64,000 nt of DNA from NCBI RefSeq assembly GCF_029840635.1, contig NZ_JAOCCU010000003.1:1-64000 (forward strand). Reading direction: 5' to 3'. A program made the translations under genes and the position numbers. Below are positions 1-64,000 of the stretch, piece after piece (position 1 is the stretch's first letter; every line of letters begins with the position of its first letter). The notes beneath the pieces are model-generated. The model was not told the DNA's origin. It did not search any database and saw nothing but the letters and a program-made list of their open reading frames with translations. The stretch comes from Mitsuaria sp. GD03876 (GTDB lineage Bacteria > Pseudomonadota > Gammaproteobacteria > Burkholderiales > Burkholderiaceae_C).

Positions 1-68
1 GGCCGGCGCGGCCCGGGGCCGGAACGGGGGTTCGCGAGCGGATGGGGACGGGTGATGACAGCTTCACT

Positions 69-1112
69 TCATACCTCCTTCAGCCGCCGGCCGCGCCCTG
101 CCCCGATGCGCTTGGCCAGCTCGTTGAAGCGCCGTTCCACTTGAAACGTGGAGACGTGCGCGATGCCGAAGACCACCAGCAACAACAGCGGTCGTTTGAG
201 GTACTTGGTCCAGAGATCACCGCTGCCCAGCCAGGTGGCCGCCAGGGGCAGATGCCACACATAAAGGGCATAGGAAACAGAGGCGATATAGGCAAATGCG
301 GATCCGCCCAGCCAGCGCGACAACCGGTGCCCCGGCTGCATCAGCAAGGCCCCGACGAAGGCCGCCGCGGCGTAGGGCCGCAGGAAGCTCAGCGGGTAGA
401 CGCTGTGGCTGGAGACCAGGCTGCAGGCCAGCAGCGCCGCCAGCGCCAGCCAGATCGCGCCCGGGCGGCCCAGCACCGCGCGCGCCGTGACCACGTGGCG
501 CGACTGCAGCAGCAGCGCCAGGCAGGCGCCGGCCAGCAGGTCGTCGGCGCGGAACCAGGTGACGCTGCCGGTGGTCGACAGGTTCACCACGCGCAGCACG
601 GTCACCGCCAGCAGCAGCGCCGGGAACAGCCACCAGATCGCGCGCACCCGCAGCCACAGCAGGATCGCGCCCAGCAGGTAGAACTGGACCTCCACGCACA
701 GGCTCCAGAAGTGGTCGATCGGCCAGACCAGCTTCTGCGGCGGCAGGTTGGCGTAGAACAGCAGGTAGCTGGCCGCCGTCTCCACGTCCACCGGCATGAA
801 CCACCACACCACCGCCAGGCAGATCCAGGCGGCCGGCACCACGCGCAGCAGCCGCCGCGCGACGAAGTTGGCCACCGGCGGCTGCTTGAGCAGCTGCTGC
901 GTGATCAGGAAGCCGGACAGGATGAAGAACAGCGCCATCCCGAACATGCCCAGCGAGTCGTTGAGCGCGTGCTGGCCCAGGCGCAGCGGGAACAGGTGGG
1001 TCCACAGCACGGCCAGGATGCTGACGGCGCGCACGCCGTCCAGCACCGGCTGGCGCCCGCCTTCGGGGTGACCGGCGCCGCCCGGGGCGGGGTTCGCGGC
1101 GTCGTGGCTCAT
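69..1112 (-). CDS. Acyltransferase family 3 (polysaccharide O-acyltransferase)
   Basis: A 347-aa multi-membrane protein of the acyltransferase-3 (OafA/ExoZ) family, which moves acyl groups, usually acetyl, onto sugars of surface polysaccharides at the inner membrane. Family motifs are visible: LDGVRA at residues 24-29 followed by the conserved His in WTHL (His39), FFILSGF at 62-68, and HFWSLCVEVQFY further on, then about eight hydrophobic helices. There is no C-terminal SGNH domain, so it is the short form. The ATG at 1112 overlaps the stop of the upstream ligase gene (ATGA), so it is the last visible gene of the eps operon and probably decorates the exopolysaccharide. Substrate is inferred from context only. 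Confidence 0.85.
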   Translation of the reverse strand: MSHDAANPAPGGAGHPEGGRQPVLDGVRAVSILAVLWTHLFPLRLGQHALNDSLGMFGMALFFILSGFLITQQLLKQPPVANFVARRLLRVVPAAWICLAVVWWFMPVDVETAASYLLFYANLPPQKLVWPIDHFWSLCVEVQFYLLGAILLWLRVRAIWWLFPALLLAVTVLRVVNLSTTGSVTWFRADDLLAGACLALLLQSRHVVTARAVLGRPGAIWLALAALLACSLVSSHSVYPLSFLRPYAAAAFVGALLMQPGHRLSRWLGGSAFAYIASVSYALYVWHLPLAATWLGSGDLWTKYLKRPLLLLVVFGIAHVSTFQVERRFNELAKRIGAGRGRRLKEV

Positions 1113-2671
1113 CGCAGGCGCCCTCCGGTCAGGCGCGGGACCCGGGCCGGCGTGGCCGGCAGGGCCGGCGACAGCGGCTCGGTCGGCGGGAAGTCGGTGT
1201 TGGGCGGCGGCCGGTACTTGCTCGGCCGGATGCCCCAGGGGCGTGCCTTGCGGCGGTCGCCGGCGCCCGCGATGCGGCAGGCCAGCGCGCAGATCGCGCC
1301 CATCGTCAGCCAGAAGTACCAGTTGTAGATCAGGTAGGCCAGCATGTTGTCCGACAGGGACACCATGAAGTTGGCCCCCAGCAGCGACAGGCCCATCAGC
1401 GCCAGCAGCGGCCGCGCGCGCCACAGCGTCGCGATCATCCGGCCGGTGCGCCAGTACACCCAGCAGAACGCCAGCAGGCCCAGCGCGCCGAGCTCGAAGA
1501 ACACCTGCACCGCCGCGCTGTGCGCGCCCCAGTTGACCCGGCCGGCCATCGAGAAGAAGGTCGGCGAGAGCTCCTGGAAGGACTCCGCGCCGTAGCCGGT
1601 CAGGTAGCGCGACGGCGCCATCCAGGCCAGCGCGTCCTCCCACAGCAGCTTGCGCCAGGCGAAGGAGTTGAGCTTGGCGTACTGCACCACCTCGTTGCCC
1701 TGGGTGATGCCCATGACGCGGTCGCGGACCTCGGGGATCAGCATGGACAGCATGCCGCCGATGACCAGGTAGACGAGGTAGCGGCGCTCGCGCAGCGCGC
1801 CGTAGACGGCGAACAGGAACAGCACCGAGATCCAGGCGCTGCGCGTCTTGGTCGCGAACAGCAGCCCCACCAGCAGCAGCATGTAGCCGATCACGCCGAC
1901 GAGGGTGACGGGCTGGCGGCCGATCTGGCCGCTCTTCCAGCGGTAAAGGAGGACACCCAGGCACAGCACGAGGTAGAACGCCAGGATGTTGGCGTGGGGG
2001 AAGGGCCCGCCATAGCGGCCGGCTCCGGATTCAAGGCCGTCCACGATACCGGCCGTGCGGCCCAGTCCGATGTAAACCAGGGTAACCAGTGCGACAGGGA
2101 CCGACGACCAGGTGACCAACTTGAGCAGCTTGTTCAGATCCGCTTCCGACATCACCAGGTAGAAGCTCACCAGGAACAGCGCCACCACCGACAGCTGGCC
2201 CAGGTACAGGCGGATCGCCTGCACCTTCTCCGGCGAATAGACGATGCCCGCGGCCTGCATCGCGATGAAGGGCAGCCAGATCATCCAGGCCGCGCGCGGC
2301 ACCCGCTTGGGATCGCGCGCGATGATCAGCCCCGCCAGCAGGATCACCAGCGCGTTGAGCAGGCCGCCCAGGCCGCCGATGGCCGCCAGCCGCGTCTCCT
2401 CGAAGACCGGGTTGGCGCCCGCGCGCACCAGCAGCACCACCATCAGGAAGGCTTCGCGGCTGTAGAAGAACAGGAAGGCCGTCAGCAGCAGCAGCGGCAG
2501 CACCGCCAGCATCACCGGCTTGTCCGGCGCCATCGTGCTGACCATCACCGTCAGGTAGCCGATCGCGACGGCGCCCGCGGCCAGGCCCGTCAGCCCGGTC
2601 CACGTCGTGCCGTCCATGCCCGCGCGCCATCCGCGCCAGGCCGACATCAATCCTCTGAACACACGCGCCAC
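1109..2671 (-). CDS. O-antigen ligase / polymerase-like membrane protein (Wzy_C family)
   Basis: A 520-aa polytopic protein with about 12 hydrophobic helices and the large periplasmic loop typical of the O-antigen ligase/Wzy_C superfamily; the loop ends in the diagnostic stretch GAHSAAVQVFFELGALG. Such proteins polymerise or transfer undecaprenyl-linked glycans at the periplasmic face. The chosen start is GTG at 2671, preceded by GGTGAGG at good spacing; an ATG lies eight codons further in. The C-terminal 50 residues are Pro/Arg rich and look cytoplasmic. It follows epsI by 87 nt and overlaps the acyltransferase by 4 nt. In exosortase loci a ligase-like gene is common, and it may act as the EPS polymerase or link glycan to sorted proteins; which one cannot be told here. 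Confidence 0.8.
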   Translation of the reverse strand: MARVFRGLMSAWRGWRAGMDGTTWTGLTGLAAGAVAIGYLTVMVSTMAPDKPVMLAVLPLLLLTAFLFFYSREAFLMVVLLVRAGANPVFEETRLAAIGGLGGLLNALVILLAGLIIARDPKRVPRAAWMIWLPFIAMQAAGIVYSPEKVQAIRLYLGQLSVVALFLVSFYLVMSEADLNKLLKLVTWSSVPVALVTLVYIGLGRTAGIVDGLESGAGRYGGPFPHANILAFYLVLCLGVLLYRWKSGQIGRQPVTLVGVIGYMLLLVGLLFATKTRSAWISVLFLFAVYGALRERRYLVYLVIGGMLSMLIPEVRDRVMGITQGNEVVQYAKLNSFAWRKLLWEDALAWMAPSRYLTGYGAESFQELSPTFFSMAGRVNWGAHSAAVQVFFELGALGLLAFCWVYWRTGRMIATLWRARPLLALMGLSLLGANFMVSLSDNMLAYLIYNWYFWLTMGAICALACRIAGAGDRRKARPWGIRPSKYRPPPNTDFPPTEPLSPALPATPARVPRLTGGRLR

Positions 2672-2695
2672 GCCGTCCTCACCTCTCGCCGGCCG

Positions 2696-2758
2696 GCGGC
2701 GCCATCGCCGCCGCCGTCGTCATCATCATCGTCATCGCCGCCATCGCCGCCGTCGCCC
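2696..2758. repeat. Degenerate trinucleotide repeat between epsI and the ligase gene
   Basis: The spacer between the two genes consists almost entirely of cgc, cat and cgt triplets (gccatcgccgcc style), including three cat triplets in a row. It holds no gene. Such triplet runs may alter spacing between the two coupled genes, but no function is evident. Confidence 0.55.
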
Positions 2759-3508
2759 TCAGCGCACCAGCATCGCGCGCGCCGGCGCCGGCGCCGCGGC
2801 CACCAGTTCCGCCAGGAACGACGCCATCAGCGCCTGCGAGCGCGCCTCGTCGCCCGGCTGCGGCAGCCGCTGCGACGCGCGCACCAGCATGCCGTCGGGG
2901 ATGCGGCCGCGGAAGCCCTCGTTCAGGATGTACCAGCGCGCGGCCATGCCGTCGCCGCCGTACATCTCGCCGATGCGGATCCAGTAGCGCACCGCCTCGT
3001 AGCCGCCGCCGCGCGACTCGGCCAGGATCTCGGTCGTGGGCACCGGCGCGGCGCGGCCGGCGGTGCCGATCGGCGGCGCGTCCGAGAGCTTGCGCACCGC
3101 GTAGCCCTGCGCCGGGTAGCAGACCTCGGGCCGGTGCACCTTCACGTCCTGGCGCTGGCGCTCGCCCCAGGCCAGCGCCAGCATGATCTGCTCGCCCTTG
3201 CTGTTGGCGTAGGTGCGCATCACCGTCTGGTCGTAGGGCTGCTCCTGCACCGTCTCCACGCCCTGCGACACGTCGACCTGCGGCGTGGCGTCCTGCACCA
3301 CGCGCCAGTCGCCGAAGGCCTTGGGCACCGTCGCGTCCAGGCTGGGCGCGCCCTGCATCGCCTGCAGCCGCGGCGTGGCCAGCCAGGCCGCGGCGGCGGC
3401 GGCCAGCATCAGCGCGACGCCGGCCACGCACACGCCCAGCGGCAGCCGCGGCAGGCGGTTCACCGGCACGGCCGGCGGGACCGGGGCGGCATGGGTGTTG
3501 GGGTTCAT
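2759..3508 (-). CDS. epsI: Exosortase-associated protein EpsI
   Basis: A 249-aa protein with an N-terminal membrane anchor (about residues 24-45) and a periplasmic domain carrying the EpsI family signature HRPEVCYPAQGY at residues 125-136, with the invariant Cys at 130. EpsI proteins accompany exosortases in EPS/PEP-CTERM loci; their biochemical role is still poorly defined. The ATG at 3508 is preferred over a longer in-frame extension because the extension would run back into xrtB, and GAAGGACCCGCG lies just upstream as ribosome binding site. It sits 14 nt after xrtB, so the two are co-transcribed. Confidence 0.88.
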   Translation of the reverse strand: MNPNTHAAPVPPAVPVNRLPRLPLGVCVAGVALMLAAAAAAWLATPRLQAMQGAPSLDATVPKAFGDWRVVQDATPQVDVSQGVETVQEQPYDQTVMRTYANSKGEQIMLALAWGERQRQDVKVHRPEVCYPAQGYAVRKLSDAPPIGTAGRAAPVPTTEILAESRGGGYEAVRYWIRIGEMYGGDGMAARWYILNEGFRGRIPDGMLVRASQRLPQPGDEARSQALMASFLAELVAAAPAPARAMLVR

Positions 3509-3522
3509 CGCGGGTCCTTCCT

Positions 3523-4440
3523 TCACGCGGCGCGGCCGCGCAGCCGCTGCCAGCGCAGCGACAGCTGGCGCAGCAGCCCGTCGACGACGACGATCAGCAT
3601 CAGCGCCGTCAGGAACAGCACCATGCCGGAGAACTCGTGCATGAAGCCCTGCCCCACCTCGTCGCCCAGGTGGTAGGTCAGCAGCGCCAGGATCAGGATC
3701 CGCACCACGTTGGAGCAATACGAGATCGGCACGATCAGGACCGCCAGCGTGATGTTGCGGAACACCGATTCATGGCGCACCACGTTCATGTAGAGCAGGC
3801 CCAGCGCCTCGAGCGTGAACAGCGAGTTCAGGCCCGCGCAGGCGTCCGCGACCATCAGCTGGTAGGACCCGATCTGCAGGATCACGCCGGCGCGCGCGAC
3901 CGGATAGCCCAGCGCGTACATCAGGTGCTCCGCGCCCCAGGACGCGGCGATCTTCATCGGCTGCGTGATCAGGTCGACGATCGACGCCGGCAGCGGCACC
4001 GCGAACAGCAGCAGGAAGAACGCGAACCAGTAGCGCCGGGCCAGCGCCGGACCGAACAGCACCAGGGCGAGGCCGAGCAGCACCGGCAGCAGCGAGCCCA
4101 TCTCCAGGATCGCCAGCGACTGCGAGCGGCCCAGCACGTAGGCGGCCAGGCCGGCGAGCAGCACCGTCCAGCCGAGCACCGGCGCGGGCCGGCGTTCGAA
4201 GGTCTCGCCCTGCCCGGCCAGGCGGCGGGTCTGGAAGTAGAAGTACCAGGCCGACAGCGCCAGCACGATCGGGCCATGCGAGTTGCGGTCGCCGCGCCAC
4301 GGGCCGTGCATGAAGTCGACGATGGTGGGCCCGTACAGCGCCACGAGGCCCGCCGCGAGCACCAGCAGCGCGACGCGGTTGGCGGCCCAGAACCCCGGTC
4401 CGAGGCGGCCGGGCGACTGGGCGAAGAGATTGCGCGACAT
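3523..4440 (-). CDS. xrtB: Exosortase B (XrtB)
   Basis: A 305-aa integral membrane transpeptidase of the exosortase family, which recognises PEP-CTERM tails and transfers the cleaved protein to an acceptor. The catalytic residues are all present: Cys201 in ADACAGLNSL, Arg247 in CSNVVRILIL and His268 in FMHEFSG. About eight membrane helices are visible. The motif ending LGLLYMNVVRHES and the position between epsG and epsI fit the exosortase B subtype found with the EpsD-G system of methylotrophs and Burkholderiales. ATG at 4440 is chosen; a GTG three codons upstream is possible. A PEP-CTERM protein that could be its substrate is encoded at 11152-11865. Confidence 0.93.
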   Translation of the reverse strand: MSRNLFAQSPGRLGPGFWAANRVALLVLAAGLVALYGPTIVDFMHGPWRGDRNSHGPIVLALSAWYFYFQTRRLAGQGETFERRPAPVLGWTVLLAGLAAYVLGRSQSLAILEMGSLLPVLLGLALVLFGPALARRYWFAFFLLLFAVPLPASIVDLITQPMKIAASWGAEHLMYALGYPVARAGVILQIGSYQLMVADACAGLNSLFTLEALGLLYMNVVRHESVFRNITLAVLIVPISYCSNVVRILILALLTYHLGDEVGQGFMHEFSGMVLFLTALMLIVVVDGLLRQLSLRWQRLRGRAA

Positions 4441-4497
4441 CACTTTCACTGCGATCCCTGCTTGGACATCAACAAGAACGCAGCCTTCACGCTCCGC

Positions 4498-4625
4498 AAT
4501 CGGGAGTCGAAGGCCGTGCGAGACGGTGTGCGATGCAAGGCGCGAAGCACAGCGATGCCGGCGGCATCGCGCGCATTCGCAACGCCGCAGCGCGCACCGT
4601 ATCGCGCGGCAGGCGGCTCCCGATT
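4498..4625. repeat. 128-nt long imperfect hairpin between epsG and xrtB
   Basis: The whole spacer from the epsG stop codon outwards folds on itself. Outer arms aatcgggag (4498-4506) and ctcccgatt (4617-4625) are perfect complements; the arms continue to 4531 and 4592 with about 22 of 31 positions pairing, and the tip is a perfect GCGATGCCG/CGGCATCGC palindrome (4552-4570). It may be a processive-transcription attenuator reducing expression of xrtB and the ligase relative to epsDEFG, or a small palindromic mobile repeat. No reading frame is supported here. Confidence 0.7.
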
Positions 4626-5534
4626 TCAGTACTGGTTCATCACGGTGCCGATCAGCGTCGTGCTGACGCCGTCGAGACTGTCGGTCAGTTCCTGCAGCGC
4701 GACGACGCGCGACTGGTTCTGGCGGGCCAGCACCAGCGCCGCGCCGCAGCGCGCGGCGACGATCGCCGCGTCCGCGCCGTACTGCCCGGCCGAGGTGTCC
4801 ACGATCACGTGGTCGAACTTGCCGGCCAGCTCCCGCATCAGCATGCCGAACGCGGGCCGCTCCAGCAACTCCACCGGGTTGGGCGGCACCGCCCCGACCG
4901 GCAGGACGAACAGGCTGTTCATGCCCTCCACCTGCTGGATCACCCGCGGCTCGCTGCGCCCCGACAGGATCGAGGACAGGCCGGCCTGGTTGTTGACGTC
5001 GAAGATCTCGTGCTGGCGCGGACGGCGCAGGTCCGCGTCCACCAGCAGCGTGCGCCCGCCCAGTTGCGCCAGCGTGACGGCCAGGTTGGCGGTGAAGTAA
5101 CTCTTTCCGTCCAGCGTGTCGGGGCTGATGATCGCCAGCGCGCGGCGCGCCTCGCCCTCGCGGTACAGCCGCATCATGATCTGGCTGCGGATCGCGCGGA
5201 ACACCTCCGCCTGCGACGAGAACGGCGTGTTCAGCGCCACCAGCTCGGGGCTGCGCGCCTTGCGCTCGCTCGGCGCGTACGGGTAGTGGAACTGCTTGGA
5301 CAGCGCCTCCAGCACGTCCTCGGCGTTGGCGTAGCCCAGCGCCACGGCGGCCTCGCCGAAGCGGATGCCGCGCTCGCGCTGGTACTGCAGCACGCGCTCG
5401 ACCTGGTCGGCGCTGAGGTTGCGGGTCTCGGCGATGATCGCGCCGATCGAGCGGTCGTGCACGCCGCCGCCGGGAGGTTTGTTGGGTGCGTCCACGGGCT
5501 TGCTGGTGAGGAGGGGTTCCTTGAGATCGGACAT
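4626..5534 (-). CDS. epsG: EpsG, tyrosine-kinase-like ATPase for polysaccharide chain length
   Basis: A 302-aa cytoplasmic bacterial tyrosine kinase (BY-kinase/CpsD-like) of the EpsG type, which partners with the Wzz-like EpsF to control EPS export. An N-terminal region of about 100 residues resembles the MshEN-type helical domain. A Walker-A-like segment DGKSYFTANLAV (142-153), Walker A' LLVDADLRRP (163-172) and Walker B HVIVDTSA (242-249) are visible. The segment before the Lys is SPDTLDGKS rather than the common GEGKS/T form. The C-terminus has only one Tyr (302), not a Tyr cluster, so autophosphorylation may be limited. ATG at 5534 shares a base with the epsF stop (TGATG), implying coupled translation; a GTG one codon upstream is an alternative. 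Confidence 0.88.
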   Translation of the reverse strand: MSDLKEPLLTSKPVDAPNKPPGGGVHDRSIGAIIAETRNLSADQVERVLQYQRERGIRFGEAAVALGYANAEDVLEALSKQFHYPYAPSERKARSPELVALNTPFSSQAEVFRAIRSQIMMRLYREGEARRALAIISPDTLDGKSYFTANLAVTLAQLGGRTLLVDADLRRPRQHEIFDVNNQAGLSSILSGRSEPRVIQQVEGMNSLFVLPVGAVPPNPVELLERPAFGMLMRELAGKFDHVIVDTSAGQYGADAAIVAARCGAALVLARQNQSRVVALQELTDSLDGVSTTLIGTVMNQY

Positions 5535-6952
5535 CACGCGGCCCCCCGGCTCTGCGTCGCGTGTCCCAGCAGCCGGCGCTCGGCCGACGGCAGCGCGTTC
5601 GATGCCCGCTTGCCCGGCGCGGGCAGCACGCCCAGCATCGGCAGCGGCAGCACCGCCATCACGTCGTCGGCGTCGCGGACCTTGCGGTCGCGCAGTTCCA
5701 GCAGCAGCGCGATGCCGATCGCCAGGATCAGCCCCGCCACGAAGGCCAGCGCGGTGTTGAGCCCGACGCGCGGCGACGCCGGCGCGCGCGGCGGCGTCGC
5801 CTCCGTCAGCACGTTGACGTTGCTCTGCGTGGTCTGGCTCTCCAGGCTGGTCTGGTTCAACCGCGTGGTGATGTTCTCGTAGGCGCGCTGCGCGCTCTCG
5901 ACCTCGCGCATCAGGCCGCTGGCCTCGTCGCGGGCCAGCTTCAGCTTGGCGACCTTCTCGCGCTGCGCGTCGAGCTGGGCGCGGGTCTCGGACTCGCGCT
6001 GCTTGTTGATGTTGTTGGTCGCGGCGACCGCGCCGGTCACGCGCGAGATCTCGGCCCGCAGCTTGGCGCGGGTGTCGGCGACGGAGGCCTTGGCCTCGAC
6101 CACCTGCGGGTGGTTGTCGCCGTAGCGGGTGCTGAGCTGCTGCAGCTGCGCCTCGGCGCGGCTGACGTCGGCCTTGAGCTGCGACACCACCGGGTTGGTC
6201 AGCACGTCGGGCAGCGTGTCCGCGCCGCGCGCGGCCTGGCCCTGGCGGCTGCCGGACTCGGAGGACAGCGCCTGGATGCCCACCAGCTGCGAGGACAGCT
6301 CCGACAGGCGCGAGCTCTCGATGTCCATGCGCTCGTCGCTGGCCAGGATGCCGTGCTCGCGCTCATAGGCGGAGAGCTTGGCGCGGGCGCTCTCGAGCTT
6401 CTCCAGCGCGGTCTTGGCCTGCGTGTCGAAGTAGCCGGCGTACTGGCGCGCGGGCTCCACGCGCAGGTCCAGCGTCGTGGCCAGGTAGGCCTTGACGAAG
6501 GCGTTGGCCATCGTCGCGGCGACCTGCGGCGACGGCGACTTGTAGGTCACCGTCAGCACGTTGCTTTCCTTGGACGGCTTGACGTCCATGTTGCCGCGCA
6601 GGCCGTCGGCGACCCACTGCTCCATCGTGCCCTCGAGCTGCGCCTCCTGCCACTGCTGGCGCAGCTCGGGCAGCTCGGTCAGGCGCAGGTCGCGCACCAC
6701 GCGCAGCGCGACGCGGTCGCTGGCGATCACGTCGACCTGCGTGTTCATGTAGGCCGGCGAGGCCAGGCCCGGGTAGATCAGCGCCGAGACCGGATCGGGC
6801 TTGGCGTCGACGACGACCGAGGCCATCGCGACGTAGCGCTTGGGCAGCGCCAGGCTCACGCCCAGCGCCGTCAGCGTGGTCAGCACGACCACGAGCAGCA
6901 CGAGCGACCAGCGCGCGCGAATGATGGACATCAACTTGCTGGGCGTCACCAT
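5534..6952 (-). CDS. epsF: EpsF, chain-length determinant (Wzz/PCP family)
   Basis: A 472-aa polysaccharide co-polymerase. It has two membrane helices, about residues 14-36 and 395-420, enclosing a long periplasmic region that is mostly coiled coil (about 160-370), and a Pro-rich segment PRAPASPRVG just before the second helix, as in Wzz proteins. With EpsG and EpsE it forms the envelope-spanning export machine of the EPS pathway. The ATG at 6952 has a strong ribosome site (GAAGGAG) seven bases upstream. The gene starts 55 nt after the epsE stop and its stop overlaps the start of epsG. Confidence 0.9.
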   Translation of the reverse strand: MVTPSKLMSIIRARWSLVLLVVVLTTLTALGVSLALPKRYVAMASVVVDAKPDPVSALIYPGLASPAYMNTQVDVIASDRVALRVVRDLRLTELPELRQQWQEAQLEGTMEQWVADGLRGNMDVKPSKESNVLTVTYKSPSPQVAATMANAFVKAYLATTLDLRVEPARQYAGYFDTQAKTALEKLESARAKLSAYEREHGILASDERMDIESSRLSELSSQLVGIQALSSESGSRQGQAARGADTLPDVLTNPVVSQLKADVSRAEAQLQQLSTRYGDNHPQVVEAKASVADTRAKLRAEISRVTGAVAATNNINKQRESETRAQLDAQREKVAKLKLARDEASGLMREVESAQRAYENITTRLNQTSLESQTTQSNVNVLTEATPPRAPASPRVGLNTALAFVAGLILAIGIALLLELRDRKVRDADDVMAVLPLPMLGVLPAPGKRASNALPSAERRLLGHATQSRGAA

Positions 6953-7007
6953 GCACTCCTTCGCCGGGCCCGCGACCCGGCACTGCGAAAGATCGGGGAA
7001 CGGGTCG

Positions 7008-7874
7008 TCAGAACAGGCTCTCGCGGACGTAGATCACGTCGCCGTCCTTGAGCGACTCGTCCATCGCGGGCTTGAGCTCCTGCACCTTGCCGGCCGTGTC
7101 CTTGCGGTGGACGCGGATGCCGCGGTCGGTGCCGCGCAGCGTCAGCCCGCCGCCGGCGGCCAGGCCCTGCAGCAGCGTCATGCCGCGCTCCAGCCGGATC
7201 TGGCCGGGCTTCTGCACCTCGCCGTAGATGTAGACCATCGGGTAGCGGTCGACCCACAGCACGTCGCCGTTCTGCACGATCACGTCCTGCTCGCGGCCGC
7301 TCTGGCCGAACAGCGTGGGCAGGTCGATCTCCATGCGGAACGGCTTGCCGCCGCGCGCGCCGGTCAGCACCAGCGTGTCGCCGCCGGCCGCGGACACGCC
7401 GCGGGCATTGGCCAGCAGGTCGGTCAGCCGCGTGTCGGCGACCTCCAGCGGATAACGGCCGGGCTGGTTGACCTGGCCCAGCACGCTGGCCTGGTTGCCG
7501 GTGACCTTCACCACGAGGATGGTCACCTGCGGCTGCTTGACGAAGTTGCCCTTGCGCAGGCCGTCGGCGATCTTGGCCTCGGCGTCGCTGACGGTCAGGC
7601 CGCCGATGCGCACCAGGCCCAGCAGCGGGAAGCTGATCGTGCCGGCCTCGGACACGCGCGTTTCCAGCGTCATGTCCGGGTTCTGGAACACGGAGATCTT
7701 GAGCGCGTCGCCCGATCCGAGGCGGTACTCCGCGGCGCCGCCGCTGGACAGGCCGACCGGCGCGGGCGACGTGGCCGGACGCTGGGCGGTCTGCGCGAGC
7801 GCGCTGGTGGCGATCACCGCGGCCAGCAGGGCCGGCGCGATGGCGAGGATCGGGAGGTGACGCGTGTGCTTCAT
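7008..7874 (-). CDS. epsE: EpsE, polysaccharide export outer-membrane channel (Wza-like)
   Basis: A 288-aa secreted protein with a cleavable signal peptide (residues 1-27, ending TSALA-Q). The mature part has a Poly_export domain starting EYRLGSGDALKISVFQNPDM and two SLBB repeats (around VTGNQASVLGQVNQPGRYPL and MVYIYGEVQKPGQI). It forms the periplasmic/outer-membrane conduit for the polymer. Unlike E. coli Wza it has no lipobox Cys and ends shortly after the last SLBB domain, so an additional outer-membrane porin may be needed. The ATG overlaps the epsD stop (ATGA). Confidence 0.9.
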   Translation of the reverse strand: MKHTRHLPILAIAPALLAAVIATSALAQTAQRPATSPAPVGLSSGGAAEYRLGSGDALKISVFQNPDMTLETRVSEAGTISFPLLGLVRIGGLTVSDAEAKIADGLRKGNFVKQPQVTILVVKVTGNQASVLGQVNQPGRYPLEVADTRLTDLLANARGVSAAGGDTLVLTGARGGKPFRMEIDLPTLFGQSGREQDVIVQNGDVLWVDRYPMVYIYGEVQKPGQIRLERGMTLLQGLAAGGGLTLRGTDRGIRVHRKDTAGKVQELKPAMDESLKDGDVIYVRESLF

Positions 7875-8872
7875 TTGATGCCGAGGCCCTTTGAGAGTGC
7901 GCTGTTGTCCACCGGGCCGCTGGCGCCGGCGGGGCTGTCGGACGCGGCCGGCGAAAGCGCCGGGGCCGCGTTGGGGGTCGATGCGGGCGCGGAGGCCGCC
8001 ATCTCGGCGAACTTGCCGACGTATTCGATCTTGGCGTTGTCGCGCATGGACTTGATGTCCTTGGCGACGAGCTCGGCGCGGCGCTGGTTCAGCAGGAAGG
8101 CCTCGATCGAGGGCCGGGCCTGCGCCTCGGTGGCGGGCTGGCGCTGCGAGCCGGCCAGGAACAGCACGGTGATGCCGTTGGCGTGGCCGTTCATGATGAA
8201 CTGGCCGTCCTTGAGCCGCGCGATGGCGTCCAGGTTGTTGAGCGGGATCTGCTCGGCCGAGCGCACGATCTGCGAGCCGACGAACTTGAAGTTGTCGGCC
8301 TTGAGCGACTCGACGAATTCGGGAAGGGTCTTGGCCGCCTGCAGCTTGGCGCGGATCGCCTCGAACTGGTCGGGCTTGGCCTCGATGTTGAGTTCCTGCA
8401 AGTTGTAGATGCGACGCTCGGCAAAAAGTGCCGGTTTGTCGGCGTAGTACTGCTTGATTTCCTGGTCCGTCGGCTTGGCCGCCGTCTCGCCGAGGTGGTC
8501 AGCATAGGCCCGGGCGATGATCTCGCGCTTGGCGGTTTCGATCTGTTGCACCACCCGCGGATCGCGGTCGAGCTTGAGGTCCTGCGCCTTCTGCACCGCG
8601 AGTTCCTGGTCGATCAGCCGCTCCAGGATCTGGCGCGAGGCGGCGTCCACCTGCTCGGGCTTGAGGTTGGCCTGGCGCTGCAGCACGAAGTTGATCTGGT
8701 GGACGGTGATCTCTTCCTTGTTCACCTTGGCCGCGGTCTGCGAGGCCTTGGCGCCGCTGCCGCCGCCACAGGCGGCGAGCATCGTTGCGGCAAGAACGGC
8801 GGTGACGATCGCGACGGCAGCGCCAGTGCGCCGTGCTGGTTTCCCGTAGACCCGAGTCCTCTTCAGATGCAT
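7871..8872 (-). CDS. epsD: EpsD, lipoprotein peptidyl-prolyl isomerase
   Basis: A 333-aa lipoprotein of the EpsD family of SurA-like peptidyl-prolyl isomerases found at the head of EPS/exosortase operons. The signal peptide ends in the lipobox LAAC with Cys35 followed by GGGSG, indicating export and lipid attachment. The SurA-N-like helical region (about 50-170) is followed by a PpiC-type segment. The last 40 residues are Ala/Pro/Ser rich. ATG at 8872 is chosen because it gives the shortest form with an intact signal peptide; in-frame codons further upstream lack support. It is the first gene of the eps operon and would fold or chaperone outer-membrane export components. Confidence 0.85.
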   Translation of the reverse strand: MHLKRTRVYGKPARRTGAAVAIVTAVLAATMLAACGGGSGAKASQTAAKVNKEEITVHQINFVLQRQANLKPEQVDAASRQILERLIDQELAVQKAQDLKLDRDPRVVQQIETAKREIIARAYADHLGETAAKPTDQEIKQYYADKPALFAERRIYNLQELNIEAKPDQFEAIRAKLQAAKTLPEFVESLKADNFKFVGSQIVRSAEQIPLNNLDAIARLKDGQFIMNGHANGITVLFLAGSQRQPATEAQARPSIEAFLLNQRRAELVAKDIKSMRDNAKIEYVGKFAEMAASAPASTPNAAPALSPAASDSPAGASGPVDNSALSKGLGIK

Positions 8873-9144
8873 GGTGTCGACCTTGGTTGTTGTGTCTGTC
8901 CGGCGGCCCGTCGAGGGGCCGCCACGCCTTCGCGCGAGCGGCGAGTGTAGCCCTGCACCATGACGGAACAGCCCCGTTCCACAGGGTCTGGCGCCCTCCA
9001 TCCCGGGTTCGCAGGGGTCTTAGCAAGAATGGGTCCCGGCCCCCTGTCCATCGGGCTTTCCAGCCCCCGCGAACAAGGGGGAGAACGGGCGTAAAGCGCG
9101 CTGGCGCACCGATGTGCAACCGCTTGAAAACAGCCGTAAACGAC
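8873..9144 (-). promoter_or_regulatory. Upstream region of the eps operon with a GGAAC-N6-GTTCC dyad
   Basis: This 272-nt leader has no supported gene. It must hold the promoter for epsDEFG-xrtB. A dyad ACGGAAC-AGCCCC-GTTCC at 8963-8980, about 95 nt before the epsD start, is the clearest candidate operator. I see no convincing -10/-35 pair or -24/-12 sigma-54 site. Confidence 0.3.
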
Positions 9145-9174
9145 AAGGCCGCCGACCTTGCGGACGGCGGCCTT
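9145..9174 (-). terminator. Stem-loop terminator after the subtilase gene
   Basis: AAGGCCGCCG (9145-9154) and CGGCGGCCTT (9165-9174) form a perfect 10-bp stem with a 10-nt loop, 53 nt after the subtilase stop codon on the minus strand. The following bases (GTCGTTTACG) are only weakly T-rich. Confidence 0.65.
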
Positions 9175-9226
9175 TGGAGACCGGCTCGGAACGCCGGATC
9201 AGGCGCCCGGGATCACGATCGCGGGA

Positions 9227-11137
9227 TCAGGGCAGCTTGTTCAGCGCGTTGACCGCGTCGATCAGGCCGAAGCCGTCGTAGACGCTCCAGGTCTTGACCG
9301 CGGCGCCGCCCGAGAACGGGATCACGCGCGCCGCCGGCGTCGACTGCAGCAGCGTCTTGACCTGCTTCGGGGTGAGCGTGCCGGGGCCGCCCGCCTTGTG
9401 CAGCATCAGCGCCGCGACGGCGGCCGCGTGCGGCGCGGCCGCGCTGGTGCCGAAGAAGTTGTTGAAGCCGTCGCCCTCGAAATCCGAGTTCTTGTAGAAG
9501 AAGGTCGTGTTGCCGCCGTCGGGCGCGGCCATGTCGGGCTTCTTGCGGGTCTCGGGCACGGGCAGGCGGTTGCCGACGGCGTCGAACGCGATCGTCACCG
9601 GGCCGGGGCTGGAGAAGCTCTCGAACGCGGGGATGAACGGGCTCTGCTGCGTGGCCGGGAACGTGTAGCGGTAGGCGGCGACGCTGTTGGCGCCGGCCGC
9701 GGCGCTGTGGCCGAAGGTCGTCGGGCTGTTGCGGACCTGGAACGGCGCGCCGCCCCAGCCCTTGAGGCTGACCATGCGCACGCGGGTGGCCTGGTTGGTG
9801 CCCGCGCTGGTGCGGCCGACCATGATCCGGTAGGTGCCGCTGGCGCCGCCGGACAGGTTGACGTTCTCCATGCCGTAGTCGGCGTTGATGTTGTTGGTCC
9901 CGTACGAGAAGACGCAGCTGCCGGCCGAGTTGATCAGGTAGAAGTTCAGGTCGGTCGTGACCTTGCCCTGATAGAAGGGGTCGTCCCACTGCATCAGCAG
10001 CTGCGAGCCCGCCGTGTTGTAGGTCACCGAAGGCGCGAAGTTGCCGCCGCCGAAGTCCAGGAAACCGCCCGCCACGTTGGCCTTGGTGCTGCCGGTGGCC
10101 GGCGTGCCGGCGCAGGTGGACAGCGACGCCAGGTTGATGTTGCCCAGGTTGGTCGGCGTGGTGGAGAAGGTCGCGAACGGCACGTCGATCGAGCCGCCGC
10201 CGCCGGCCGAGCCCTGGTTGCCGGCGGACGAGAAGTACGACACCGGACGGCCCGCCAGCGTGGTGCTGGTGACCACGTCGTTGACCGCCTGCGCGACCTG
10301 GCCGTCGGAGAAGAACGGCTCGTCGAAGTAGAAGACGTCGTCGACGATCACGTCGGCGCGGCAGGCCGGGTCGGTGCGCAGCCGGCGGATGTTGGCGGCG
10401 AAGGCGGCCTCGCCCAGGAAGGCGCTGGCGAAGCACAGGTCGGCCGCGGGGGCCACGTCCTGCACGATCTGCATCATCGCCCGGCCCTCGTCGGTGTTGC
10501 TCGCGCCGGGGGTGTTGTCGATGACGAACTTGGGCGGCCGCAGGTCGCCGGTGGCGATGTCGTTGGCGGCGCGCACCGTGGTGAAGGACAGCGGCGACTG
10601 GTCGTAGGAATCCGACAGCACGCCCACGGTGATGCCCGCGCCGGTCCAGCCGGCGGCGTTGGCGACGTTGCTGCGCATCAGCGGCGCGCCCTGCGAGGTC
10701 ACGGCGCCGACGTTGCGCTGCGGACGGCGCGTCAGCTTCATCAGGTGCAGGCCGTTGACGCCGGACAGCGAGGACAGCGCGGTGGTCGGCACGTAGGCCG
10801 AGATCGCGCCGGCGCCGAAGGCGGCGTTCACGCCGGTGATGGCGGCGCCGGCGGCGGTCAGCGAGGCCTGCACGTCGGCCAGCGACGCGCCGGGCTCGAG
10901 GTAGATGTCCACGAGCAGGCGGCCCTGGTCATCGGACATGCCGTCCACCTGCGCCTGGATCGCGTCGACCTCGACGGCCAGGCTGCGGAACTGGCGGCGG
11001 GCCTGCTGGTCGACGATGTCGGACAGCGCGGTGTCGAGCTTGGCGTGCTGCGCCTGGGCGGCGCCACAGGCGGCCAGCGCGACGAGCGCGGCCAGGACGC
11101 GCAGGCGGGGGGCGTGCTTGCGATGGGAAATCGTCAT
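9227..11137 (-). CDS. Secreted subtilase-superfamily peptidase with Glu in place of His (S8/S53-like)
   Basis: A 636-aa protein with a signal peptide ending AACGAAQA (about residue 29), a roughly 120-residue pro-region and a subtilase catalytic domain. Asp176 lies in VGVLSDSYD and Ser565 in FFGTSAAAPHAAAVAALM. Where subtilisins have HGTHVAG-like, this protein has NTDEGRAMMQIVQDVAP, giving Glu217 instead of His. A Glu/Asp/Ser arrangement is known in the sedolisin (S53) and S53-like subgroup, so it is probably active with acid-favoured chemistry rather than dead. The C-terminus has no PEP-CTERM tail. It starts 14 nt after the PEP-CTERM gene with GAGGAGGA as ribosome site, so the two form an operon and the peptidase may process or accompany the sorted protein. 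Confidence 0.85.
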   Translation of the reverse strand: MTISHRKHAPRLRVLAALVALAACGAAQAQHAKLDTALSDIVDQQARRQFRSLAVEVDAIQAQVDGMSDDQGRLLVDIYLEPGASLADVQASLTAAGAAITGVNAAFGAGAISAYVPTTALSSLSGVNGLHLMKLTRRPQRNVGAVTSQGAPLMRSNVANAAGWTGAGITVGVLSDSYDQSPLSFTTVRAANDIATGDLRPPKFVIDNTPGASNTDEGRAMMQIVQDVAPAADLCFASAFLGEAAFAANIRRLRTDPACRADVIVDDVFYFDEPFFSDGQVAQAVNDVVTSTTLAGRPVSYFSSAGNQGSAGGGGSIDVPFATFSTTPTNLGNINLASLSTCAGTPATGSTKANVAGGFLDFGGGNFAPSVTYNTAGSQLLMQWDDPFYQGKVTTDLNFYLINSAGSCVFSYGTNNINADYGMENVNLSGGASGTYRIMVGRTSAGTNQATRVRMVSLKGWGGAPFQVRNSPTTFGHSAAAGANSVAAYRYTFPATQQSPFIPAFESFSSPGPVTIAFDAVGNRLPVPETRKKPDMAAPDGGNTTFFYKNSDFEGDGFNNFFGTSAAAPHAAAVAALMLHKAGGPGTLTPKQVKTLLQSTPAARVIPFSGGAAVKTWSVYDGFGLIDAVNALNKLP

Positions 11138-11151
11138 GGGGGTCGTCCTCC

Positions 11152-11865
11152 TCAAGCCTTGTCGTTGTGGGCGGTCGCGGCCTTGCGGCGGCGGATCAGG
11201 CCGGCGGTGCCGAGCGCCAGGCCGGCCAGCAGCAGGCTGCCGGGCTCGGGCACGCCGGAGGCGGCCGGGGCGGCGCTCAGCGCGCCGGTCAGCACCAGCT
11301 CGTAGTCGCCGGACTCGCTGGTCACGCTCTGCCAGCCGGTCAGCGCGCCCGCGCCGGGGTTGGCGGCGACGTTGCCGGCCTGGCCCAGCAGGGACGGGAA
11401 GATCGCCGAGCCGCCGGACACCGGCGTGTAGCTGGCGCCGGTGATGGCCAGGTAGTACAGGCCGCTGACGGTGGGGATGAAGTTGCTCAGCGTGGACTGC
11501 GAGCCGCCGGCGTTGCCGTCGTCGTCGTTGCCGATCAGGCCCTTGCCGGCGGCGTCGAACAGGTACAGGACCGTGTCGAAGAAGTTGTACGGGAAGGCCG
11601 ACGCGGTGGTCGTGGCCGAGAACGCGGTGCCCGCGGTCAGGTAGATGGCGAACATGTCGGCGTCGGCGCCGCCGTCCAGCGTGCCGCGGATCGCGCCCAC
11701 GGCGGTGGACGGACCGGCCAGCGCGATCGCGGTGGCGATCGACTCGCCGGCGTCGTTGCCGCCTTCGGCATAGACCGCGTCGGCCTGCGCGGACGTGGCC
11801 GCGCCCAGGGCCAGGGCCGCGATCGGCAGCCAGGTGTGCTTGAAGCGCTTGACTCGGGTGAACAT
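11152..11865 (-). CDS. PEP-CTERM sorting-domain protein with PPC-like domain
   Basis: A 237-aa exported protein, signal peptide about 1-29 (ending TSAQADA). The middle resembles a bacterial pre-peptidase C-terminal (PPC-like) beta-sandwich, with the typical run DADMFAIYLTAGT and later SGLYYLAITG. The C-terminal 34 residues are a textbook PEP-CTERM signal: VPEPGS at about 205-210, a hydrophobic helix LLLAGLALGTAGLI, then RRRK. It is therefore a predicted substrate of an exosortase, and xrtB lies only 7 kb away. It heads a two-gene operon with the subtilase. What the surface-displayed domain does is unknown. Confidence 0.92.
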   Translation of the reverse strand: MFTRVKRFKHTWLPIAALALGAATSAQADAVYAEGGNDAGESIATAIALAGPSTAVGAIRGTLDGGADADMFAIYLTAGTAFSATTTASAFPYNFFDTVLYLFDAAGKGLIGNDDDGNAGGSQSTLSNFIPTVSGLYYLAITGASYTPVSGGSAIFPSLLGQAGNVAANPGAGALTGWQSVTSESGDYELVLTGALSAAPAASGVPEPGSLLLAGLALGTAGLIRRRKAATAHNDKA

Positions 11866-12047
11866 CGGAACTCCCTTCTGAGGTGTGAGGCACCGCGCGC
11901 GGGGTCTGCGCGGCGGGTGCGGTCCTGAACGGCGGACGCCGTTGCACAACCCGTGCCAACGTTCACGGAAATGCGATCCCGCGCGGAGGGAATCCCGATG
12001 CCATCGATGTTCCCGTCCGCCACCCCGGGGAGCCCCCGATCCGGGGG

Positions 12048-12071
12048 ACACCCCCCGCAACGCGGGGGTGT
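12048..12071 (-). terminator. GC-rich hairpin after the AraC gene
   Basis: ACACCCCC (12048-12055) pairs with GGGGGTGT (12064-12071), with further GC pairs inside the loop. It lies 20 nt downstream of the stop codon of the minus-strand AraC gene. More GGGG/CCCC runs to its left can form further structure. No T-run follows. The remaining 180 nt up to the PEP-CTERM gene hold its promoter; I see no gene there. Confidence 0.5.
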
Positions 12072-12090
12072 AAAGCCGGCCGACTCCGGG

Positions 12091-13176
12091 TTAGCCCGCA
12101 GGGCGGGCGGCGGAACGCCGCAGCGCGCCGGGCGGCTGGCCGACGATGCGCTTGAACGCGCGGCTGAACGAGGCTTCCGAGTCGTAGCCCAGACGGTCCG
12201 CCGCGACGGCCACCCGCATGCCCTCCTGGGCGATCCAGCGGCGGGCCTGGAATATCTTGACCTTGGCGACGTATTTGGCGGGGCTCTCGCCGACAGTGCG
12301 GGAGAAGGCCTCGGCGAAACGCGAGCGCGACGCGCCCATCAGCCCGGCGAGTTCCGGCACGGACCAGTCGCGCTCCGGCTCGGCGTGGATCGCGGCGATC
12401 ACCTTGCCGATGCTGGGGCACTGCACCGCGGCGATCCAGCCGCTGGCGTCGTTGCAGGCGCATTCCACCCAGGCGCGGATGATGCTGGCGGCCAGCACGT
12501 CGGCCATGCGGGCCAGGATGCCGCAGGCGCCGATGCGGTCCAGCGCGACCTCGCGCTCCATCGCCTCGAGCAGCGCGGGCACGGTGGGGTCGCGGCGCGA
12601 CAGGTCGTTGGCGCGCATCGCGTCCGGCATCATCGCCAGCAGCGGATGCAGCGGGTCCAGGTTGAAGCGCATCGCGCCGCAGAACATCACGTCCAGCGGC
12701 TCGCCCGGGGCGGGCTCCTCCGACGGCGCAAGGCCTGACCCCGTGCCCGCCAGCATCGACGGATCGCGCGGCGGTTCGGGCCGCGCGATCGTGCGGGCGT
12801 CGGGGCCGACCAGGTAGATGTTGTCCGCCACCGGCCGGCGCGCCAGCGAATCGATGTCCACCGCCGGCAGGTCCGGCGCGCTGGCCAGCACGTGCAGGCT
12901 GCCGCGCGGCAGCAGCACCGCGTCGCCGGCGTCCAGCCGCACCCAGTCCGCGCTGGGCGTGCGCAGCCAGCAATGGCCGCGGGCGACGAAGTGGAAGCGC
13001 GCCTCGGCCCGGGCCGGGAAGGCCACCGCCCAGGGCGCGCGCATCAGGCAGCGGCCGTACTCGACGCCTTCGAGCCGCAGGCCCAGCAGGATCTGGGTCA
13101 GCAGGTCGGCGGGTTTCAGGGGCGTCGCGGGCAGCGGCGGCGCGATCGGATCACGGCTGGAGGAATGGTCAAGCAT
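12091..13176 (-). CDS. AraC-family transcription regulator with cupin-type sensor
   Basis: A 361-aa regulator. Residues about 25-190 form an AraC-binding cupin of the type starting LTQILLGLRLEGVEYGRC, and the C-terminal 100 residues hold two helix-turn-helix motifs (WSVPELAGLMGASRSRFAEAF and VAVAADRLGYDSEASFSRAF). The ATG at 13176 is chosen because the gene then faces the MFS transporter across 76 bp; a much longer upstream in-frame extension would cover the transporter and is not supported. The closest family pattern is AraC regulators paired with a divergent MFS exporter, so it likely controls that gene in response to the exported compound. Confidence 0.85.
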   Translation of the reverse strand: MLDHSSSRDPIAPPLPATPLKPADLLTQILLGLRLEGVEYGRCLMRAPWAVAFPARAEARFHFVARGHCWLRTPSADWVRLDAGDAVLLPRGSLHVLASAPDLPAVDIDSLARRPVADNIYLVGPDARTIARPEPPRDPSMLAGTGSGLAPSEEPAPGEPLDVMFCGAMRFNLDPLHPLLAMMPDAMRANDLSRRDPTVPALLEAMEREVALDRIGACGILARMADVLAASIIRAWVECACNDASGWIAAVQCPSIGKVIAAIHAEPERDWSVPELAGLMGASRSRFAEAFSRTVGESPAKYVAKVKIFQARRWIAQEGMRVAVAADRLGYDSEASFSRAFKRIVGQPPGALRRSAARPAG

Positions 13177-13252
13177 TTCGGCTGTTCCGGCATGGAAACG
13201 CCTGGATGCTATCCATAAGCTGATCCCCATTGCCATTACCCCTGCATTCACC

Positions 13253-14467
13253 GTGTCTTCCACCCGCATCGACTCCCTCGACACCCCGCCGGCGCCCGCC
13301 ACGCCCGCGGGTTCCCCGGCCGACGCGCCGCATTGGGCCGCCATCGCCTCGCTGACGCTGGGCGTCTTCGGCCTGGTGACGGCCGAGTTCCTGCCGGCCA
13401 GCCTGCTGACGGCGATGGCGGCCGACCTCGACATCACCGCCGGCGCGGCCGGCCAGACCGTCACGGCGACGGCGCTGGTCGGCGCGGTGGCGGCGCCGTC
13501 CATCCCGCTGCTGACGCGGCGCTTCGACCGGCGCATCGTCATGGTCGCGCTGACCTTGCTGCTGGTGCTGTCCAACGCGATGGCGGTGACCGCGTCCAGC
13601 CTGGGCGTGCTGCTGGCGGCGCGGGTGATCCTGGGCGTGGCGCTGGGCGGCTTCTGGTCGATGGCGGCGGCGCTGGCGATGCGGCTGGTGCCGGAGCGCC
13701 TGTTCGCGCGGGCGATGTCGGTGATCCTGGCCGGGGTCTCGGTGGCGACCGTCTGCGCGGCGCCGATCGGCGCGTGGATGGGTGAGCTCTGGGGCTGGCG
13801 CAGCGCCTTCGTCGCGGCCGGCGCCCTGAGCCTGGTGACGCTGACGGCGCAGCTGCTGACGCTGCCCAAGCTCCCGCCCAAGGACCATCCCGACCTGCGC
13901 GTGCTGGGCGAGCTGCTGACGCGGCCCGGCGTGCGGGTGGCGCTGCTGGCGGTGCTGCTGGTCATCTCGGGCCACTTCGCCGGCTTTACCTACATCCGGC
14001 CGCTGATGGAGAACGTCACCCACCTGCCGGTGTCGGCGATCTCGGCGATCCTGCTGGGTTACGGCGTCGGGGGCTTCTTCGGCAACCTGGCCGGCGGCTT
14101 CATCGCCGAGCGCAGCGAGCGGCACGCGATCGTCGCCGGCGGCTCGCTGATCGTCGTGCTGGCGGCCAGCCTGCTGATGGCGGGGTCGTCGACCTGGGTC
14201 ACGGCGGTCGCGGTGGTGCTGTGGGGCTTCGCCTTCGGCGCCTTCCCGGTCGGATTCCAGACCTGGATCGTGCGCGCGGCGCCGGACCACGCCGAGGGCG
14301 CGGGCGGCCTGCTGGTGGCGGCCTTCCAGATCGCCATCGCCAGCGGCGCCATCGGCGGCGGCATGCTGGTCGACCACATCGGCGCGCTGGGCGGCCCGAC
14401 CTTCGCGGCCGCGGCCATCACGCTGGGCACGCTGCTGACGCTGCGCCACGGGCCGCGCACCGCGTGA
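13253..14467 (+). CDS. MFS transporter (drug/sugar efflux type)
   Basis: A 404-aa protein with 12 predicted membrane helices of the DHA1-like major facilitator group, beginning HWAAIASLTLGVFGLVTAEF, and with the loop motif RFDRRIVM between helices 2 and 3. These are proton-driven exporters of small molecules. The start is taken as the GTG at 13253, which gives a short hydrophilic N-terminus before helix 1; no ATG is better placed. The gene is divergent from an AraC regulator, which suggests substrate-induced efflux. The substrate cannot be inferred. Confidence 0.8.
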   Translation: MSSTRIDSLDTPPAPATPAGSPADAPHWAAIASLTLGVFGLVTAEFLPASLLTAMAADLDITAGAAGQTVTATALVGAVAAPSIPLLTRRFDRRIVMVALTLLLVLSNAMAVTASSLGVLLAARVILGVALGGFWSMAAALAMRLVPERLFARAMSVILAGVSVATVCAAPIGAWMGELWGWRSAFVAAGALSLVTLTAQLLTLPKLPPKDHPDLRVLGELLTRPGVRVALLAVLLVISGHFAGFTYIRPLMENVTHLPVSAISAILLGYGVGGFFGNLAGGFIAERSERHAIVAGGSLIVVLAASLLMAGSSTWVTAVAVVLWGFAFGAFPVGFQTWIVRAAPDHAEGAGGLLVAAFQIAIASGAIGGGMLVDHIGALGGPTFAAAAITLGTLLTLRHGPRTA

Positions 14468-14574
14468 GCGGCGCCGCTCGACACCGCTCGATCGACATCG
14501 TCTGAACGGATGCGCCAGCGAGACACCGCCCCATCGCATCGCTTGCAAGTCGACAGTCGCAAGGAGGACCTGAC

Positions 14575-15624
14575 ATGACCACGACGACCCCGCTCAACCG
14601 CCGCATCGTGCTGGCCTCGCGCCCCGCGGGACGCCCGACCGCCGCGGACTTCCGCCTCGAGACCGCGCCGGTGCCGGTCCCCGCCGACGGCCAGGTGCTG
14701 CTGCGCACGCTGTTCCTGTCGCTGGACCCGTACATGCGCAACCTGATGGAGGAAGTCGGCCCCGGCTACGCGCCGCCGATCCCGGTCGGCGACGTGCTGG
14801 TGGGCGGCACCGTCAGCCGCGTCGAGACCTCGCGGCACCCGGACTTCCGGGCCGGCGACCTGGTGCTGTCCTACGCCGGCTGGCAGGACTACGCGCTGTC
14901 CGACGGCGCCGACCTGCTGCCGCTGGGCGACATGACGCGGCCGTCGCTGGCGCTGGGCGCCGCGGGCATGCCGGGCTTCACCGCGCAGGTGGGGCTGATG
15001 GAGATCAGCCAGCCGAAGGCCGGCGAGACGGTCGTCGTCGCCGCGGCGACCGGCGCGGTCGGCGCGATGGTGGGCCAGTTGGCCCGGCGCGCGGGCGCTC
15101 GGGTCGTGGGCATCGCCGGCGGCGCGGACAAGGCACGGCACCTGGTCGAGACGCTGGGCTTCGACGCGGCGGTGGACCGGCGCGATCCGCGCTTCGCCGA
15201 GTTGCTGCGCGAGGCGGCGCCCGACGGCATCGACGTCTACTTCGAGAGCGTGGGCGGCGAGGTGCTGGACGCGGTGCTGCCGCTGCTCAACGTCGGCGCG
15301 CGCATCCCCGTGTGCGGCTTTATCGCGCACTACAACGACGCGGGCACGCCGGGCGTGCCGTCGCTCGACCGCCTGCCCACGCTGCTGGCGGCGGTGCTGC
15401 AGAAGCGGATCCGGATGGAGGGCTTCATCGTGCTGGACCACTACGGCGAGGGCCTGTCGCGCTTCGGCGCGTTCCAGCGCGAGATGGGCGAGGCGATCGC
15501 CGCCGGCGAGATCCAGGCGTTGGAGCACGTGATCGACGGCCTCGAACAGGCGCCGCAAGGGCTGATCGACCTGCTGGACGGCCGCCACCTGGGCAAGGCG
15601 GTCGTGGCGGTCAGCGCGCCCTGA
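14575..15624 (+). CDS. NADP-dependent oxidoreductase of the MDR family (CurA/YncB-like)
   Basis: A 349-aa zinc-independent medium-chain reductase. The N-terminal GroES-like domain starts with the family pattern NRRIVLASRPAGRPTAADF and DPYMRNLM, and the nucleotide site is AAATGAVGAMVGQLA at 156-170. Relatives reduce alpha,beta-unsaturated ketones and aldehydes with NADPH, serving in detoxification. AAGGAGGA sits nine bases before the ATG. It lies 107 nt after the MFS gene on the same strand and may be co-expressed with it. Its last 14 nt overlap the 3' end of the convergent AraC gene. Confidence 0.88.
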   Translation: MTTTTPLNRRIVLASRPAGRPTAADFRLETAPVPVPADGQVLLRTLFLSLDPYMRNLMEEVGPGYAPPIPVGDVLVGGTVSRVETSRHPDFRAGDLVLSYAGWQDYALSDGADLLPLGDMTRPSLALGAAGMPGFTAQVGLMEISQPKAGETVVVAAATGAVGAMVGQLARRAGARVVGIAGGADKARHLVETLGFDAAVDRRDPRFAELLREAAPDGIDVYFESVGGEVLDAVLPLLNVGARIPVCGFIAHYNDAGTPGVPSLDRLPTLLAAVLQKRIRMEGFIVLDHYGEGLSRFGAFQREMGEAIAAGEIQALEHVIDGLEQAPQGLIDLLDGRHLGKAVVAVSAP

Positions 15625-16837
15625 CGCGGCCCAGCTGTTGCCTGACCGGCAGCGCGGGGACGGCCTCGCCGCCGTCGTCTGCGTTGCGGTCACCAGCGCC
15701 TCGGTCGCCATGGCCATCGTTGCCATCGCGCCAGGCGGCCGGCGTCACGCCGGTCTCGCGCTTGAACGCGCGTTGGAACGCCGCTTCCGAGGCGTAGCCG
15801 ACGGCCTCGCCGATCGCCGCGACCGACGCGCGGCCGGCGCGCAAACGGCGGGCGGCCTCGGTCATGCGGACCTGGACGAGGAACTCGGCCGGCGAGACAC
15901 CGGCCGCGGCCTGGAAGGCGCGGATCAGCGACGAGCGCGACAGCATGGCGCGTTCGGCCATGCCGTCCAGGGTCCAGTCGGCGGCGAGGTCGCCCAGCAC
16001 GTCGACCACCAGCGCGGCCAGCCTCGGATGCGCGCTGAGGGCGAGCACGCCGGGCGTGGCTTCGACGCGTTCAGCCGCGCCCTGGGTCTCCGGACCCCGG
16101 GTCGCTGCGTCCCGGGCCGCCACGCCCCGGCTCGCCGCGTCCCGCGTCGCCGCGCGCAGCGCGACGGCGAACAGCGCGCCCGAGAGGTGCCGCAGCAGCG
16201 CGGCACCGCCGTCGTCGGGGGCATCGCTCTCCTCGCGCATCAGCGCGAGCAGGCGGGCCAGCCGCGACTCCGGTTCGGCCGAGCGCACCAGCAGCGCCGG
16301 CGGCAGCAGCGCGCGCAGGAGCCGCGCGGACGCGGCCGGCACGATGAAGCGGCCGCACAACAAGGCGCCCTCGCCGGGACGCAGCAGGCTGGCGGGATCG
16401 CGGTCGCGCAGCTGATGCGCGCCGCCGGCGGGCAGCATCAGCACGTCGCCGGCGCGCATCGGCGCGGCGCGCAGGCCGTCGGCGTCGACGAGGGCCTCGC
16501 CGTCGAGCAGCACGTGGAAGGGGATGTGGTGGCCGGGCGTGGCGGCCTGGTCGAGCGCCCATCCGGCGCCGAGCTCGCAACGGATGTCCAGCCGGCCGTC
16601 GACGTCGACCAGCGCGAGCAGCCGGTCGAGCAGCCCGATGCCGGAGACCGCGCCCAGGGCACCGGCGCGGCCTTCCCGGCTTTCCCGGCTTTCCCGGCTT
16701 TCCCGGCTTTCCCGGCCTGCCGCGTCACCCGCCTCGCGCGCGCCGCCCGCGTCGGGTCCGCCGCCCGCGCGATCCACTCGACCCGCGCGCTTCGTCTCCG
16801 CCGTGAGGCCCGCGCGTTTCGCGCCCTGCTCCGCCAT
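15611..16837 (-). CDS. AraC-family regulator (cupin_6 sensor)
   Basis: A 408-aa regulator: a low-complexity N-terminus, an AraC_binding/cupin_6 domain starting LLDRLLALVDVDGRLDIRCEL, and a C-terminal double HTH (WTLDGMAERAMLSRSSLIRAF and VAAIGEAVGYASEAAFQRAF). The N-terminus carries an in-frame tandem RES repeat encoded by a 9-bp satellite. ATG at 16837 is preferred over the GTG at 16858 because GGGGAG lies upstream of it. It is divergent from the AhpD-like gene, the usual arrangement for this AraC type, so it probably controls that gene. Its 3' end overlaps the convergent reductase gene by 14 nt. Confidence 0.85.
   Translation of the reverse strand: MAEQGAKRAGLTAETKRAGRVDRAGGGPDAGGAREAGDAAGRESRESRESRESREGRAGALGAVSGIGLLDRLLALVDVDGRLDIRCELGAGWALDQAATPGHHIPFHVLLDGEALVDADGLRAAPMRAGDVLMLPAGGAHQLRDRDPASLLRPGEGALLCGRFIVPAASARLLRALLPPALLVRSAEPESRLARLLALMREESDAPDDGGAALLRHLSGALFAVALRAATRDAASRGVAARDAATRGPETQGAAERVEATPGVLALSAHPRLAALVVDVLGDLAADWTLDGMAERAMLSRSSLIRAFQAAAGVSPAEFLVQVRMTEAARRLRAGRASVAAIGEAVGYASEAAFQRAFKRETGVTPAAWRDGNDGHGDRGAGDRNADDGGEAVPALPVRQQLGRVRAR
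16673..16717. repeat. 9-bp satellite (five copies) inside the AraC gene
   Basis: Five consecutive copies of ttcccggct (the last ending gcc) encode Arg-Glu-Ser repeats on the minus strand. Copy-number change would keep the frame and lengthen a linker before the sensor domain. Confidence 0.9.
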
Positions 16838-16913
16838 CGATCCGCTCCCCGTTGACACGAACGGGCATTAGACAGGCTCGCCCGGGCATGGGCGCCGGAG
16901 GGGCCGATTCCTA

Positions 16914-16927
16914 CAGTGAAGTCACTG
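16914..16927. promoter_or_regulatory. CAGTGA-AG-TCACTG palindrome in the AraC/AhpD intergenic region
   Basis: A perfect 6-bp inverted repeat with a two-base centre lies between the divergent AraC and AhpD-like genes, 57 nt before the latter. It is the best operator candidate there; binding by the neighbouring regulator is inferred, not shown. Confidence 0.4.
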
Positions 16928-16983
16928 CGATCCGCAGCGCCCTTCCCTCCGGAACGGCCCCCTCCACTTCGAAAGGAAACGCC

Positions 16984-17523
16984 ATGTCCCGCCTCCCCGC
17001 TCCCGCCCTGGCCGACGCGCCCGAAGCCGCGCTGCCGCTGTTCGACGCCATCCGCAAGGCGGCCGGCAAGCTCCCCAATGCCTACGCGCTGATCGGCAGC
17101 CTGAGCCCGGCCGCGTTGAAGCTCGCGCTGGAGGGCGATGCCGCCCTGTCGCGCGGCGCGCTGTCGCGGGCCGACATCGAGGCGATCCGCGTCGCCGTCA
17201 GCGCGAGCAACGGTTGCGACTACTGCGTGGCCGCGCACACGGCGATCGGCAAGATGGTCGGCCTGAAGGCGGATGAGCTGCGCCAGCTGCGCGAAGGCGG
17301 CGCCGGCGCCGAGGACGCCAAGCGCCAGGCGCTGGTCGACTTCGCGCGGCACCTGGTCTCGACCACCGGCACGGTCGCGGCCGAGCGCGTGCAGGCGGTG
17401 CTGGCCGCGGGCTGGACCTCGACGCAAGTCGTCGAGGCGATGCTGGCGATCTCGCTGATCGGATTCACCAACCTCGTGAACCGCGTCAACGACACGCCGA
17501 TCGATTTCCCGATCCCCGCCTGA
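16984..17523 (+). CDS. Carboxymuconolactone decarboxylase / AhpD-like protein
   Basis: A 179-aa all-helical protein of the CMD/AhpD superfamily. The redox motif NGCDYCVAAHTA (Cys77 and Cys80) with the downstream His is the peroxidase-type active site, so it is probably a thiol-dependent peroxidase-like enzyme rather than a true decarboxylase. GAAAGGAAAC precedes the ATG. It faces an AraC regulator and is followed by a terminator region, so it is likely transcribed alone. Confidence 0.85.
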   Translation: MSRLPAPALADAPEAALPLFDAIRKAAGKLPNAYALIGSLSPAALKLALEGDAALSRGALSRADIEAIRVAVSASNGCDYCVAAHTAIGKMVGLKADELRQLREGGAGAEDAKRQALVDFARHLVSTTGTVAAERVQAVLAAGWTSTQVVEAMLAISLIGFTNLVNRVNDTPIDFPIPA

Positions 17524-17608
17524 GCCTCCGCGCCCGAACCCGCCGACGCGCGTGCGTGCCACGACGCCAGCGCGGACGCGCACGAGGGCACGCGCGGCGA
17601 CCAAGAGA

Positions 17609-17634
17609 AAGGGCCGCCCCCTCGGGCGGCCCTT
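17609..17634 (-). terminator. Rho-independent terminator for the chemoreceptor gene
   Basis: AAGGGCCGCCC (17609-17619) and GGGCGGCCCTT (17624-17634) form an 11-bp stem with a 4-nt loop, followed on the minus strand by TTTCTCTTGG. It is 24 nt past the chemoreceptor stop and may also stop the opposing AhpD-like transcript. Confidence 0.8.
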
Positions 17635-17658
17635 CGCGTCGATCGGACGCTCGCGGCG

Positions 17659-19215
17659 TCAGGCGAGCCGGAACTTCGCCACCGCCTCCACCAGCGCCTG
17701 CGCCTGCTGGCGCAGGCTCTCGGCGGCGGCGGCCGACTCCTCGACGAGCGCGGCGTTCTGCTGCGTCACCTGGTCCATCTGGCTCACCGCCTCGCCGACC
17801 TGGTGCACGCCTTGCGACTGCTCGCGCGTCGCGCTGCTGATCTCGCCGACGACATCGGTCACGCGGCCGATCGCCGCGACGATCTCGTCCATCGTGGTCC
17901 CGGCCTGCTCGACCAGGCCGGCGCCGCGCTCGACGCGCTCGACGCTGGCGGTGATCAGCGTCTTGATCTCCTTGGCCGCCTCGGCGCTGCGCTGCGCCAG
18001 CGCGCGGACCTCGGACGCCACCACCGCGAAGCCCTTGCCGTGCTCGCCGGCGCGGGCGGCTTCCACTGCCGCGTTCAAGGCCAGGATGTTGGTCTGGAAG
18101 GCGATGCCGTCGATCGTGCCGATGATGTCGGCGATGCGCCGGCTGCTCTCGTCGATGCCGTGCATCGTGTCCACGAACTGCGCCACCACCGTGCCGCCGC
18201 GCTGCGCCACCTCGCTGGCCGAGCGCGCCAGCCGGTCCGCCTGCTGCGCGTTCTCGGAGGTCTGGTGCACCGTCTCGCCCAGCTCGGTCATCGTCGCCGC
18301 CGTCTGCTCCAGCGCGCTGGCCTGCTCCTCGGTGCGCTGGCTCAGGTCGCCGTTGCCGATCGCTATCTGCGCGCTGGCGCTGGCCACCGACTCGCTGCCC
18401 TGGCGCACGCCGCCGACCACCTGCCGCAGGCTGAGCTGCATCGCGTGCAGCGCCGCGATCAGGCTGCGCTCGTCGCCGGGGCGCACGCGGATGTCGCCGG
18501 TCAGGTCGCCCGCGGCCACCTGGCGCACCAGCCGCGCCGCCTCTGCCGGATCGCCGCCGAGCTGGCGGCGCACGTGGCGCGTCAGCAGCCAGGCCAGCGC
18601 CACGGCCAGCGCCACCGACGCGAGCGTCAGCGACAGGCTCCAGCGGTGCCCCGCCACGTAGCCCTCGGCCGCGGCCAGCCGCGACAACTCGCTGCCGGCG
18701 GCGTTGTACTCGGCGTTGCGCTCGATCGCCTTGACCCAGGTGTTGAAGCTGTTGCGCGACTCGGCGCGGAAGAACGCGCGCGCCTGGCCGTCGGCGGCGT
18801 CGTCGCGCGACAGGCGCAGCAGCTTCTCCTGCGTCGAGAAGTAGTGGTCGCGCGCGGCCACCACCTCGGCGTACAGCCGGCGCTCCTCGTCGTTGGTGAT
18901 GAAGGGCTGGTAGGCCTGCTCGGCCGCGGCCAGCTCCTTGCGGGCGTGCTCGATCGCGCGCTCGATCTGGCTCATCTCCTGCTGGTCCTCGGACAGCAGG
19001 TGATCGGGCTCCATGCGCCGGATCTGGTTGGCCTTCACGCGGATCGCCGCCATGCTCTGGATGCTGGGCATCCAGTCCTCCGCGATCTCGGTGGTGCTGT
19101 CGTGGACACGGCTCATCTGCAGCAGTCCCATGCCGCCGACCAGCGCGCACAGGACCACCAGCAGGATGAAGGACACGGTCAGTTGGGTGGACAAACGCCA
19201 GGTGCCGATGTTCAT
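17659..19215 (-). CDS. Methyl-accepting chemotaxis protein
   Basis: A 518-aa transmembrane chemoreceptor: helix 1 at about 12-32, a periplasmic four-helix-bundle (4HB_MCP-type) sensor to about 188, helix 2 at about 190-210, HAMP (about 212-265) and a long cytoplasmic signalling coiled coil. The hairpin tip contains [19 protein letters not shown], the CheA/CheW contact region, followed by [19 protein letters not shown]. There is no C-terminal CheR-tethering pentapeptide. The ligand is unknown. It stands next to a diguanylate cyclase and a receiver protein but no che genes are in the window. Confidence 0.93.
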
Positions 19216-19506
19216 TTGATCTCTCTCCCTTGGACGGATCTTTTGATGACATCCCCCGGCCGGACGCGGGCTAGCCGCCTCCGCGCGGGGGTGCTCCCCA
19301 GGTCATCGGCCGATGGTGCGCCGGAGTTGAGCGCGGCGCTACGGCAGTCGCCCACCCGCCGCCGCCCGCTGTCGCCCGTTGCGGGGACTGGCTCCCGGCG
19401 CGCCGCAGCAAGCGCAGCAGCCCGGAGGGCGCCGCGCCGGCGGCCGCGGCGTGGCAGGCCCGCAACGGCGGACGCGCCGTCGACGCCGGACGCCGGCCCG
19501 TTCGGC
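19216..19506. other. Intergenic region without a supported gene
   Basis: This 291-nt stretch carries the chemoreceptor promoter and the end of the diguanylate cyclase transcript. GATCTCTCTCCC near 19220 lies just upstream of the chemoreceptor start on the minus strand. I see no hairpin, RNA or convincing frame. Confidence 0.4.
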
Positions 19507-21501
19507 TCATGCGGCCACCGCCCATTCGGAATGCGCGTGGCCGACGATCTGGATCTGGCCCTTGCCCCCGCGCTTGACCGCGTACATCGCGGCATCGGCC
19601 GCGTGCAGCAGGTCGCGGCAGTTGTCGCCGCCGCCGCCGATCACCGCGCCGGCGCTGGCGCCGACCGAGACCCGTTCGCCGCTGTCCAGCGTGATGCGGC
19701 GCTGGATCGAGAACAGGCAGCGCTGCATCGTCTGCTCGACGTCCTCGGGCCGGGCGACGCCCGACAGCAGGATCGCGAACTCATCGCCGCCCAGGCGCGC
19801 CACCACGTCGTTGCTGCGCACCAGGTCCTGGAGCCGGTGCGCGACCTCGGTCAGCACCTCGTCGCCGGCCTCGTGGCCGTGCTGGTCGTTGATCGGCTTG
19901 AAGCCGTCCAGGTCCAGGTAGCAGACCGCGAAGCCGCGGCCGGTGCGGCGGGCGTCGTTGATCGCGTCGCCGACCTTCTCCTCGAACAGGCGGCGGTTGG
20001 GGAGGTTGGTCAGCGCGTCGCGCAGGGCCAGGTGCTGGGCCTTCTCCTCGCTGCGCTTGAGGCCGTCGATGTCGACCAGCATCCACATCGATTCGGTGTC
20101 GGACAGCACGGTGCCGTGCAGGTCGACCCAGAACTCGCCGCCGTCCTTGCGGCGCATGCGCAGCTGGGTGTGGAAGCGGCCGCCCGAACGGATCGTGGCG
20201 CTGCCGGCGTCGCGGACGCGGGCATGCTCCTGCGGGCTGAGGAACAGCGTGTCCTCGGGCTTGCCGACCAGCTCGCCGGGGTTGTAGCCGAACATGCGTT
20301 CCAGCGCCGGGTTGCCCCAGACGGCCAGGCCGTCGCGCAGCCGGACCATGCCGATCAGGTCGTTCTGCAGCATCGCGTCCTGCTCGCGGGCGAGTTGCTG
20401 CAGCGCGTCCTTGGAGCGGCGTTCCGCGCGATGGATGCGGTGGATCAGCGCCGAGGCGGCGGCCACGGCCAGCGCCACCAGCGCCGCCAGCAGCGACTGC
20501 TGCACGACCTGCGTGCGCCAGCCGGCTAGGAAGTAGTCGCTGCTCATGCCGGTGAACAGCGTCATCGCGTAGCCCGGCACCTTGCGGTAGGCGGTGATGC
20601 GCTCGACGCGGTCGATCGCGGTGGGCGTGATGTAGACGCCGCGTTCCGGGTTCTGCGCCAGCGAACGCGTCGCCTGGTCCGACAGCTGCTTGGTGCCGAA
20701 GCCCTTGGTGGAGCTGGGTTCGCTGGCGGAGTAGCGCGCCACCAGGTTCATCGCGTCCGAGCGCAGCGAGACCGCGCCCGACGGGCCCAGCGCGACGCCG
20801 CTGAAGCGGTCGACGAAGTGCTGCGCGGTGACGACGGCGTAGACGATGCCGTCGAACTTGCCGTCGTGGTCGATCAGGCGGCGGGCCAGGATGACGCACC
20901 AGTGGCCTTGCGCGCGGCTGTTCAGCGGCTCGGAGATGACCATCGTGTCGGTCAGGCGGGCGTTGGCGAAGTAGGCGCGATCGCCGATGTTGAAGGGGCG
21001 CTCGCCGGGCATCAGGCCGGTGACGACGGTGCCGTTGACGTCGGCGATGCGCAGCGCGACGACCTGCGGCAGCAGGCCGCGCTGTTCCTCGAGCAGGTGG
21101 CCGACCATCGCCGCCTGATCGGGTGACTGGCGGGCGCTGCGGTAGCGCAGCGCGATCGTCGCCAGCGCGTTGTCGGTGTTGCGCAGCTCGGCGCCGACCT
21201 CGACGGCGATGTTCTGGGCCAGGTTCTCGACGACGTCGCGGGCGCGGTCGGTCTCGGTCGAGCGGTGGTTCCACAGGCTCAGCGCGGTCATCGCCACCAG
21301 CGCGCCCACCATCATGAGGTTGCCGAGCACCAGCCACGATGCCATCGGGCCGCGCGGGGACGCGGTCCGGGCGGGGCGGGACACGGCCTGCCGGCGCGCC
21401 AGGGTCCCCGCGCCGGACAGGCGAGGCAGCCGGGCCCAGGCGGGCCACTTCGGCAGTCGGGGCAGTCTGGGCAGTCGGGGCAGCGTCATCGCGAGCTTCA
21501 T
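19507..21501 (-). CDS. Diguanylate cyclase with dCACHE and PAS domains
   Basis: A 664-aa inner-membrane c-di-GMP synthase. After a Pro/Arg-rich N-terminus, a membrane helix at about 54-75 leads into a periplasmic double-CACHE sensor (about 85-325), a second helix, a PAS domain (about 375-490) and a GGDEF domain. The active site GGDEF is intact at 571-575 and the inhibitory site RSND sits at 562-565, five residues before it, so product inhibition is expected. An AGGAGGA site precedes the ATG at 21501. It lies beside a chemoreceptor and a lone receiver and could link an extracellular ligand to EPS or motility control. Confidence 0.93.
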   Translation of the reverse strand: MKLAMTLPRLPRLPRLPKWPAWARLPRLSGAGTLARRQAVSRPARTASPRGPMASWLVLGNLMMVGALVAMTALSLWNHRSTETDRARDVVENLAQNIAVEVGAELRNTDNALATIALRYRSARQSPDQAAMVGHLLEEQRGLLPQVVALRIADVNGTVVTGLMPGERPFNIGDRAYFANARLTDTMVISEPLNSRAQGHWCVILARRLIDHDGKFDGIVYAVVTAQHFVDRFSGVALGPSGAVSLRSDAMNLVARYSASEPSSTKGFGTKQLSDQATRSLAQNPERGVYITPTAIDRVERITAYRKVPGYAMTLFTGMSSDYFLAGWRTQVVQQSLLAALVALAVAAASALIHRIHRAERRSKDALQQLAREQDAMLQNDLIGMVRLRDGLAVWGNPALERMFGYNPGELVGKPEDTLFLSPQEHARVRDAGSATIRSGGRFHTQLRMRRKDGGEFWVDLHGTVLSDTESMWMLVDIDGLKRSEEKAQHLALRDALTNLPNRRLFEEKVGDAINDARRTGRGFAVCYLDLDGFKPINDQHGHEAGDEVLTEVAHRLQDLVRSNDVVARLGGDEFAILLSGVARPEDVEQTMQRCLFSIQRRITLDSGERVSVGASAGAVIGGGGDNCRDLLHAADAAMYAVKRGGKGQIQIVGHAHSEWAVAA

Positions 21502-21535
21502 GGCGGGGTCCTCCTGGTCGTTCCGGTCGTGCGGC

Positions 21536-21958
21536 TCAGCCGTGGACGACGGCGCGCGCGCCGGCGTTCAGGCCATGGCCGGTCCGGTCGTGGGCGCACA
21601 GCGCGTGCAGGTCGGTGAGCAGGCGTTCGAAGTCGAAGGCCTTGTCGTAGAAGGCGTCGGCGCCGCGGCGGCGGCACAGGCCGGCGTAGGTCTCGCTGTC
21701 CTCGGCGCTGAGCACGAAGACCCGGCCCGCGTAGCGCCGGCCCCGCAGGCGCGACAGCACCGACAGGCCGGTGCCCTGCGCCAGGCGCAGGTCCAGCAGC
21801 ACGACGTCGGGCGTGGTCGCCAGGACGGCGTCCACGGCCTCGTCCTCGCCGGACGCCTGCGCCACGACGGTGATCCCGTCGAGTTTCTCGGCCCGGCGCA
21901 CCAGCAGCTGGCGGACGGGGAGGTTGTCTTCGATGACTGCGACTTTCATGGCTGCCAT
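21536..21958 (-). CDS. Single-domain response regulator (receiver only)
   Basis: A 140-aa CheY-like receiver without output domain. The acidic pair Glu10-Asp11, phospho-acceptor Asp56 (VVLLDLRL), Ser84 (VLSAED) and Lys106 (FYDKAFD) are all present, so it should be phosphorylatable. The start at 21958 (MAAMKV) is chosen; MKV three codons in is possible. It ends 35 nt before the diguanylate cyclase gene and is probably co-transcribed, suggesting it works with that enzyme. No histidine kinase is encoded nearby. Confidence 0.85.
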   Translation of the reverse strand: MAAMKVAVIEDNLPVRQLLVRRAEKLDGITVVAQASGEDEAVDAVLATTPDVVLLDLRLAQGTGLSVLSRLRGRRYAGRVFVLSAEDSETYAGLCRRRGADAFYDKAFDFERLLTDLHALCAHDRTGHGLNAGARAVVHG

Positions 21959-22043
21959 GGTCCGCTTCCGGGACCGGGCACGCCATCAAGCGGACGCCCC
22001 TCGCGATGAACGCCGGATGCGGGAGCCCGTGTAGTCGCTTGAC

Positions 22044-23252
22044 CTACAGCGCGGCCGGGGCGGCCGATCCCGACAGCGCGGCGGCGGCGCGGCGTGACGT
22101 CGTGCACGGACGCGCAGCCTGGGCGGCGCGCGCGGCCAGGTCGGCCAGCGTGCGGCCGAGCACCAGCGCCCACAGCCCCAGCAGCGCGGCGCCCAGCGTC
22201 GCGCCGATCCAGGCGAACGCGCCGAAGCCGGTCGCCCGCGCCAGCTGCAGCGTCGCCAGCGTGTAGACACCCAGCGGGAAGGTGAAGCCCCACCAGCCGA
22301 GGTTGAAGGGCAGCCCGTCGCGCCAGCCGGCCGACAGGTAATGGCGGGTGAACATCAGCGCGCAGGCCAGCCACCACAGGCCCGCGCCCCAGAGCAGCAG
22401 CGCGCCGACCAGCCCCAGGTCCCGCGCCGCGGCCGTCGCGGCGGCCAGGCCGGTGCCGGTGCCGGCGAAGGCGTGGGCCGCGGCCTCGCCCAGCGTCAGC
22501 AGGCCCAGCGCGCCGGTGCCGATCGGGCCCAGCGTCAGCCAGCTGGTCACGCCGAGCTCGCGCGCCGGCAGCTTGTGCAGGATCAGCCGGATCAGCACCA
22601 GCGTCAGGATGGAGAAGGCCAGCGGCACGGACAGGCCCCACAGCACGTAGCCGGTGCCGGCGACCCACTGGGCGGTCTCGGCCGGCAGGTGCGGCGCCAG
22701 CACGGCGGCGCTGGCGGCGGCCACCTCGGGGGCGACCACCGGTAGCAGCAGCGCGGCGGTGACGCGGTCCAGGCGGTGGTCCTGCCGCGTGATCACCCAG
22801 TACGGCACCGCGACGGCGACCAGCACCGACAGCGCCGCGTCCGCGATCCACAGGCCGAGCGCCGCGTGGATCGCGGCGGGCGAGGAGGCGCCTTCGAAGA
22901 TCACCAGGCCGTTGATCACCGGCACCAGGCCCATCGGGAGGGCGCCGAAGAACAGCGACTGCTGGGGGTGCGCCAGCAGCTCGCCGAGGGCGCGACGGTC
23001 GAGCGCCAGGCGGGCCAGCAGCAGGAGCAGGAAGAGCGCGAAGACGGCGGCGTCCAGCAGCCAGAGCGCGTGGGCCGCGCCGTGGGCGAGGCGCGCGGCG
23101 GTGCCGGTCAGCGGCAGCGACGCCAGGACCAGCGCGGCGACGCCGGTGCCCATCGTCAGGGCGAACCAGTTGGGGGTGAAGCCGTGGACCACGCGCAGCA
23201 GCAGGCTGGGCGCCGGGTCGGTAGCGGAGAGGGGAGACAGCGGGGATTCCAT
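22044..23252 (-). CDS. TehA/SLAC1 (TDT) family membrane transporter
   Basis: A 402-aa protein with ten predicted membrane helices, starting at the characteristic PNWFALTMGTGVAALVL of the tellurite-resistance/dicarboxylate (TDT) family, which includes the anion channels SLAC1 and TehA and the sulfite exporter Ssu1. The ATG at 23252 is selected because it begins just before helix 1 and leaves an AT-rich divergent promoter region. The divergent LysR gene resembles CysB-type regulators, which makes sulfite export plausible, but this is inference. Confidence 0.85.
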   Translation of the reverse strand: MESPLSPLSATDPAPSLLLRVVHGFTPNWFALTMGTGVAALVLASLPLTGTAARLAHGAAHALWLLDAAVFALFLLLLLARLALDRRALGELLAHPQQSLFFGALPMGLVPVINGLVIFEGASSPAAIHAALGLWIADAALSVLVAVAVPYWVITRQDHRLDRVTAALLLPVVAPEVAAASAAVLAPHLPAETAQWVAGTGYVLWGLSVPLAFSILTLVLIRLILHKLPARELGVTSWLTLGPIGTGALGLLTLGEAAAHAFAGTGTGLAAATAAARDLGLVGALLLWGAGLWWLACALMFTRHYLSAGWRDGLPFNLGWWGFTFPLGVYTLATLQLARATGFGAFAWIGATLGAALLGLWALVLGRTLADLAARAAQAARPCTTSRRAAAALSGSAAPAAL

Positions 23253-23279
23253 GGCCCGAACTCTAGAAAACGCATAACG

Positions 23280-23296
23280 ATATGAAAAATACATAT
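23280..23296. promoter_or_regulatory. ATATG-N7-CATAT dyad in an AT-rich divergent promoter
   Basis: Between the TDT transporter and LysR genes there is a short AT-rich patch (about 23270-23310) in otherwise very GC-rich DNA, centred on ATATG-aaaaata-CATAT. The geometry (T-N11-A style) suits a LysR-type binding site controlling both genes. Confidence 0.5.
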
Positions 23297-23352
23297 TTAC
23301 GATCTAATCGATGCCTTTGAGGCATGCCAAGACCCTCTCCGCCTCCCTTCCC

Positions 23353-24261
23353 ATGAACTTCACCCACCTGGCCGCGTTCCAAGCCGTCGTCGAAACCGGC
23401 AGCGTCACCGCCGCGGCCGAGCGGCTGCATGTCAGCCAGCCCGCGCTGACACGCGAGATCCGCGCGCTGGAGGAGCGCCTCGGCGTGCCGCTGTTCGACC
23501 GCCTGCCGCGCGGCATGCAGCCGACCGAGGCCGGTCGCCTGCTGGCGGGCTACGGCGCGCAGATCTTCAAGCTGGCCGAGGCGGCGGAGACCGCCGTGGC
23601 GGAGCTCGCCGGCCTGCGCCGCGGCCACCTGGCGATCGCGGCCAGCCGCACCACCGGTGCCTATGTGCTGCCGGCGATCCTGGACGAGTTCCGGCGCCGG
23701 CATCCGGAGGTCTCGCTGGCGCTGTCGGTGTCCAACACCGGCCAGGTGCAGGACGAGGTGCGGGCGCTGGAGGCGCAGCTCGGCCTGATCGAGGGCCCGC
23801 ACGACGCCGAGGCCTTCGACGCGCTGCCGCTGGGCGAGGACGAGATCGTCGCCGTCGCCGGCGCGAAGCATGTGCTGGCGCAACGCCGCTCGCTGACGGC
23901 GGCCGAGGTCGGCGACGGCGAGCTGGTGATGCGCGAGCCCGGCTCCGGCACCCGCGAGGTCGTCGCCCGCGCCTACGCGTCGCTGGGCCTGACGCTGGCG
24001 CCCCAGCTGTCGATCGGCAGCCCGGACGCGATCAAGCGTCTGCTGCGGCTGGGCCACGCGGTGTCGTGGGTGTCGCGCCGCTCGGTGGCCGAGGAACTGG
24101 CGGCCGGCGTGCTGGTCGAGTTGCCGGTGCGGGACCTGCGCGTCGTGCGCGGGCTGACGATGATCTGGCACCGCGGTCATGCACCAAGTCCGAGCGCGCA
24201 GGCCTTCCGCGCGCTCGCGGCGGCGCTGGCGCGGCAAGCCGCATACCCGTCGGACTCCTGA
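23353..24261 (+). CDS. LysR-family transcription regulator
   Basis: A 302-aa regulator with an N-terminal winged HTH (MNFTHLAAFQAVVETGSVTA through QPALTREIRALEERLGVPLF) and a LysR substrate-binding domain. MNFTHL at 23353 is the natural start; an upstream in-frame ATG adds a 14-residue tail with no support. It is divergent from the TDT transporter and probably regulates it. The effector is unknown. Confidence 0.88.
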   Translation: MNFTHLAAFQAVVETGSVTAAAERLHVSQPALTREIRALEERLGVPLFDRLPRGMQPTEAGRLLAGYGAQIFKLAEAAETAVAELAGLRRGHLAIAASRTTGAYVLPAILDEFRRRHPEVSLALSVSNTGQVQDEVRALEAQLGLIEGPHDAEAFDALPLGEDEIVAVAGAKHVLAQRRSLTAAEVGDGELVMREPGSGTREVVARAYASLGLTLAPQLSIGSPDAIKRLLRLGHAVSWVSRRSVAEELAAGVLVELPVRDLRVVRGLTMIWHRGHAPSPSAQAFRALAAALARQAAYPSDS

Positions 24262-24365
24262 TTTCCCTCCATGCCGGGCGGGGCGCGGGCCGGCATAGTC
24301 GCCGGCTCATGCCTCACAGAGTCGCTCGAGCGACCACCCGACCCTCGGGCCGACGGAGACAAGAC

Positions 24366-26459
24366 ATGACCCTGGCCTCTCCTACCCCGCGCGATGCCGC
24401 GCGACGCCTTGGCGTGCGGCTCGCGCCGCTGGCCACCGCGGCCTCGCTGGCGGCGCTGGCCGCGACCGGCGCCGCCACCGCCGTGTTCGCGCAGACCACG
24501 ACGCTGGGCACGCGCGGCACGCTGGCCGCGCCCAATCCCGCGGTCACCGCCAACACCGGCGCCTCCTGGCCCGCCGCCGCCTATGCCCGCGCGCCGGACC
24601 ACCCGCGCGCGGTCACGCTGCCGCTGCAGTTCATCCGGCTGTCGTCGGGCAAGCAGCTCGCGGTGCTGGTGTCGATGCCGGCCGACCTCCTCGGCTTCCC
24701 CAAATCCGGGCGGTATCCGGTGGTGCTGACCCAGACGGCCTACCGGATCGACGTCGGCCAGTTCCTGGGCGTGTTCACGCCGGCTGGCGGCAACACGCTG
24801 CTGATCGGCGGGCTGGACCAGTACATGGTGCGGCGCGGCTACGTGACGGTGGCGATCGACGCGCACGGTACCGGCATGAGCGGCGGCGTGACGCAGCTGA
24901 TCGGCGCCGAGGAGCAGCAGGCCTACCGCGAGGCCGTCGAATGGGTGACGCGCCAGCCGTTCTTCAACGGGCGCATCGGCGTGGCGGGGACCTCCTACCT
25001 GGGCATCAGCTCGCTGCTGACCGCGGGGCAGCAGCATCCGGCGGTGAAAGCGGCCTTCGCGCAGGTGCCCATGGGCGACGCGTTCCGCGGCGTGGCGGCC
25101 ACCGGCGGGCTGTTCAACGCGCAGTTCCTGAGCACCTGGCTGCCGCTGACGCAGTCGCTCAGCGTGGCCAACGCGCCGGAGCTGCTGCTCAATCCCTGGT
25201 ACGCGAGCCAGATCAACGCGGCGACCGCCGACCACGTGGCGGCGATCGACGCCTGGTACGCGCCGACCTTCGACGGCTTCGTCGGCGGCACGAGCGGCAT
25301 CGCCACCGACGACGGCACGTTCTGGGCCTCGCGCTCGCCGATCGAGAGCGCGGGCCGGATCCGCGTGCCGACCTTCATCGTCGGGGCATCGCTGGACATC
25401 TTCCAGCGCGACCAGCCGCTGCTGTACGAGCAGCTCAAGCGCAACGTGCCGGCCAAGCTGGCGATCCTGCCGGGCGCGCACCTGCAGTCGGTGCAGGCGG
25501 GCATCGGCGGTTATGGCGGCGCGCCGTCGTACGGACCGCCGAGCACGACCTCGCTGCTGCTGCAGTGGTTCGACCGCTACCTGCAGGACCGCGCGACCGG
25601 GGCCGAGTCGCTGCCGACGGTGACGCAGTTCGTCGACGGCTACGGCAGCGGCGGCACGCCGCGTTTCGCGACGGCGAGCGACTGGCCGCATCCGCGCATG
25701 GCGCCGCAGCGCTGGTACCTGCAGCCCGACGGCAGCCTGGCGGCGCGGATCCCGGCGACGGCCGCGGGCGCGACGGTGATGGAGCCGCCGGCGCCGACGG
25801 CCACGCGCGGGACGGCGCTCGGATCGCTGTTCACCGCGAGCGTGCAGGTCCGCGACCACAGCGACTGCTCGGCCAGCCAGGTGCAGTGGACGCTGGGCCT
25901 GGCGGGGCTGCTGCCCAAGCCGTGTTACTCGGACAGCGCGCGGGTGGAGTCGCTGCAGGGCGCGTCGGTCTACGAGAGCGCGCCGATGGCGCAGGACCTC
26001 TACCTGAACGGGCCGATCCAGGCCGACCTGTGGATCACGGCGACGCGGCCGCAGGCGGCGCTGTCGGTGCGCGTCGACGACGTGGATCCGGCCACGGGGA
26101 CGGTCAAGCCGCTGACGCACGGATTGATGTCGGCGGCGCACCGCGCGGTCGATCCGGCGCGGTCGCGCTTCGTCAACGGGACGATGATCCAGCCGTGGCA
26201 TCCGTTCACCGCGGGCGCGGCGCTGCCGGTGGTGGCGGGCGAGCCGATGCTGGTGCCGGTGGAGGTCTTCCCGGTGGCGGCGCTGGTGCGCGCCGGGCAT
26301 CGGCTGCGCATCGCGATCAGCGCGAGCAACCAGGCGCAGGGCATCTGGCCCGGGCCGCTGCAGGCGCAGGCGAACGGCAACGTCACGACGATCCTGGCCG
26401 GCCCGCTGCGGCCGTCGAGCATCGTGCTGCCGGTGGTGCCGGCGGGCGAGCTGAACTGA
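24366..26459 (+). CDS. CocE/NonD family secreted hydrolase (X-Pro dipeptidyl-peptidase S15 fold)
   Basis: A 697-aa exported alpha/beta hydrolase with a signal peptide (about 1-42, ending VFAQ). The nucleophile elbow GTSYLG places Ser210, with the S15 family context RIGVAGTSYLGISSLL. The C-terminal part (about 540-695) is the jelly-roll domain of CocE/X-Pro peptidases. Family members hydrolyse esters, amides or acyl-prolyl bonds; the actual substrate cannot be told. It stands alone, followed by a hairpin. Confidence 0.85.
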   Translation: MTLASPTPRDAARRLGVRLAPLATAASLAALAATGAATAVFAQTTTLGTRGTLAAPNPAVTANTGASWPAAAYARAPDHPRAVTLPLQFIRLSSGKQLAVLVSMPADLLGFPKSGRYPVVLTQTAYRIDVGQFLGVFTPAGGNTLLIGGLDQYMVRRGYVTVAIDAHGTGMSGGVTQLIGAEEQQAYREAVEWVTRQPFFNGRIGVAGTSYLGISSLLTAGQQHPAVKAAFAQVPMGDAFRGVAATGGLFNAQFLSTWLPLTQSLSVANAPELLLNPWYASQINAATADHVAAIDAWYAPTFDGFVGGTSGIATDDGTFWASRSPIESAGRIRVPTFIVGASLDIFQRDQPLLYEQLKRNVPAKLAILPGAHLQSVQAGIGGYGGAPSYGPPSTTSLLLQWFDRYLQDRATGAESLPTVTQFVDGYGSGGTPRFATASDWPHPRMAPQRWYLQPDGSLAARIPATAAGATVMEPPAPTATRGTALGSLFTASVQVRDHSDCSASQVQWTLGLAGLLPKPCYSDSARVESLQGASVYESAPMAQDLYLNGPIQADLWITATRPQAALSVRVDDVDPATGTVKPLTHGLMSAAHRAVDPARSRFVNGTMIQPWHPFTAGAALPVVAGEPMLVPVEVFPVAALVRAGHRLRIAISASNQAQGIWPGPLQAQANGNVTTILAGPLRPSSIVLPVVPAGELN

Positions 26460-26465
26460 GCGCCG

Positions 26466-26498
26466 GGGCCGCCGTTGTCCATCGACAAGCGGCGGCCC
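26466..26498 (+). terminator. Hairpin after the CocE-like gene
   Basis: GGGCCGCCG (26466-26474) pairs with CGGCGGCCC (26490-26498), and TTGTC/GACAA extends the stem inwards, giving a long hairpin seven bases after the stop codon. No T-run follows, so it may be Rho-assisted. Confidence 0.6.
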
Positions 26499-26550
26499 GC
26501 GGGGCAGGCAACGCCTGACCCCGCGAACTTCCATGATTCATGTCTGTATG

Positions 26551-26590
26551 CGTCGGGGGACCGGCCTACTGGAACCGGTATCCCCCGACG
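26551..26590. promoter_or_regulatory. Long inverted repeat upstream of the HEPN module
   Basis: CGTCGGGGGA (26551-26560) and TCCCCCGACG (26581-26590) are perfect 10-bp complements, with CCGG/CCGG pairing inside. It lies about 90 nt before the first gene of the module and could be an operator for autoregulation or a transcript hairpin. Confidence 0.5.
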
Positions 26591-26682
26591 ATGCGCTCTT
26601 CCGAGGGAGTGAACCCGGCCTCGCTCATCACCAAACTGCAGGGCATTCGGGATGTCTTTGCAGTGGCGAAAGGATGAATGCG

Positions 26683-27249
26683 ATGAGCGCGTTGTTGAAG
26701 GAAGTTGTTGGAACGGACGCGATGGCCGGCGCCCCGGTCGACGACCGTTTGCCGGTGGTTGCGCCGGGTGCCTGGTCGGACGGCGTGGACACGCTGGTCC
26801 ATCTATTGCGGCATCCGGAGCTGGCCCATACCTGGCCGTTGTGCGATCTGCCGGTCGACAACACGGAGCCGGTCGACTGGCGGAGGATTGCCCAACAGTT
26901 CAACGATTTCTTCGAACAAAGGCAGTTGCGCTGTGTCGAGACCTACGTGAGGGTGCGAATGGCCATGGCCGTTCTGACGCTCAACGATGTCTCCTTGTGC
27001 CGAGGTCCGGTGGAGATCCGGTTCTGGGAGGACGAGTGCTGCTCGCCAAACATCACCCTGGAACTGACCATCGATGCCAACAGCTATCGCACGTCGCAGC
27101 TCAACGAAGACTTGGGCCGGCTGATCTGCGCCTGCCACTTTCCGGGTTGCGGCGTGATCGTCCACTATCGGTCCGCGCATCCTCATGACCCCGCGGACTG
27201 GCCGCCCCGTCGTCCCTGGCTCGAAGGGGACGAGGACGATGAGGCGTGA
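26683..27249 (+). CDS. Uncharacterised protein, first gene of a HEPN module
   Basis: I do not recognise this 188-aa acidic protein. It starts MSALLKEVVGTDAMAG and contains many Cys, Trp and aromatic residues (for example CACHFPGCGVIVHY near the end); it has no signal peptide or membrane helix. ATG at 26683 is chosen because GAAAGG sits eight bases before it; 26674 is an alternative. Codon use is noticeably less GC-biased (TTG, ATT, TTT, CGA codons are common) than in neighbouring genes, which suggests recent acquisition. Its stop codon TGA lies within the ribosome site of the HEPN gene, so the two are translated as a pair. It may be the antitoxin or a partner of that protein; this is inference from position only. 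Confidence 0.6.
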   Translation: MSALLKEVVGTDAMAGAPVDDRLPVVAPGAWSDGVDTLVHLLRHPELAHTWPLCDLPVDNTEPVDWRRIAQQFNDFFEQRQLRCVETYVRVRMAMAVLTLNDVSLCRGPVEIRFWEDECCSPNITLELTIDANSYRTSQLNEDLGRLICACHFPGCGVIVHYRSAHPHDPADWPPRRPWLEGDEDDEA

Positions 27250-27256
27250 GGTCGCC

Positions 27257-27652
27257 ATGAAGGTCACGGCAAAACTGCTTCGACGCGACGTCGAAGACCT
27301 GGCCAAACATGCCAGTACCGAGGCGCGCCGGCGCGCCGCTGTCTCGCGCGCCTACTACGCGTCGTATCACCGCTGCCTGCGATGGGAAGGGTTGCTCCCC
27401 TACAAGAGCGAATGCCAGGCGCAAGGTGGCGTCCACGCACGGCTGATCGAGCGGCTGAAGTGGCCGCATCCGTTTTGCGGTCGCGCGCTCATGGAGCGCT
27501 CCGAGTCGCTTGGCAAGCTGCTAGAGAAGCAACGGCGGCTCCGGGTGCTTGCCGACTACATGCTGGGCAGCACGATCGACGGTGCGCACGTGGAGGACCA
27601 ACTCCAGGCTGTGCAACAGGTGTTCGAGCACTGCGCCGACCCGCACACCTGA
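27257..27652 (+). CDS. HEPN-domain protein (putative toxin-like RNase)
   Basis: A 131-aa helical protein whose segment AVSRAYYASYHRCLRW matches the HEPN fold, with the RX4-6H nuclease motif as Arg31-x6-His38. HEPN proteins of this size are commonly RNases in toxin-antitoxin or defence modules. The ATG at 27257 has GAGG five bases upstream, overlapping the previous gene's stop; an ATG at 27239 would add six residues. Base composition is lower in GC than the flanks, as for its partner. The nucleotidyltransferase (MNT) that often accompanies HEPN toxins is absent; the partner is the unrecognised upstream gene. Confidence 0.65.
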   Translation: MKVTAKLLRRDVEDLAKHASTEARRRAAVSRAYYASYHRCLRWEGLLPYKSECQAQGGVHARLIERLKWPHPFCGRALMERSESLGKLLEKQRRLRVLADYMLGSTIDGAHVEDQLQAVQQVFEHCADPHT

Positions 27653-27727
27653 AAGTCCGTCATCCCCTATGCTTGCGCCGTCCCGCCGCCGCCTCGCGGC
27701 CGGACCCACTTGCACATGGACGGTCTT

Positions 27728-28210
27728 ATGCGCCACAGCTTTTCCCGGTCTTCCCGCGTCTCCCTGATCGCCGCCGCCGCGGCCGCGCTGGCGGCCTTCG
27801 CCATCGCGCCGGCGCATGCCGACAGCATCGCCACCTCGGCCTCCAGCGCCGGTTCGGTCTCCTCGCGCCAGCTGTCCGACTCGATCGGCCAGTCGAGCGA
27901 CAGCTCCAGCCGGGATCGCAAGGTCGCCGAGGGCGAATACAAGGTGCTGGCCGTCGAGGACGCCGCCGGCCGCCCCGACACCACGCGCCTGCGCCTGGAG
28001 CCGGTCCGCGCCGAAGGCGGCACCGAGTTCTTCCTCTACGTCCCCAAGCAGGCCATCGCCGGCCAGCCGCTGCGCGTCGGCGACCGCGTGCTCGCCCGCC
28101 AGCGCGACTACGGCTACGAGTTCGCCCGCGCCGAGAACCAGCAGGCCTTCCTGCTCGCGCTGCGCGACGACTGGCATCGCGAACTGGAATCGCATCCGGT
28201 CACCCTGTGA
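27728..28210 (+). CDS. Exported protein of unknown function upstream of DUF2145
   Basis: A 160-aa protein with a clear signal peptide (about 1-31, ending APAHA-DS), then a Ser-rich linker and a small domain (EGEYKVLAVEDAAGRPDTTR onwards) that I cannot assign to a named fold. Its stop overlaps the GTG start of the DUF2145 gene (GTGA), so the two products are likely made together and both act in the periplasm. An ATG 12 nt upstream is a possible alternative start. Confidence 0.7.
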   Translation: MRHSFSRSSRVSLIAAAAAALAAFAIAPAHADSIATSASSAGSVSSRQLSDSIGQSSDSSSRDRKVAEGEYKVLAVEDAAGRPDTTRLRLEPVRAEGGTEFFLYVPKQAIAGQPLRVGDRVLARQRDYGYEFARAENQQAFLLALRDDWHRELESHPVTL

Positions 28211-29142
28211 CCGTGGACCGCCGGGCAGCCTCGCGACGGTGCCTGCCCGTCGCGGCGCTGCTGGCGACGCTGGCCGCGGTGCCGGCGGCGCACGCCGGCA
28301 ACTTCTGCGACCGTCCCGCCGACATCAGCGCCACCGAGCAGGACCGCCAGCTCCAGGTGGTCGCGCTCGCGCGGCGGGTGCTCGAGGCCAGCGGCGTCTC
28401 CGCCGCGCTGGTGTCGCGGTCGGGCACCGACCTGAGCCGCTTCCGGCTCCAGTACTCCCACAGCGGCCTCGCGCTGAAGGACAGCCGCAACGGCCCGTGG
28501 TCGGTCCGCCAGCTCTACTACGCCTGCGACGAATCGCGCGCGAAGCTCTATGACCAGGGGCTCGCCGGTTTCCTGCTGAGCGCGGGCAACACCGACCCGG
28601 TCCGGCTCTCGATCGTCACCCTGCCCGATGGCGACGGCGAACGGCTTGCCGCTCGCGCGCTCGACAACCGGCTCGCGCTCGCGCTGCTGTCGTCGCGCTA
28701 CAGCGCCAACGCCTATGCCTTCGGCACGCGTTACCAGAACTGCAACCAGTGGGTCGCCGAGCTGATGGGCTTCGCCTGGGCACCACGCGATGAGGCGCCC
28801 GTGCCCGAAGCGCCGACCCGCGCGCAGGCGCAACGCTGGCTGGGCGCGCTCGGCTACGACCCGGCGCCGGTGGTGGTGCCGTCGCACGCGGTCATGTTCG
28901 CCGCCCAGTTCGTGCCGCTGATCCACACCGACGATCACCCGGTGGACGACCTCTACGCGATGCGGCTGCGCGTCTCGACGCCGGATGCGCTCGAGGCCTT
29001 CGCCCATCGCCTGGTGCCCCGGGCACAGCGCATCGAGTTCTGCGCCTCGGCCCGCGAGGTCGTCATCCGCCGCGGCTGGACGCCGCTGCCGGCCGACTGC
29101 CGTCCGGGCGACGGCGACGAAGTCCGCGCCCTCGCGTCCTGA
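28207..29142 (+). CDS. DUF2145 domain protein, exported
   Basis: A 311-aa protein with signal peptide (about 1-30, AAHAGNFC) and a DUF2145 domain: the typical YSHSGLALKD and GLAGFLLSAGNTDPV segments and the Cys in NCNQWVAELMG are visible. The Cys-Asn-Gln-Trp and preceding His-Ser-Gly arrangement recalls NlpC/P60-like papain-fold peptidases, but this is only a resemblance. The start is GTG at 28207, overlapping the stop of the preceding secreted protein gene. Function unknown; envelope role is inferred. Confidence 0.75.
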   Translation: MTVDRRAASRRCLPVAALLATLAAVPAAHAGNFCDRPADISATEQDRQLQVVALARRVLEASGVSAALVSRSGTDLSRFRLQYSHSGLALKDSRNGPWSVRQLYYACDESRAKLYDQGLAGFLLSAGNTDPVRLSIVTLPDGDGERLAARALDNRLALALLSSRYSANAYAFGTRYQNCNQWVAELMGFAWAPRDEAPVPEAPTRAQAQRWLGALGYDPAPVVVPSHAVMFAAQFVPLIHTDDHPVDDLYAMRLRVSTPDALEAFAHRLVPRAQRIEFCASAREVVIRRGWTPLPADCRPGDGDEVRALAS

Positions 29143-29414
29143 ACGCCGCGCTCCGCCGGCGTCGGCGCGCCACGGCGCCGCGGACCGCCCCATCCCCTTC
29201 CCTGCCCCCGGCCTCCGCAACCGGCCCCCGCGTGTAAGACCTGTTTCAGGGGACTTCCGCCTCAGGGCTCATCATCAAAGGGTCATCCGCCGCGCTCTAC
29301 CCTTCGGTCGCCTCACGGCCTCACGTTTTTCCCACGCGATCGTCACGCCGCCGCCACGCGCGCCGTGCCCGCCCGCGCCCGAACGACCCCACTCCGCCCG
29401 AAGGAGAGTTCCGC
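29143..29414 (+). promoter_or_regulatory. Upstream region of glpQ with a weak PHO-box-like repeat
   Basis: No gene is supported in this 272-nt stretch. At 29269-29286 two TCAT cores occur 11 bp apart (tcaTCATcaaagggTCAT), the spacing of PhoB direct repeats, but only four of seven positions match each half. GlpQ genes are often phosphate-controlled, so it is worth noting at low confidence. Confidence 0.2.
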
Positions 29415-30599
29415 ATGAAGCTGCTTCGCACCGTCCTGCTCGCCACCGTCGCCGCCTGCTCGCTGGTGGCCGGCGCGTCCGCCCACGACTGGCAACACCC
29501 GCCGCGCGCCAAGGAGCCGCTGCTGATCGCGCACCGCGGCGCCAGCGGCTACGTGCCCGAGCACACGCTGGCCGCGTACTGGCTGGCGATCGAGCAAGGC
29601 GCCGACTACGTCGAGCCCGACCTGGTGCTGACCAAGGACGGCGTGCTGGTGGCGCGCCACGAGAACGCGATCGCGATCCTGAACCCGGACGGCTCGGTCC
29701 GCGAGGCGACGACCGACGTCGCGGACCGTCCCGAGTTCGCGTCGCGCAAGGCGACCAAGTCGATCGACGGCGTCGCCATCACCGGCTGGTTCACCGAGGA
29801 CTTCACGCTGGCCGAGCTCAAGACGCTGCGCGCCCGCGAGCGCATTCCGCAGATCCGGCCGGGCAACGCGCGCTTCAACGACATGTTCGAGGTACCCACC
29901 TTCGAGGAAGTGCTGCAGCTGGTGCAACAGGCCAACGAGCGTCGCCAGCAGGAAGCCAGGGACGACAAGGACGGCCGTTGGGGCCATGGCCACGGCCGCA
30001 AGGTCAAGCCGATCGGCGTGTATCCGGAGACCAAGCACCCGAGCTACTTCGCCGGCATCGGCAAGCCGCTGGAGGAGCCGCTGGTGCGCATGCTCAACAA
30101 GTACGGCTACCGCGGCGCGGACGCGCCGGTGTTCATCCAGTCCTTCGAGGTGGGCAACCTGCGCAAGCTCAACCGCATGACGCGCGTGCCGCTGGTGCAG
30201 CTGCTCAACGGCTCGGGCCAGCCCTACGACTTCACGCTGAGCGGCGACAAGCGCACCTACGCCGACCTGGCCAAGCCGGCCGGGCTGGCGGAGATCTCCA
30301 GCTACGCGCAGGGCATCGGCGCGAACACCAACCTGATGATCCCGCTGGTGGCGGGCCGGCTGGGCACGCCGACGACGCTGGTGAAGGACGCCCACGCGGC
30401 CGGGCTGGTCGTGCACGGCTGGACCTTCCGCGCGGAGAACAACTTCCTGCCCGACGAGTTCGACAGCAGCGCCGACCCGACGGCGATTGGCAATCTCGCC
30501 GGCCAGATCGAGGCCTTCCTCAAGCTCGGCATGGACGGCCTGTTCAGCGACCAGTCCTTCCTGGCGCGCAAGGCGATCGATGCGTATGTGAAGCGCTGA
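29415..30599 (+). CDS. glpQ: Periplasmic glycerophosphodiester phosphodiesterase
   Basis: A 394-aa enzyme that hydrolyses glycerophosphodiesters to glycerol 3-phosphate and an alcohol. The signal peptide is about 1-23 (GASA-H). The GDPD core starts LLIAHRGASGYVPEHT with His40 and Arg41, then Glu67 and Asp69 (VEPDL) as metal ligands and His82 in ARHEN. A His/Lys-rich insertion (RRQQEARDDKDGRWGHGHGR) precedes the YPETKHP motif. The length and periplasmic signal fit GlpQ rather than cytoplasmic UgpQ. GAAGGAGAG lies before the ATG. It is monocistronic. Confidence 0.93.
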   Translation: MKLLRTVLLATVAACSLVAGASAHDWQHPPRAKEPLLIAHRGASGYVPEHTLAAYWLAIEQGADYVEPDLVLTKDGVLVARHENAIAILNPDGSVREATTDVADRPEFASRKATKSIDGVAITGWFTEDFTLAELKTLRARERIPQIRPGNARFNDMFEVPTFEEVLQLVQQANERRQQEARDDKDGRWGHGHGRKVKPIGVYPETKHPSYFAGIGKPLEEPLVRMLNKYGYRGADAPVFIQSFEVGNLRKLNRMTRVPLVQLLNGSGQPYDFTLSGDKRTYADLAKPAGLAEISSYAQGIGANTNLMIPLVAGRLGTPTTLVKDAHAAGLVVHGWTFRAENNFLPDEFDSSADPTAIGNLAGQIEAFLKLGMDGLFSDQSFLARKAIDAYVKR

Positions 30600-30675
30600 A
30601 CGGCGCAGGGGGCAGGGCCGGGGTTGGCCAGGGCACTTCGCTAGACTCCTCCCCATCCCCCTGGAGCCCTTGCCC

Positions 30676-31782
30676 ATGTCCGCCTCCGCGCCGCTGCTGC
30701 TGCCTCCGCCCGAGCTCAAGGGCGTCGACCAGGTCGTTGCCGATCCGCTGCGATTCAAGGCAAAGCTCGCCATCGGCGAGGCCGCCTACGCGTCGCTGCG
30801 CATGATCAACCGCGGCCGCGAGGTCTGGGACGTGCTCGGTGCCGCCGGCGCCGGCGCGGCCGTCGCCAAGACGGGGATGGTCGCGTCGCTGCTCGGCGCC
30901 TCCGCCACGCCGATCGGCTGGGTCGCGTTCGCCGCCCTCGCCTCCGGCGGCGCCTGCTACGGCATGTACCGGCTGCTCAGCTCGACCAAGGGCGAGCGCG
31001 TCATCGAGATCCCCAAGTACCTGAACACGCCGCTCGACACGCTGGGCCTGGCGCTGTTCGACCTGATCGCCCCGCTGTCGCTGCGGCTGGCCGCCGTCGA
31101 CGGCGCCATCGAGCCCGCCGAGCGCCAGTACCTCGTCGACCACCTGATCGCCGACTGGGGCCTCAACCGCGCCTTCGTCGAACAGTCCGTCGACGCAGTC
31201 CAGGCGCGCCTGGCCGGCAGCGACCTCGAGGCCATGGCCGTCGAGGGCGCCCAGTTCCTGCACCTGAATCCGGATTGCAACCACGCCGCGATCGCCAAGG
31301 ACCTCGGCGTGTTCATGCGCGGCATGCTCGAGGCCGGTGGTCCGCTCACGCCCGCCGAGACCGAGGCGCTGGACACCGTCGTGCGCCTGCTCGCGACCGC
31401 GCCGGCGGGCGAACTCTCCAAGCGCTGGAACCAGACGGTGACCCTCGCCGGCGGCGCCACCGCGCAGGCCTGGGGCGCCACGCGCAAGGCCGCCGACTGG
31501 ACGCAGCAGCAGCTGCCGTCGGTCGACCAGGTCCGCGCCCATGCGGAAGAAGCGGCGACCCAGGCCGCCGAGGCCGCCCGCAAGGCCGCCACCTGGACCC
31601 AGGACCGCCTGCCCTCCGCCGAGCAGGTCCGCAGCACCACCGCCGAAGCGGCCGCCCAGGCGATGGGCGCGGCGAAGAAAGGCTTCGCCTGGGCCAAGGA
31701 CCTGACCACCCGCGCCGCCGATGGCGCCGGCACCGGCGTCGACCGGCTGCTGCGCCGCGACGACCCGCCGTCCAAGGGCTGA
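30676..31782 (+). CDS. TerB-like domain membrane-associated protein
   Basis: A 368-aa protein. Residues about 55-100 are hydrophobic and Gly/Ala rich (two short membrane segments), followed by a TerB-like helical domain around AAVDGAIEPAERQYLVDHLI (about 135-220) and a long Ala-rich amphipathic C-terminus with repeats of the type KAADWTQQQLPS and KAATWTQDRLPS. TerB-like domains bind metal or act in stress complexes. Function is unknown. A GGAG site precedes the ATG at 30676. It is read alone between glpQ and a convergent gene. Confidence 0.65.
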   Translation: MSASAPLLLPPPELKGVDQVVADPLRFKAKLAIGEAAYASLRMINRGREVWDVLGAAGAGAAVAKTGMVASLLGASATPIGWVAFAALASGGACYGMYRLLSSTKGERVIEIPKYLNTPLDTLGLALFDLIAPLSLRLAAVDGAIEPAERQYLVDHLIADWGLNRAFVEQSVDAVQARLAGSDLEAMAVEGAQFLHLNPDCNHAAIAKDLGVFMRGMLEAGGPLTPAETEALDTVVRLLATAPAGELSKRWNQTVTLAGGATAQAWGATRKAADWTQQQLPSVDQVRAHAEEAATQAAEAARKAATWTQDRLPSAEQVRSTTAEAAAQAMGAAKKGFAWAKDLTTRAADGAGTGVDRLLRRDDPPSKG

Positions 31783-31818
31783 GCGCGTCCCGCGCCAGCC
31801 CCGCCCGCTCGCGGGACC

Positions 31819-32571
31819 TCAGGGCAACGCGTAGTCGCGCTGCGAGACCAGGTCGATGCCGCAGCTCAGCGTCCCGACCCAGTCGATGAACTGCCGCACC
31901 GCCTCGCCGACCAGCGGCGCGCCGTGCTGCGGCACGATCATGCGGATCGGCAGCGGGCGCACCATCTCCGCCCACAGCTTCAGCACCTTGCCGCTGACCA
32001 TGTAGCGGCGATGGAAGGCGGCCATCGACGCGATGTGCGGCCCCAGCTCGGCGATCGGCTTCCTGGGATCGACGCCGATCGACACGCCCAGGTCGCCCGA
32101 GAACAAGATCCCGCTGGCCGCGTCCCAGAACTGGAAGTTGCCCTCCGAATGCATGAAGTGCGCCGGCAGCGCGACCAGCTCGCTCGCGCCGACGGCGATG
32201 TGCATGCCGCGGTCCGGGATGCCGATGACGCGGCCCGCCGTCTTGCCCGGCTTGCAGAAATGCGGGACGAAGCGTTCCCAGATCGTCGAGATGTAGACCG
32301 GCGCCTCGGTCGCCGTCATCCAGCGGTCCAGCGACGCGATGATGTCCGGATCCGCGTGCGAGGCCAGGATCGCCGACAGCCGGTGCGGCGGGAAACAGCC
32401 CGTCATGCCGATGTAGAGGTCGTTGTAGGCCAGGTTGCCACCCGGATCGATGACCGCGCCGGTGGTGCCGTCGACGATCAGGAACTGGTTGGCCTGCACC
32501 CCGTCGTCATGGCTGAAGTCGCTGAACATCAGGCAGCGATGGCCGCCGCCGTTGAAGAGTTCCATCGGCAT
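31819..32571 (-). CDS. MBL-fold protein of the oxygen-binding di-iron (ODP) type
   Basis: A 250-aa metallo-beta-lactamase-fold protein. The first motif is SHADPD (His-x-Asp-x-Asp), then HSEGNFQFWD, FSGDLG and finally IVPQHG, which is the ligand order of the di-iron site of flavodiiron-type proteins rather than of hydrolases. There is no flavodoxin or rubredoxin domain, so if it binds O2 or NO it lacks its own electron donor, as described for ODP-type oxygen sensors. ATG at 32571 is supported by GGGAGG seven bases before it. No partner is adjacent. Confidence 0.7.
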   Translation of the reverse strand: MPMELFNGGGHRCLMFSDFSHDDGVQANQFLIVDGTTGAVIDPGGNLAYNDLYIGMTGCFPPHRLSAILASHADPDIIASLDRWMTATEAPVYISTIWERFVPHFCKPGKTAGRVIGIPDRGMHIAVGASELVALPAHFMHSEGNFQFWDAASGILFSGDLGVSIGVDPRKPIAELGPHIASMAAFHRRYMVSGKVLKLWAEMVRPLPIRMIVPQHGAPLVGEAVRQFIDWVGTLSCGIDLVSQRDYALP

Positions 32572-32695
32572 CGCCGCCTCCCTGCTCGCCGTGTCCGGCT
32601 GTGAAAAGCCGGCGACGATAGCGATGGACAGGAGCGCGTGGGCGCCCCGACGGGCGCGGTTTGCACGCGCGGCCTCCGGCCTTGATCGATCGCAA

Positions 32696-32724
32696 GCGCG
32701 AGGGCGCGAGGGCGCGAGGGCGCG
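32696..32724. repeat. 8-bp direct repeat (3.6 copies) after the ion channel gene
   Basis: gcgcgagg is repeated three times and then begins a fourth time, ending at the stop codon of the channel gene. It makes no gene or hairpin and appears to be a simple-sequence tract. Confidence 0.8.
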
Positions 32725-33408
32725 TCAGTCCAGGTCCGACATCGCCCGCTTGCGGATCAGCGTCAGCCCGATCAGCCGCGACACGACCGCCGCCAGGTAC
32801 ATGACGCCGACGAACATCTCCACCGTCGTCACCGCCCGCGCCAGCGGCCGCACCGGGATCACGTCGCCGATGCCGGTGCTCGACAGCAGCGCGAAGCTCA
32901 GGAACATCAGCTCGGTCCAGGTGCGCGGGGACTGCGGGTCGACCGCGGCCGAGAAACTGCCCGGGTACACCGTCTGCACGACGACGAACACATGCGCGAA
33001 GCCCCAGGCGATCAGCGTGAAGGTCGCGCCGGCGGCGAAGAGCTCGTCGGTGGTCGCGTGCCAGTCGCTCATCATGTAGGCGATCAGACTGACGGCGGCA
33101 TAGAAGTAGAACAGCGCCTCCAGCGCCGAGGACCAGGGCAGCAGCTCGTGTTTGCCCAGGAAGGCCTGCAGCAGCAGGAGCACGATCGCCGGCAGCGCGA
33201 TCGTCGCGCTGATCCAGGTCAGGCCCGGCGTGCTGCGCACCATGCGGGTCGTGAAGATCAGCACCACGATGCCGAAGGCGCCCAGCGCCAGCGGGGCCGA
33301 GCGGCTCGTCTCCAGCAGCGGATACAGCAGCAGGCCGGCCAACTGGACCAGCAGCAGGATCGCGGAGGGATGGCGGCGCGTGAGGGCGAGGACTCGGAGC
33401 GGATGCAT
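32725..33408 (-). CDS. Two-helix-pore ion channel (potassium-channel family)
   Basis: A 227-aa membrane protein with about six hydrophobic helices; the last two flank a pore loop. The filter reads SSTGIGDVIP, so the usual TVGYG is replaced by STGIG, a variant shared by a group of bacterial Ion_trans_2 proteins whose selectivity is uncertain. There is no cytoplasmic regulatory RCK domain. It is separated from the MBL-fold gene by 153 nt and appears monocistronic. Confidence 0.75.
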   Translation of the reverse strand: MHPLRVLALTRRHPSAILLLVQLAGLLLYPLLETSRSAPLALGAFGIVVLIFTTRMVRSTPGLTWISATIALPAIVLLLLQAFLGKHELLPWSSALEALFYFYAAVSLIAYMMSDWHATTDELFAAGATFTLIAWGFAHVFVVVQTVYPGSFSAAVDPQSPRTWTELMFLSFALLSSTGIGDVIPVRPLARAVTTVEMFVGVMYLAAVVSRLIGLTLIRKRAMSDLD

Positions 33409-33575
33409 CGCGGCATTCTCACCGCGCGGCGGCGGCCCACGCCGGCATGCGGCGGCGTCCTACGTGCGGCGCCGAACACAAGCGCTTCAATGAGCCACCC
33501 CGGAACCGCGCCGGCCTCCCCTTGTCGCCGCGGATCCGAGGCCCCCTCACCGACAACATCCCTTTGGAGGACGCC

Positions 33576-33794
33576 ATGGGTGGCATTCGACTTTTCGCCG
33601 TGATCCTGATCGTCGCCGGCGTGCTGGGCCTGGTCTACGGCGGCTTCTCGTACACGAAGGAGAACACCGCGGCCAAGCTCGGCCCGATCGAGCTCAAGGT
33701 CGAGGAGACCAAGCGGGTCAACGTCCCGCTGTGGGCCGGCGTGGCCGCGATCGCGGTGGGCGGCGTGATGCTGCTGGGCTCGGCCCGCAAGTAA
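33576..33794 (+). CDS. Small two-helix membrane protein
   Basis: A 72-aa protein with two membrane helices (about 3-22 and 51-69) flanking a short charged segment KLGPIELKVEETKRVNVP. Small proteins of this pattern (DUF3185-like) are widespread in Proteobacteria and of unknown function. TGGAGG precedes the ATG at ideal spacing, and the gene lies alone between the divergent channel gene and the convergent EamA gene. Confidence 0.7.
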   Translation: MGGIRLFAVILIVAGVLGLVYGGFSYTKENTAAKLGPIELKVEETKRVNVPLWAGVAAIAVGGVMLLGSARK

Positions 33795-33827
33795 GCCGAC
33801 CGCCCGGCGGCGACACCTCGGGCCGGC

Positions 33828-34754
33828 TCAGCGCCGGCCGAGGTTCATCAGCGCCGTGCCCACGATCGCCATCGTGCCGCCGACCAGCAGCGACGCGTCG
33901 ACGACCTCGCCCAGCCACATGGCCGAGAACACGACGCCGAACACCGGCACCAGCGTGATGTAGCCGGCGGCGGCGCCCGCACCCAGCGCCTTCACCCCAT
34001 CGAAGTACCAGGCATAGGCCAGCGCGGTCGAGCCCACGGTGATGCCCGCCATGCACAGCCACGCGTTGCGCGGCGCGGCCAGCACGCCGGCCATGCCCGC
34101 CGTGCCGTCGACCGCCAGCGTCAGCACCAGCAGCATCCCCGCGCCGATGGCGGCGGTCACGGCGGTCGTCGTCAGCGCGTCCACGCCGGCCATCACCTTG
34201 CGGCCGATCAGCGTGTACGCGACCCAGCAGGCGACGCAACCCAGCAGCAGCACCTCGCCGATGCCGACCCGGCCGTCCAGCACATGCCAGGGCTCGCCCC
34301 TGGTGATGACGACCGCGGCGCCGACGGCGGCCAGCGCCATGCCCAGCCCGATGCGCTTGTTCAGGCGCTCATGGAAGATCCACGCCGCCAGCAGCAGCGT
34401 GATCACGGGATTCAGCGTGATCACCAGCGCGCCCTTGCCGGCCGGCACATGCTTCAGGCCGCTCATGAAGAAGGTCGCGTAGCCGAAGACGCCGAAGCTC
34501 GCGGCCAGCACCATGCCGGCCCAGCGTCTCGCGGTCCAGGTCCGCAGCGCCGAGAGCCGGCCGGTGGCCTGCAGCCAGACCATCAGGATCGCGCCGGCGA
34601 TCAGGAAGCGGCAGGCGGCGGCGGCCAGCGGCGGCATCGCCTGCGCCAGCACCCGGCCCCAGGGCCACGACGCGCCCCAAAGCACCGCCATGCCGACCAG
34701 GCGCAGGTGCGTGGAGAGATGGGAAGGGGTGTGGGTCATCGGGGCGGCGCTCAT
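33828..34754 (-). CDS. EamA-family (DMT) exporter
   Basis: A 308-aa protein with ten predicted membrane helices in two EamA repeats (starting GMAVLWGASWPWGRVLAQ and GEVLLLGCVACWVAYTLIG). These drug/metabolite transporters export amino acids or metabolites; the substrate is unknown. The N-terminal start at 34754 is uncertain, MTHTPS five codons in being an alternative. It is read singly. Confidence 0.85.
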   Translation of the reverse strand: MSAAPMTHTPSHLSTHLRLVGMAVLWGASWPWGRVLAQAMPPLAAAACRFLIAGAILMVWLQATGRLSALRTWTARRWAGMVLAASFGVFGYATFFMSGLKHVPAGKGALVITLNPVITLLLAAWIFHERLNKRIGLGMALAAVGAAVVITRGEPWHVLDGRVGIGEVLLLGCVACWVAYTLIGRKVMAGVDALTTTAVTAAIGAGMLLVLTLAVDGTAGMAGVLAAPRNAWLCMAGITVGSTALAYAWYFDGVKALGAGAAAGYITLVPVFGVVFSAMWLGEVVDASLLVGGTMAIVGTALMNLGRR

Positions 34755-34840
34755 GGGGACGAACTATCGCGGCGGGCTGTCCGGCGCGGGGCGATGCCCG
34801 CCCGCGCGGCGCGGGATGCCGGAAGCCACGGGGCCGCCGG

Positions 34841-35503
34841 TCAATGCGGGTACGCCATCCGCTTCTCCATCCACTTCTGCACCTGCTCGAAGGCGAAGCT
34901 CAGCAGCCAGTAGATCGCCGCGGCGGCCATGTAGAGCGGGAACGGCTGGAAGGTGGTCGAGATCACCTCCTTCGTCGCCAGCATCAGCTCCGTCACCGCG
35001 ATCACCGACACCAGCGAGGTGTCCTTGATCAGCGAGATCAGGCTGTTGGACAGGCTCGGCACGGCGGCGCGCAAGGCCTGCGGGCCGACCACGTAACGCA
35101 GCGTCTGCCGGCGGCTCAGGCCCAGCGACGTGCCCGCCAGCCACTGCCCCTGCTCGATCGCGCCGATGGCGCCGCGCAAGGTCTCGCTCATGTAGGCGGC
35201 GACGTTCAGCGTCAGCGTCAGGACACCGGCCACCAACGGGGAAAACTCGATGCCGATGCTCGGCAGGCCGTAATACACGATGAACACCTGCACCAGCAAC
35301 GGGGTGCCGCGCATCGCGCTCACGTACACGACCATCACCTGGTTCAACACCGGCAGCCGCAATACCCGCACCAGCGTGATCAGCGCCGCCAAGGGCAGGC
35401 CGAAGATCATCGCCATCACCGCGAACAGCAGCGTGTAGCCGGTGCCCTTCAACAGCACCGGCCAGGCCAGCTCGGCCAGGGAAAGCAACGACGGGAGGTC
35501 CAT
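34841..35503 (-). CDS. Amino-acid ABC transporter permease (HisM/TcyB type)
   Basis: A 220-aa polar-amino-acid permease with five to six helices. The N-terminal family segment MRGTPLLVQVFIVYYGLP and the cytoplasmic loop SLGLSRRQTLRYVVGPQALR (EAA-type coupling helix) are present. No ATPase or binding protein lies beside it; the only candidate binding protein in the window is at 62839-63630. Both genes carry nearly the same 28-bp leader element, which suggests they belong to one regulon and perhaps one transporter, most likely for cystine or another polar amino acid. Confidence 0.88.
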   Translation of the reverse strand: MDLPSLLSLAELAWPVLLKGTGYTLLFAVMAMIFGLPLAALITLVRVLRLPVLNQVMVVYVSAMRGTPLLVQVFIVYYGLPSIGIEFSPLVAGVLTLTLNVAAYMSETLRGAIGAIEQGQWLAGTSLGLSRRQTLRYVVGPQALRAAVPSLSNSLISLIKDTSLVSVIAVTELMLATKEVISTTFQPFPLYMAAAAIYWLLSFAFEQVQKWMEKRMAYPH

Positions 35504-35536
35504 GGTGTTCTTCTTGGGAGGCGCGCCGTGGGCGGC

Positions 35537-35564
35537 GAAGGTGCGATGTTGCCATCGCCCTTCA
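35537..35564 (-). promoter_or_regulatory. 28-bp leader element, copy 1 (before the ABC permease)
   Basis: On the minus strand the element reads tgaaGGGCGATGGCAACATC... and folds as GAAGG and GCGATG paired with CATCGC and CCTTC around a GCAA tetraloop, with one bulged base. It lies 34 nt before the permease ATG. The second copy at 63652-63679 is identical at 25 of 28 positions. Read as protein in one frame it encodes GDGNIAPS, close to GGNIAPS in the other copy. Confidence 0.6.
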
Positions 35565-35627
35565 CTGCCGTCGTTGAGCGCGGGCTCTCGGGCACCTCCG
35601 TCGACTGCCGTCGTCGAGCGCTGGCAG

Positions 35628-36644
35628 TCAATACGCCAGCGCCCTGACCTTCCCCTTGAACACGCGATAAGAGAACAACGAGTACGCCAGGATCACCGGC
35701 ATCGTCACCACCGCGCCCACCAGCATGAAGCGCAGCGACTCATCCGCCGCCGCGGCCTCCCACAGCGTGAGGCGGTCGATGACGACGAACGGATACAGGC
35801 TGTAGGACAGCCCGAAGAAGCTGAGCGTCAGCACCACCACCATCAGCGCGAACGGCGCCCAGCTGAGCTTGCCCAGCACACGGTGCGAGTTCAGCAACCC
35901 GCGCAACGCCGCCATCGCCAGCAGCGCCACCAGCGGCAGCGGCGCCAGCGCGATCAGCCCCGGCATGTCGAACCAGCGCGCGCGCACCGTCGGGCTCAGC
36001 CAGGGCGACGCGATCGACACCACGACCAGGCCCGCGACCACCGCCGGCCACGCCCGCTTCGCCCAAGTCACGGCGCGGCGCTGCAGGTCGTCCTCGGTCT
36101 TGATGAGCAGCCAGCCCGCGCCCAGCAGCGCGTAGCAGGCCGTCAGCGCGACGGCGATGCCCGCGGCGAAGACCTGCGCGGCGGCGCCGTCCTCGAAGCC
36201 GGTCACGTACCGTCCCAGCATCCACCCCTGCGTCAACGACGCCATCGCGGACCCGCCGGCGAAGGCCGCGTCCCACCAGCGCTTGTGCGCGGGGTCGCCC
36301 TTGGCGCGGAAATCGAAAGCCGCGCCGCGCAGGATCAGCCCGAGCAGCATCAGCACCACCGGCACATAGAGCGCCGTCAGCACCACCCCCTGCGCCTTCG
36401 GGAAAGCGATCAGCAGCAGGCCGACGGCCAGCACCAGCCAGGTCTCGTTGGCGTCCCAGAAGGGACCGATGGAGGCGATCATCCGATCCCGGTCGGCCTC
36501 CGTCGCCGATGCCGACAGCATCCCGACCCCGAGGTCGTAGCCGTCCAGCACGACGTAGATCAGCAGCGCCAAGCCCATCAGGGCCATGAAGATCACGGGC
36601 AGTGCGCCGCCCTCCCCGGCGTTCATCGTCGCGAGCGCGTTCAT
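35628..36644 (-). CDS. cioB: Cyanide-insensitive bd-type oxidase subunit II
   Basis: A 338-aa membrane protein of the CydB/CioB family, beginning with a helix containing YVVLDGYDLGVGML, the conserved DGYDLGxG segment of subunit II, and with NETWLVLAVG following it. Subunit II pairs with CioA/CydA to form the quinol-oxidising bd oxidase. ATG at 36644 overlaps the cioA stop (ATGA). No CydX-like small subunit is seen before the following ABC permease gene. Confidence 0.93.
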   Translation of the reverse strand: MNALATMNAGEGGALPVIFMALMGLALLIYVVLDGYDLGVGMLSASATEADRDRMIASIGPFWDANETWLVLAVGLLLIAFPKAQGVVLTALYVPVVLMLLGLILRGAAFDFRAKGDPAHKRWWDAAFAGGSAMASLTQGWMLGRYVTGFEDGAAAQVFAAGIAVALTACYALLGAGWLLIKTEDDLQRRAVTWAKRAWPAVVAGLVVVSIASPWLSPTVRARWFDMPGLIALAPLPLVALLAMAALRGLLNSHRVLGKLSWAPFALMVVVLTLSFFGLSYSLYPFVVIDRLTLWEAAAADESLRFMLVGAVVTMPVILAYSLFSYRVFKGKVRALAY

Positions 36645-37999
36645 GCGAAGGTCCTCGAGATCACGGGCGCGGGGCCGTTGCCGGTCGCGGCGGGCAGGCC
36701 CTTGTCGGTCTTCTCCGCCATCCGCTTGATGGCGGCGATGTAGGCGATCAGCAGCGCCAGGTAGACGGTCGCGTAGCCGGCCAGCGACGCCGCGATCATC
36801 GACCCGGGGTTGTGCGCCGCCACCTCCTGCGTGCGCAGCAGGCCGTAGACGATGAAGGGCTGGCGGCCGATCTCGGTGACATACCAGCCGGCCACCGTCG
36901 CGATCCAGCCGGAGAAGGTCATGAAGGACAGGCCCCACAACCAGGGGCGCGGCAGCCGCTGCCAGCCCGAGTGCCGGTACACCCACCAGCCGCCCCAGGC
37001 GAACACCCCCATCAACACGCCCATCCCGACCATCACGCGGAAGCCGAAGAACAGCGGCTTGACCGGCGGGCGGGCGCCTTCGAATTCATCGAGGCCGCGG
37101 ATCTCGCCGTCGGCGTCGTGGGTGAGGATCAGGCTCGCCAGCCGCGGAATGCCGATGGCGAAGCGGTTCTCCTTCGCCTGCTCATCGGGAACCGCGAACA
37201 GCAGCAGCGGCGCGCCGCGCTCGGTGGTCCACACGCCTTCCATCGCGGCGATCTTGGCCGGCTGGTGCTTGAGCGTGTTCAGCCCGTGCAAGTCCCCGGC
37301 CAGGAACTGCAGCGGGATCAGCACCGCCGCCATCGTCAGGCCCAGGCGCAGCACGCGCTTCGTCTCCGCCCGCTCGACACCCTTGAGCATCTGCCAGGCG
37401 CTGACGCCGGCAATGAGGAAGGCCGCCGTCAGCCCCGACGCGAGCAGCTTGTGGGCCAGCCGGTACGGGAACGACGGGTTGAAGACGATGGCCCACCAGT
37501 CGACCGCGTGCATCACGCCGTCGCGGATCTCGTGGCCCTGCGGCGTCTGCATCCATGAGTTCAGGCTCAGGATCCAGAACGCGCTGAGCGTGGTGCCGAA
37601 GGCCACCGTGGCCGTCGCGATGAAGTGCACGCGCGGGCTGACCCGCTCGCGGCCGAACAGCATGATCCCGAGGAACCCGGCCTCCAGGAAGAAGGCGGTC
37701 AGCACCTCGTAGCCGAGCAGCGGTCCGGCGATGTTGCCGGCGCGCTCCATGAAGCCCGGCCAGTTCGTGCCGAACTGGAAGCTCATCGTCACGCCGCTGA
37801 CGACGCCCAACGCGAAGCTCAGCGCGAAGACCTTGGTCCAGAACTGGTAGGCCGCGAGCCACGCGGACTCGCCGGTGCGCCGCCAGCGCCAGAGCATGAA
37901 GAGCACGACCCAGCCCAGCGCGATCGTGATCGTCGGGAAGAGGATGTGAAAGGTGATGTTGAGCGCGAACTGCATCCGCGCAAGGATCAAGGCGTCCAT
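36641..37999 (-). CDS. cioA: Cyanide-insensitive bd-type oxidase subunit I
   Basis: A 452-aa haem-bearing subunit I. The haem ligand His in the N-terminal FALNITFHILFP (His18) and the conserved GRQPW-like segment (here GRQPFIVYG) are present. The quinol loop is short: about 60 residues between LHGLNTLKHQPAKIAAMEG and KPLFFGFRVMVG, which is the CIO subtype rather than E. coli CydA. It gives respiration at low oxygen and resistance to cyanide or NO. It lies 156 nt downstream of aqpZ on the same strand, separated by repeats and a hairpin. Confidence 0.93.
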   Translation of the reverse strand: MDALILARMQFALNITFHILFPTITIALGWVVLFMLWRWRRTGESAWLAAYQFWTKVFALSFALGVVSGVTMSFQFGTNWPGFMERAGNIAGPLLGYEVLTAFFLEAGFLGIMLFGRERVSPRVHFIATATVAFGTTLSAFWILSLNSWMQTPQGHEIRDGVMHAVDWWAIVFNPSFPYRLAHKLLASGLTAAFLIAGVSAWQMLKGVERAETKRVLRLGLTMAAVLIPLQFLAGDLHGLNTLKHQPAKIAAMEGVWTTERGAPLLLFAVPDEQAKENRFAIGIPRLASLILTHDADGEIRGLDEFEGARPPVKPLFFGFRVMVGMGVLMGVFAWGGWWVYRHSGWQRLPRPWLWGLSFMTFSGWIATVAGWYVTEIGRQPFIVYGLLRTQEVAAHNPGSMIAASLAGYATVYLALLIAYIAAIKRMAEKTDKGLPAATGNGPAPVISRTFA

Positions 38000-38048
38000 G
38001 GCCGCGAAGTGTTGCGACTTCGGCCACGTCGCGGAAGGGACAGATCGT

Positions 38049-38093
38049 CCTAGGACAGAACGCCCTAGGACACATTGCCCTAGGACGATTTGC
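38049..38093. repeat. Three 15-bp direct repeats with CCTAGG cores upstream of cioAB
   Basis: Three consecutive 15-bp units start with CCTAGGAC and end with GC (38049, 38064, 38079), so palindromic CCTAGG boxes recur at a fixed 15-bp step 50 nt before cioA. The regular spacing could be an operator array for the oxidase genes, or a simple tandem duplication. Confidence 0.75.
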
Positions 38094-38106
38094 CCTCTCC
38101 GCTTCC

Positions 38107-38131
38107 CCCTCTCCCGCGCAGCGGGAGAGGG
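38107..38131 (-). terminator. CCCTCTCCCGC hairpin after aqpZ
   Basis: CCCTCTCCCGC (38107-38117) and GCGGGAGAGGG (38121-38131) form a perfect 11-bp stem with a GCA loop, 25 nt past the aqpZ stop. The extended sequence (gagagggccggggtgaggg) resembles a dispersed intergenic repeat common in GC-rich Proteobacteria, often acting as terminator. Confidence 0.7.
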
Positions 38132-38155
38132 CCGGGGTGAGGGTCGTCGGGCGCC

Positions 38156-38836
38156 TCAGTCCTTCGACAACGCGCGGTACACCGCGCCGCCGATGACGCC
38201 GCCGACGATCGGCGCGACCCAGAACGCCCACAGCTGCTGCAGCGCCCACGGCTCGGCGAACAAGGCCACGCCGGTACTGCGCGCCGGGTTCACCGAGGTG
38301 TTGGTCACCGGGATGCTGATCAGGTGGATCAGCGTCAGCGCCAGCCCGATCGCGATCGGCGCGAAGCCGGCCGGCGCGCGCTTGTCGGTCGCGCCCATGA
38401 TGATGAACAGGAACATCGCGGTCATCACCACCTCGCACAGCAGCGCCGCGCCCATCGCGTAGCCGCCCGGCGAGTGCTCGCCGAAGCCGTTGGACGCGAA
38501 GCCGCCGACGGTGAAGCCCGCCTTGCCGCTGGCGATCAGGTAGAGCACCCCGCCCGCCAGCGCGCCGCCGACGACCTGCGCCACGATGTAGGGCAGCAAC
38601 TGCTTGCCGTCGAATCGACCGCCGGCCCACAACCCGACGGACACCGCCGGATTCAGGTGGCAGCCGCTGATGTGCCCGATGGCGAAGGCCATCGTCAGCA
38701 CCGTCAGCCCGAAGGCCAGCGACACCCCCAGCAGCCCGATCCCCAGTTGCGGGAACGCTGCCGCCAGGACCGCGCTGCCGCAGCCGCCCAGCACCAGCCA
38801 GAACGTGCCGATCAATTCCGCGAGATATGCCTTCAT
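38156..38836 (-). CDS. aqpZ: Aquaporin Z
   Basis: A 226-aa water channel with six membrane helices and two half-helices with Asn-Pro-Ala motifs: HLNPAVSVG and SVNPARSTG. The Arg after the second NPA and the small His/Cys environment ([12 protein letters not shown]) fit a water-selective aquaporin of the AqpZ type rather than a glycerol facilitator. It is monocistronic and followed by a hairpin. Confidence 0.93.
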
Positions 38837-38921
38837 CTCCAGCCTCCCAGGTTGCCTTGTGGCTGTCGATTCTGCGCAGTTCGCTAATCGGAGGCGAGTC
38901 CCCTGACACGGGGGCGCCGGT

Positions 38922-39845
38922 TCACCAGCCGCCGTCGTCGTCGCGGGCCTCGCCGCGGTGCGGCTCGAAGCGCTCGAGCAGGAAGTCCACCAGCGCGCGG
39001 GTCTTGGCCGAGAGCTGCGCGCGCGGCGGGTAGATCAGGTGGATGTCGGCGGCGGGCAGCTCCCAGTCGGCCAGCACCGGCCGCAGGCGCCCGGAGCGCA
39101 GCATCGGCGCGGCCTCCCACAGCGAGCGCATCAGCACGCCATGCCCGTCCAGGCCCCAGGCGAGCACGCTTTCGCCGTCGTTGGCGGCCAGCGGCCCGCG
39201 CACCTTCACCGTCTCCTTGCGCGTGCCCTGGCGGAAGTGCCAGGTGCCGAAGGTCTCGTCGCTCTCGCGGATGAAGAGGCAGGCATGGCGCGCCAGCTCG
39301 CGCGGCGACAGGGGCTCGCCGGCCCGCTTGAGGTAGGCGGGCGACGCGCACAGCACCCGCCGGTTGCGCGCGAGCAGCCGCGCGGTCAGCCGCGCGTCGG
39401 GCGGCTCGCCGACGTGGACCTCCAGGTCCAGGCCCTGCTCGATCAGGTTGACCGGCCGGTCGGTGAGCTCCAGTTGCACCTCGACGTCGGGGAACTTGCG
39501 CGCGAACTTCGACAGCGCCGGCGCGATGTGCTTGCGCCCGAAGCCGAAGCTCGCCGACACGCGCAGCCGGCCCTTGGGTGCTGCGCGGCTGCCGGCCACG
39601 GTGCGCTCCAGCGCCTCGAGTTCCTCCAGCACGCGCGTGCCGTCGACCAGGTAGGTCTCGCCCTCGGGCGTCAGGCCGATGCGCCGCGTCGTGCGCTGCA
39701 GCAGCCGCACGCCCAGCCGGCGCTCGATCGCCGCGAGCCGCTTGCTGACCGCCGGCGGCGTCACGCCCAGCTGCTGCGCCGCCGCCGCCAGGCTGCCCTG
39801 CTTCACCAGCAGCGCGAAAAAGGCCAGGTCGGAGAAGCCGTCCAT
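38922..39845 (-). CDS. LysR-family regulator (DmlR-like)
   Basis: A 307-aa regulator with winged HTH ([39 protein letters not shown]) and a substrate domain of the CrgA/DmlR subgroup ([27 protein letters not shown]). It is divergent, across 183 bp, from the dehalogenase-leuC-leuD operon and is the likely regulator of it. The effector is unknown; hydroxy- or halo-acids are plausible because of the controlled genes. Confidence 0.88.
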
Positions 39846-40028
39846 TGATGAACCTCCGGAACGAAAGAACTGCCGAACCGGAAATTATGTTCGCCCAGTT
39901 CACTTCCAGAATCCGGGTCAACGAGGACGATCCCACGACCTGCATCTCCCCGACGACGCGGCCCGCACCGCGATCGATCGGCGGCGGCCCCGGTCGCGCG
40001 GACCGGCCCGCCCTTCAAAGGAGACCGC
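39846..40028. promoter_or_regulatory. Divergent promoter region of LysR and the dehalogenase operon
   Basis: This 183-bp stretch is locally less GC-rich at 39870-39910 (gaaattatgttcgcc, agttcacttcc), where LysR binding and both promoters are expected. GGAA and TTCC half sites flank that patch. No gene is supported. AAAGGAGAC before 40029 is the ribosome site of the dehalogenase. Confidence 0.4.
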
Positions 40029-41089
40029 ATGCCCGCGCCCCTCGCGCCCCTTGCGCCTTACGCGCACGTCGCCGACGCCCCCGAGGTCCTCGACGACACC
40101 CACGTCAGCCCCGCGCTCCGGACGCTGTTCCCCGGCTTCCGCCATGTGCAGGTCGCCACCGCCGAGGGCGTCCACATCCACGCCACCGTCGGCGGGACCG
40201 GCCCGGCCTTGCTGCTTTTGCACGGCCATCCGCAGACGCGGGCGATCTGGCACAAGGTCGCGCCGGCGCTGGCCGAGCGCTTCACCGTCGTCGCGGCCGA
40301 CCTGCGCGGGTATGGCGACTCGTCCAAGCCCGAGGGCGGGCCGCGCGACGCCGCCTACAGCAAGCGCGCGATGGCGGCCGACCTGGTGGCGCTGATGCGC
40401 GCGCTGGGGCACGAGCGCTTCGACCTGCTGGCCCACGACCGCGGCGCGCGCGTCGCGCACCGGCTCGCGATGGACACGCCGGCCGCCGTGCGCCGCCTGG
40501 CGCTGTTGGACATCGCGCCGACGCTGGACATGTATGAAGGCGCCAACGACGCCTTCGCCCGCGCCTACTGGCACTGGTTCCTGCTGATCCAACCAGCGCC
40601 GCTGCCCGAGCGCCTCATCGAGGCCGACCCGGCCGCCTACGCCGTCGAGGTGATGGGCCGCCGCAGCGCGGGGCTGGCACCGTTCGACCCGCTCGCGCTG
40701 GCCGAGTACCAGCGCGCGCTCGCGATCCCCGGCACCGCGCGCGGCATCTGCGGCGACTACCGCGCCAGCGCGGACCTGGACCTCAAGCATGACCGCGCGG
40801 ACCGCGCCGCCGGTCACGTGCTGACGATGCCGCTGCTGGCGCTGTGGGGCGCGCAGGGCGTCGTGCACCGCTGCTTCGAGCCGCTGGCGCTGTGGCGCCG
40901 CATCGCCGCCGATGTGCGCGGCGAGGCCCTGCCCTGCGGCCACTACATCCCGGAGGAAGCGCCGGCGCTGCTGCTCGAGCGCGTCCTGCCGTTCTTCACC
41001 GCCGATGAACCGGCCCGCGCCATCGATGCCGCCGGTGCCGGTGCCGGTGCCGGTGCCGTCGATGAAACCCGCTCGAAGGAGACCCAGCC

Positions 41090-41093
<4 letters not shown>
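40029..41093 (+). CDS. Fluoroacetate/haloacetate dehalogenase-like alpha/beta hydrolase
   Basis: A 354-aa alpha/beta hydrolase with Asp as nucleophile. LLAHDRGARVAHRLA places Asp137 with Arg138 and Arg141; Asp161, His182-Trp183 (YWHWFL), Tyr244 and His305 (CGHYIPEE) follow. In the characterised fluoroacetate dehalogenase of Rhodopseudomonas these are Asp110, Arg111, Arg114, Asp134, His155-Trp156, Tyr219 and His280; offsets are a constant 27 and then 25, so all catalytic and halide-binding residues are kept. Predicted reaction: hydrolytic removal of F or Cl from haloacetate to give glycolate. The C-terminus has an extra Ala-Gly repeat. Its stop overlaps the leuC start (ATGA), tying it to the downstream hydro-lyase. 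Confidence 0.82.
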
Positions 41094-42582
<1,489 letters not shown>

Positions 42583-42586
<4 letters not shown>

Positions 42587-43233
42587 ATCCCGTCCGTCAT
42601 GTCGAAGGCCGCACCGCGGCGCTGCGTCTCGAGAACCTCGACACCGACCAGATCATGCCCAAGCAGTTCCTGCGCGGCATCGACAAGCGCGGCCTGCGCG
42701 ACGGCCTGCTCTACGACCTGCGCTTCGACGGCGAGGGCCGCGAGCGCGCCGACTTCGTGCTGAACCGGCCCGCGTACGCCGGCGTCTCGGTGCTGATCGG
42801 CGGCAACAACTTCGGCTGCGGCTCCAGCCGCGAGCACGCGGTTTGGGGCTTGCAGCAGGCCGGCATCCGCGCCGTCGTCGCGCCGGGGTTCGGCGAGATC
42901 TTCTATTCGAATGCGATGGGCAACGGGCTGCTGCTGGTGGCCCTGCCCGAGGCGGACGTCCGCCGCCTGATGGACGAGGCCGACGCGGTGCCCGGCAACG
43001 CGGTGAGCATCGACGTGGCCACGCTCACGCTGCGCGGCGCGGGCGGCGTCGAGGCGCGCTTCGACATGCTCCCGCGCCACCAGCGCATGCTGCTCGAGGG
43101 ACTCGACGCGATCGGGTTGTCGATGACCTACCGCGACCGCATCGACGCATTCGCCCAGGCGCACTGGGCGGCGCAGCCGTGGCTCAAGGACGTCGCCCGG
43201 CCGGCCGCCGGCCCGCTCAACGCGTCAGCGTGA
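42583..43233 (+). CDS. leuD: LeuD-like isomerase small subunit
   Basis: A 216-aa swivel-domain subunit completing the hydro-lyase with the preceding LeuC-like protein. The substrate-binding loop GGNNFGCGSSREHAVWGL and LENLDTDQIMPKQFL at the N-terminus are the LeuD signatures. Same length as biosynthetic LeuD. Its ATG overlaps the leuC-like stop. The last 17 nt overlap, tail to tail, the end of the convergent lipoprotein gene. Specificity is unknown; see the large subunit. Confidence 0.87.
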
Positions 43234-44404
43234 TCAGGTAGCGCAGGCGCGGCGTCGTCTGCGACGTCAGCACGCGGGCCTTGACGTAGACGTCGCGGGC
43301 CTGCGCGCCGTTCCGGTAGCTCAGCTGCGTGTCCTGGAAGGTCGCGCCCTTGGCGATCACCTGGCCCGCGGCGTCCTCCAGCTCGACCACCAGGGTGTCG
43401 GTGGTGCTGCGCGTGAGGTTGTAGGGCAGCCAATCCAGCCGCAGCGCGCCGTTGGCGGGCAGGCTGACCTTGTAGTAGTCCTTGTCCAGCAGCGGCGTGC
43501 CGGGCGCGCGGCCGTTCAAGGTCCCGAACAGCTGCGTCGCCGAGGCCGCGACCGCGTTGGCCGTCGCGGCGCTCTCGTTGGGCTCCGTCTCGCGCAGGCC
43601 CTTGGCCGAGTCGAGGACGAAACGCACCTCCTGCAGCGCGCTGGTGTTGCCGCTGCCGTCACGCGCCCGCGCGCTGAAGACGTGCGGGCCGTCGGGCAGG
43701 TCGGTGGTGTCGAGGATCAACGAGGTCGGCGCACCGTTCACGCCCAGCAGCGGCTTGCGCGCCGCGTCGACGGTGGCCTTGGTGATGCCGCCGACCGACT
43801 TGCCGTCGACGTAGAAGTAGATCGCGTCGACGCCGACGTTGTCCCGGGCGACCGTGGACAAGCGGACCAGGCCGAACTGCCCCGTCACCGCGCCGCCGGT
43901 CAGCGTCGGCGGCACGGTGTCGGCCGGCGTCGCGGCGGCAGCGGCGGGCGACACGGCCGGCCCGCTGTCCTGGCTCGTCGCGGGCACCGTGAAGGCGACC
44001 TGACTCGAGGCGGCCTGGTTGCCCTGCGCGTCGCGCGCCACCGCCACCAGCGCGTGCGCGCCGCTGCCGGCCGCGTCGGACGGCAGGCTGAGGACCACGT
44101 CGTCACCGCGGCGCGCCACGTCGGCCTGCAGCCGGACGCCGTCGAGCACGAAGTCGACGTCCTCGACCACCGCGCCGGCGCTGTCGCGCGCCCGCGCGGC
44201 CAGTTCCACCGTCTTCTGGTCGGACGACACCGTCGCCGTCGCGGTGACGGTCGGCGCGGCGGCCGCCGCGGCGTCGGCGCCCGACGCGGTGTCACCACTG
44301 CCGCCGCCGCAGGCCACGAGGCCGGCGGTGCAGACCAGCGCCAGCGAGGCGGCCGACAGCATCGGCGCCGTCGTGTGGCGAGGAATCGCGGGGGAAAGCT
44401 TCAT
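43217..44404 (-). CDS. Lipoprotein with Ig-like repeats and PPC-like domain
   Basis: A 395-aa surface or periplasmic lipoprotein. The signal peptide (starting MKLSPAIPRHTTAPMLSAAS) ends in LVACGGGSG, a lipobox with Cys at about 32. Two Ig-like beta-sandwich domains follow (for example VELAARARDSAGAVVEDVDF and VRLSTVARDNVGVDAIYFYV), then a C-terminal PPC-like domain (ETEPNESAATANAV to the end), usual in secreted peptidases but here without one. Function unknown, perhaps adhesive. It may be the lone gene of its transcript, convergent with leuD. Confidence 0.72.
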   Translation of the reverse strand: MKLSPAIPRHTTAPMLSAASLALVCTAGLVACGGGSGDTASGADAAAAAAPTVTATATVSSDQKTVELAARARDSAGAVVEDVDFVLDGVRLQADVARRGDDVVLSLPSDAAGSGAHALVAVARDAQGNQAASSQVAFTVPATSQDSGPAVSPAAAAATPADTVPPTLTGGAVTGQFGLVRLSTVARDNVGVDAIYFYVDGKSVGGITKATVDAARKPLLGVNGAPTSLILDTTDLPDGPHVFSARARDGSGNTSALQEVRFVLDSAKGLRETEPNESAATANAVAASATQLFGTLNGRAPGTPLLDKDYYKVSLPANGALRLDWLPYNLTRSTTDTLVVELEDAAGQVIAKGATFQDTQLSYRNGAQARDVYVKARVLTSQTTPRLRYLITLTR

Positions 44405-44466
44405 GGAATCTCCTGGTGGGGACCGGTCAAGGGGGGGAGGGGCGGGAGGAGCGGGAGGCGGCGTCG

Positions 44467-45573
44467 TCAGTTCTTGAAGTGGGATTCCCATCCCTTGGCC
44501 ACCTCGGCGGCGAGCGGCCCGATGCGGGCGAACATCGCCGCCTCATACGACCGGACGGCGTCGTCCAGCGTGGGGTGCGTCACCATGCGCCGGCCCAGCT
44601 CGGCGGCATCCAGCATGGCCATGTTGACCCCGTGCCCGCCGGCGGGCGACATGACATGGGCGGCATCGCCGATCAAGGTCAGCCCCGGGCGATGGGTCCA
44701 GCGATGCCCCGGCCGCAAGGCATAGATCGGGCGGGGAACGATCTCGTCGTTGCAGACGCGGATCAGCGCCAGCAGGTCCGGCGCCCAGCCTTCGAAGCGC
44801 TTCAGCAAGTCGCGCCGCGCCGCCTCGGGGCTCGACAGGTCGATGTGGCGCTCCACATGCGACGGCCGCTCCAGCAACAGCGTGATGTAGATGCGCACAT
44901 GCCCGTTGGCATTGCGTTGCGCCAGCAGGCGGCGCGCGCCGTCCTTGACCGAGAACATCCCGTGCCCGACGAGCGCGGCCAGCGCCGGATGCCGGTCGTC
45001 GATCTCGTCGATGCCGATCTCGATGAAGGACAGGCCGGTGTAGTCCGGCTTCACGTCCGACAGCAGCGGCCGCACCCGCGACCACACGCCGTCCGCGCCG
45101 ATGACCAGCTGGAAGGTTTCCGACGGGCCCTCCTCGAAGCGGAGCCGATAGCCCTCCTCGGTGGGCTCGACGGCGTGCAGCTTCCGGTCCCATCGGACCG
45201 CGCCTTCCGGCAACGCGTCCAGGAGCAGCGCGCGCAGCAGCCGGCGATCGATCTCCGGCCGGTCGCCGCCGTGCGCGTCGACCTTGTCGACCAGCACCTT
45301 GCCGGTCCGGTCGGCCAGCCGCATGCCCTGGTCCTCGTAGCGCGCGTGCTTCAGGAACTCGTCGAGCAGGCCCGCCTGCTTGAGCGCGAACTGTCCGCTG
45401 GCGGGGTGCAGGTCCAGCGACCCGCCCTGCGTGCGCGCCGAGGCGTCCAGGTCCTGCTCGAAGACCGTCGCGGCGATGCCGTGGACATGGAGGATACGGG
45501 CCAGCGTCAGGCCGCCAGGCCCGCCGCCGACGATGGCGATCCGGGGCGATTCATTGGTTTGCAAGGGCTTCAT
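44467..45573 (-). CDS. FAD-dependent monooxygenase of the TetX type
   Basis: A 368-aa flavoprotein aromatic hydroxylase. GGGPGGLTLARIL near the N-terminus is the FAD Rossmann motif; TQGGSLDLHPASGQFALKQ matches the TetX-like subgroup; GADGVWSRVR and GDAAHVMSPAGGHGVNMAML are the remaining FAD and NADPH motifs. TetX relatives hydroxylate tetracyclines, but most environmental homologues have other substrates, so resistance is not implied. Its start codon lies 23 nt inside the upstream GNAT gene, so the two are coupled. An AraC gene lies upstream on the same strand. Confidence 0.85.
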   Translation of the reverse strand: MKPLQTNESPRIAIVGGGPGGLTLARILHVHGIAATVFEQDLDASARTQGGSLDLHPASGQFALKQAGLLDEFLKHARYEDQGMRLADRTGKVLVDKVDAHGGDRPEIDRRLLRALLLDALPEGAVRWDRKLHAVEPTEEGYRLRFEEGPSETFQLVIGADGVWSRVRPLLSDVKPDYTGLSFIEIGIDEIDDRHPALAALVGHGMFSVKDGARRLLAQRNANGHVRIYITLLLERPSHVERHIDLSSPEAARRDLLKRFEGWAPDLLALIRVCNDEIVPRPIYALRPGHRWTHRPGLTLIGDAAHVMSPAGGHGVNMAMLDAAELGRRMVTHPTLDDAVRSYEAAMFARIGPLAAEVAKGWESHFKN

Positions 45574-46114
45574 CCATCGGGTTGGGCGTGTGGGAAGGGT
45601 TCACCGGCTTCTGCAGGATCGAGAGCCGGAGACCGCGGTAGGGAGGGGCATAGGCCTCGCTGTGGGCCGTCGTCCGCGCCCCCATGAAGACGAAGCCGAA
45701 GTCCTCGTAGTAATGCATCAGCGGCAGGTTCTCCTGCCAGGTCACGAGCCGCAGGAAGCGGATGCCCGCCTGCCGCGCGCGCGACTCGCTCCAGATCAGG
45801 ATGGACTCGAAGAGCCGATGGCCCTTCCACTCGCGGCCCACCACGATGCGGTTGAGGTAGCGCGCGGGGACGGGTTCCGGGTCCTGCCAGAGGTCCAGGT
45901 CGAGCCGGGACGGACGGCTGAAGCAGAAGGCGCCGACGACGAGCCCGTCCAGCACCAGCACGTGCAGCTCGCCCGAGGTCAGGTCCTTGCGGATCGACTC
46001 GGCTCCCAGCGACTGCCACGACGGAAAACCGCCTCGCCGCTGGAAGTCGATGGCTTCTTCATAAAGGGCGCAGATTCTTGGAATATCCGCGTCGGTGGCC
46101 GGACGAATGCTCAT
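45551..46114 (-). CDS. GNAT-family acetyltransferase
   Basis: A 187-aa N-acetyltransferase. It starts MSIRPATDADIPRICALYEE and has the acetyl-CoA loop region RIVVGREWKGHRLFESILIW and the C-terminal LPLMHYYEDFGFVFMG typical of GNAT proteins. The pyrophosphate loop is not the canonical Q/RxxGxG/A but GREWKGH, so binding is presumed. It overlaps the TetX-like gene by 23 nt and follows an AraC gene by 88 nt, a combination that suggests modification of a small molecule, possibly an antibiotic. Substrate unknown. Confidence 0.8.
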   Translation of the reverse strand: MSIRPATDADIPRICALYEEAIDFQRRGGFPSWQSLGAESIRKDLTSGELHVLVLDGLVVGAFCFSRPSRLDLDLWQDPEPVPARYLNRIVVGREWKGHRLFESILIWSESRARQAGIRFLRLVTWQENLPLMHYYEDFGFVFMGARTTAHSEAYAPPYRGLRLSILQKPVNPSHTPNPMDEALANQ

Positions 46115-46202
46115 GGCTTCAATACTCGATGTCGATACAGGCGGCCAGTCTCGCCCGAGGGGCCTGCCCAGGTCTTGGACGTTCACAACCTCGGGGCCAC
46201 AT

Positions 46203-47066
46203 TCATTTGCCACGGATCTGACGCAACCACGCGCCCGGCGTGACGCCCAAGGCGCCCTTGAACCGGCGGGTGAAATGGCTCTGGTCGAAGAACCCGGTGC
46301 GCATCGCCGTGTCGGCCAAGGAATTGCCGCAACGCAGGAAGGCCTTCGCCGCCTGGATCCGCACCGCATTCAAATAGATATGCGGCGGGACACCGAATTG
46401 CTTCTCGAAAGCCCGGCTCAAATACACCCGAGAAACACCGGCCTCGTCGGCCAATTCGGTCAGCGACAAATCGCGGTTGGCATGGGCGTGGATGTATTCC
46501 CGGATCCGGACCATCCGCAATCCGCCTTCGGAGGCCAGCGCCCGGCACTCGCCCGGCTGCTCGCCGTGCCGCATGAAGAACGCCATCACCGCCCGCATCA
46601 GCAGCACGTCGGCGCGCAGCGCCTCCTGCGGCTGGTTCGTCGCCGAGAGGGCGGTCCGCAGCAGGTCCGCGGCCGTGGGATCGTGCGTCACCACCGGGCC
46701 GAAGTAGCGGCCCATCCGGATGCCCGCGGCCCGGTCGTGCCAGTCGTCCAGCGCGTCCGGCTCGACATACACCATCCGGTATTCGTAGTCGCCGGCCTCG
46801 CCCGGCAAACCGTCGTGGACCAGGTCGGGATTCAGCATGATCACGTCGCCCGGCGTGCTGCGGAATTTCCCGCCCCGGCAATTGAAGGACTGGACACCGC
46901 GCGCGGTGAAACCCAGCGCATATTCAGCATGGCTGTGCCGCTCGAATTGAAAATCGCTGATCGTCAGCGACGCCACCGTCATGCCGCGCTGCGGCATCGG
47001 CTGATAGACGATCGAGTTTTTTGTCGCGGCAATCTCCGCCGCCCCGGGCTCCGGATTCCCCATCAT
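46203..47066 (-). CDS. AraC-family regulator
   Basis: A 287-aa regulator: N-terminal AraC_binding cupin (FERHSHAEYALGFTARGVQSF, with two metal/ligand-like His) and C-terminal double HTH (LSLTELADEAGVSRVYLSRAF and LADTAMRTGFFDQSHFTRRF). GC content is lower at its ends than in neighbours. It precedes GNAT and the TetX-like gene on the same strand and could regulate them, or the divergent esterase at 47360. ATG at 47066 or one codon later. Confidence 0.87.
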   Translation of the reverse strand: MMGNPEPGAAEIAATKNSIVYQPMPQRGMTVASLTISDFQFERHSHAEYALGFTARGVQSFNCRGGKFRSTPGDVIMLNPDLVHDGLPGEAGDYEYRMVYVEPDALDDWHDRAAGIRMGRYFGPVVTHDPTAADLLRTALSATNQPQEALRADVLLMRAVMAFFMRHGEQPGECRALASEGGLRMVRIREYIHAHANRDLSLTELADEAGVSRVYLSRAFEKQFGVPPHIYLNAVRIQAAKAFLRCGNSLADTAMRTGFFDQSHFTRRFKGALGVTPGAWLRQIRGK

Positions 47067-47311
47067 TCACCACCCATGCATCCGTCCCGAGCGATTCGAA
47101 GGTCGACCTGTTCAACGCATCGAGCTGTCGGTGTGGCATTTGTAGCGTGCCCCTGATTCATGCGGTGTTGCGTTTGAAGTCGTTTTGTTTCGCGGGACCG
47201 AAACCCCGGCGGGAAACCCGGTCCACGAGGAAGGACTGTCGAGGATCGCCCCGCCGGGCGTCTTGCACCGTCGTAGCCTGGAACGCCGTTTCCGGCCAAA
47301 TTAACCGTAGA
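47067..47311. other. Relatively AT-rich intergenic region
   Basis: The spacer between the AraC gene and the esterase gene is lower in GC than the surroundings (for example gtttgaagtcgttttgtttcgc near 47172) and has no supported gene. It contains the promoters of both divergent genes; the most evident site is the dyad listed next. Confidence 0.45.
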
Positions 47312-47334
47312 CTTGTCAACGCTTTTGTGACAAG
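47312..47334 (+). promoter_or_regulatory. CTTGTCA-N9-TGACAAG operator-like dyad
   Basis: A perfect 7-bp inverted repeat with a nine-base centre lies 26 nt before the start codon of the esterase gene. Its position over the expected promoter or 5' leader fits repressor control by a TetR- or MarR-type protein, none of which is encoded in the window; the adjacent AraC protein is another candidate. Confidence 0.5.
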
Positions 47335-47359
47335 GTGCGTACGCGAAAGGAGCAAGGCG

Positions 47360-48502
47360 ATGCAGATCAGCAGACGTGACCTAGTGCGACTGGGCGGCGT
47401 GGCGGCGGGGGCCGGCGTCGTCGGCCGGGCGATCGCGGCCGGCAGCGCGATCGCCCCAGCCGCGCAGGTGGCGCAGGTGGCGCAGGTGGCGCAGGTGGCG
47501 CGGGCCGCGCCGGCCGCGCCCGTCTCCGCGGCGGGGGCCGTCGATCCGTTGGCGCTCGTGGATCCCGAATTGCGTCCGGTCGCCGAGCGGGTCCTGGCCG
47601 CTGCGGCGTCGATGCCGCCGCTGTCGATCCAGAACCTGCCCGCGATGCGCGCCCGGTCCGCCAACGGCCCGGCGCCGCTGCCGGACGTGCCGGTCGAGGA
47701 GCGCCTGATCCCTGGCGCCCGCGGCACGCCGGAGGTCCGCGTCTACGTCATCAACGCCGCGGCCGGCGCCTCGCGCCCGGCGATCCTCGACCTGCACGGC
47801 GGCGGGATGGTCGCGGGCTCCGCCAAGGCCGGCATCGCCGCGCTGCAGCAGCGCGCCCGCGCGCTGGGTTGCCTGGCGGTGTCGGTGGAATACCGCCTCG
47901 CGCCGGAAGCGCGCTGGCACGAGTCACTGGAGGACGACCACGCCGCGCTGGCCTGGCTGCACCGCCAGGGCGAGGCGCTCGGCGTGGATCCCGCCCGGAT
48001 CGCCGTCTCCGGCGGCAGCGCGGGCGGCGGACACGCGGCGCTGCTGGCCATCGCCGCGCGCGACCGGGGCGAGGTGCCGATCCGCTTCCTGCTGCTCAAC
48101 TCGCCGATGCTGGACGACCGGACCGGCTCGACGGTCGAGCCGCCGCCTCACCAGGGCGCGCTCTCCTGGTCGCGCGAGCAGAACCGTTTCGGCTGGCGCT
48201 CGTTCCTCGGCAGCGAGCCCGGCCATCCCCGCACGCCCGCGGCGGCCGTGCCGGCCCGGGTCGTGGACCTGTCGCGCCTGCCGCCGACGTTCATCGGCGT
48301 CGGGTCGCTGGACCTGTTCGTCGGGGAGGACATCGCCTTCGCCCGCCGCCTGATGGACGCCAGCGTGCCCACCGAACTGCTGGTGGTGCCGGGCGCGTTC
48401 CACGGCTCGGAGCTGATGGCGCCCAACGCGGCGATCTCGCGCCGGCAGAACGCCGCGGCGGAGAGCGCGCTGCGCCGCGGCCTGGGTCTCCCGGCCGGTT
48501 GA
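47360..48502 (+). CDS. Tat-exported alpha/beta hydrolase (hormone-sensitive-lipase type)
   Basis: A 380-aa esterase-like protein. The N-terminus SRRDLVRLGGVAAGAGVVG is a twin-arginine signal. The oxyanion motif HGGG (LDLHGGGMVAG), nucleophile SGGSAGGGHAAL (Ser in GGSAG), Asp in GVGSLDLFVGE and His in GAFHGSE define the HSL/arylacetamide group of carboxylesterases. The region after the signal contains an in-frame AQV repeat from a 9-bp satellite. GAAAGGAGC precedes the ATG. It may be regulated through the upstream CTTGTCA dyad. Substrate unknown. Confidence 0.87.
   Translation: MQISRRDLVRLGGVAAGAGVVGRAIAAGSAIAPAAQVAQVAQVAQVARAAPAAPVSAAGAVDPLALVDPELRPVAERVLAAAASMPPLSIQNLPAMRARSANGPAPLPDVPVEERLIPGARGTPEVRVYVINAAAGASRPAILDLHGGGMVAGSAKAGIAALQQRARALGCLAVSVEYRLAPEARWHESLEDDHAALAWLHRQGEALGVDPARIAVSGGSAGGGHAALLAIAARDRGEVPIRFLLLNSPMLDDRTGSTVEPPPHQGALSWSREQNRFGWRSFLGSEPGHPRTPAAAVPARVVDLSRLPPTFIGVGSLDLFVGEDIAFARRLMDASVPTELLVVPGAFHGSELMAPNAAISRRQNAAAESALRRGLGLPAG
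47462..47497. repeat. 9-bp satellite (four copies) in the esterase gene
   Basis: Four exact copies of gcgcaggtg encode Ala-Gln-Val repeats just after the Tat signal, so copy-number changes would vary linker length in frame. Confidence 0.95.
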
Positions 48503-48516
48503 GCGGCCTGCCCATG

Positions 48517-48581
48517 CCAGGCCAGGCCAGGCCAAGCGAGGCAAGGCAAGGCGAGGCAAGGCGAGGCGAGGCGAGGCGAGG
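48517..48581. repeat. Pentanucleotide array, 13 units (c-rag-g type)
   Basis: Thirteen consecutive 5-bp units (ccagg, caagg, cgagg) fill 65 bp between the convergent ends of the esterase and iorB genes, starting 15 nt after the esterase stop. A second array of the same unit number and length lies at 54616-54680 in an equivalent position. Confidence 0.9.
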
Positions 48582-48637
48582 AACAGCCTGGCCTGCCCTC
48601 GCCTTCGCTCGCCTTGCGATCGCGCCCGTGCTCGCCC

Positions 48638-50899
48638 TCAGGCCGGGAACGGCAGGCTGCGCCAGCGCTGGCCGGTGAGCGCGGCCACGGCGTTCGCGAT
48701 CGCCGGCGCGATCGGCGGGACGCCGCATTCGCCCATCCCGGTCGGCGGATCGGCCGAGGGCACGACGAACACCGCCACCTGCGGCGCGTCCACGTGCATC
48801 GGCACGCGGTAGTCGTGCCAGTTGCTCTGCTGCACCTCGCCGTCCTTCAGCGTGATCGCCGCCCCCGGCAGCGTCATGCCGATGCCCATCACCAGCGCGC
48901 CCTGCACCTGCGCCTCGATCGAGCGCGGATTCACCGCCAGGTTGCAATGCACGCCCGCGGTCACCTGGTGCACCACCGGCCGCCCGTCCTTCATCGACAC
49001 CTCGGCCACGTAGGCCACCACGGTGTTGAAGGACTCGTGCACCGCCACGCCCCAGGCGCGCCCCTTGGCCAGCTTCGTCTTGCCGTAGCCGGACCGCGCC
49101 ACCGCCAGGTCCAGCGCCGCGAGATGGCGCTCATGCTTGGCCAGCAGCTTGCGGCGATAGGCCACTGGGTCCTGCCGGCCGGCGCGCGCCAGCTCGTCCA
49201 CCAGCGTCTCCATCACGAAGGCCGTGTGGGTGTGGCCCACCGAGCGCCACCACAGCACCGGCACGTTGGCCTTCGGGTGATGCACCTCCAGCGCGATCGG
49301 GAACGGGTAGGCGCTCTCCGCCACGCCTTCGGTCATCGTGGCGTCCGCGCCGTTCTTGACCATGAAGTCCGCGAACGGCGTGCCCATCGTGATCGACTGG
49401 CCGACGATCACATGCTTCCACGCCAGCACGCCGCCCTGGCCGTCGTGCGCGATCTCGACGCGGTGCAGGTGGGCCGGGCGGTAGTAGCCCCCGCGCACGT
49501 CGTCCTCGCGCGACCAGATCATCTTGATCGGCCCGGTCTTGCCGGCCGCGTGCCGCGCCTTGGCGACCTGCGCCGCCTCGACGACGTAGTCCGAGGTCGG
49601 CGTCGCGCGCCGGCCGAAGCCGCCGCCGGCGGTCATCGTGTTCAGCACCACCTGCTCCGGCTTGAGGCCCAGCACGCCGGCCACCTGCGCCTGGTCCACC
49701 GTCTGGAACTGCGAGCCGACCCACACCGTGCAGCGGTCGCCGCGGAAGTCGATCGTGCAGTTCAGCGGCTCCATCGGCGTGTGGGCCAGGTAGGGGAAGC
49801 TGTACTCCGCCGTGATCCGGTCCGCCGCCTTGGCCGTCGCCAGCGCCGAGGTATCGGCCTGCTGCACGCTGACGCCGGGCTGCTTCGCCAACGCGCGGAA
49901 CTGCTCGAGCTGCGCCGCGCTGTCGACGCGCTCGACACCGCTCAGGTCCCAGTCGACCTTGACGAGCTCACGCGCCTTGCGCGCCGGCCAGAAGCCGTTG
50001 GCGACGATCGCCAGGCCGACCGCGCCGCCGCTCAGCGGCACCTGGATCACCTCCTCCACGCCGGGCACGGCCAGCGCCGGCGCGGCGTCGAAGCGCGCGA
50101 CCCGGCCGCCGAAGACCGGCGGATGGACCATCACCACGGTGCGCAGCCCGGGCTGCTTGACGTCGATGCCGAAGTCCTGGCGGCCGCTGGACTTGGCCCG
50201 CGCGTCGAGCCGGCCCGTCGGCTTGCCGATCAGCTTGAACTGCGCCGGCGTCTTCAGCGTCACCGCGGCGGGCACCGGCTCGGCGAAGGCCGCCTGCGCC
50301 AGCACGCCGTAGCCGAGCCGCCGGCCGTCCGGCGCGACGACGCTGCCGGACTCGGTGCGCAGTTGCGCGGCCGGCGTGTCGAGCTGCTTCGCGGCGGCCG
50401 CGACCAGCATCGCGCGCATCCGCGCGCCGATCTCCCGGTACTGCTGCCACGAGGCCTTCATGCTGGTCGAGCCGCCCACCATCTGAATGTGGAAGAACGG
50501 ATCCTTGTAGGCCTCGCCGGCGGGCGCGAGCTCGCAGCGGACCTTGCTCCAGTCCGCGTCCAGCTCCTCGGCCACCAGCATCGGCAGCGCCGTCTGCACG
50601 CCCTGGCCGAAGTCGATCTTGCCGATCGTGACGGTGACGACGCCGTCCGCGTCGATCGCCACGAAGGCCGAGGGCTGCTGGAAGGGCTTGAGCGGCTCGG
50701 GCGCGCCCGGCGCGCTGCCGCCCGCGGTGGGGTCCTGCGCGCCGGCGCCGGCCGCGTAGAGCGCGAAGCCGGACGCCAGGCCCAGCTTCAGGAAGACGCG
50801 GCGCTCGAGGCCGATCATGGCGAGCGGCAGGCCGGTGGCGGCGGCCTCGGCGAGCGCGCCGGGCAGCCCGCCGTTCAGGTACTGGAACATGGGTCGCAT
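48638..50899 (-). CDS. iorB: Molybdopterin-binding oxidoreductase subunit (isoquinoline 1-oxidoreductase beta-like)
   Basis: A 753-aa catalytic subunit of the xanthine-oxidase/IorB family. The N-terminus has a Tat-like signal (ERRVFLKLGLASGFALYAAG), indicating export of the folded Mo enzyme, preceded by a short extra segment MRPMFQYLNGG. Family motifs such as GGGFGRRATPTSDYVVEA, WRSVGHTHTAFVMETLVDEL and GMGECGVPPIAPAIANAVAAL (with the base Glu near the end) are visible. It hydroxylates N-heteroaromatics or oxidises aldehydes with the 2Fe-2S subunit IorA, 11 nt upstream, and a dihaem cytochrome. The true substrate is unknown. Confidence 0.9.
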   Translation of the reverse strand: MRPMFQYLNGGLPGALAEAAATGLPLAMIGLERRVFLKLGLASGFALYAAGAGAQDPTAGGSAPGAPEPLKPFQQPSAFVAIDADGVVTVTIGKIDFGQGVQTALPMLVAEELDADWSKVRCELAPAGEAYKDPFFHIQMVGGSTSMKASWQQYREIGARMRAMLVAAAAKQLDTPAAQLRTESGSVVAPDGRRLGYGVLAQAAFAEPVPAAVTLKTPAQFKLIGKPTGRLDARAKSSGRQDFGIDVKQPGLRTVVMVHPPVFGGRVARFDAAPALAVPGVEEVIQVPLSGGAVGLAIVANGFWPARKARELVKVDWDLSGVERVDSAAQLEQFRALAKQPGVSVQQADTSALATAKAADRITAEYSFPYLAHTPMEPLNCTIDFRGDRCTVWVGSQFQTVDQAQVAGVLGLKPEQVVLNTMTAGGGFGRRATPTSDYVVEAAQVAKARHAAGKTGPIKMIWSREDDVRGGYYRPAHLHRVEIAHDGQGGVLAWKHVIVGQSITMGTPFADFMVKNGADATMTEGVAESAYPFPIALEVHHPKANVPVLWWRSVGHTHTAFVMETLVDELARAGRQDPVAYRRKLLAKHERHLAALDLAVARSGYGKTKLAKGRAWGVAVHESFNTVVAYVAEVSMKDGRPVVHQVTAGVHCNLAVNPRSIEAQVQGALVMGIGMTLPGAAITLKDGEVQQSNWHDYRVPMHVDAPQVAVFVVPSADPPTGMGECGVPPIAPAIANAVAALTGQRWRSLPFPA

Positions 50900-50910
50900 G
50901 GCGGGCTCCT

Positions 50911-51369
50911 TCACGCGATCGACCGCGCGGCGTCCTTGACGGCGGCATGGATCCGCACGTAGGTGCCGCAGCGGCAGAGGTTGGCGCTCATCGCGGCGTC
51001 GATGTCGGCGTCGGTGGGCTTCGGGTTGGCCTTGAGCAGCGCGACCGCGGCCATGACCTGGCCGCTCTGGCAGTAGCCGCACTGCACGACGTCGTGCTTG
51101 ACCCAGGCGTCCTGCACCGCCTGGCCGACGCGGTCGGCGGCGATCGCCTCGATCGTCGTGACCTGCTGGCCGGCGACCGATTCGATCGGCGTGACGCAGG
51201 CGCGGCGCTGTTGGCCGTCGATGTGCACCGTGCAGGCGCCGCAGACCGCGATGCCGCAGCCGAACTTGGTGCCGGTCAGGCCCAGCGTGTCCCGCAGGAC
51301 CCACAGCACCGGCGTGTCGCCGGGCACGTCGACCCGCTGGTCCTGGCCGTTGAGGCGGAACGAGATCAT
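50911..51369 (-). CDS. iorA: 2Fe-2S subunit of the molybdenum oxidoreductase
   Basis: A 152-aa ferredoxin-like subunit with two 2Fe-2S clusters: the plant-type ligands in GCGIAVCGACTVHIDG plus a later Cys (RRACVTP), and the second cluster in QCGYCQSGQ and NLCRCGTY. It passes electrons from the molybdenum centre of IorB to an external acceptor. ATG at 51369 overlaps the stop of the cytochrome gene (ATGA). No FAD subunit is present, as usual for IorAB. Confidence 0.93.
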   Translation of the reverse strand: MISFRLNGQDQRVDVPGDTPVLWVLRDTLGLTGTKFGCGIAVCGACTVHIDGQQRRACVTPIESVAGQQVTTIEAIAADRVGQAVQDAWVKHDVVQCGYCQSGQVMAAVALLKANPKPTDADIDAAMSANLCRCGTYVRIHAAVKDAARSIA

Positions 51370-52163
51370 GGCTGGCTCCTCGAAGCGTCGTTGCTATTGC
51401 TATTGCTGTTGCTGTTGTCGTTGGCGCTGGCGCTGGCCGCGAGCGCGCGCAGGTGGTCGGCGACGTCGCGCGAGGCGTCCGCCTTCGTCGCGCCGACCGA
51501 CTTGCGCAGCGGCTCGGTGGCGTCGCACGGGGCGCCGTTGCGGATCCAGGCGCGGACCTGCTCGTCGAAGGCGGCCTTGTCCAGCGGCGGCAGCGCCCGG
51601 CCCGGACCGGGGGACCAGCCCCAGGCGACCAGGTGGTCGGTGACCATGTGCTGCTCGAGCATCGCCAGCGAGCGGTTGCCGTTGGTGCGGGGCTCGCGGA
51701 AGGTCTTGCACAGCGCCGCGCCCTTCAGCCCGAGCCACGACATCTTCATGTGGGCCGGCGGCATGTGCCAGCCGGGCTGGCCGTCGGTCTCCAGGCCCGG
51801 CGGCGCGTGCGGCAGCGGGCTGTTGGCGGTCGAGTGGCAGGTGGTGCAGCGCAGCGGCGCGACGCCCTTGCCGTCGGTCCCGCGCTGCACCGGCGGGTAG
51901 TGCACGCGGCTGAAGTCGCCCTGCAGCGGCGCGTTGGGCACGTGGCAGTTCAGACATCGCGGATGAAGCAGCACGCGCTCGATCTGCGCGAAGGCGGCCA
52001 GGCCGTCCTGGCGGTTCGGCGTCGCCGAGATCGGCGTCGGCTGGAAGGCGGCGCCGTCGGCCGCTTGCGCCGGCGGCGCCAGGGCCATCAGGCCCAGCAC
52101 CGCGGTGCAGGCCATCGCGCACGGCGATGGCATCGAGGAATCCCATGCGAAGCGAGCGCCCAT
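51366..52163 (-). CDS. Exported dihaem cytochrome c-like protein
   Basis: A 265-aa secreted protein; signal peptide about 1-34 (ending AQAADG). Two haem c sites are visible, CLNCH and CTTCH, about 35 residues apart, with HPRCLNCHVPNAPLQGDFSR and PLRCTTCHSTANSPL contexts. The C-terminus is a Ser-Asn repeat encoded by a hexanucleotide tract. Being first in the operon with iorA and iorB, it probably carries electrons from the Mo/Fe-S enzyme to the respiratory chain in the periplasm, but it could also be an unrelated domain of unknown role. Confidence 0.8.
   Translation of the reverse strand: MGARFAWDSSMPSPCAMACTAVLGLMALAPPAQAADGAAFQPTPISATPNRQDGLAAFAQIERVLLHPRCLNCHVPNAPLQGDFSRVHYPPVQRGTDGKGVAPLRCTTCHSTANSPLPHAPPGLETDGQPGWHMPPAHMKMSWLGLKGAALCKTFREPRTNGNRSLAMLEQHMVTDHLVAWGWSPGPGRALPPLDKAAFDEQVRAWIRNGAPCDATEPLRKSVGATKADASRDVADHLRALAASASANDNSNSNSNSNDASRSQP
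51390..51413. repeat. Hexanucleotide tract at the 3' end of the cytochrome gene
   Basis: Four (g/a)ttgct units encode the Ser-Asn repeats of the C-terminus of the cytochrome, 21 nt before the iorA start on the minus strand. Slippage would change tail length in steps of two residues without breaking the frame. Confidence 0.85.
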
Positions 52164-52298
52164 GTCGACCTCCTGTGGCTGCGTCGGGACGATCCGCAGT
52201 CTAGGAAGGCGGGCGCCGGCGCGGGTTGCCTGATCCGACGGGAGGCTTGCCCGATCCAGCGGGCGACGGGCCTCCGCCCGCGCCGGTGGACGCTGACG

Positions 52299-53168
52299 TC
52301 AGCGGGGGCGCGAGAAGCGCCGCGCCCCGGCCACGCAGCCGATCACGGCGACGGTGACCGCGAGCATCGCCGGGCTGACCGATTCCCGCAACAGCCAGGC
52401 CGCCAGGCCGAGCCCGAACAGCGGCTGCAGCAGCTGCAGCTGGCCGACCGCGGCGATGCCGCCCTGCGCCAGGCCGCGGTACCAGAAGAAGAAGCCGATC
52501 AGCATGCTGAACAGCGACACGTAGGCCAGGCCCAGCCAGGCCGGCGTGCCGACGCCGGCGACGCTCTCCGGCATGCGCCACAGCGCCAGGCCGAGCATGA
52601 ACGGCAGCGCGATCGCCAGCGCCCAGCAGATCACCTGCCAGCCGCCGAGCGTGCGCGACAGCTTCGCGCCTTCCGCGTAGCCCAGGCCGCAGACCAGGAT
52701 GGCCGCCAGCATCAGCAGGTCGCCCGCCGGCGAGGCGCTCAGGCCCTGCATCGCGGCGAAGCCAGCCACGCACAGGCTACCCAGCAGCGAGAAGGCCCAG
52801 AACGCCGGCCGCGGCCGCTCGCCGCCACGCAGCACGCCGAAGGCGGCGGTGGACAGCGGCAGCAGCGCGATGAACACCGTCGAATGCGCCGAGGTGACGT
52901 GGCGCAGCGCCAGCGCCGTCAGCAGCGGGAAGCCGATCACCACGCCCAGCGCGACCAGCACCAGCGATTGGGCCTGGGCCCGCGACGGCCGCGGCGCGCG
53001 CAGCAGCGCCAGCGCCGCCAGGCCGAGCAGGCCGGCGATCGAGGCGCGCGCGGCGGTGAGGAAGACCGGGTCGAAGTCCGCGACGGCGACGCGCGTCGCC
53101 GGCAGGGAGCCGCTGAAGATCAGCACGCCGATGAATCCGTTGAGCCAGCCTCGCGATGCGGTGTCCAT
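52299..53168 (-). CDS. EamA-family (DMT) exporter
   Basis: A 289-aa protein with ten membrane helices in two EamA halves (MDTASRGWLNGFIGVLIFSG at the start; GDLLMLAAILVCGLGYAEGA for the second). It lies divergently from a MocR-type regulator, the common arrangement in which MocR controls an exporter of a metabolite such as an amine or amino acid. Substrate unknown. Confidence 0.87.
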   Translation of the reverse strand: MDTASRGWLNGFIGVLIFSGSLPATRVAVADFDPVFLTAARASIAGLLGLAALALLRAPRPSRAQAQSLVLVALGVVIGFPLLTALALRHVTSAHSTVFIALLPLSTAAFGVLRGGERPRPAFWAFSLLGSLCVAGFAAMQGLSASPAGDLLMLAAILVCGLGYAEGAKLSRTLGGWQVICWALAIALPFMLGLALWRMPESVAGVGTPAWLGLAYVSLFSMLIGFFFWYRGLAQGGIAAVGQLQLLQPLFGLGLAAWLLRESVSPAMLAVTVAVIGCVAGARRFSRPR

Positions 53169-53215
53169 GAGAGCCTCGATGCAGGGAAGCGGCCAGCGTA
53201 GCGGCGATGCTCAAT

Positions 53216-53231
53216 ACAATCAAAGAATTGT
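53216..53231. promoter_or_regulatory. ACAAT-N6-ATTGT palindrome between EamA and MocR genes
   Basis: A 5-bp inverted repeat in the only AT-rich part of the divergent promoter, 22 nt before the MocR start. It is the obvious candidate for MocR binding and control of both genes. Confidence 0.5.
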
Positions 53232-53252
53232 CATGGATACAGGCGGTGCGCG

Positions 53253-54587
53253 ATGGCGGAGCCCAGGTACAAGGCGGTGGTCGACCGGCTGGCGGCGGAG
53301 ATCCGGACGGGGACGCTGGCGGCCGGCACGCGGCTGCCGACGCACCGCGAGCTCGCGGCGCGCGAGGGCTTCGCGCTGGTGACGGCCACGCGGGTGTACG
53401 CGGAGCTGCAGGCGATGGGGCTGATCAGCGGCGAGACCGGCCGCGGCACCTTCGTCAAGGAGACCGCGCTGGCCACGGGCCAGGGCGTGGACCTGCACGC
53501 GGTGGCGGCGGACATGGTGGACCTCAGCTTCAACTACCCGTCGCTGCCGGGCCAGGCGGAGCTGCTGCGCGGCGCGCTGCGGCAGCTGGCCGGCGCGGGC
53601 GACCTCGAGGCGCTGCTGCGTTACCAGCCGCACGGCGGGCGGCCCGCGGACCGCGCGGCGGTGGCGCGGCACCTGGTCCGGCGCGGGATGGCGGTCGACG
53701 GCGACCGGGTGCTGATCGTCGACGGCGCGCAGCACGGGCTGGCGGTGACGCTGATGGCGCTGCTCAAGCCCGGCGACGTGGTCGCGGTGGACGCGCTGAC
53801 CTATCCCGGTTTCCGGCTGCTGGCGGAGATGCACCGGCTGGAGCTGGTCGCCGTGCCGGCGGCGGGCGCGGGACCCGACCTCGACGCGCTGGAGACGCTG
53901 TGCCGGCGGCGGCGCGTCAAGGCGATCTACACGATGCCGACGCTGAACAACCCGCTGGGCTGGGTGATGGCGGCGACGCGGCGGCGCGAGCTGGCGGCGA
54001 TCGCGCGGCGGCACGACCTGCTGGTCATCGAGGACGGCGCCTACGCGTATCTCGCGCAGGACCCGCCCCCGCCGCTGGCGATGCTGGCGCCGGAGCGCAC
54101 CGTGTACGTGTCGGGGTTCTCGAAGAGCGTCGCGGCGGGCCTGCGGGTCGGCTTCGCGGTGGCGCCGCCGGCGTGGGTGCCGGCGCTGGAACGGGCGATC
54201 CGCGCGACGACCTGGAACACGCCGGGCGTGATGACCGCGATCACCGCGGGCTGGCTGGAGGACGGGACCGTGGCGCGGCTGGAGGACGAGAAGCGCGCCG
54301 ACGCGACCCGGCGGCAGCGCCTCGTGGCCAAGCGGCTGGGGGCGATGCCGCGGATCGGGCATCCGTCCTCGTACTTCGTGTGGCTGCCGCTGGGCGAGGA
54401 GGTGCGCGCGGACCAGGTGGCGATGGCGCTGCAGCGCGAGCGCGTGTCGGTGTCGACGGCCGAGCCCTTCGCCGCCGGCAAGCAGGTGCCGCATGCGATC
54501 CGGCTGGCGCTGGGGTCGGTGGACATCGCGCGGCTCGGGACCGCGCTGGACCGCGTCCGGGAAGCGATCGCCGAGCGGACCTGCTGA
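53253..54587 (+). CDS. MocR-type regulator (GntR HTH fused to PLP aminotransferase domain)
   Basis: A 444-aa protein: residues 1-70 are a GntR winged helix (RYKAVVDRLAAEIRTGTLAA, THRELAAREGFALVTATRVY) and the rest is a fold-type I aminotransferase. The PLP lysine sits in VSGFSKSVAAGLRVGF, with the NNPLGWVM and IEDGAYAYL regions of the cofactor site. MocR proteins sense PLP or an amine. It diverges from an EamA exporter, which is its likely target. Confidence 0.9.
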   Translation: MAEPRYKAVVDRLAAEIRTGTLAAGTRLPTHRELAAREGFALVTATRVYAELQAMGLISGETGRGTFVKETALATGQGVDLHAVAADMVDLSFNYPSLPGQAELLRGALRQLAGAGDLEALLRYQPHGGRPADRAAVARHLVRRGMAVDGDRVLIVDGAQHGLAVTLMALLKPGDVVAVDALTYPGFRLLAEMHRLELVAVPAAGAGPDLDALETLCRRRRVKAIYTMPTLNNPLGWVMAATRRRELAAIARRHDLLVIEDGAYAYLAQDPPPPLAMLAPERTVYVSGFSKSVAAGLRVGFAVAPPAWVPALERAIRATTWNTPGVMTAITAGWLEDGTVARLEDEKRADATRRQRLVAKRLGAMPRIGHPSSYFVWLPLGEEVRADQVAMALQRERVSVSTAEPFAAGKQVPHAIRLALGSVDIARLGTALDRVREAIAERTC

Positions 54588-54615
54588 CCATTCCGCGGTC
54601 GACGCCACGGCCGAT

Positions 54616-54680
54616 CGGCTCGGCCCGGCTCGGCTCGGCTCGGCTCGGCAAGGCAAGGCAAGGCAAGGCAAGGCAAGGCA
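54616..54680. repeat. Pentanucleotide array, 13 units (cggct then aggca)
   Basis: Thirteen 5-bp units: seven of cggct type followed by six of aggca. They fill 65 bp between the convergent MocR and DUF1877 genes, 28 nt after the MocR stop. Same size and setting as the array at 48517-48581. Confidence 0.9.
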
Positions 54681-54723
54681 CGACCCGGCACGACGGCCGG
54701 GCGTGAGCCCGGTGGCATCCGCG

Positions 54724-55227
54724 TCAGCAGATGCGCAGCAGCGCGCCGTGGCCAGCGTCGGCGGTGGTCCGATAGAACCGGACCAGCGTCGGGAAGTGCA
54801 CCAGCAGGTAGTCGAGCGCCTCCTCGCCATCGCGCACCCAGATGTCGGGATAGATGTCGGCCTCGGCCATCGCGGCGGGATCGAAGGCGTCGCGGAGCTG
54901 GTCCTCGGTGATCGCGGCGAGCGCCGCGGCGATGTCGCGGACCTCCTCGGGGCCGAGGACGCGGCAGTCCTCCTCCTCGCTCAGCGGCTCGCCGCCGAGC
55001 ACGGCGCGCGCCAGCGGCGCGTCCTCGCCGGCGCCGGCCGCCTCGGCGATCGACAGCAGCAGGAAGTGCAGGCCGTGCCAGGCCTTGTCGATGTCGACGA
55101 TGCCCAGGCGGTCGAGGTCCTCGGCCTCGTCCTCCTCGCCGAGCAGGCGCTCGATGGCGTCAGGGTCGTCGAGCAGCTCGTTCGCGGTGGCGTCGTCGAT
55201 CGCTCGGAAGCTGGCGTAGAGCCCCAT
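54724..55227 (-). CDS. DUF1877 (YfbM-like) protein
   Basis: A 167-aa acidic cytoplasmic protein of the DUF1877/YfbM family: MGLYASFRAIDDATANELL, a stretch rich in Asp/Glu, WHGLHFLLL and ALDYLLVHFPTLVRFYRTTA near the end. No catalytic motif is known. The start at 55227 matches the family N-terminus; an upstream extension is not supported. It is read alone. Confidence 0.85.
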   Translation of the reverse strand: MGLYASFRAIDDATANELLDDPDAIERLLGEEDEAEDLDRLGIVDIDKAWHGLHFLLLSIAEAAGAGEDAPLARAVLGGEPLSEEEDCRVLGPEEVRDIAAALAAITEDQLRDAFDPAAMAEADIYPDIWVRDGEEALDYLLVHFPTLVRFYRTTADAGHGALLRIC

Positions 55228-55366
55228 GGTCTTCTCCCTGGCCGGTCGCGGCCGTGACGGTGATGACCGGCGATGGTAGTGGCTGGCGGACGGGCACGGC
55301 CTGGCGCGACAGCGGCCCGGCCGCGTCCTGGCGGGGCGTGGACTGGCCTCAGGCCGGCGCGGCACC

Positions 55367-56287
55367 TCAGGCCGGCTGCCGGACCACGAGCACCTTGAGC
55401 GCGCGCTCCTCGTCGATGTCGGCGAAGGCCGCGGGATTCGCGACGCGTTCGACGATCTCGAGTTCCGGCGCCTCGGCGGCCAGCGTCTCGCGCAGGAAGG
55501 CGGTGCCGAGCTTGGGCGTGTTCAGGCACACGAGCGCGTGGCCGCCCGGCGCGAGCAGCTCGGGCAGCTTGCGCGCGAGGCGGGCGTAGTCCTTGCTCGC
55601 GACGAAGCTGCCCTTCTGGTAGCTCGGCGGGTCCAGCACGACGAGGTCGTAGGGCGCGCCGCGACGGATCTTTCCCCAGGAGTTGAAGATGTCGTGGGCG
55701 TGGAAGGCCGCGCGGTCCTGCACGCCGTTGAGCTGGTGGTTGCGGCGGCCGGTGGCCAGCGGGCCGCGGGCCATGTCGTAGTTCTCCGCGGCGGCGGCGC
55801 CGGCGTGCAGCGCGGCGACCGAGAACGCGCAGGTGTAGGCGAAGAGGTTCAGCACCCGGCCGCCGGGGTGCGCCTGGGCCCAGCGTCGGACCCATCGGCG
55901 GCCCTCGGCCATGTCGAGGAAGAAGCCGTGGTTCTGGCCGTGCGGCAGGTTGACGAGGAAGCGCAGGCCGTCCTCCTCGACGATGTGCTCGTCGGGGATC
56001 GCGCCGGCCATCAGGCGGTTGGCGGGGCGGTTCTCGTCGCGGTGCTGGAAGAGCCAGTTCAGCGGCTCGCCCGGGGCGATGGCGGCCCAGCGCGCGGCGA
56101 GCGCGTCGCCGACGCGGACGAGGTCCTCGTCGGGCACCGGCGCGAAGCTGGTGAGCAGCCAGACCGGCGGGTAGAAGTCGAGCGCCCAGTGCTCGCAACC
56201 GGGGAAACGACCGCCCCGGCCGTGGAAGACACGACAGGCGTCGGTGGGCCGGGACAGGGTGGCGATGGCGTCGAGGAGGGCTTGCAT
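55367..56287 (-). CDS. Class I SAM-dependent methyltransferase (RlmK/RlmI-like)
   Basis: A 306-aa methyltransferase of the Methyltrans_SAM family related to the catalytic half of RlmI/RlmK, which modify 23S rRNA. SAM motifs RVLNLFAYTCAFSVAALHAGA and VVLDPPSYQKGSF (the DPPxY signature) are present. The N-terminal PUA domain of RlmI is absent. The substrate is most likely rRNA cytosine or guanine but is unproven. It stands alone. Confidence 0.85.
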   Translation of the reverse strand: MQALLDAIATLSRPTDACRVFHGRGGRFPGCEHWALDFYPPVWLLTSFAPVPDEDLVRVGDALAARWAAIAPGEPLNWLFQHRDENRPANRLMAGAIPDEHIVEEDGLRFLVNLPHGQNHGFFLDMAEGRRWVRRWAQAHPGGRVLNLFAYTCAFSVAALHAGAAAAENYDMARGPLATGRRNHQLNGVQDRAAFHAHDIFNSWGKIRRGAPYDLVVLDPPSYQKGSFVASKDYARLARKLPELLAPGGHALVCLNTPKLGTAFLRETLAAEAPELEIVERVANPAAFADIDEERALKVLVVRQPA

Positions 56288-56393
56288 GCGGGAGGCTCGG
56301 GGAGGGGCGCAAGTGTAGACAGCGCCTGACTCGCATGAGCCGGCTCCCTTTCGCTATTTTCGAGATCATGGTGATCGCGCTAAGCTGACGGCC

Positions 56394-57146
56394 ATGAGTT
56401 CGTCCAAGCACATCGCCGCTGTTCCCGTGTCGCGACGCCGCCGCGGGACGGCCCTTCCGCCAGTCGCGATGGAGCCCGAGGCGCCGCGCCGCAGATCGAA
56501 GCCCATGCGTCTCACGCCTGGCGCGGACAGCGGCGCGCCGGAGTCCGTCAGCGCCGCCATCCAGCGTGCGCTGGCGATCTGCGCGCATCTCAGCGAAGGC
56601 GATGCCTATCCCGAGCCAGAGGCCCTGGCCGACGTGCACCGGATGCTGGAGAAGTCCTTGAATGAGCTGGAGGTGTTGGCGCAGTCGGTGATGCGCGTGC
56701 GAGACCAGGAGTTCGGCGATCGCCGCGTCCAGTTGGAGTACTTGGCCGATCCCCGGCGCCCGGGCGCGGTGCTGATCAGCCTGGTTCCGTTGTCGCCGCC
56801 CGCGGCGTCGGACCACGGGACCGACCGGATCCGGACTTCCGAAGCCGCGCGCATCCTTGGGCTGAGCCGCCCCCATGTCGCGATGCTCAGTGACCTGGGA
56901 CTGCTGGGTCCCGTCGCGATGACCGAAGGCGGGCAACGGCGGCTCACGCGAGAAGGCGTGCTCGCCTATCAGGCGCAGCAGACACGGGAGCGCGCGGCCC
57001 TGGACGCGATCGAGGACGCGACGCAGGAGTTGCGCGCACGGGAACACGAGGAACTCCTGGGTCTCGCGCCGGCGGCGAAGGCACCTCGGCCCCCGGCCTC
57101 GAAGCGCGAGCGCCGAGCGCCAAAACGTGGTCAAGGCGGTCGATGA
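56394..57146 (+). CDS. HTH (excisionase-type) protein, antitoxin-like
   Basis: A 250-aa protein. The C-terminal half has a MerR/excisionase-type HTH (RIRTSEAARILGLSRPHVAM, LGPVAMTEGGQRRLTREGVLAY) followed by a charged helix RAALDAIEDATQEL. The N-terminus is basic and poorly ordered. The layout (beta-rich middle, HTH, charged tail) resembles antitoxins that repress PIN-domain toxin operons, but no intact toxin follows; at 57127-57249 there is only a 40-codon frame whose resemblance to a PIN fragment is weak. GC is lower than the neighbours around 56340-56400. Function as antitoxin is inference. Confidence 0.6.
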   Translation: MSSSKHIAAVPVSRRRRGTALPPVAMEPEAPRRRSKPMRLTPGADSGAPESVSAAIQRALAICAHLSEGDAYPEPEALADVHRMLEKSLNELEVLAQSVMRVRDQEFGDRRVQLEYLADPRRPGAVLISLVPLSPPAASDHGTDRIRTSEAARILGLSRPHVAMLSDLGLLGPVAMTEGGQRRLTREGVLAYQAQQTRERAALDAIEDATQELRAREHEELLGLAPAAKAPRPPASKRERRAPKRGQGGR

Positions 57147-57338
57147 AGCGATCGGTGGTGTGCCCGGGCGGATCCTCATCCAGGTATTGAGCAACTCTGG
57201 CTGCCGAGGTACGGCGAAGGCGCTGGCCTCGCTGTGGCGTTTCAACTGACGCAACCCCTGCCGGAGGGATGTCCCAATTGTCACCGACTGCTTACAGTTC
57301 GCGCCGATCACAACAACGACGGTTTCAGGGAGGGCGCC

Positions 57339-57809
57339 ATGGCAGTGTGGGCGCGAGCAAACAAGGGACGGAACGCCGTCCGGGCGGGTCTGCGGTCGGC
57401 CGCGATGGCGATCGTCCTGAGCGTGCCGGCGATGGCCGCGCAGGCGCAGCAGGTCTACAAGTGGGTCGACGCGGACGGCCGCGTCCAGTACTCCGAGCGC
57501 AAACCGACCGACGCCGGCACCCGCCACACCGAGATCAAGCCGCCTCCGCCGGCCCAGCCGGTCCCGCCGCCACCGCCGCCGAGACCGAAACCCACGCCCT
57601 CGAAACCGCTTCATCCGCCCGTCGCCACGCCTGAGGCCCCGAAAGGCCCGCCGGTGCTGTCCAAGGGCCTCAACCGCGAGACCGACGCCTACCGCTGCGC
57701 GCTCGCCCGCGACATCCTGAGCGGCTCGATGGTGCATTCGAACGGCAAGCCGACCGACGACTACGACCGCCGCACCGCGCAAGGCGATATCTCCTCGTTC
57801 TGCAAATAA
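57339..57809 (+). CDS. DUF4124 exported protein
   Basis: A 156-aa protein: signal peptide (about 1-34, ending AAQAQQ), DUF4124 domain (QVYKWVDADGRVQYSERKP), a Pro-rich linker, and a C-terminal region with two Cys (RCALA, SSFCK). DUF4124 proteins are common periplasmic proteins of Burkholderiales with unknown role. GGGAGG precedes the ATG at 57339; the longer in-frame extension upstream is not supported. Confidence 0.75.
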   Translation: MAVWARANKGRNAVRAGLRSAAMAIVLSVPAMAAQAQQVYKWVDADGRVQYSERKPTDAGTRHTEIKPPPPAQPVPPPPPPRPKPTPSKPLHPPVATPEAPKGPPVLSKGLNRETDAYRCALARDILSGSMVHSNGKPTDDYDRRTAQGDISSFCK

Positions 57810-57830
57810 AGCGGGCGACTGCGGCACCTG

Positions 57831-58114
57831 TCATGTCGCCAAAAGTCGCTTTTCGCGACACGTTCCGGCGACGTGTCGCTGGCGACGACATGACCGGTCT
57901 CTCATGTCGCCAAAACTCGATTTCTGCGACACGTTCCGGCGATATGTCGCCGGCGACGACATGAGCGATCTCTCATGTCGTCGAAAGTCGATTTCTGCGA
58001 CACGTTCCAGCGATATGTCGCCGGCGACGACATGACGGGTCTCTCATGTCGCCAAAACTCGATTTCTGCGACACGTTCTGTCGACGTGTCGTCGGCAGCG
58101 ACAGACCGCGAACG
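57831..58114. repeat. Array of four 71-bp tandem palindromic repeats
   Basis: Units begin at 57831, 57902, 57973 and 58044, exactly 71 bp apart, the last diverging near its end. Each has outer arms TCATGTCG (1-8) and CGACATGA (56-63) and inner arms around GCGACACGT (25-33) and ACGTGTCGC (41-49). Copies 1 and 4 keep perfect inner arms; in copies 2 and 3 the arm reads ata/cgt with partial pairing. The last eight bases of a unit vary slightly (ccggtctc, gcgatctc, cgggtctc). The array fills the space between the DUF4124 and EF-hand genes. No CRISPR-style unique spacers exist. Function unknown. Confidence 0.9.
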
Positions 58115-58205
58115 GTGGATGCCCCGTTGACGTAGCTTTACCCACGCCTCATCAACCCTGCGCATCCCGCTGCGACGCTGTGGGCTCCACTTCAGCGGAG
58201 TTCCC

Positions 58206-58490
58206 ATGAAAGCAGTCCTGACCGCCATGGCCGGCGCCTTGATCGCCACCCTGGCCCTCATCGCCCTGCCCGCGCAGGCCCAGAGCGGCAAGGCCGCCCA
58301 GAAGCTCGAGGAACGCTTCGCCGCCGCGGACAAGGACCACGACGGCAAGCTGACCAAGGCCGAAGCCGAGGCCGGCATGCCCCGCCTGGCCAAGCACTTC
58401 GACGAAGTCGACACGCAGAAGACCGGCTCGGTCACCCTCGACCAGGTCCGCCAGTACGCCGCCAGCCAGCGCAAGGACCGCAAGAAGTAA
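58206..58490 (+). CDS. Small exported EF-hand protein
   Basis: A 94-aa protein with signal peptide (about 1-25, ALPAQA-Q) and one canonical EF-hand loop DKDHDGKLTKAE (12-residue pattern with Asp, Asp, Asp and Glu ligands), plus a degenerate second loop DTQKTGSVTLDQ. It probably binds Ca2+ in the periplasm. It is followed by a hairpin at 58550. Confidence 0.8.
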   Translation: MKAVLTAMAGALIATLALIALPAQAQSGKAAQKLEERFAAADKDHDGKLTKAEAEAGMPRLAKHFDEVDTQKTGSVTLDQVRQYAASQRKDRKK

Positions 58491-58549
58491 CTCGGCCATC
58501 GCTCGCGGCTCGCGGTTCGCGGGCATCCAGGCCCGAGTTCGCTCCCCCA

Positions 58550-58584
58550 CGCGGCGCCCCGCCCTCCCCGGCGTGGGCGCCGCG
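58550..58584 (+). terminator. Hairpin after the EF-hand gene
   Basis: CGCGGCGCCC (58550-58559) pairs with GGGCGCCGCG (58575-58584); CGCC/GGCG extend it inside. It lies 60 nt after the EF-hand stop. No T-run follows, but it is the only strong structure between this gene and the export operon. Confidence 0.55.
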
Positions 58585-58912
58585 CCACATTCAGACGCGA
58601 TTCACCGACATCGCCTTCGATCCGAAGGGTTGCTCGCTGACAGACATCCATCAACCAGCTTGTGGAGTCTCGCGACACGCCGCGCCATTCCCTCCGCTCC
58701 AGCCCACCCGCATTGACTGTCGGGCTCCTCACATCGAATGCAACGCTGACTCGATGAGGGCGGCGGCGTTCACAAACGGGCGGGGCAGCACGATTCCCTG
58801 GCCGGATCAATCCTCATTCGGAGCCCCCTCCGCGCCCTCGCCGCGACCGCCGCCAACGGCAAAAGAATCCGCTCCATCGCAACCCAACAGCGCCGACGGC
58901 GACCAGCGGATC
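58585..58912 (+). promoter_or_regulatory. Upstream region of the peptide-export operon
   Basis: A 328-nt stretch without a supported gene. TTGACT at 58713 is a good -35 match, but no clear -10 lies 16-18 bases on. An in-frame ATG at 58754 would add 53 low-complexity residues to the HlyD-type protein and is considered unlikely. The operon promoter is expected here. Confidence 0.3.
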
Positions 58913-60193
58913 ATGTTTCGAGCGGCAGTCACGCAATCCCAGCAAGCCTCCTGGATGGGCACCATCCGGGTCGCGCAACGGCCGGCCTTCGGTGTCGTCG
59001 CCGGCATCGCGCTGGTGCTGGCGCTCGCGCTGATCGCCTTCGCGCTGCTCGGGCAGGTGTCGCGCAAGTCCCGCGTGCCGGGCCTCTTGATGCCGGTCGG
59101 CGGCCTGCTGCAGGTCGCGTCGCCGTTGGCCGGACAGGTCCAGGCGGTGCTCGTCGGCGAAGGCGACGCGGTCCGCCGCGGACAGCCGCTGTTGCGGGTC
59201 CACAGCGAACGGCAGGTCGACGGCGGCGACATGACCGCGCTGACCCTGCGCGCGATCCAGGCCCGCCGGGACAGCCTCGCGACCGAACGCCGCCTGCAGG
59301 CCCGGCAATCGGAGGAGCGCCGCCAGACGATCGACGACCGGCTCGCCAGCCTGCGCGCGGAGACGTCCCAGGCGCGCGAGGAACTGGAGATGGTTCGCCA
59401 ACGCGTCGAGCTCGCCCGGCGCAGCCGCCAGCGCTACGTGGAGCTGGCCTCGCGCGGCTTCGTGCCGGAGACGCAGGCGCAGCAACGGGACGAGGAGCTG
59501 CTCGACCTGCAGGCCCGCGAGCGGGGCGCGCAGCGATCGATCGAGACGCTGACGCGGGAGGCGAAGACGCTGGAGGCGGAGCTGGTCGCCCTGCCGACGA
59601 CGCTGGCGACCACGATGGCGCAGCTCGACCGCGGGGTCGCGCAGCTCGAGCAGGAACGCGCGGAACTCGAGGCCCGCACCGGCGTCACCGTCACCGCGCC
59701 GCGCGACGGCCACGTCAGCGCGCTACCGCTGCACGCGGGGCAGGCGGTCCTCGCCGGACAGACGCTGGCGACGCTGACGCCCGGGGCCGAAACCCTCTTG
59801 CCCAGCGCCGGGCCGCGCCTCGTCGCCCAGCTCTACGCCCCCAGCCGCACGGTCGGTTTCATCCAGCCCGGCCAGCCGGTATGGCTGCGCTACGCCGCCT
59901 ACCCGTACCAGAAGTTCGGCATGGCCAAGGGCGAGGTCGCCCATGTGAGCGCCACGCCGATCGCGCCGCAGGACCTGCCCGCCGGCCAGGGCCAGGCGCT
60001 GGTCAGCGCGGCGCAGGCCAACGAGCCGCTGTACCGGATCGACGTGCGGCTGGACCGCCAGGACATCGCCGCCTACGGGCGCCCGGTCCCGCTGCGCGCC
60101 GGCATGGCGCTGGACGCGGACGTGAGCCTGGAGCACCGGCGCATCTGGGAATGGCTGCTGGAGCCGCTGCTGGCGACGACCCAGCGGCTCTAG
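58913..60193 (+). CDS. HlyD-family membrane fusion protein of the peptide exporter
   Basis: A 426-aa periplasmic adaptor: membrane helix about 27-52, then a beta-barrel/lipoyl half-motif (GLLMPVGGLLQVASPLAGQVQAVLVGEGDAV), a long coiled coil with LATERRLQARQSEERRQTID and ELEMVRQRVELARRSRQRYV, and a second lipoyl half (VTAPRDGHVSALPLHAGQAV). It matches the bacteriocin-secretion HlyD type. It heads an operon with a double-glycine peptide and a C39 ABC exporter, and would link that exporter to an outer-membrane TolC protein encoded elsewhere. MFRAAV at 58913 matches family N-termini; a recognisable ribosome site is weak. Confidence 0.82.
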   Translation: MFRAAVTQSQQASWMGTIRVAQRPAFGVVAGIALVLALALIAFALLGQVSRKSRVPGLLMPVGGLLQVASPLAGQVQAVLVGEGDAVRRGQPLLRVHSERQVDGGDMTALTLRAIQARRDSLATERRLQARQSEERRQTIDDRLASLRAETSQAREELEMVRQRVELARRSRQRYVELASRGFVPETQAQQRDEELLDLQARERGAQRSIETLTREAKTLEAELVALPTTLATTMAQLDRGVAQLEQERAELEARTGVTVTAPRDGHVSALPLHAGQAVLAGQTLATLTPGAETLLPSAGPRLVAQLYAPSRTVGFIQPGQPVWLRYAAYPYQKFGMAKGEVAHVSATPIAPQDLPAGQGQALVSAAQANEPLYRIDVRLDRQDIAAYGRPVPLRAGMALDADVSLEHRRIWEWLLEPLLATTQRL

Positions 60194-60281
60194 CGACGCA
60201 ACCCCTTTTCCGGCGGCGAGCGATCGACGCCGGGGAAACGGCGGCCGACCGATTTCGGCCTTTCACCTGAGGATGTTTGAC

Positions 60282-60422
60282 ATGCAAGAACTGACCCAAG
60301 ACGAGATCGACCAGGTCCACGGCGGCATCTCTCCCTTCTTCGGCTACCTGCTGTACTGCGTGGCCGCCTATGTCCTGGACAAGATGGGCGACTTCTTCGA
60401 GCCCGATCCGCGCGCCGAATGA
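60282..60422 (+). CDS. Double-glycine leader peptide (bacteriocin-like), cargo of the exporter
   Basis: A 46-aa small gene, easily missed. The leader MQELTQDEIDQVHGG fits the double-glycine consensus exactly: Leu at -12, Glu at -8, Ile at -7, Val at -4 and Gly-Gly at -2/-1. Cleavage after Gly15 would release a 31-residue peptide (ISPFFGYLLYCVAAYVLDKM onwards), hydrophobic with a single Cys and an acidic C-terminus ending EPDPRAE. It is unlike known class IIa bacteriocins. TGAGGA lies eight bases before the ATG. It follows the HlyD gene by 88 nt and precedes the C39-peptidase exporter that would cleave and secrete it. Role (bacteriocin, signal or microcin) is unknown. Confidence 0.8.
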   Translation: MQELTQDEIDQVHGGISPFFGYLLYCVAAYVLDKMGDFFEPDPRAE

Positions 60423-60504
60423 TCGGCAGACGCCGGCCGGGGCCCCCGCCCGGCACCCCTGGCGCGGCCCGGCGGCCGACGGACCGTGCCTTGATCCTTG
60501 ATCC

Positions 60505-60536
60505 GCGGGCGCTTCACCTCTCGGTGCGGCGCCCGC
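60505..60536 (+). terminator. Hairpin between the peptide gene and the exporter gene
   Basis: GCGGGCGC (60505-60512) pairs with GCGCCCGC (60529-60536), with CACC/GGTG pairing inside a TCTC loop. A pyrimidine tract (ctcttccc) follows. In peptide operons such a hairpin often lowers expression of the exporter relative to the peptide, so this is probably an attenuator. Confidence 0.55.
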
Positions 60537-60615
60537 CTCTTCCCACCGCCGTCCCGATGCCCTGCCTGCCGCCGCCCGGCTTCCCGCCGCCTCGCCTTTC
60601 CCCGCCACGACGTCC

Positions 60616-60699
60616 ATGAAACGCACCCTGCTGACCGCCCTGCTGGCGCTCCTGTCGATCGCCGTCCTGCAGGCGTTCGCCACCTGGCCCGACCGATGA
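60616..60699 (+). CDS. 27-aa membrane peptide coupled to the exporter gene
   Basis: A 27-residue frame (MKRTLLTALLALLSIAVLQA then FATWPDR) that encodes one positively charged N-terminus and one hydrophobic helix. Its TGA overlaps the ATG of the ABC exporter (ATGA), so translation of the exporter may depend on it. No Shine-Dalgarno is obvious before its ATG. It could be a genuine small membrane protein of the exporter or only a coupling leader. Confidence 0.5.
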   Translation: MKRTLLTALLALLSIAVLQAFATWPDR

Positions 60700-62810
60700 G
60701 CCGCCTCGCCCCCCTCCTCCAGGCGGAGGCCGCCGAATGCGGCCTGGCCTGCCTGGCGATGGTCGCCGCCGCGCACGGCACCTCGGCGACGCTGCCGGAG
60801 CTGCGGCGCCGCTTCCCCGCCGCGCTGAAGGGCATGCGGCTGCAGGATCTGCTCGACGTCGCCGCCGGGCTGGGTTTCTCCGGCCGGCCGTTGAAGCTGG
60901 AACTGACCCAGCTGCGCCAGCTGACGCTGCCCTGCATCCTCCACTGGGACATGAACCACTTCGTCGTGCTGACGAAGGTCCGCGGCGACACCGTCACCCT
61001 GCTCGACCCGGCCGTCGGCGAGCGCCGGCTGAGCCTGGACGAGGTCTCCCCGCATTTCACCGGCGTCGCCCTCGAGCTGACGCCGAATGCCGAGTTCAAG
61101 CCCGCCACCCCGCCGCCGCGCGTGTCGTTGCGCGCGCTGACCGGCCGGGTGCTCGGGCTGCGCGGCGCGCTGCTCCAGATCCTGCTGGTGGCGCTGGTGC
61201 TGGAGCTCTTCGCCATCGTCGCGCCGCTGTGCAACCAACTGATCGTCGACGACGTCCTCACCTCCGGCGACCGCGACCTGCTGAAGGTCCTGGTGATCGG
61301 CTTCGGCCTGCTGCTGCTCACGCAGACGGCGCTGGGCCTGGCGCGCTCCTGGATGCTGATCCTGCTGACACAGACCTTGTCGCTGCAGTGGCGGGGCAAC
61401 GCCTTCGCCCACCTGCTGCGGCTGCCGGTGGCGTTCTTCGAGAAACGCCACCTCGGCGACATCACCTCGCGCTTCGGCGCCGTGGACGCGATCCAGAAGA
61501 CGCTGACCACCGCCGCGATCGAGGCGGTGCTGGACGGCGTCATGGGCGTCGCCGCGCTGGTCATGATGCTGGTCTATGCGTGGCAACTGGCGCTGGTGGT
61601 GATCGTCGCCTGCGCGCTGTACGCGCTGCTGCGCTGGGCCGCCTACCGGCCGCTGCGCGACGCGTCGGCCGAGCGCCTGGTCGTCGCCGCGCGCGAAAGC
61701 ACGCACTTCCTCGAGACGCTGCGCGCGATGACGCCGCTCAAGCTCTTCGGCCGCGACCAGGAGCGGCGCAGCCAATGGCAGAACCTGATCGTCGAGGTGC
61801 AGAACCGCGACGTCCGCACCGCGAAGCTGACGATGGCGATGGGGGTGGCCAACACCTTCGTCTTCGGCATCGAGAACCTGCTGGTGCTGTACCTGGGCGC
61901 GTCGCTGATCCTGGACGGCCAGCACGGCGGCGCCGGCGCGGCGGCGAGCGTCATGACGGTCGGCATGCTGTTCGCCTTCCTCAGCTACAAGACCCAGTTC
62001 ACCGGCCGCGTGTCGGCGCTGATCAATTACGTGGTCGAGCTGCGGATGCTGGGCCTGCACGCCGAGCGCCTGGCCGACATCGCGCTGGAGCCGCCGGAGC
62101 CCGACGAGGCGGTGGCCTGCGACCTCGCGCACCTGGATGCCAGCCTGGAGCTGCGCGACGTCGGGTTCCGCCACGGCGACCGGGAGCCGTGGCTGCTGCG
62201 GCACGCGAATTTGGTGGTGCCGGCGGGCGAGAGCCTGGCGATCACCGGGCCGAGCGGCTCGGGCAAGACGACGTTGATGAAGCTGCTGCTGGGCCTGCTG
62301 GAGCCGGTCGAGGGCGAGGTGCTCTACGGCGGCATCCCGATGCGGCAACTCGGGCTGCGCAACGTGCGCCGGCGGATCGGCACGGTGATGCAGGAGGACG
62401 TGCTGCTGACGGGCTCGCTGGCGGACAACATCGCGTTCTTCGACGCGCGGCCGGATGCCGAGCGGGTGCAGGCCTGCGCGGCGCTGGCCGAGGTGCACGA
62501 GGACATCCGCCGGATGCCGATGGGCTACCAGACGCTGGTGGGGGACCTGGGGAGCGGGCTGTCGGGCGGCCAGAAGCAGCGGGTGCTGCTGGCGCGGGCG
62601 CTGTACTGCGGGCCGCGGATCCTGGCGCTGGACGAGGCGACCAGCCACCTGGACGTGCCCTGCGAGCGGGCGGTGACGGCGAACCTGGCGCGCTTGCCGG
62701 TGACGCGGCTGGTGATCGCGCACCGGCCGGACACGATCGCCGGCGCGGAGCGCGTGGTGACGCTGGCGGGCGGCCGGCTCGACGAGAGACCGCGGATCGC
62801 CGCGGGCTGA
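60696..62810 (+). CDS. C39-peptidase ABC exporter (PCAT/CvaB type)
   Basis: A 704-aa peptidase-containing ABC transporter. The C39 domain is complete: Gln9, Cys15 in QAEAAECGLACL, His88 (WDMNHFVVL) and Asp104 (LLDPAVGER), so it should cleave double-glycine leaders. Six membrane helices follow (about 145-430), then an ATPase with Walker A GPSGSGKTT (518-526), signature LSGGQKQR (622-629), Walker B ILALDEAT (642-649) and the switch His676. With the HlyD-type protein and the 46-aa peptide it forms a self-contained leader-cleaving export system. The start ATG overlaps the small peptide stop. Confidence 0.92.
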   Translation: MSRLAPLLQAEAAECGLACLAMVAAAHGTSATLPELRRRFPAALKGMRLQDLLDVAAGLGFSGRPLKLELTQLRQLTLPCILHWDMNHFVVLTKVRGDTVTLLDPAVGERRLSLDEVSPHFTGVALELTPNAEFKPATPPPRVSLRALTGRVLGLRGALLQILLVALVLELFAIVAPLCNQLIVDDVLTSGDRDLLKVLVIGFGLLLLTQTALGLARSWMLILLTQTLSLQWRGNAFAHLLRLPVAFFEKRHLGDITSRFGAVDAIQKTLTTAAIEAVLDGVMGVAALVMMLVYAWQLALVVIVACALYALLRWAAYRPLRDASAERLVVAARESTHFLETLRAMTPLKLFGRDQERRSQWQNLIVEVQNRDVRTAKLTMAMGVANTFVFGIENLLVLYLGASLILDGQHGGAGAAASVMTVGMLFAFLSYKTQFTGRVSALINYVVELRMLGLHAERLADIALEPPEPDEAVACDLAHLDASLELRDVGFRHGDREPWLLRHANLVVPAGESLAITGPSGSGKTTLMKLLLGLLEPVEGEVLYGGIPMRQLGLRNVRRRIGTVMQEDVLLTGSLADNIAFFDARPDAERVQACAALAEVHEDIRRMPMGYQTLVGDLGSGLSGGQKQRVLLARALYCGPRILALDEATSHLDVPCERAVTANLARLPVTRLVIAHRPDTIAGAERVVTLAGGRLDERPRIAAG

Positions 62811-62838
62811 GGTCGGGCGGCCGGGCCGGCGCCGGGGC

Positions 62839-63630
62839 TTACTTGTTGTCGATCGGCTTGCTGACGTCGCGCTCGAACCACTTGGTCGAGATCTTGGCGT
62901 AGGTGCCGTCGGCCTGCAGGTCGGCCAGGGCCTTGTCGATGGCGGCCTGGAACTTCGGGCTGCCCTTGCGGAAGGGGATGGCGTTGGTGGCGGGGTCGCC
63001 GATGGCGGCGCCGGCCTTCACCGGGAGCTTGGTCTTCTCCTTGAGGTAGGGGATGAGCAGGCTGTCGTTGAGGGCGGCGTCGATGCGGCCGGTGGCCAGG
63101 TCCTGGAGGTACTCGGTGGCACCGGGATAGGTGCGCACTTCGACACCGTCCCAGCGCTTGGCGAGGTCGGCGAAGTTGCTGCCCTGGCCGACGCCGATCT
63201 TCTTGCCCTTGAGGTCGGCCGGCGTCTGGAGCTTGCGGGTCTCGTTGGCGCGGACGATCAGCTGGGGGTAGGAGGTGACGTAGGGGGCGGAGAAGTCGAA
63301 GGTCTTGCGGCGCTCGTCGGTGGCGGCGACCTGGTTGACGATGACGTCGTACTTGCCGGCCTGCAGCCCGGCGAGGATGCCGCTCCACTCGGTGGTGGTG
63401 AATTCGGGCTTGACGCCGAGCTTGGCGGCGATGGCCTTGGCGATGTCGACGTCGAAGCCGTCGAGCTGGCCCTTGGGGTCCTTGAAGTTGAACGGGGGAT
63501 AGGTGCCCTCGACGGCGACGCGCAGGGTGCCGCGGGCCTTGATGTCGTCGAGCAGGTCGGCGGCGTGGGCCGCGAGGGAAGCGCCGGCGAGCAGCGCGGC
63601 TGCAATCAGGGAAATGCGGAGAGCTTTCAT
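62839..63630 (-). CDS. Polar amino-acid ABC transporter substrate-binding protein
   Basis: A 263-aa periplasmic binding protein of family 3 (SBP_bac_3). Signal peptide about 1-23 (SLAAHA-AD). Mature protein starts DDIKARGTLRVAVEGTYPPF and contains GFDVDIAKAIAAKLGV and the DVIVNQVAATDERRKTFDFS segment, a pattern of cystine/polar amino-acid binding proteins (FliY/TcyJ-like). GAGGGG precedes the ATG at 63630. The permease at 34841 shares its leader element. No permease or ATPase gene lies beside it. Confidence 0.9.
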   Translation of the reverse strand: MKALRISLIAAALLAGASLAAHAADLLDDIKARGTLRVAVEGTYPPFNFKDPKGQLDGFDVDIAKAIAAKLGVKPEFTTTEWSGILAGLQAGKYDVIVNQVAATDERRKTFDFSAPYVTSYPQLIVRANETRKLQTPADLKGKKIGVGQGSNFADLAKRWDGVEVRTYPGATEYLQDLATGRIDAALNDSLLIPYLKEKTKLPVKAGAAIGDPATNAIPFRKGSPKFQAAIDKALADLQADGTYAKISTKWFERDVSKPIDNK

Positions 63631-63704
63631 GGGACCCCTCGTTGTTCGTAGGAAGGGGCGATGTTGCCACCGTCCTTCAGAACTCTGGTGATATGCATAT
63701 GCAT
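63627..63704 (-). CDS. Leader uORF (25 codons) overlapping the binding-protein start
   Basis: On the minus strand an ATG at 63704 (within a perfect ATGCATATGCAT palindrome) opens a frame MHMHITRVLKDGGNIAPS, seven more residues, and a TGA that overlaps the binding-protein ATG (ATGA). The 28-bp conserved leader element lies within it and encodes DGGNIAPS; the other copy encodes GDGNIAPS. This is the pattern of a regulatory leader peptide with translational coupling. No strong ribosome site precedes the ATG, so it may be weakly translated. Confidence 0.45.
   Translation of the reverse strand: MHMHITRVLKDGGNIAPSYEQRGVP
63652..63679 (-). promoter_or_regulatory. 28-bp leader element, copy 2 (before the binding protein)
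   Basis: Identical to the element at 35537-35564 at 25 of 28 positions. The hairpin around the GCAA loop is kept with a G-T pair and one A-C mismatch replacing standard pairs. It lies 22 nt before the binding-protein ATG and inside the uORF. See findings. Confidence 0.6.
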
Positions 63705-63716
63705 CGGGCACAAAGG

Positions 63717-63740
63717 AAAACGGCCGCTTTCGCGGCCGCC
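63717..63740 (-). terminator. Minus-strand terminator-like hairpin upstream of the binding-protein leader
   Basis: On the minus strand GCGGCCGC-GAAA-GCGGCCG is followed by TTTTCCTTTG, a good intrinsic terminator with a GAAA loop. The gene to its right reads the other way, so this would stop a transcript started within about 100 nt, which suggests an attenuator in the leader of the binding-protein gene or a small RNA between 63740 and 63830. Confidence 0.55.
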
Positions 63741-63831
63741 TCCTCATTTGCGTCTTGGGACCTGACGTCCGTCCGAGGAGGGAACTGTCAGCTCATGAGG
63801 TCCAAGCGCGTACCGGCGGAGCGTAACACGC

Positions 63832-64000
63832 ATGCTCGACACGGCAGCGAACATCCCTCTTGCGACCCATGCAGGCGCGCGGGTCCAAGCGCTGTCGCAA
63901 GCGCGCTTGAGCAACTACCGCACCTTCTTCGGGGCCGCTGACGACGACCAGGTCCTGGGGCTCTACCAATGGAACGAAGAACTCGGCGCCTGCCTGATGC
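63832..64000 (+). CDS. Abi-like protein, N-terminal part (cut by the window edge)
   Basis: An ATG at 63832 opens a frame that runs off the window after 56 codons. The visible part, LSQARLSNYRTFFGAADDDQ and LGLYQWNEELGACLM, resembles the N-terminus of Abi_2/Abi-like family proteins (a HEPN-related group named after phage abortive-infection genes). GGAG lies eleven bases upstream. It is divergent from the binding-protein gene. Assignment rests on a short segment. Confidence 0.45.
   Translation, partial: MLDTAANIPLATHAGARVQALSQARLSNYRTFFGAADDDQVLGLYQWNEELGACLM

Follow-up and report, generated by a model that had tools for sequence, protein, structure and literature searches.

The 64,000-nucleotide stretch of Mitsuaria sp. 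GD03876 DNA examined here (the window) carries an export cassette at positions 58913..62810, in which the genes for an adaptor, a 46-codon double-glycine (GG) precursor and an exporter run in one direction on the forward strand. On balance the probable reading is a type I export system that cleaves leaders, akin to those of class II microcins or bacteriocins, in a form that is derived and perhaps disarmed in the window strain. The best reading is of an unnamed cargo family with an unexplained partner gene, while the export plan itself is well known. Gene set, motifs, homology, synteny and cargo turnover are all evident from sequence comparison. All four open reading frames (ORFs) of a preliminary description were recovered at the positions given there, and its interpretation as a whole is partly supported. 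The features are:

58206..58490, + strand: secreted EF-hand protein (PF13405), left border of the slot; context, not cassette
58913..60193, + strand: HlyD-type membrane fusion (adaptor) protein, 426 aa (PF13437, PF16576; start by comparison with relatives)
60282..60422, + strand: double-glycine precursor, 46 aa, comprising a 15-aa leader and a predicted 31-aa mature part ISPFFGYLLYCVAAYVLDKMGDFFEPDPRAE (leader consensus; relatives in the same place)
60282..60326, + strand: leader MQELTQDEIDQVHGG, cleavage predicted after Gly15 (alignment of five precursors)
60616..60699, + strand: 27-codon ORF, probable partner-gene stub (signal peptide and a few further codons; start-region comparison)
60696..62810, + strand: C39 peptidase-containing ABC exporter (PCAT), 704 aa (PF03412, PF00664, PF00005)
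62839..63747, − strand: amino-acid ABC substrate-binding protein (PF00497, 159.7 bits), right border of the slot; context

By its sequence the exporter qualifies as a PCAT, having an N-terminal C39 peptidase domain with the Cys-His-Asp triad (PF03412, 114.6 bits), a transmembrane domain (PF00664, 144 bits) and a nucleotide-binding domain (PF00005, 106.5 bits), all above cut-off, with intact ATPase motifs. Cys15, His88 and Asp104 were invariant among 12 aligned exporters, the window's included, which agrees with the earlier statement that the C39 domain is intact; so were Gln9, Walker A Lys524, LSGGQ (622-626), Asp646/Glu647 and His676. Similarity to PCAT1 (PDB 4ry2, 7t54; E 2.5e-84) and ComA (8hf4; E 6.4e-82) extends over residues 9-697, C39 domain included. 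We take both to be Gram-positive exporters, which therefore have no HlyD adaptor and no outer membrane to cross. The match to the peptide cleavage/export ABC transporter family TIGR01193 reached 306.3 bits, below its cut-off of 523.85. An NHLP/Nif11-type system was rejected, the exporter scoring 473.2 bits against TIGR03796, far below the NCBIfam cut-off of 853.3, and neither the ORFs nor the domain scan revealed a modification enzyme in the cassette. The adaptor matched PF13437 (50.8 bits, cut-off 22.2) and PF16576 (32.0 bits) and has orthologues of 63-77% identity in three congeners (G004, G006 and G011); a longer in-frame start is possible at 58754, and the start at 58913 fits the MFRAAV/MFRSEV starts of these relatives.

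The leader MQELTQDEIDQVHGG places Leu at -12, Glu at -8, Ile at -7, Val at -4 and Gly at -2 and -1. Set against the PCAT leader consensus, L(-12)xxxE(-8)L(-7)xxxxGG (PMC6959990), its sole departure is the conservative Ile for Leu at -7 (L4, E8, I9, G14, G15); the earlier claim of a consensus fit holds with that exception, and on sequence the precursor is a double-glycine leader peptide. The strict leader pattern was found in one of the 244 window ORFs of 30-120 aa, the precursor at 60282, and in none of 20 third-order Markov copies of the window, each with ~536 such ORFs. Its frame is open and coding-like (GC3 0.83), and a GAGG motif 9 nt upstream of the ATG, together with alignment to the relatives, favours the start at 60282 over that at 60273. 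Across five aligned precursors the leader is invariant apart from positions 2 and 7, each pair differing by 3-6 synonymous against 0-2 amino-acid changes in the leader codons, while the core has diverged and only Ser17, Cys26 and Gly36 are kept in all five. The 46-codon gene is therefore genuine, as had been proposed, since change in the leader is mostly synonymous while the core diverges.

The earlier view that the mature part resembles no familiar bacteriocin held for the families tested: neither Pfam nor PHROGs gave a match to the precursor with E<=1, and NCBIfam yielded just two leader matches, both below cut-off. Against the class IIb bacteriocin family lactobin A/cerein 7B (TIGR03949) the precursor scored 14.9 bits (cut-off 21.5) over residues 2-19, mostly leader. 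Net charge of the mature part is -3 in the window and +4 in the relatives, whose mature peptides have 28-34 aa and a single Cys or nearly so. AlphaFold predicted one helix for the 46-mer alone (residues 6-35, mean pLDDT 77). An acidic core is unlike a classical membrane-active peptide and counts against an antibacterial reading, though with a best hydrophobic moment of 0.44 it does not fall short of the relatives (0.34-0.45). At 31 aa the peptide is also shorter than class II microcins usually are, which we counted against a microcin reading.

An exporter orthologue is present in six of the 16 genus genomes (77-84% identical) and the precursor family in four. Precursor homologues occupy the equivalent place beside the exporter in G004 (two), G006 and G011, so the conservation test set beforehand, that of a small gene next to orthologous exporters, came out positively in three other members of the genus. 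There the peptide is accompanied by a partner gene (two of each in G004); the window strain has the peptide and a stub of the partner; and in G005 and G010 the slot genes are absent and a different GG peptide lies downstream. As the exporter is orthologous in six genomes while the cargo differs, the exporter is conserved and the cargo slot turns over. The window strain's branching is not fixed by the tree of these six genomes, so any order of losses is tentative. The EF-hand gene is a left border common to G004, G011, G005, G010 and the cassette-less G002, its match being absent from the stretch read in G006; the substrate-binding gene adjoins the cassette in G004, G006, G011, G005 and G010 and forms the right border in G002 as well. 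Among the relatives' peptides, the G006 precursor matched MccV weakly (12.7 bits, cut-off 27), and the second G004 peptide matched lactococcin G-alpha/enterocin 1071A (NF038035) over residues 4-26 at 21.2 bits (E 2.4e-4), below the cut-off of 37.

Between precursor and exporter the window contains no gene of immunity size, only the 27-codon ORF, whose stop overlaps the exporter start (ATGA). The 193-nt gap 3' of the peptide gene has no terminator-like site, and RNA structure there was discounted (fold z-score -0.63); the region's single such site, 3' of the exporter, is no more than chance predicts (mean of 1.3 in shuffles). The preliminary description had taken the 27-codon ORF for a membrane peptide. 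Its DNA was compared with 831 candidate start regions, defined by in-frame ATGs within the first 60 codons of ORFs called in the window and the genus loci, with partner genes included and overlapping loci counted twice; 92 of the regions resemble signal peptides. The two highest scores fell to the partner genes at the equivalent position in G006 (32.1) and G011 (26.9), and the next was 21.8. An independent membrane peptide at 60616-60699 is rejected as first choice because the two best regions are exactly these partners; on this comparison the ORF is most likely a stub, the truncated signal-peptide end of a partner gene whose full product of ~247 aa is secreted and distantly DUF2987-like. Base for base, it agrees with the two partner starts at 44 and 43 of 69 positions. 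The two G004 partners have other starts and did not rank, and convergence between signal peptides could still account for the likeness. These comparisons suggest that this strain lost a partner gene that normally adjoins the precursor. The earlier statement that modification enzyme and immunity gene are absent stands for the window strain. Absence of a partner gene, however, is confined to the window strain, G005 and G010 and is no trait of the family, as three relatives have a partner in the slot.

The partner proteins of the three relatives are secreted, of ~243-261 aa, and lack an obvious membrane anchor, which counts against an immunity role. The two scanned (G006 and one of G004) had no Pfam match. 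A partner profile (A3) matched 12 of 299 family genomes, G004 included, and outside the genus 12 places in 11 genomes. Three outside proteins retrieved with it scored 25.2 (G265), 19.5 (G218) and nothing (G270, the closest of the three) against DUF2987 (PF11205, gathering cut-off 25). Around the two best-scoring outside relatives (G177 C7 and G270), flanks of ~7 kb held no C39 or HlyD match, and eight of the 12 outside places, these two among them and G075, G073, G212 and G155 left out, had no GG candidate within 1.5-kb flanks.

Searches of the genus and 399 family genomes found the precursor family in this genus only. In the family genomes the precursor profile (A2) matched the window strain (G000) and G004 strongly, G006 and G011 evidently being outside the sample; weaker matches (E 2e-4 to 0.01), of which C43 was followed, were C43 in the strain's own genome, another place in G004, G178, G260 and G319. 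Eleven places matched at E 0.02-1; C43, G056 and G014 were inspected, and these matches were left out of the family. Across the 16 genus genomes a DNA pattern for QVHGG gave 11 matches in five (backward control, one). Six of these are C43 and the five cassette precursors; the remaining five lacked an N-terminal leader and were dropped as chance. A looser leader pattern, applied to both strands around 80 named C39 relatives, gave at least one match within ~4.5 kb for 38 of them, though hits and misses are both uncertain because the pattern had no shuffle control and some contigs end near the exporter; some matches, such as arginine-rich minus-strand frames, are clearly chance. Four loci (L066, L068, L072 and L087) have a small ORF between GG peptide and exporter, the expected position of an immunity gene, with at least one membrane segment predicted by a crude hydropathy count. 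No paper on the present cassette was found among those listed from open-licence PMC full text, subscription literature being outside this scope. Among the matches listed, the sole QVHGG paper concerned sea-slug neuropeptides and the sole DUF2987 paper disinfectant tolerance.

The proposal of an undescribed system is not supported, because the combination of membrane-fusion protein (MFP), PCAT and GG peptide is long known, for example from McbABC (PMC2761928) and class II microcins (PMC9746304). McbABCI of Moraxella catarrhalis likewise pairs an MFP and a C39 ABC exporter with a short GG precursor, and the mature part of McbC was described as resembling no known bacteriocin; there, however, mcbC comes after both export genes, together with mcbI, which overlaps it and encodes a 74-aa immunity protein (PMC2761928), whereas the window has its peptide gene between those for adaptor and exporter, with no gene of immunity size left. 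Class II microcins of Enterobacterales share a GG/GA precursor, a PCAT with the Cys/His/Asp triad, an MFP and TolC, and known immunity proteins tend to be inner-membrane proteins of 51-216 aa with transmembrane (TM) helices (PMC9746304). In the window, MFP and PCAT genes adjoin the precursor, and 59 matches to the TolC family (PF02321) are candidate channels elsewhere in the genome; a cognate immunity gene was not found between precursor and exporter, the mature part has 31 aa and the precursor has no Pfam match. The relatives' +4 peptides of 28-34 aa resemble the short cationic GG peptides (16, 31 and 36 aa) of the horizontally acquired nap island of Neisseria gonorrhoeae, which has NapP, a FapF-like channel (NapF), NapI and NapH (PMC11798529), while the window has an acidic peptide and an HlyD adaptor. 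CdzABCDI of Caulobacter also uses type I secretion for two small toxins thought to be unmodified, but these are glycine-zipper proteins of 84 and 86 aa with a small TM immunity protein, CdzI (PMC5380434); the window core has 31 aa and is glycine-poor.

We infer cleavage, export, toxicity, the partner's role and disarming as follows. The C39 domain of the exporter would bind the precursor via its leader and cut after Gly15, and the helical, single-Cys 31-residue peptide would leave the cell through the exporter, the HlyD adaptor and a channel of the TolC family whose gene lies elsewhere. In the relatives, the cationic (+4) peptide with its conserved Cys is a putative membrane-acting antibacterial peptide, and the ~247-aa secreted, distantly DUF2987-like partner a putative periplasmic protector or helper. 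In the window strain the partner gene would have been reduced to a 27-codon stub still overlapping the exporter start and the peptide would have turned acidic, from which we read the cassette as derived and perhaps disarmed.

Other explanations, not mutually exclusive, were weighed against this. The peptide might be a pheromone or other exported signal sensed by siblings instead of a toxin: PCATs export GG peptides for cell-to-cell communication besides competition (PMC7018657), a paralogous C39/HlyD locus in the same genome has a LuxR-type regulator (PF03472, PF00196) and a signal-like GG peptide with repeated PKGTW, and loss of the partner would matter less to a signal. We nevertheless consider this unlikely, as neither the window nor the six cassettes read showed a regulator or receptor gene within the EF-hand and substrate-binding borders, and the cores differ between sister species in length, charge and sequence. 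We hold it to be just as improbable that the exporter persists for the sake of other leaders, above all that of the unlinked GG peptide at G000:C43:5168, while the cargo of the cassette itself decays. The C43 peptide shares the QVHGG end of the leader, its core is rich in glycine, and a small gene that looks hydrophobic follows directly downstream; the exporter is intact with the partner gone and the core charge inverted, and G005 and G010 retained the exporter after losing the slot genes. Yet the 46-codon frame is open, with GC3 of 0.83 and a perfect leader, similarity to the C43 peptide is mostly leader, and the genome has five other C39 loci.

A self-directed role in autolysis, envelope or biofilm seems less probable still. 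Mature NapA, NapB and NapC (36, 16 and 31 aa) are cationic, have GG motifs and promote autolysis, not competitor killing (PMC11798529), and four small secreted GG-motif proteins take part in Synechococcus biofilm formation (PMC4997328); on the other side, signs of regulation or phase variation are absent here, and the nap island has its FapF-like channel, with HlyD unmentioned in the text of PMC11798529 that was searched. A productless chance ORF with a leader-like start, conceivable for a short frame in a GC-rich genome, is strongly disfavoured and very improbable in view of the empty Markov copies, the leader conserved through mostly synonymous change and the position kept in three relatives.

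A more far-reaching and rather unlikely reading is of exchangeable peptide weapons at the genus level, in which a soluble secreted DUF2987-like protein would replace the usual membrane immunity protein and partner loss would accompany charge inversion. The outcome would be a natural disarming series around one conserved exporter, equally speculative in its assignments: armed in G006, G011 and G004, disarmed in the window strain and re-armed with another peptide in G005 and G010. According to a 2022 survey, class II microcins with experimental validation number only 10 and come mostly from E. coli (PMC9746304); the present family lies elsewhere in Proteobacteria. With full, stripped and replaced versions of the cassette in sister species, cargo turnover and the fate of the partner gene are testable with few strains. 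Should the DUF2987-like partner prove protective, this would represent a soluble, extracytoplasmic kind of immunity and a first function for that kind of protein.

An export cassette for a double-glycine (GG) peptide, whose machine is conserved in part of the genus and whose cargo turns over, occupies positions 58913-62810 of the window, within a genome of 94 contigs and 6.36 Mb.

Features of the cassette and its borders
58206-58490: secreted EF-hand gene, left border
58913-60193, + strand: HlyD-type adaptor, HlyD domain above the Pfam cut-off
60282-60422, + strand: 46-codon ORF, GG precursor, with leader consensus and homologues in relatives
60616-60699, + strand: 27-codon ORF, probable stub of a partner gene
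60696-62810, + strand: C39 exporter, 704 aa, three domains above Pfam cut-offs
62839-63747, - strand: substrate-binding-protein gene, convergent, right border

The stop of the 27-codon ORF and the exporter start codon overlap (ATGA). Between 58400 and 62900 no sigma-70-like promoter was matched and one terminator-like site was found, directly after the exporter and at chance frequency, results that neither show nor exclude a single operon. Upstream of the EF-hand gene lies a tandem array (57831-58108) of 3.9 copies of a 71-bp unit, with inverted-repeat ends recognised by eye (TCATGTCG...CGACATGA); its 26-base core, at ≤3 mismatches, occurs at four places in the genome, all in this array. Similar peptide frames were seen by eye 5' of the EF-hand gene in two other genus genomes, G010 and G005.

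The export machine is intact, and the preliminary description was right about the peptidase: besides the domain scores, 12 aligned exporters all share the catalytic Cys15, His88 and Asp104, together with Gln9 and the motifs of the ATPase. PCAT1 and ComA are solved relatives, similar over almost the full exporter length including the C39 domain. The nearest named exporter loci are from Proteobacteria, including several Burkholderiales (Limnohabitans and Massilia among them), the records of this and very near genomes having possibly been left out. For the outer membrane a channel is available, as the genome gives 59 TolC-family (PF02321) matches.

The precursor leader agrees with the consensus for PCAT substrates in the available text of PMC6959990. 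A strict leader pattern picked out the 46-codon ORF alone among 244 window ORFs of 30-120 aa, and matched nothing in 20 Markov copies of the window. A search of 60 genomes, which included our own and the 15 other genus genomes available, recovered clear homologues (E-values of at most 2.0e-4) in three further genus members, one with two copies; all four copies are flanked by orthologues of hlyD and of the C39 gene, the association that had been proposed as a check. When the five precursors are compared pairwise (ten pairs), their 15 leader codons show 3-6 synonymous differences and 0-2 that alter the amino acid, a pattern characteristic of a translated, constrained leader. On this sequence evidence the cargo gene (60282-60422) is real, as first proposed.

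In the core, Ser17, Cys26 and Gly36 are kept in all five precursors and the remainder is divergent; that of G011 ends in a second Cys. The window peptide's dissimilarity to known bacteriocins was upheld: its precursor had no match in Pfam or PHROGs at E≤1, and in NCBIfam the leader alone matched, below cut-off. With 28-34 aa and a net charge of +4, the cores of the relatives look like membrane-active helices, whereas the window core has -3, though its best hydrophobic moment (0.44) falls within the relatives' range of 0.34-0.45. A weak, single-sequence prediction of the 46-mer alone gave one helix over residues 6-35 (mean pLDDT 77).

The window, G004, G006, G011, G005 and G010 form one exporter clade (support 100/100). 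Both genes between hlyD and C39 are gone in G005 and G010, where no more than 27 nt separate the two matches; another GG precursor lies just 3' of C39 in each, with a common leader (FEELTTQEIALVSGG) and different cores. The cargo thus turns over around a conserved exporter. G002 has an unrelated 636-aa ORF between the EF-hand and substrate-binding genes, and no hlyD or C39 match there. In seven other genus genomes the cassette is absent beside the substrate-binding gene, which instead adjoins a permease-like gene that we take to be its permease. That gene lies at 34841-35503 in the window, 27 kb from the substrate-binding gene, so this lineage has undergone either a rearrangement of the region or an insertion of 27 kb. 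No substrate-binding match was found in G007 and G008 at E 1e-100, nor an EF-hand match in the G006 stretch.

The 27-codon ORF, earlier read as a membrane peptide, is probably the stub of a partner gene. G006 and G011 carry between precursor and exporter a gene of 247-248 aa with a signal peptide, whose stop likewise overlaps the exporter start, and G004 has two precursors and two partner genes. When the first 66 bases of the ORF were scored against candidate start regions of the window and the genus loci, 831 in all, the partner genes of G006 and G011 scored highest (32.1 and 26.9), followed by the EF-hand gene (21.8). The ORF begins MKRTLLTALLALL and these partners MKRTLFTGLLGLIG (G006) and MKRTLFTGLVGLIG (G011); the starts of the G004 partners are unlike it. 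We read this as a deletion in the partner gene that spared the signal peptide and the overlap. All four partner proteins can be aligned from end to end (79, 32 and 35% identity to the first); their family is unnamed, and the two scanned had no match in Pfam or NCBIfam. Of 299 family genomes searched with a partner profile, 12 encode such proteins, G004 being one of them. Three scanned relatives outside the genus gave DUF2987 scores of 25.2 bits (cut-off 25), 19.5 bits and no match. Around the two best-scoring places that the profile found outside the genus, there are no C39 or HlyD matches nearby.

The hlyD-precursor-exporter layout is uncommon, not unique. An hlyD match lies upstream in the same direction in 62 of 80 named C39 relatives, at ≤229 nt from the exporter match in 56 and >600 nt in six. 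Among the five loci with gaps of 634-901 nt, GG precursors occur in three (L083, L087, L155); ahead of the exporter L087 also has an ORF of 89 aa predicted to contain a membrane segment, and L155 a 66-aa ORF that, by a crude count, contains none. The L112 gap encodes two proteins with several TM segments each but no GG candidate, and that of L152 belongs to a longer exporter frame. Within the genus, the precursor-exporter interval, where immunity genes would be expected, holds in three loci (L066, L068, L072) a small ORF predicted to contain membrane segments; in L069 it encodes a TraB/GumN-like protein (45.7 bits, cut-off 26.8), and in L070 a secreted protein whose matches all fall below cut-off.

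Other peptide-export loci were observed. Contig C43 of the same genome carries an unlinked GG precursor (L026:5168-5824) with a glycine-rich core and a leader ending in QVHGG, as in the window peptide. Behind it lies a hydrophobic-looking protein of 113 aa, possibly its immunity protein; in the 15 kb covered, tblastn with the exporter gave ATPase-domain matches only and no C39 part. A C39/HlyD locus on contig C1 (L028:7710-12203), with counterparts in three other genus genomes (L073, L074, L075), looks like a peptide signal system: it has a LuxR autoinducer-binding-type regulator (scanned in L028) and a small GG peptide with PKGTW in its mature part, repeated in L028 and L075. In L078, L081 and L082, from other genus genomes, several tiny GG precursors precede C39, with predicted mature parts that add only a few residues to PQVTND, PQLTND, PQITND or PEVQND, so that the secreted peptide would be very short and repeated; the locus also encodes a large protein kinase/TPR protein (scanned in L082). 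Text searches of open-licence PMC found no paper on PKGTW or PQVTND. Unexpected neighbours of peptide exporters are a 498-aa protein in the hlyD-C39 gap of L067 (G009), matching SelO (PF02696, 25.8 bits, cut-off 22.8), and a similar-looking 553-aa protein 5' of C39 in L029 (contig C45 of our genome).

The cassette had been put forward as an undescribed system, but its plan of MFP, PCAT and GG precursor is already known from class II microcins (PMC9746304) and McbABCI of Moraxella (PMC2761928), as far as the available text of both goes. It may work like a class II microcin system, by analogy; we do not file it as one because no cognate immunity gene was found near the precursor in the window. 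New here are the family of cargo peptides and the DUF2987-like partner protein, neither found in open-licence PMC text. The peptide should not be presumed toxic to rivals, since the short cationic GG peptides of the gonococcal nap island are, in the available text of PMC11798529, self-lytic rather than competitive.

We take the window cassette as a derived version, with the partner lost and the peptide changed in charge (-3, against +4 in the relatives' membrane-active-looking cores), and perhaps disarmed. The sequences show the genes, their motifs, homology and synteny and the turnover of the cargo; cleavage, export, killing, protection and disarming are inferred from them. Alternatively, export of the peptide may continue for another purpose, or the exporter may now serve the unlinked QVHGG peptide on C43. 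The constancy of exporter and leader beside a quickly changing core fits a cargo under selection for novelty, in a bacteriocin-like way.
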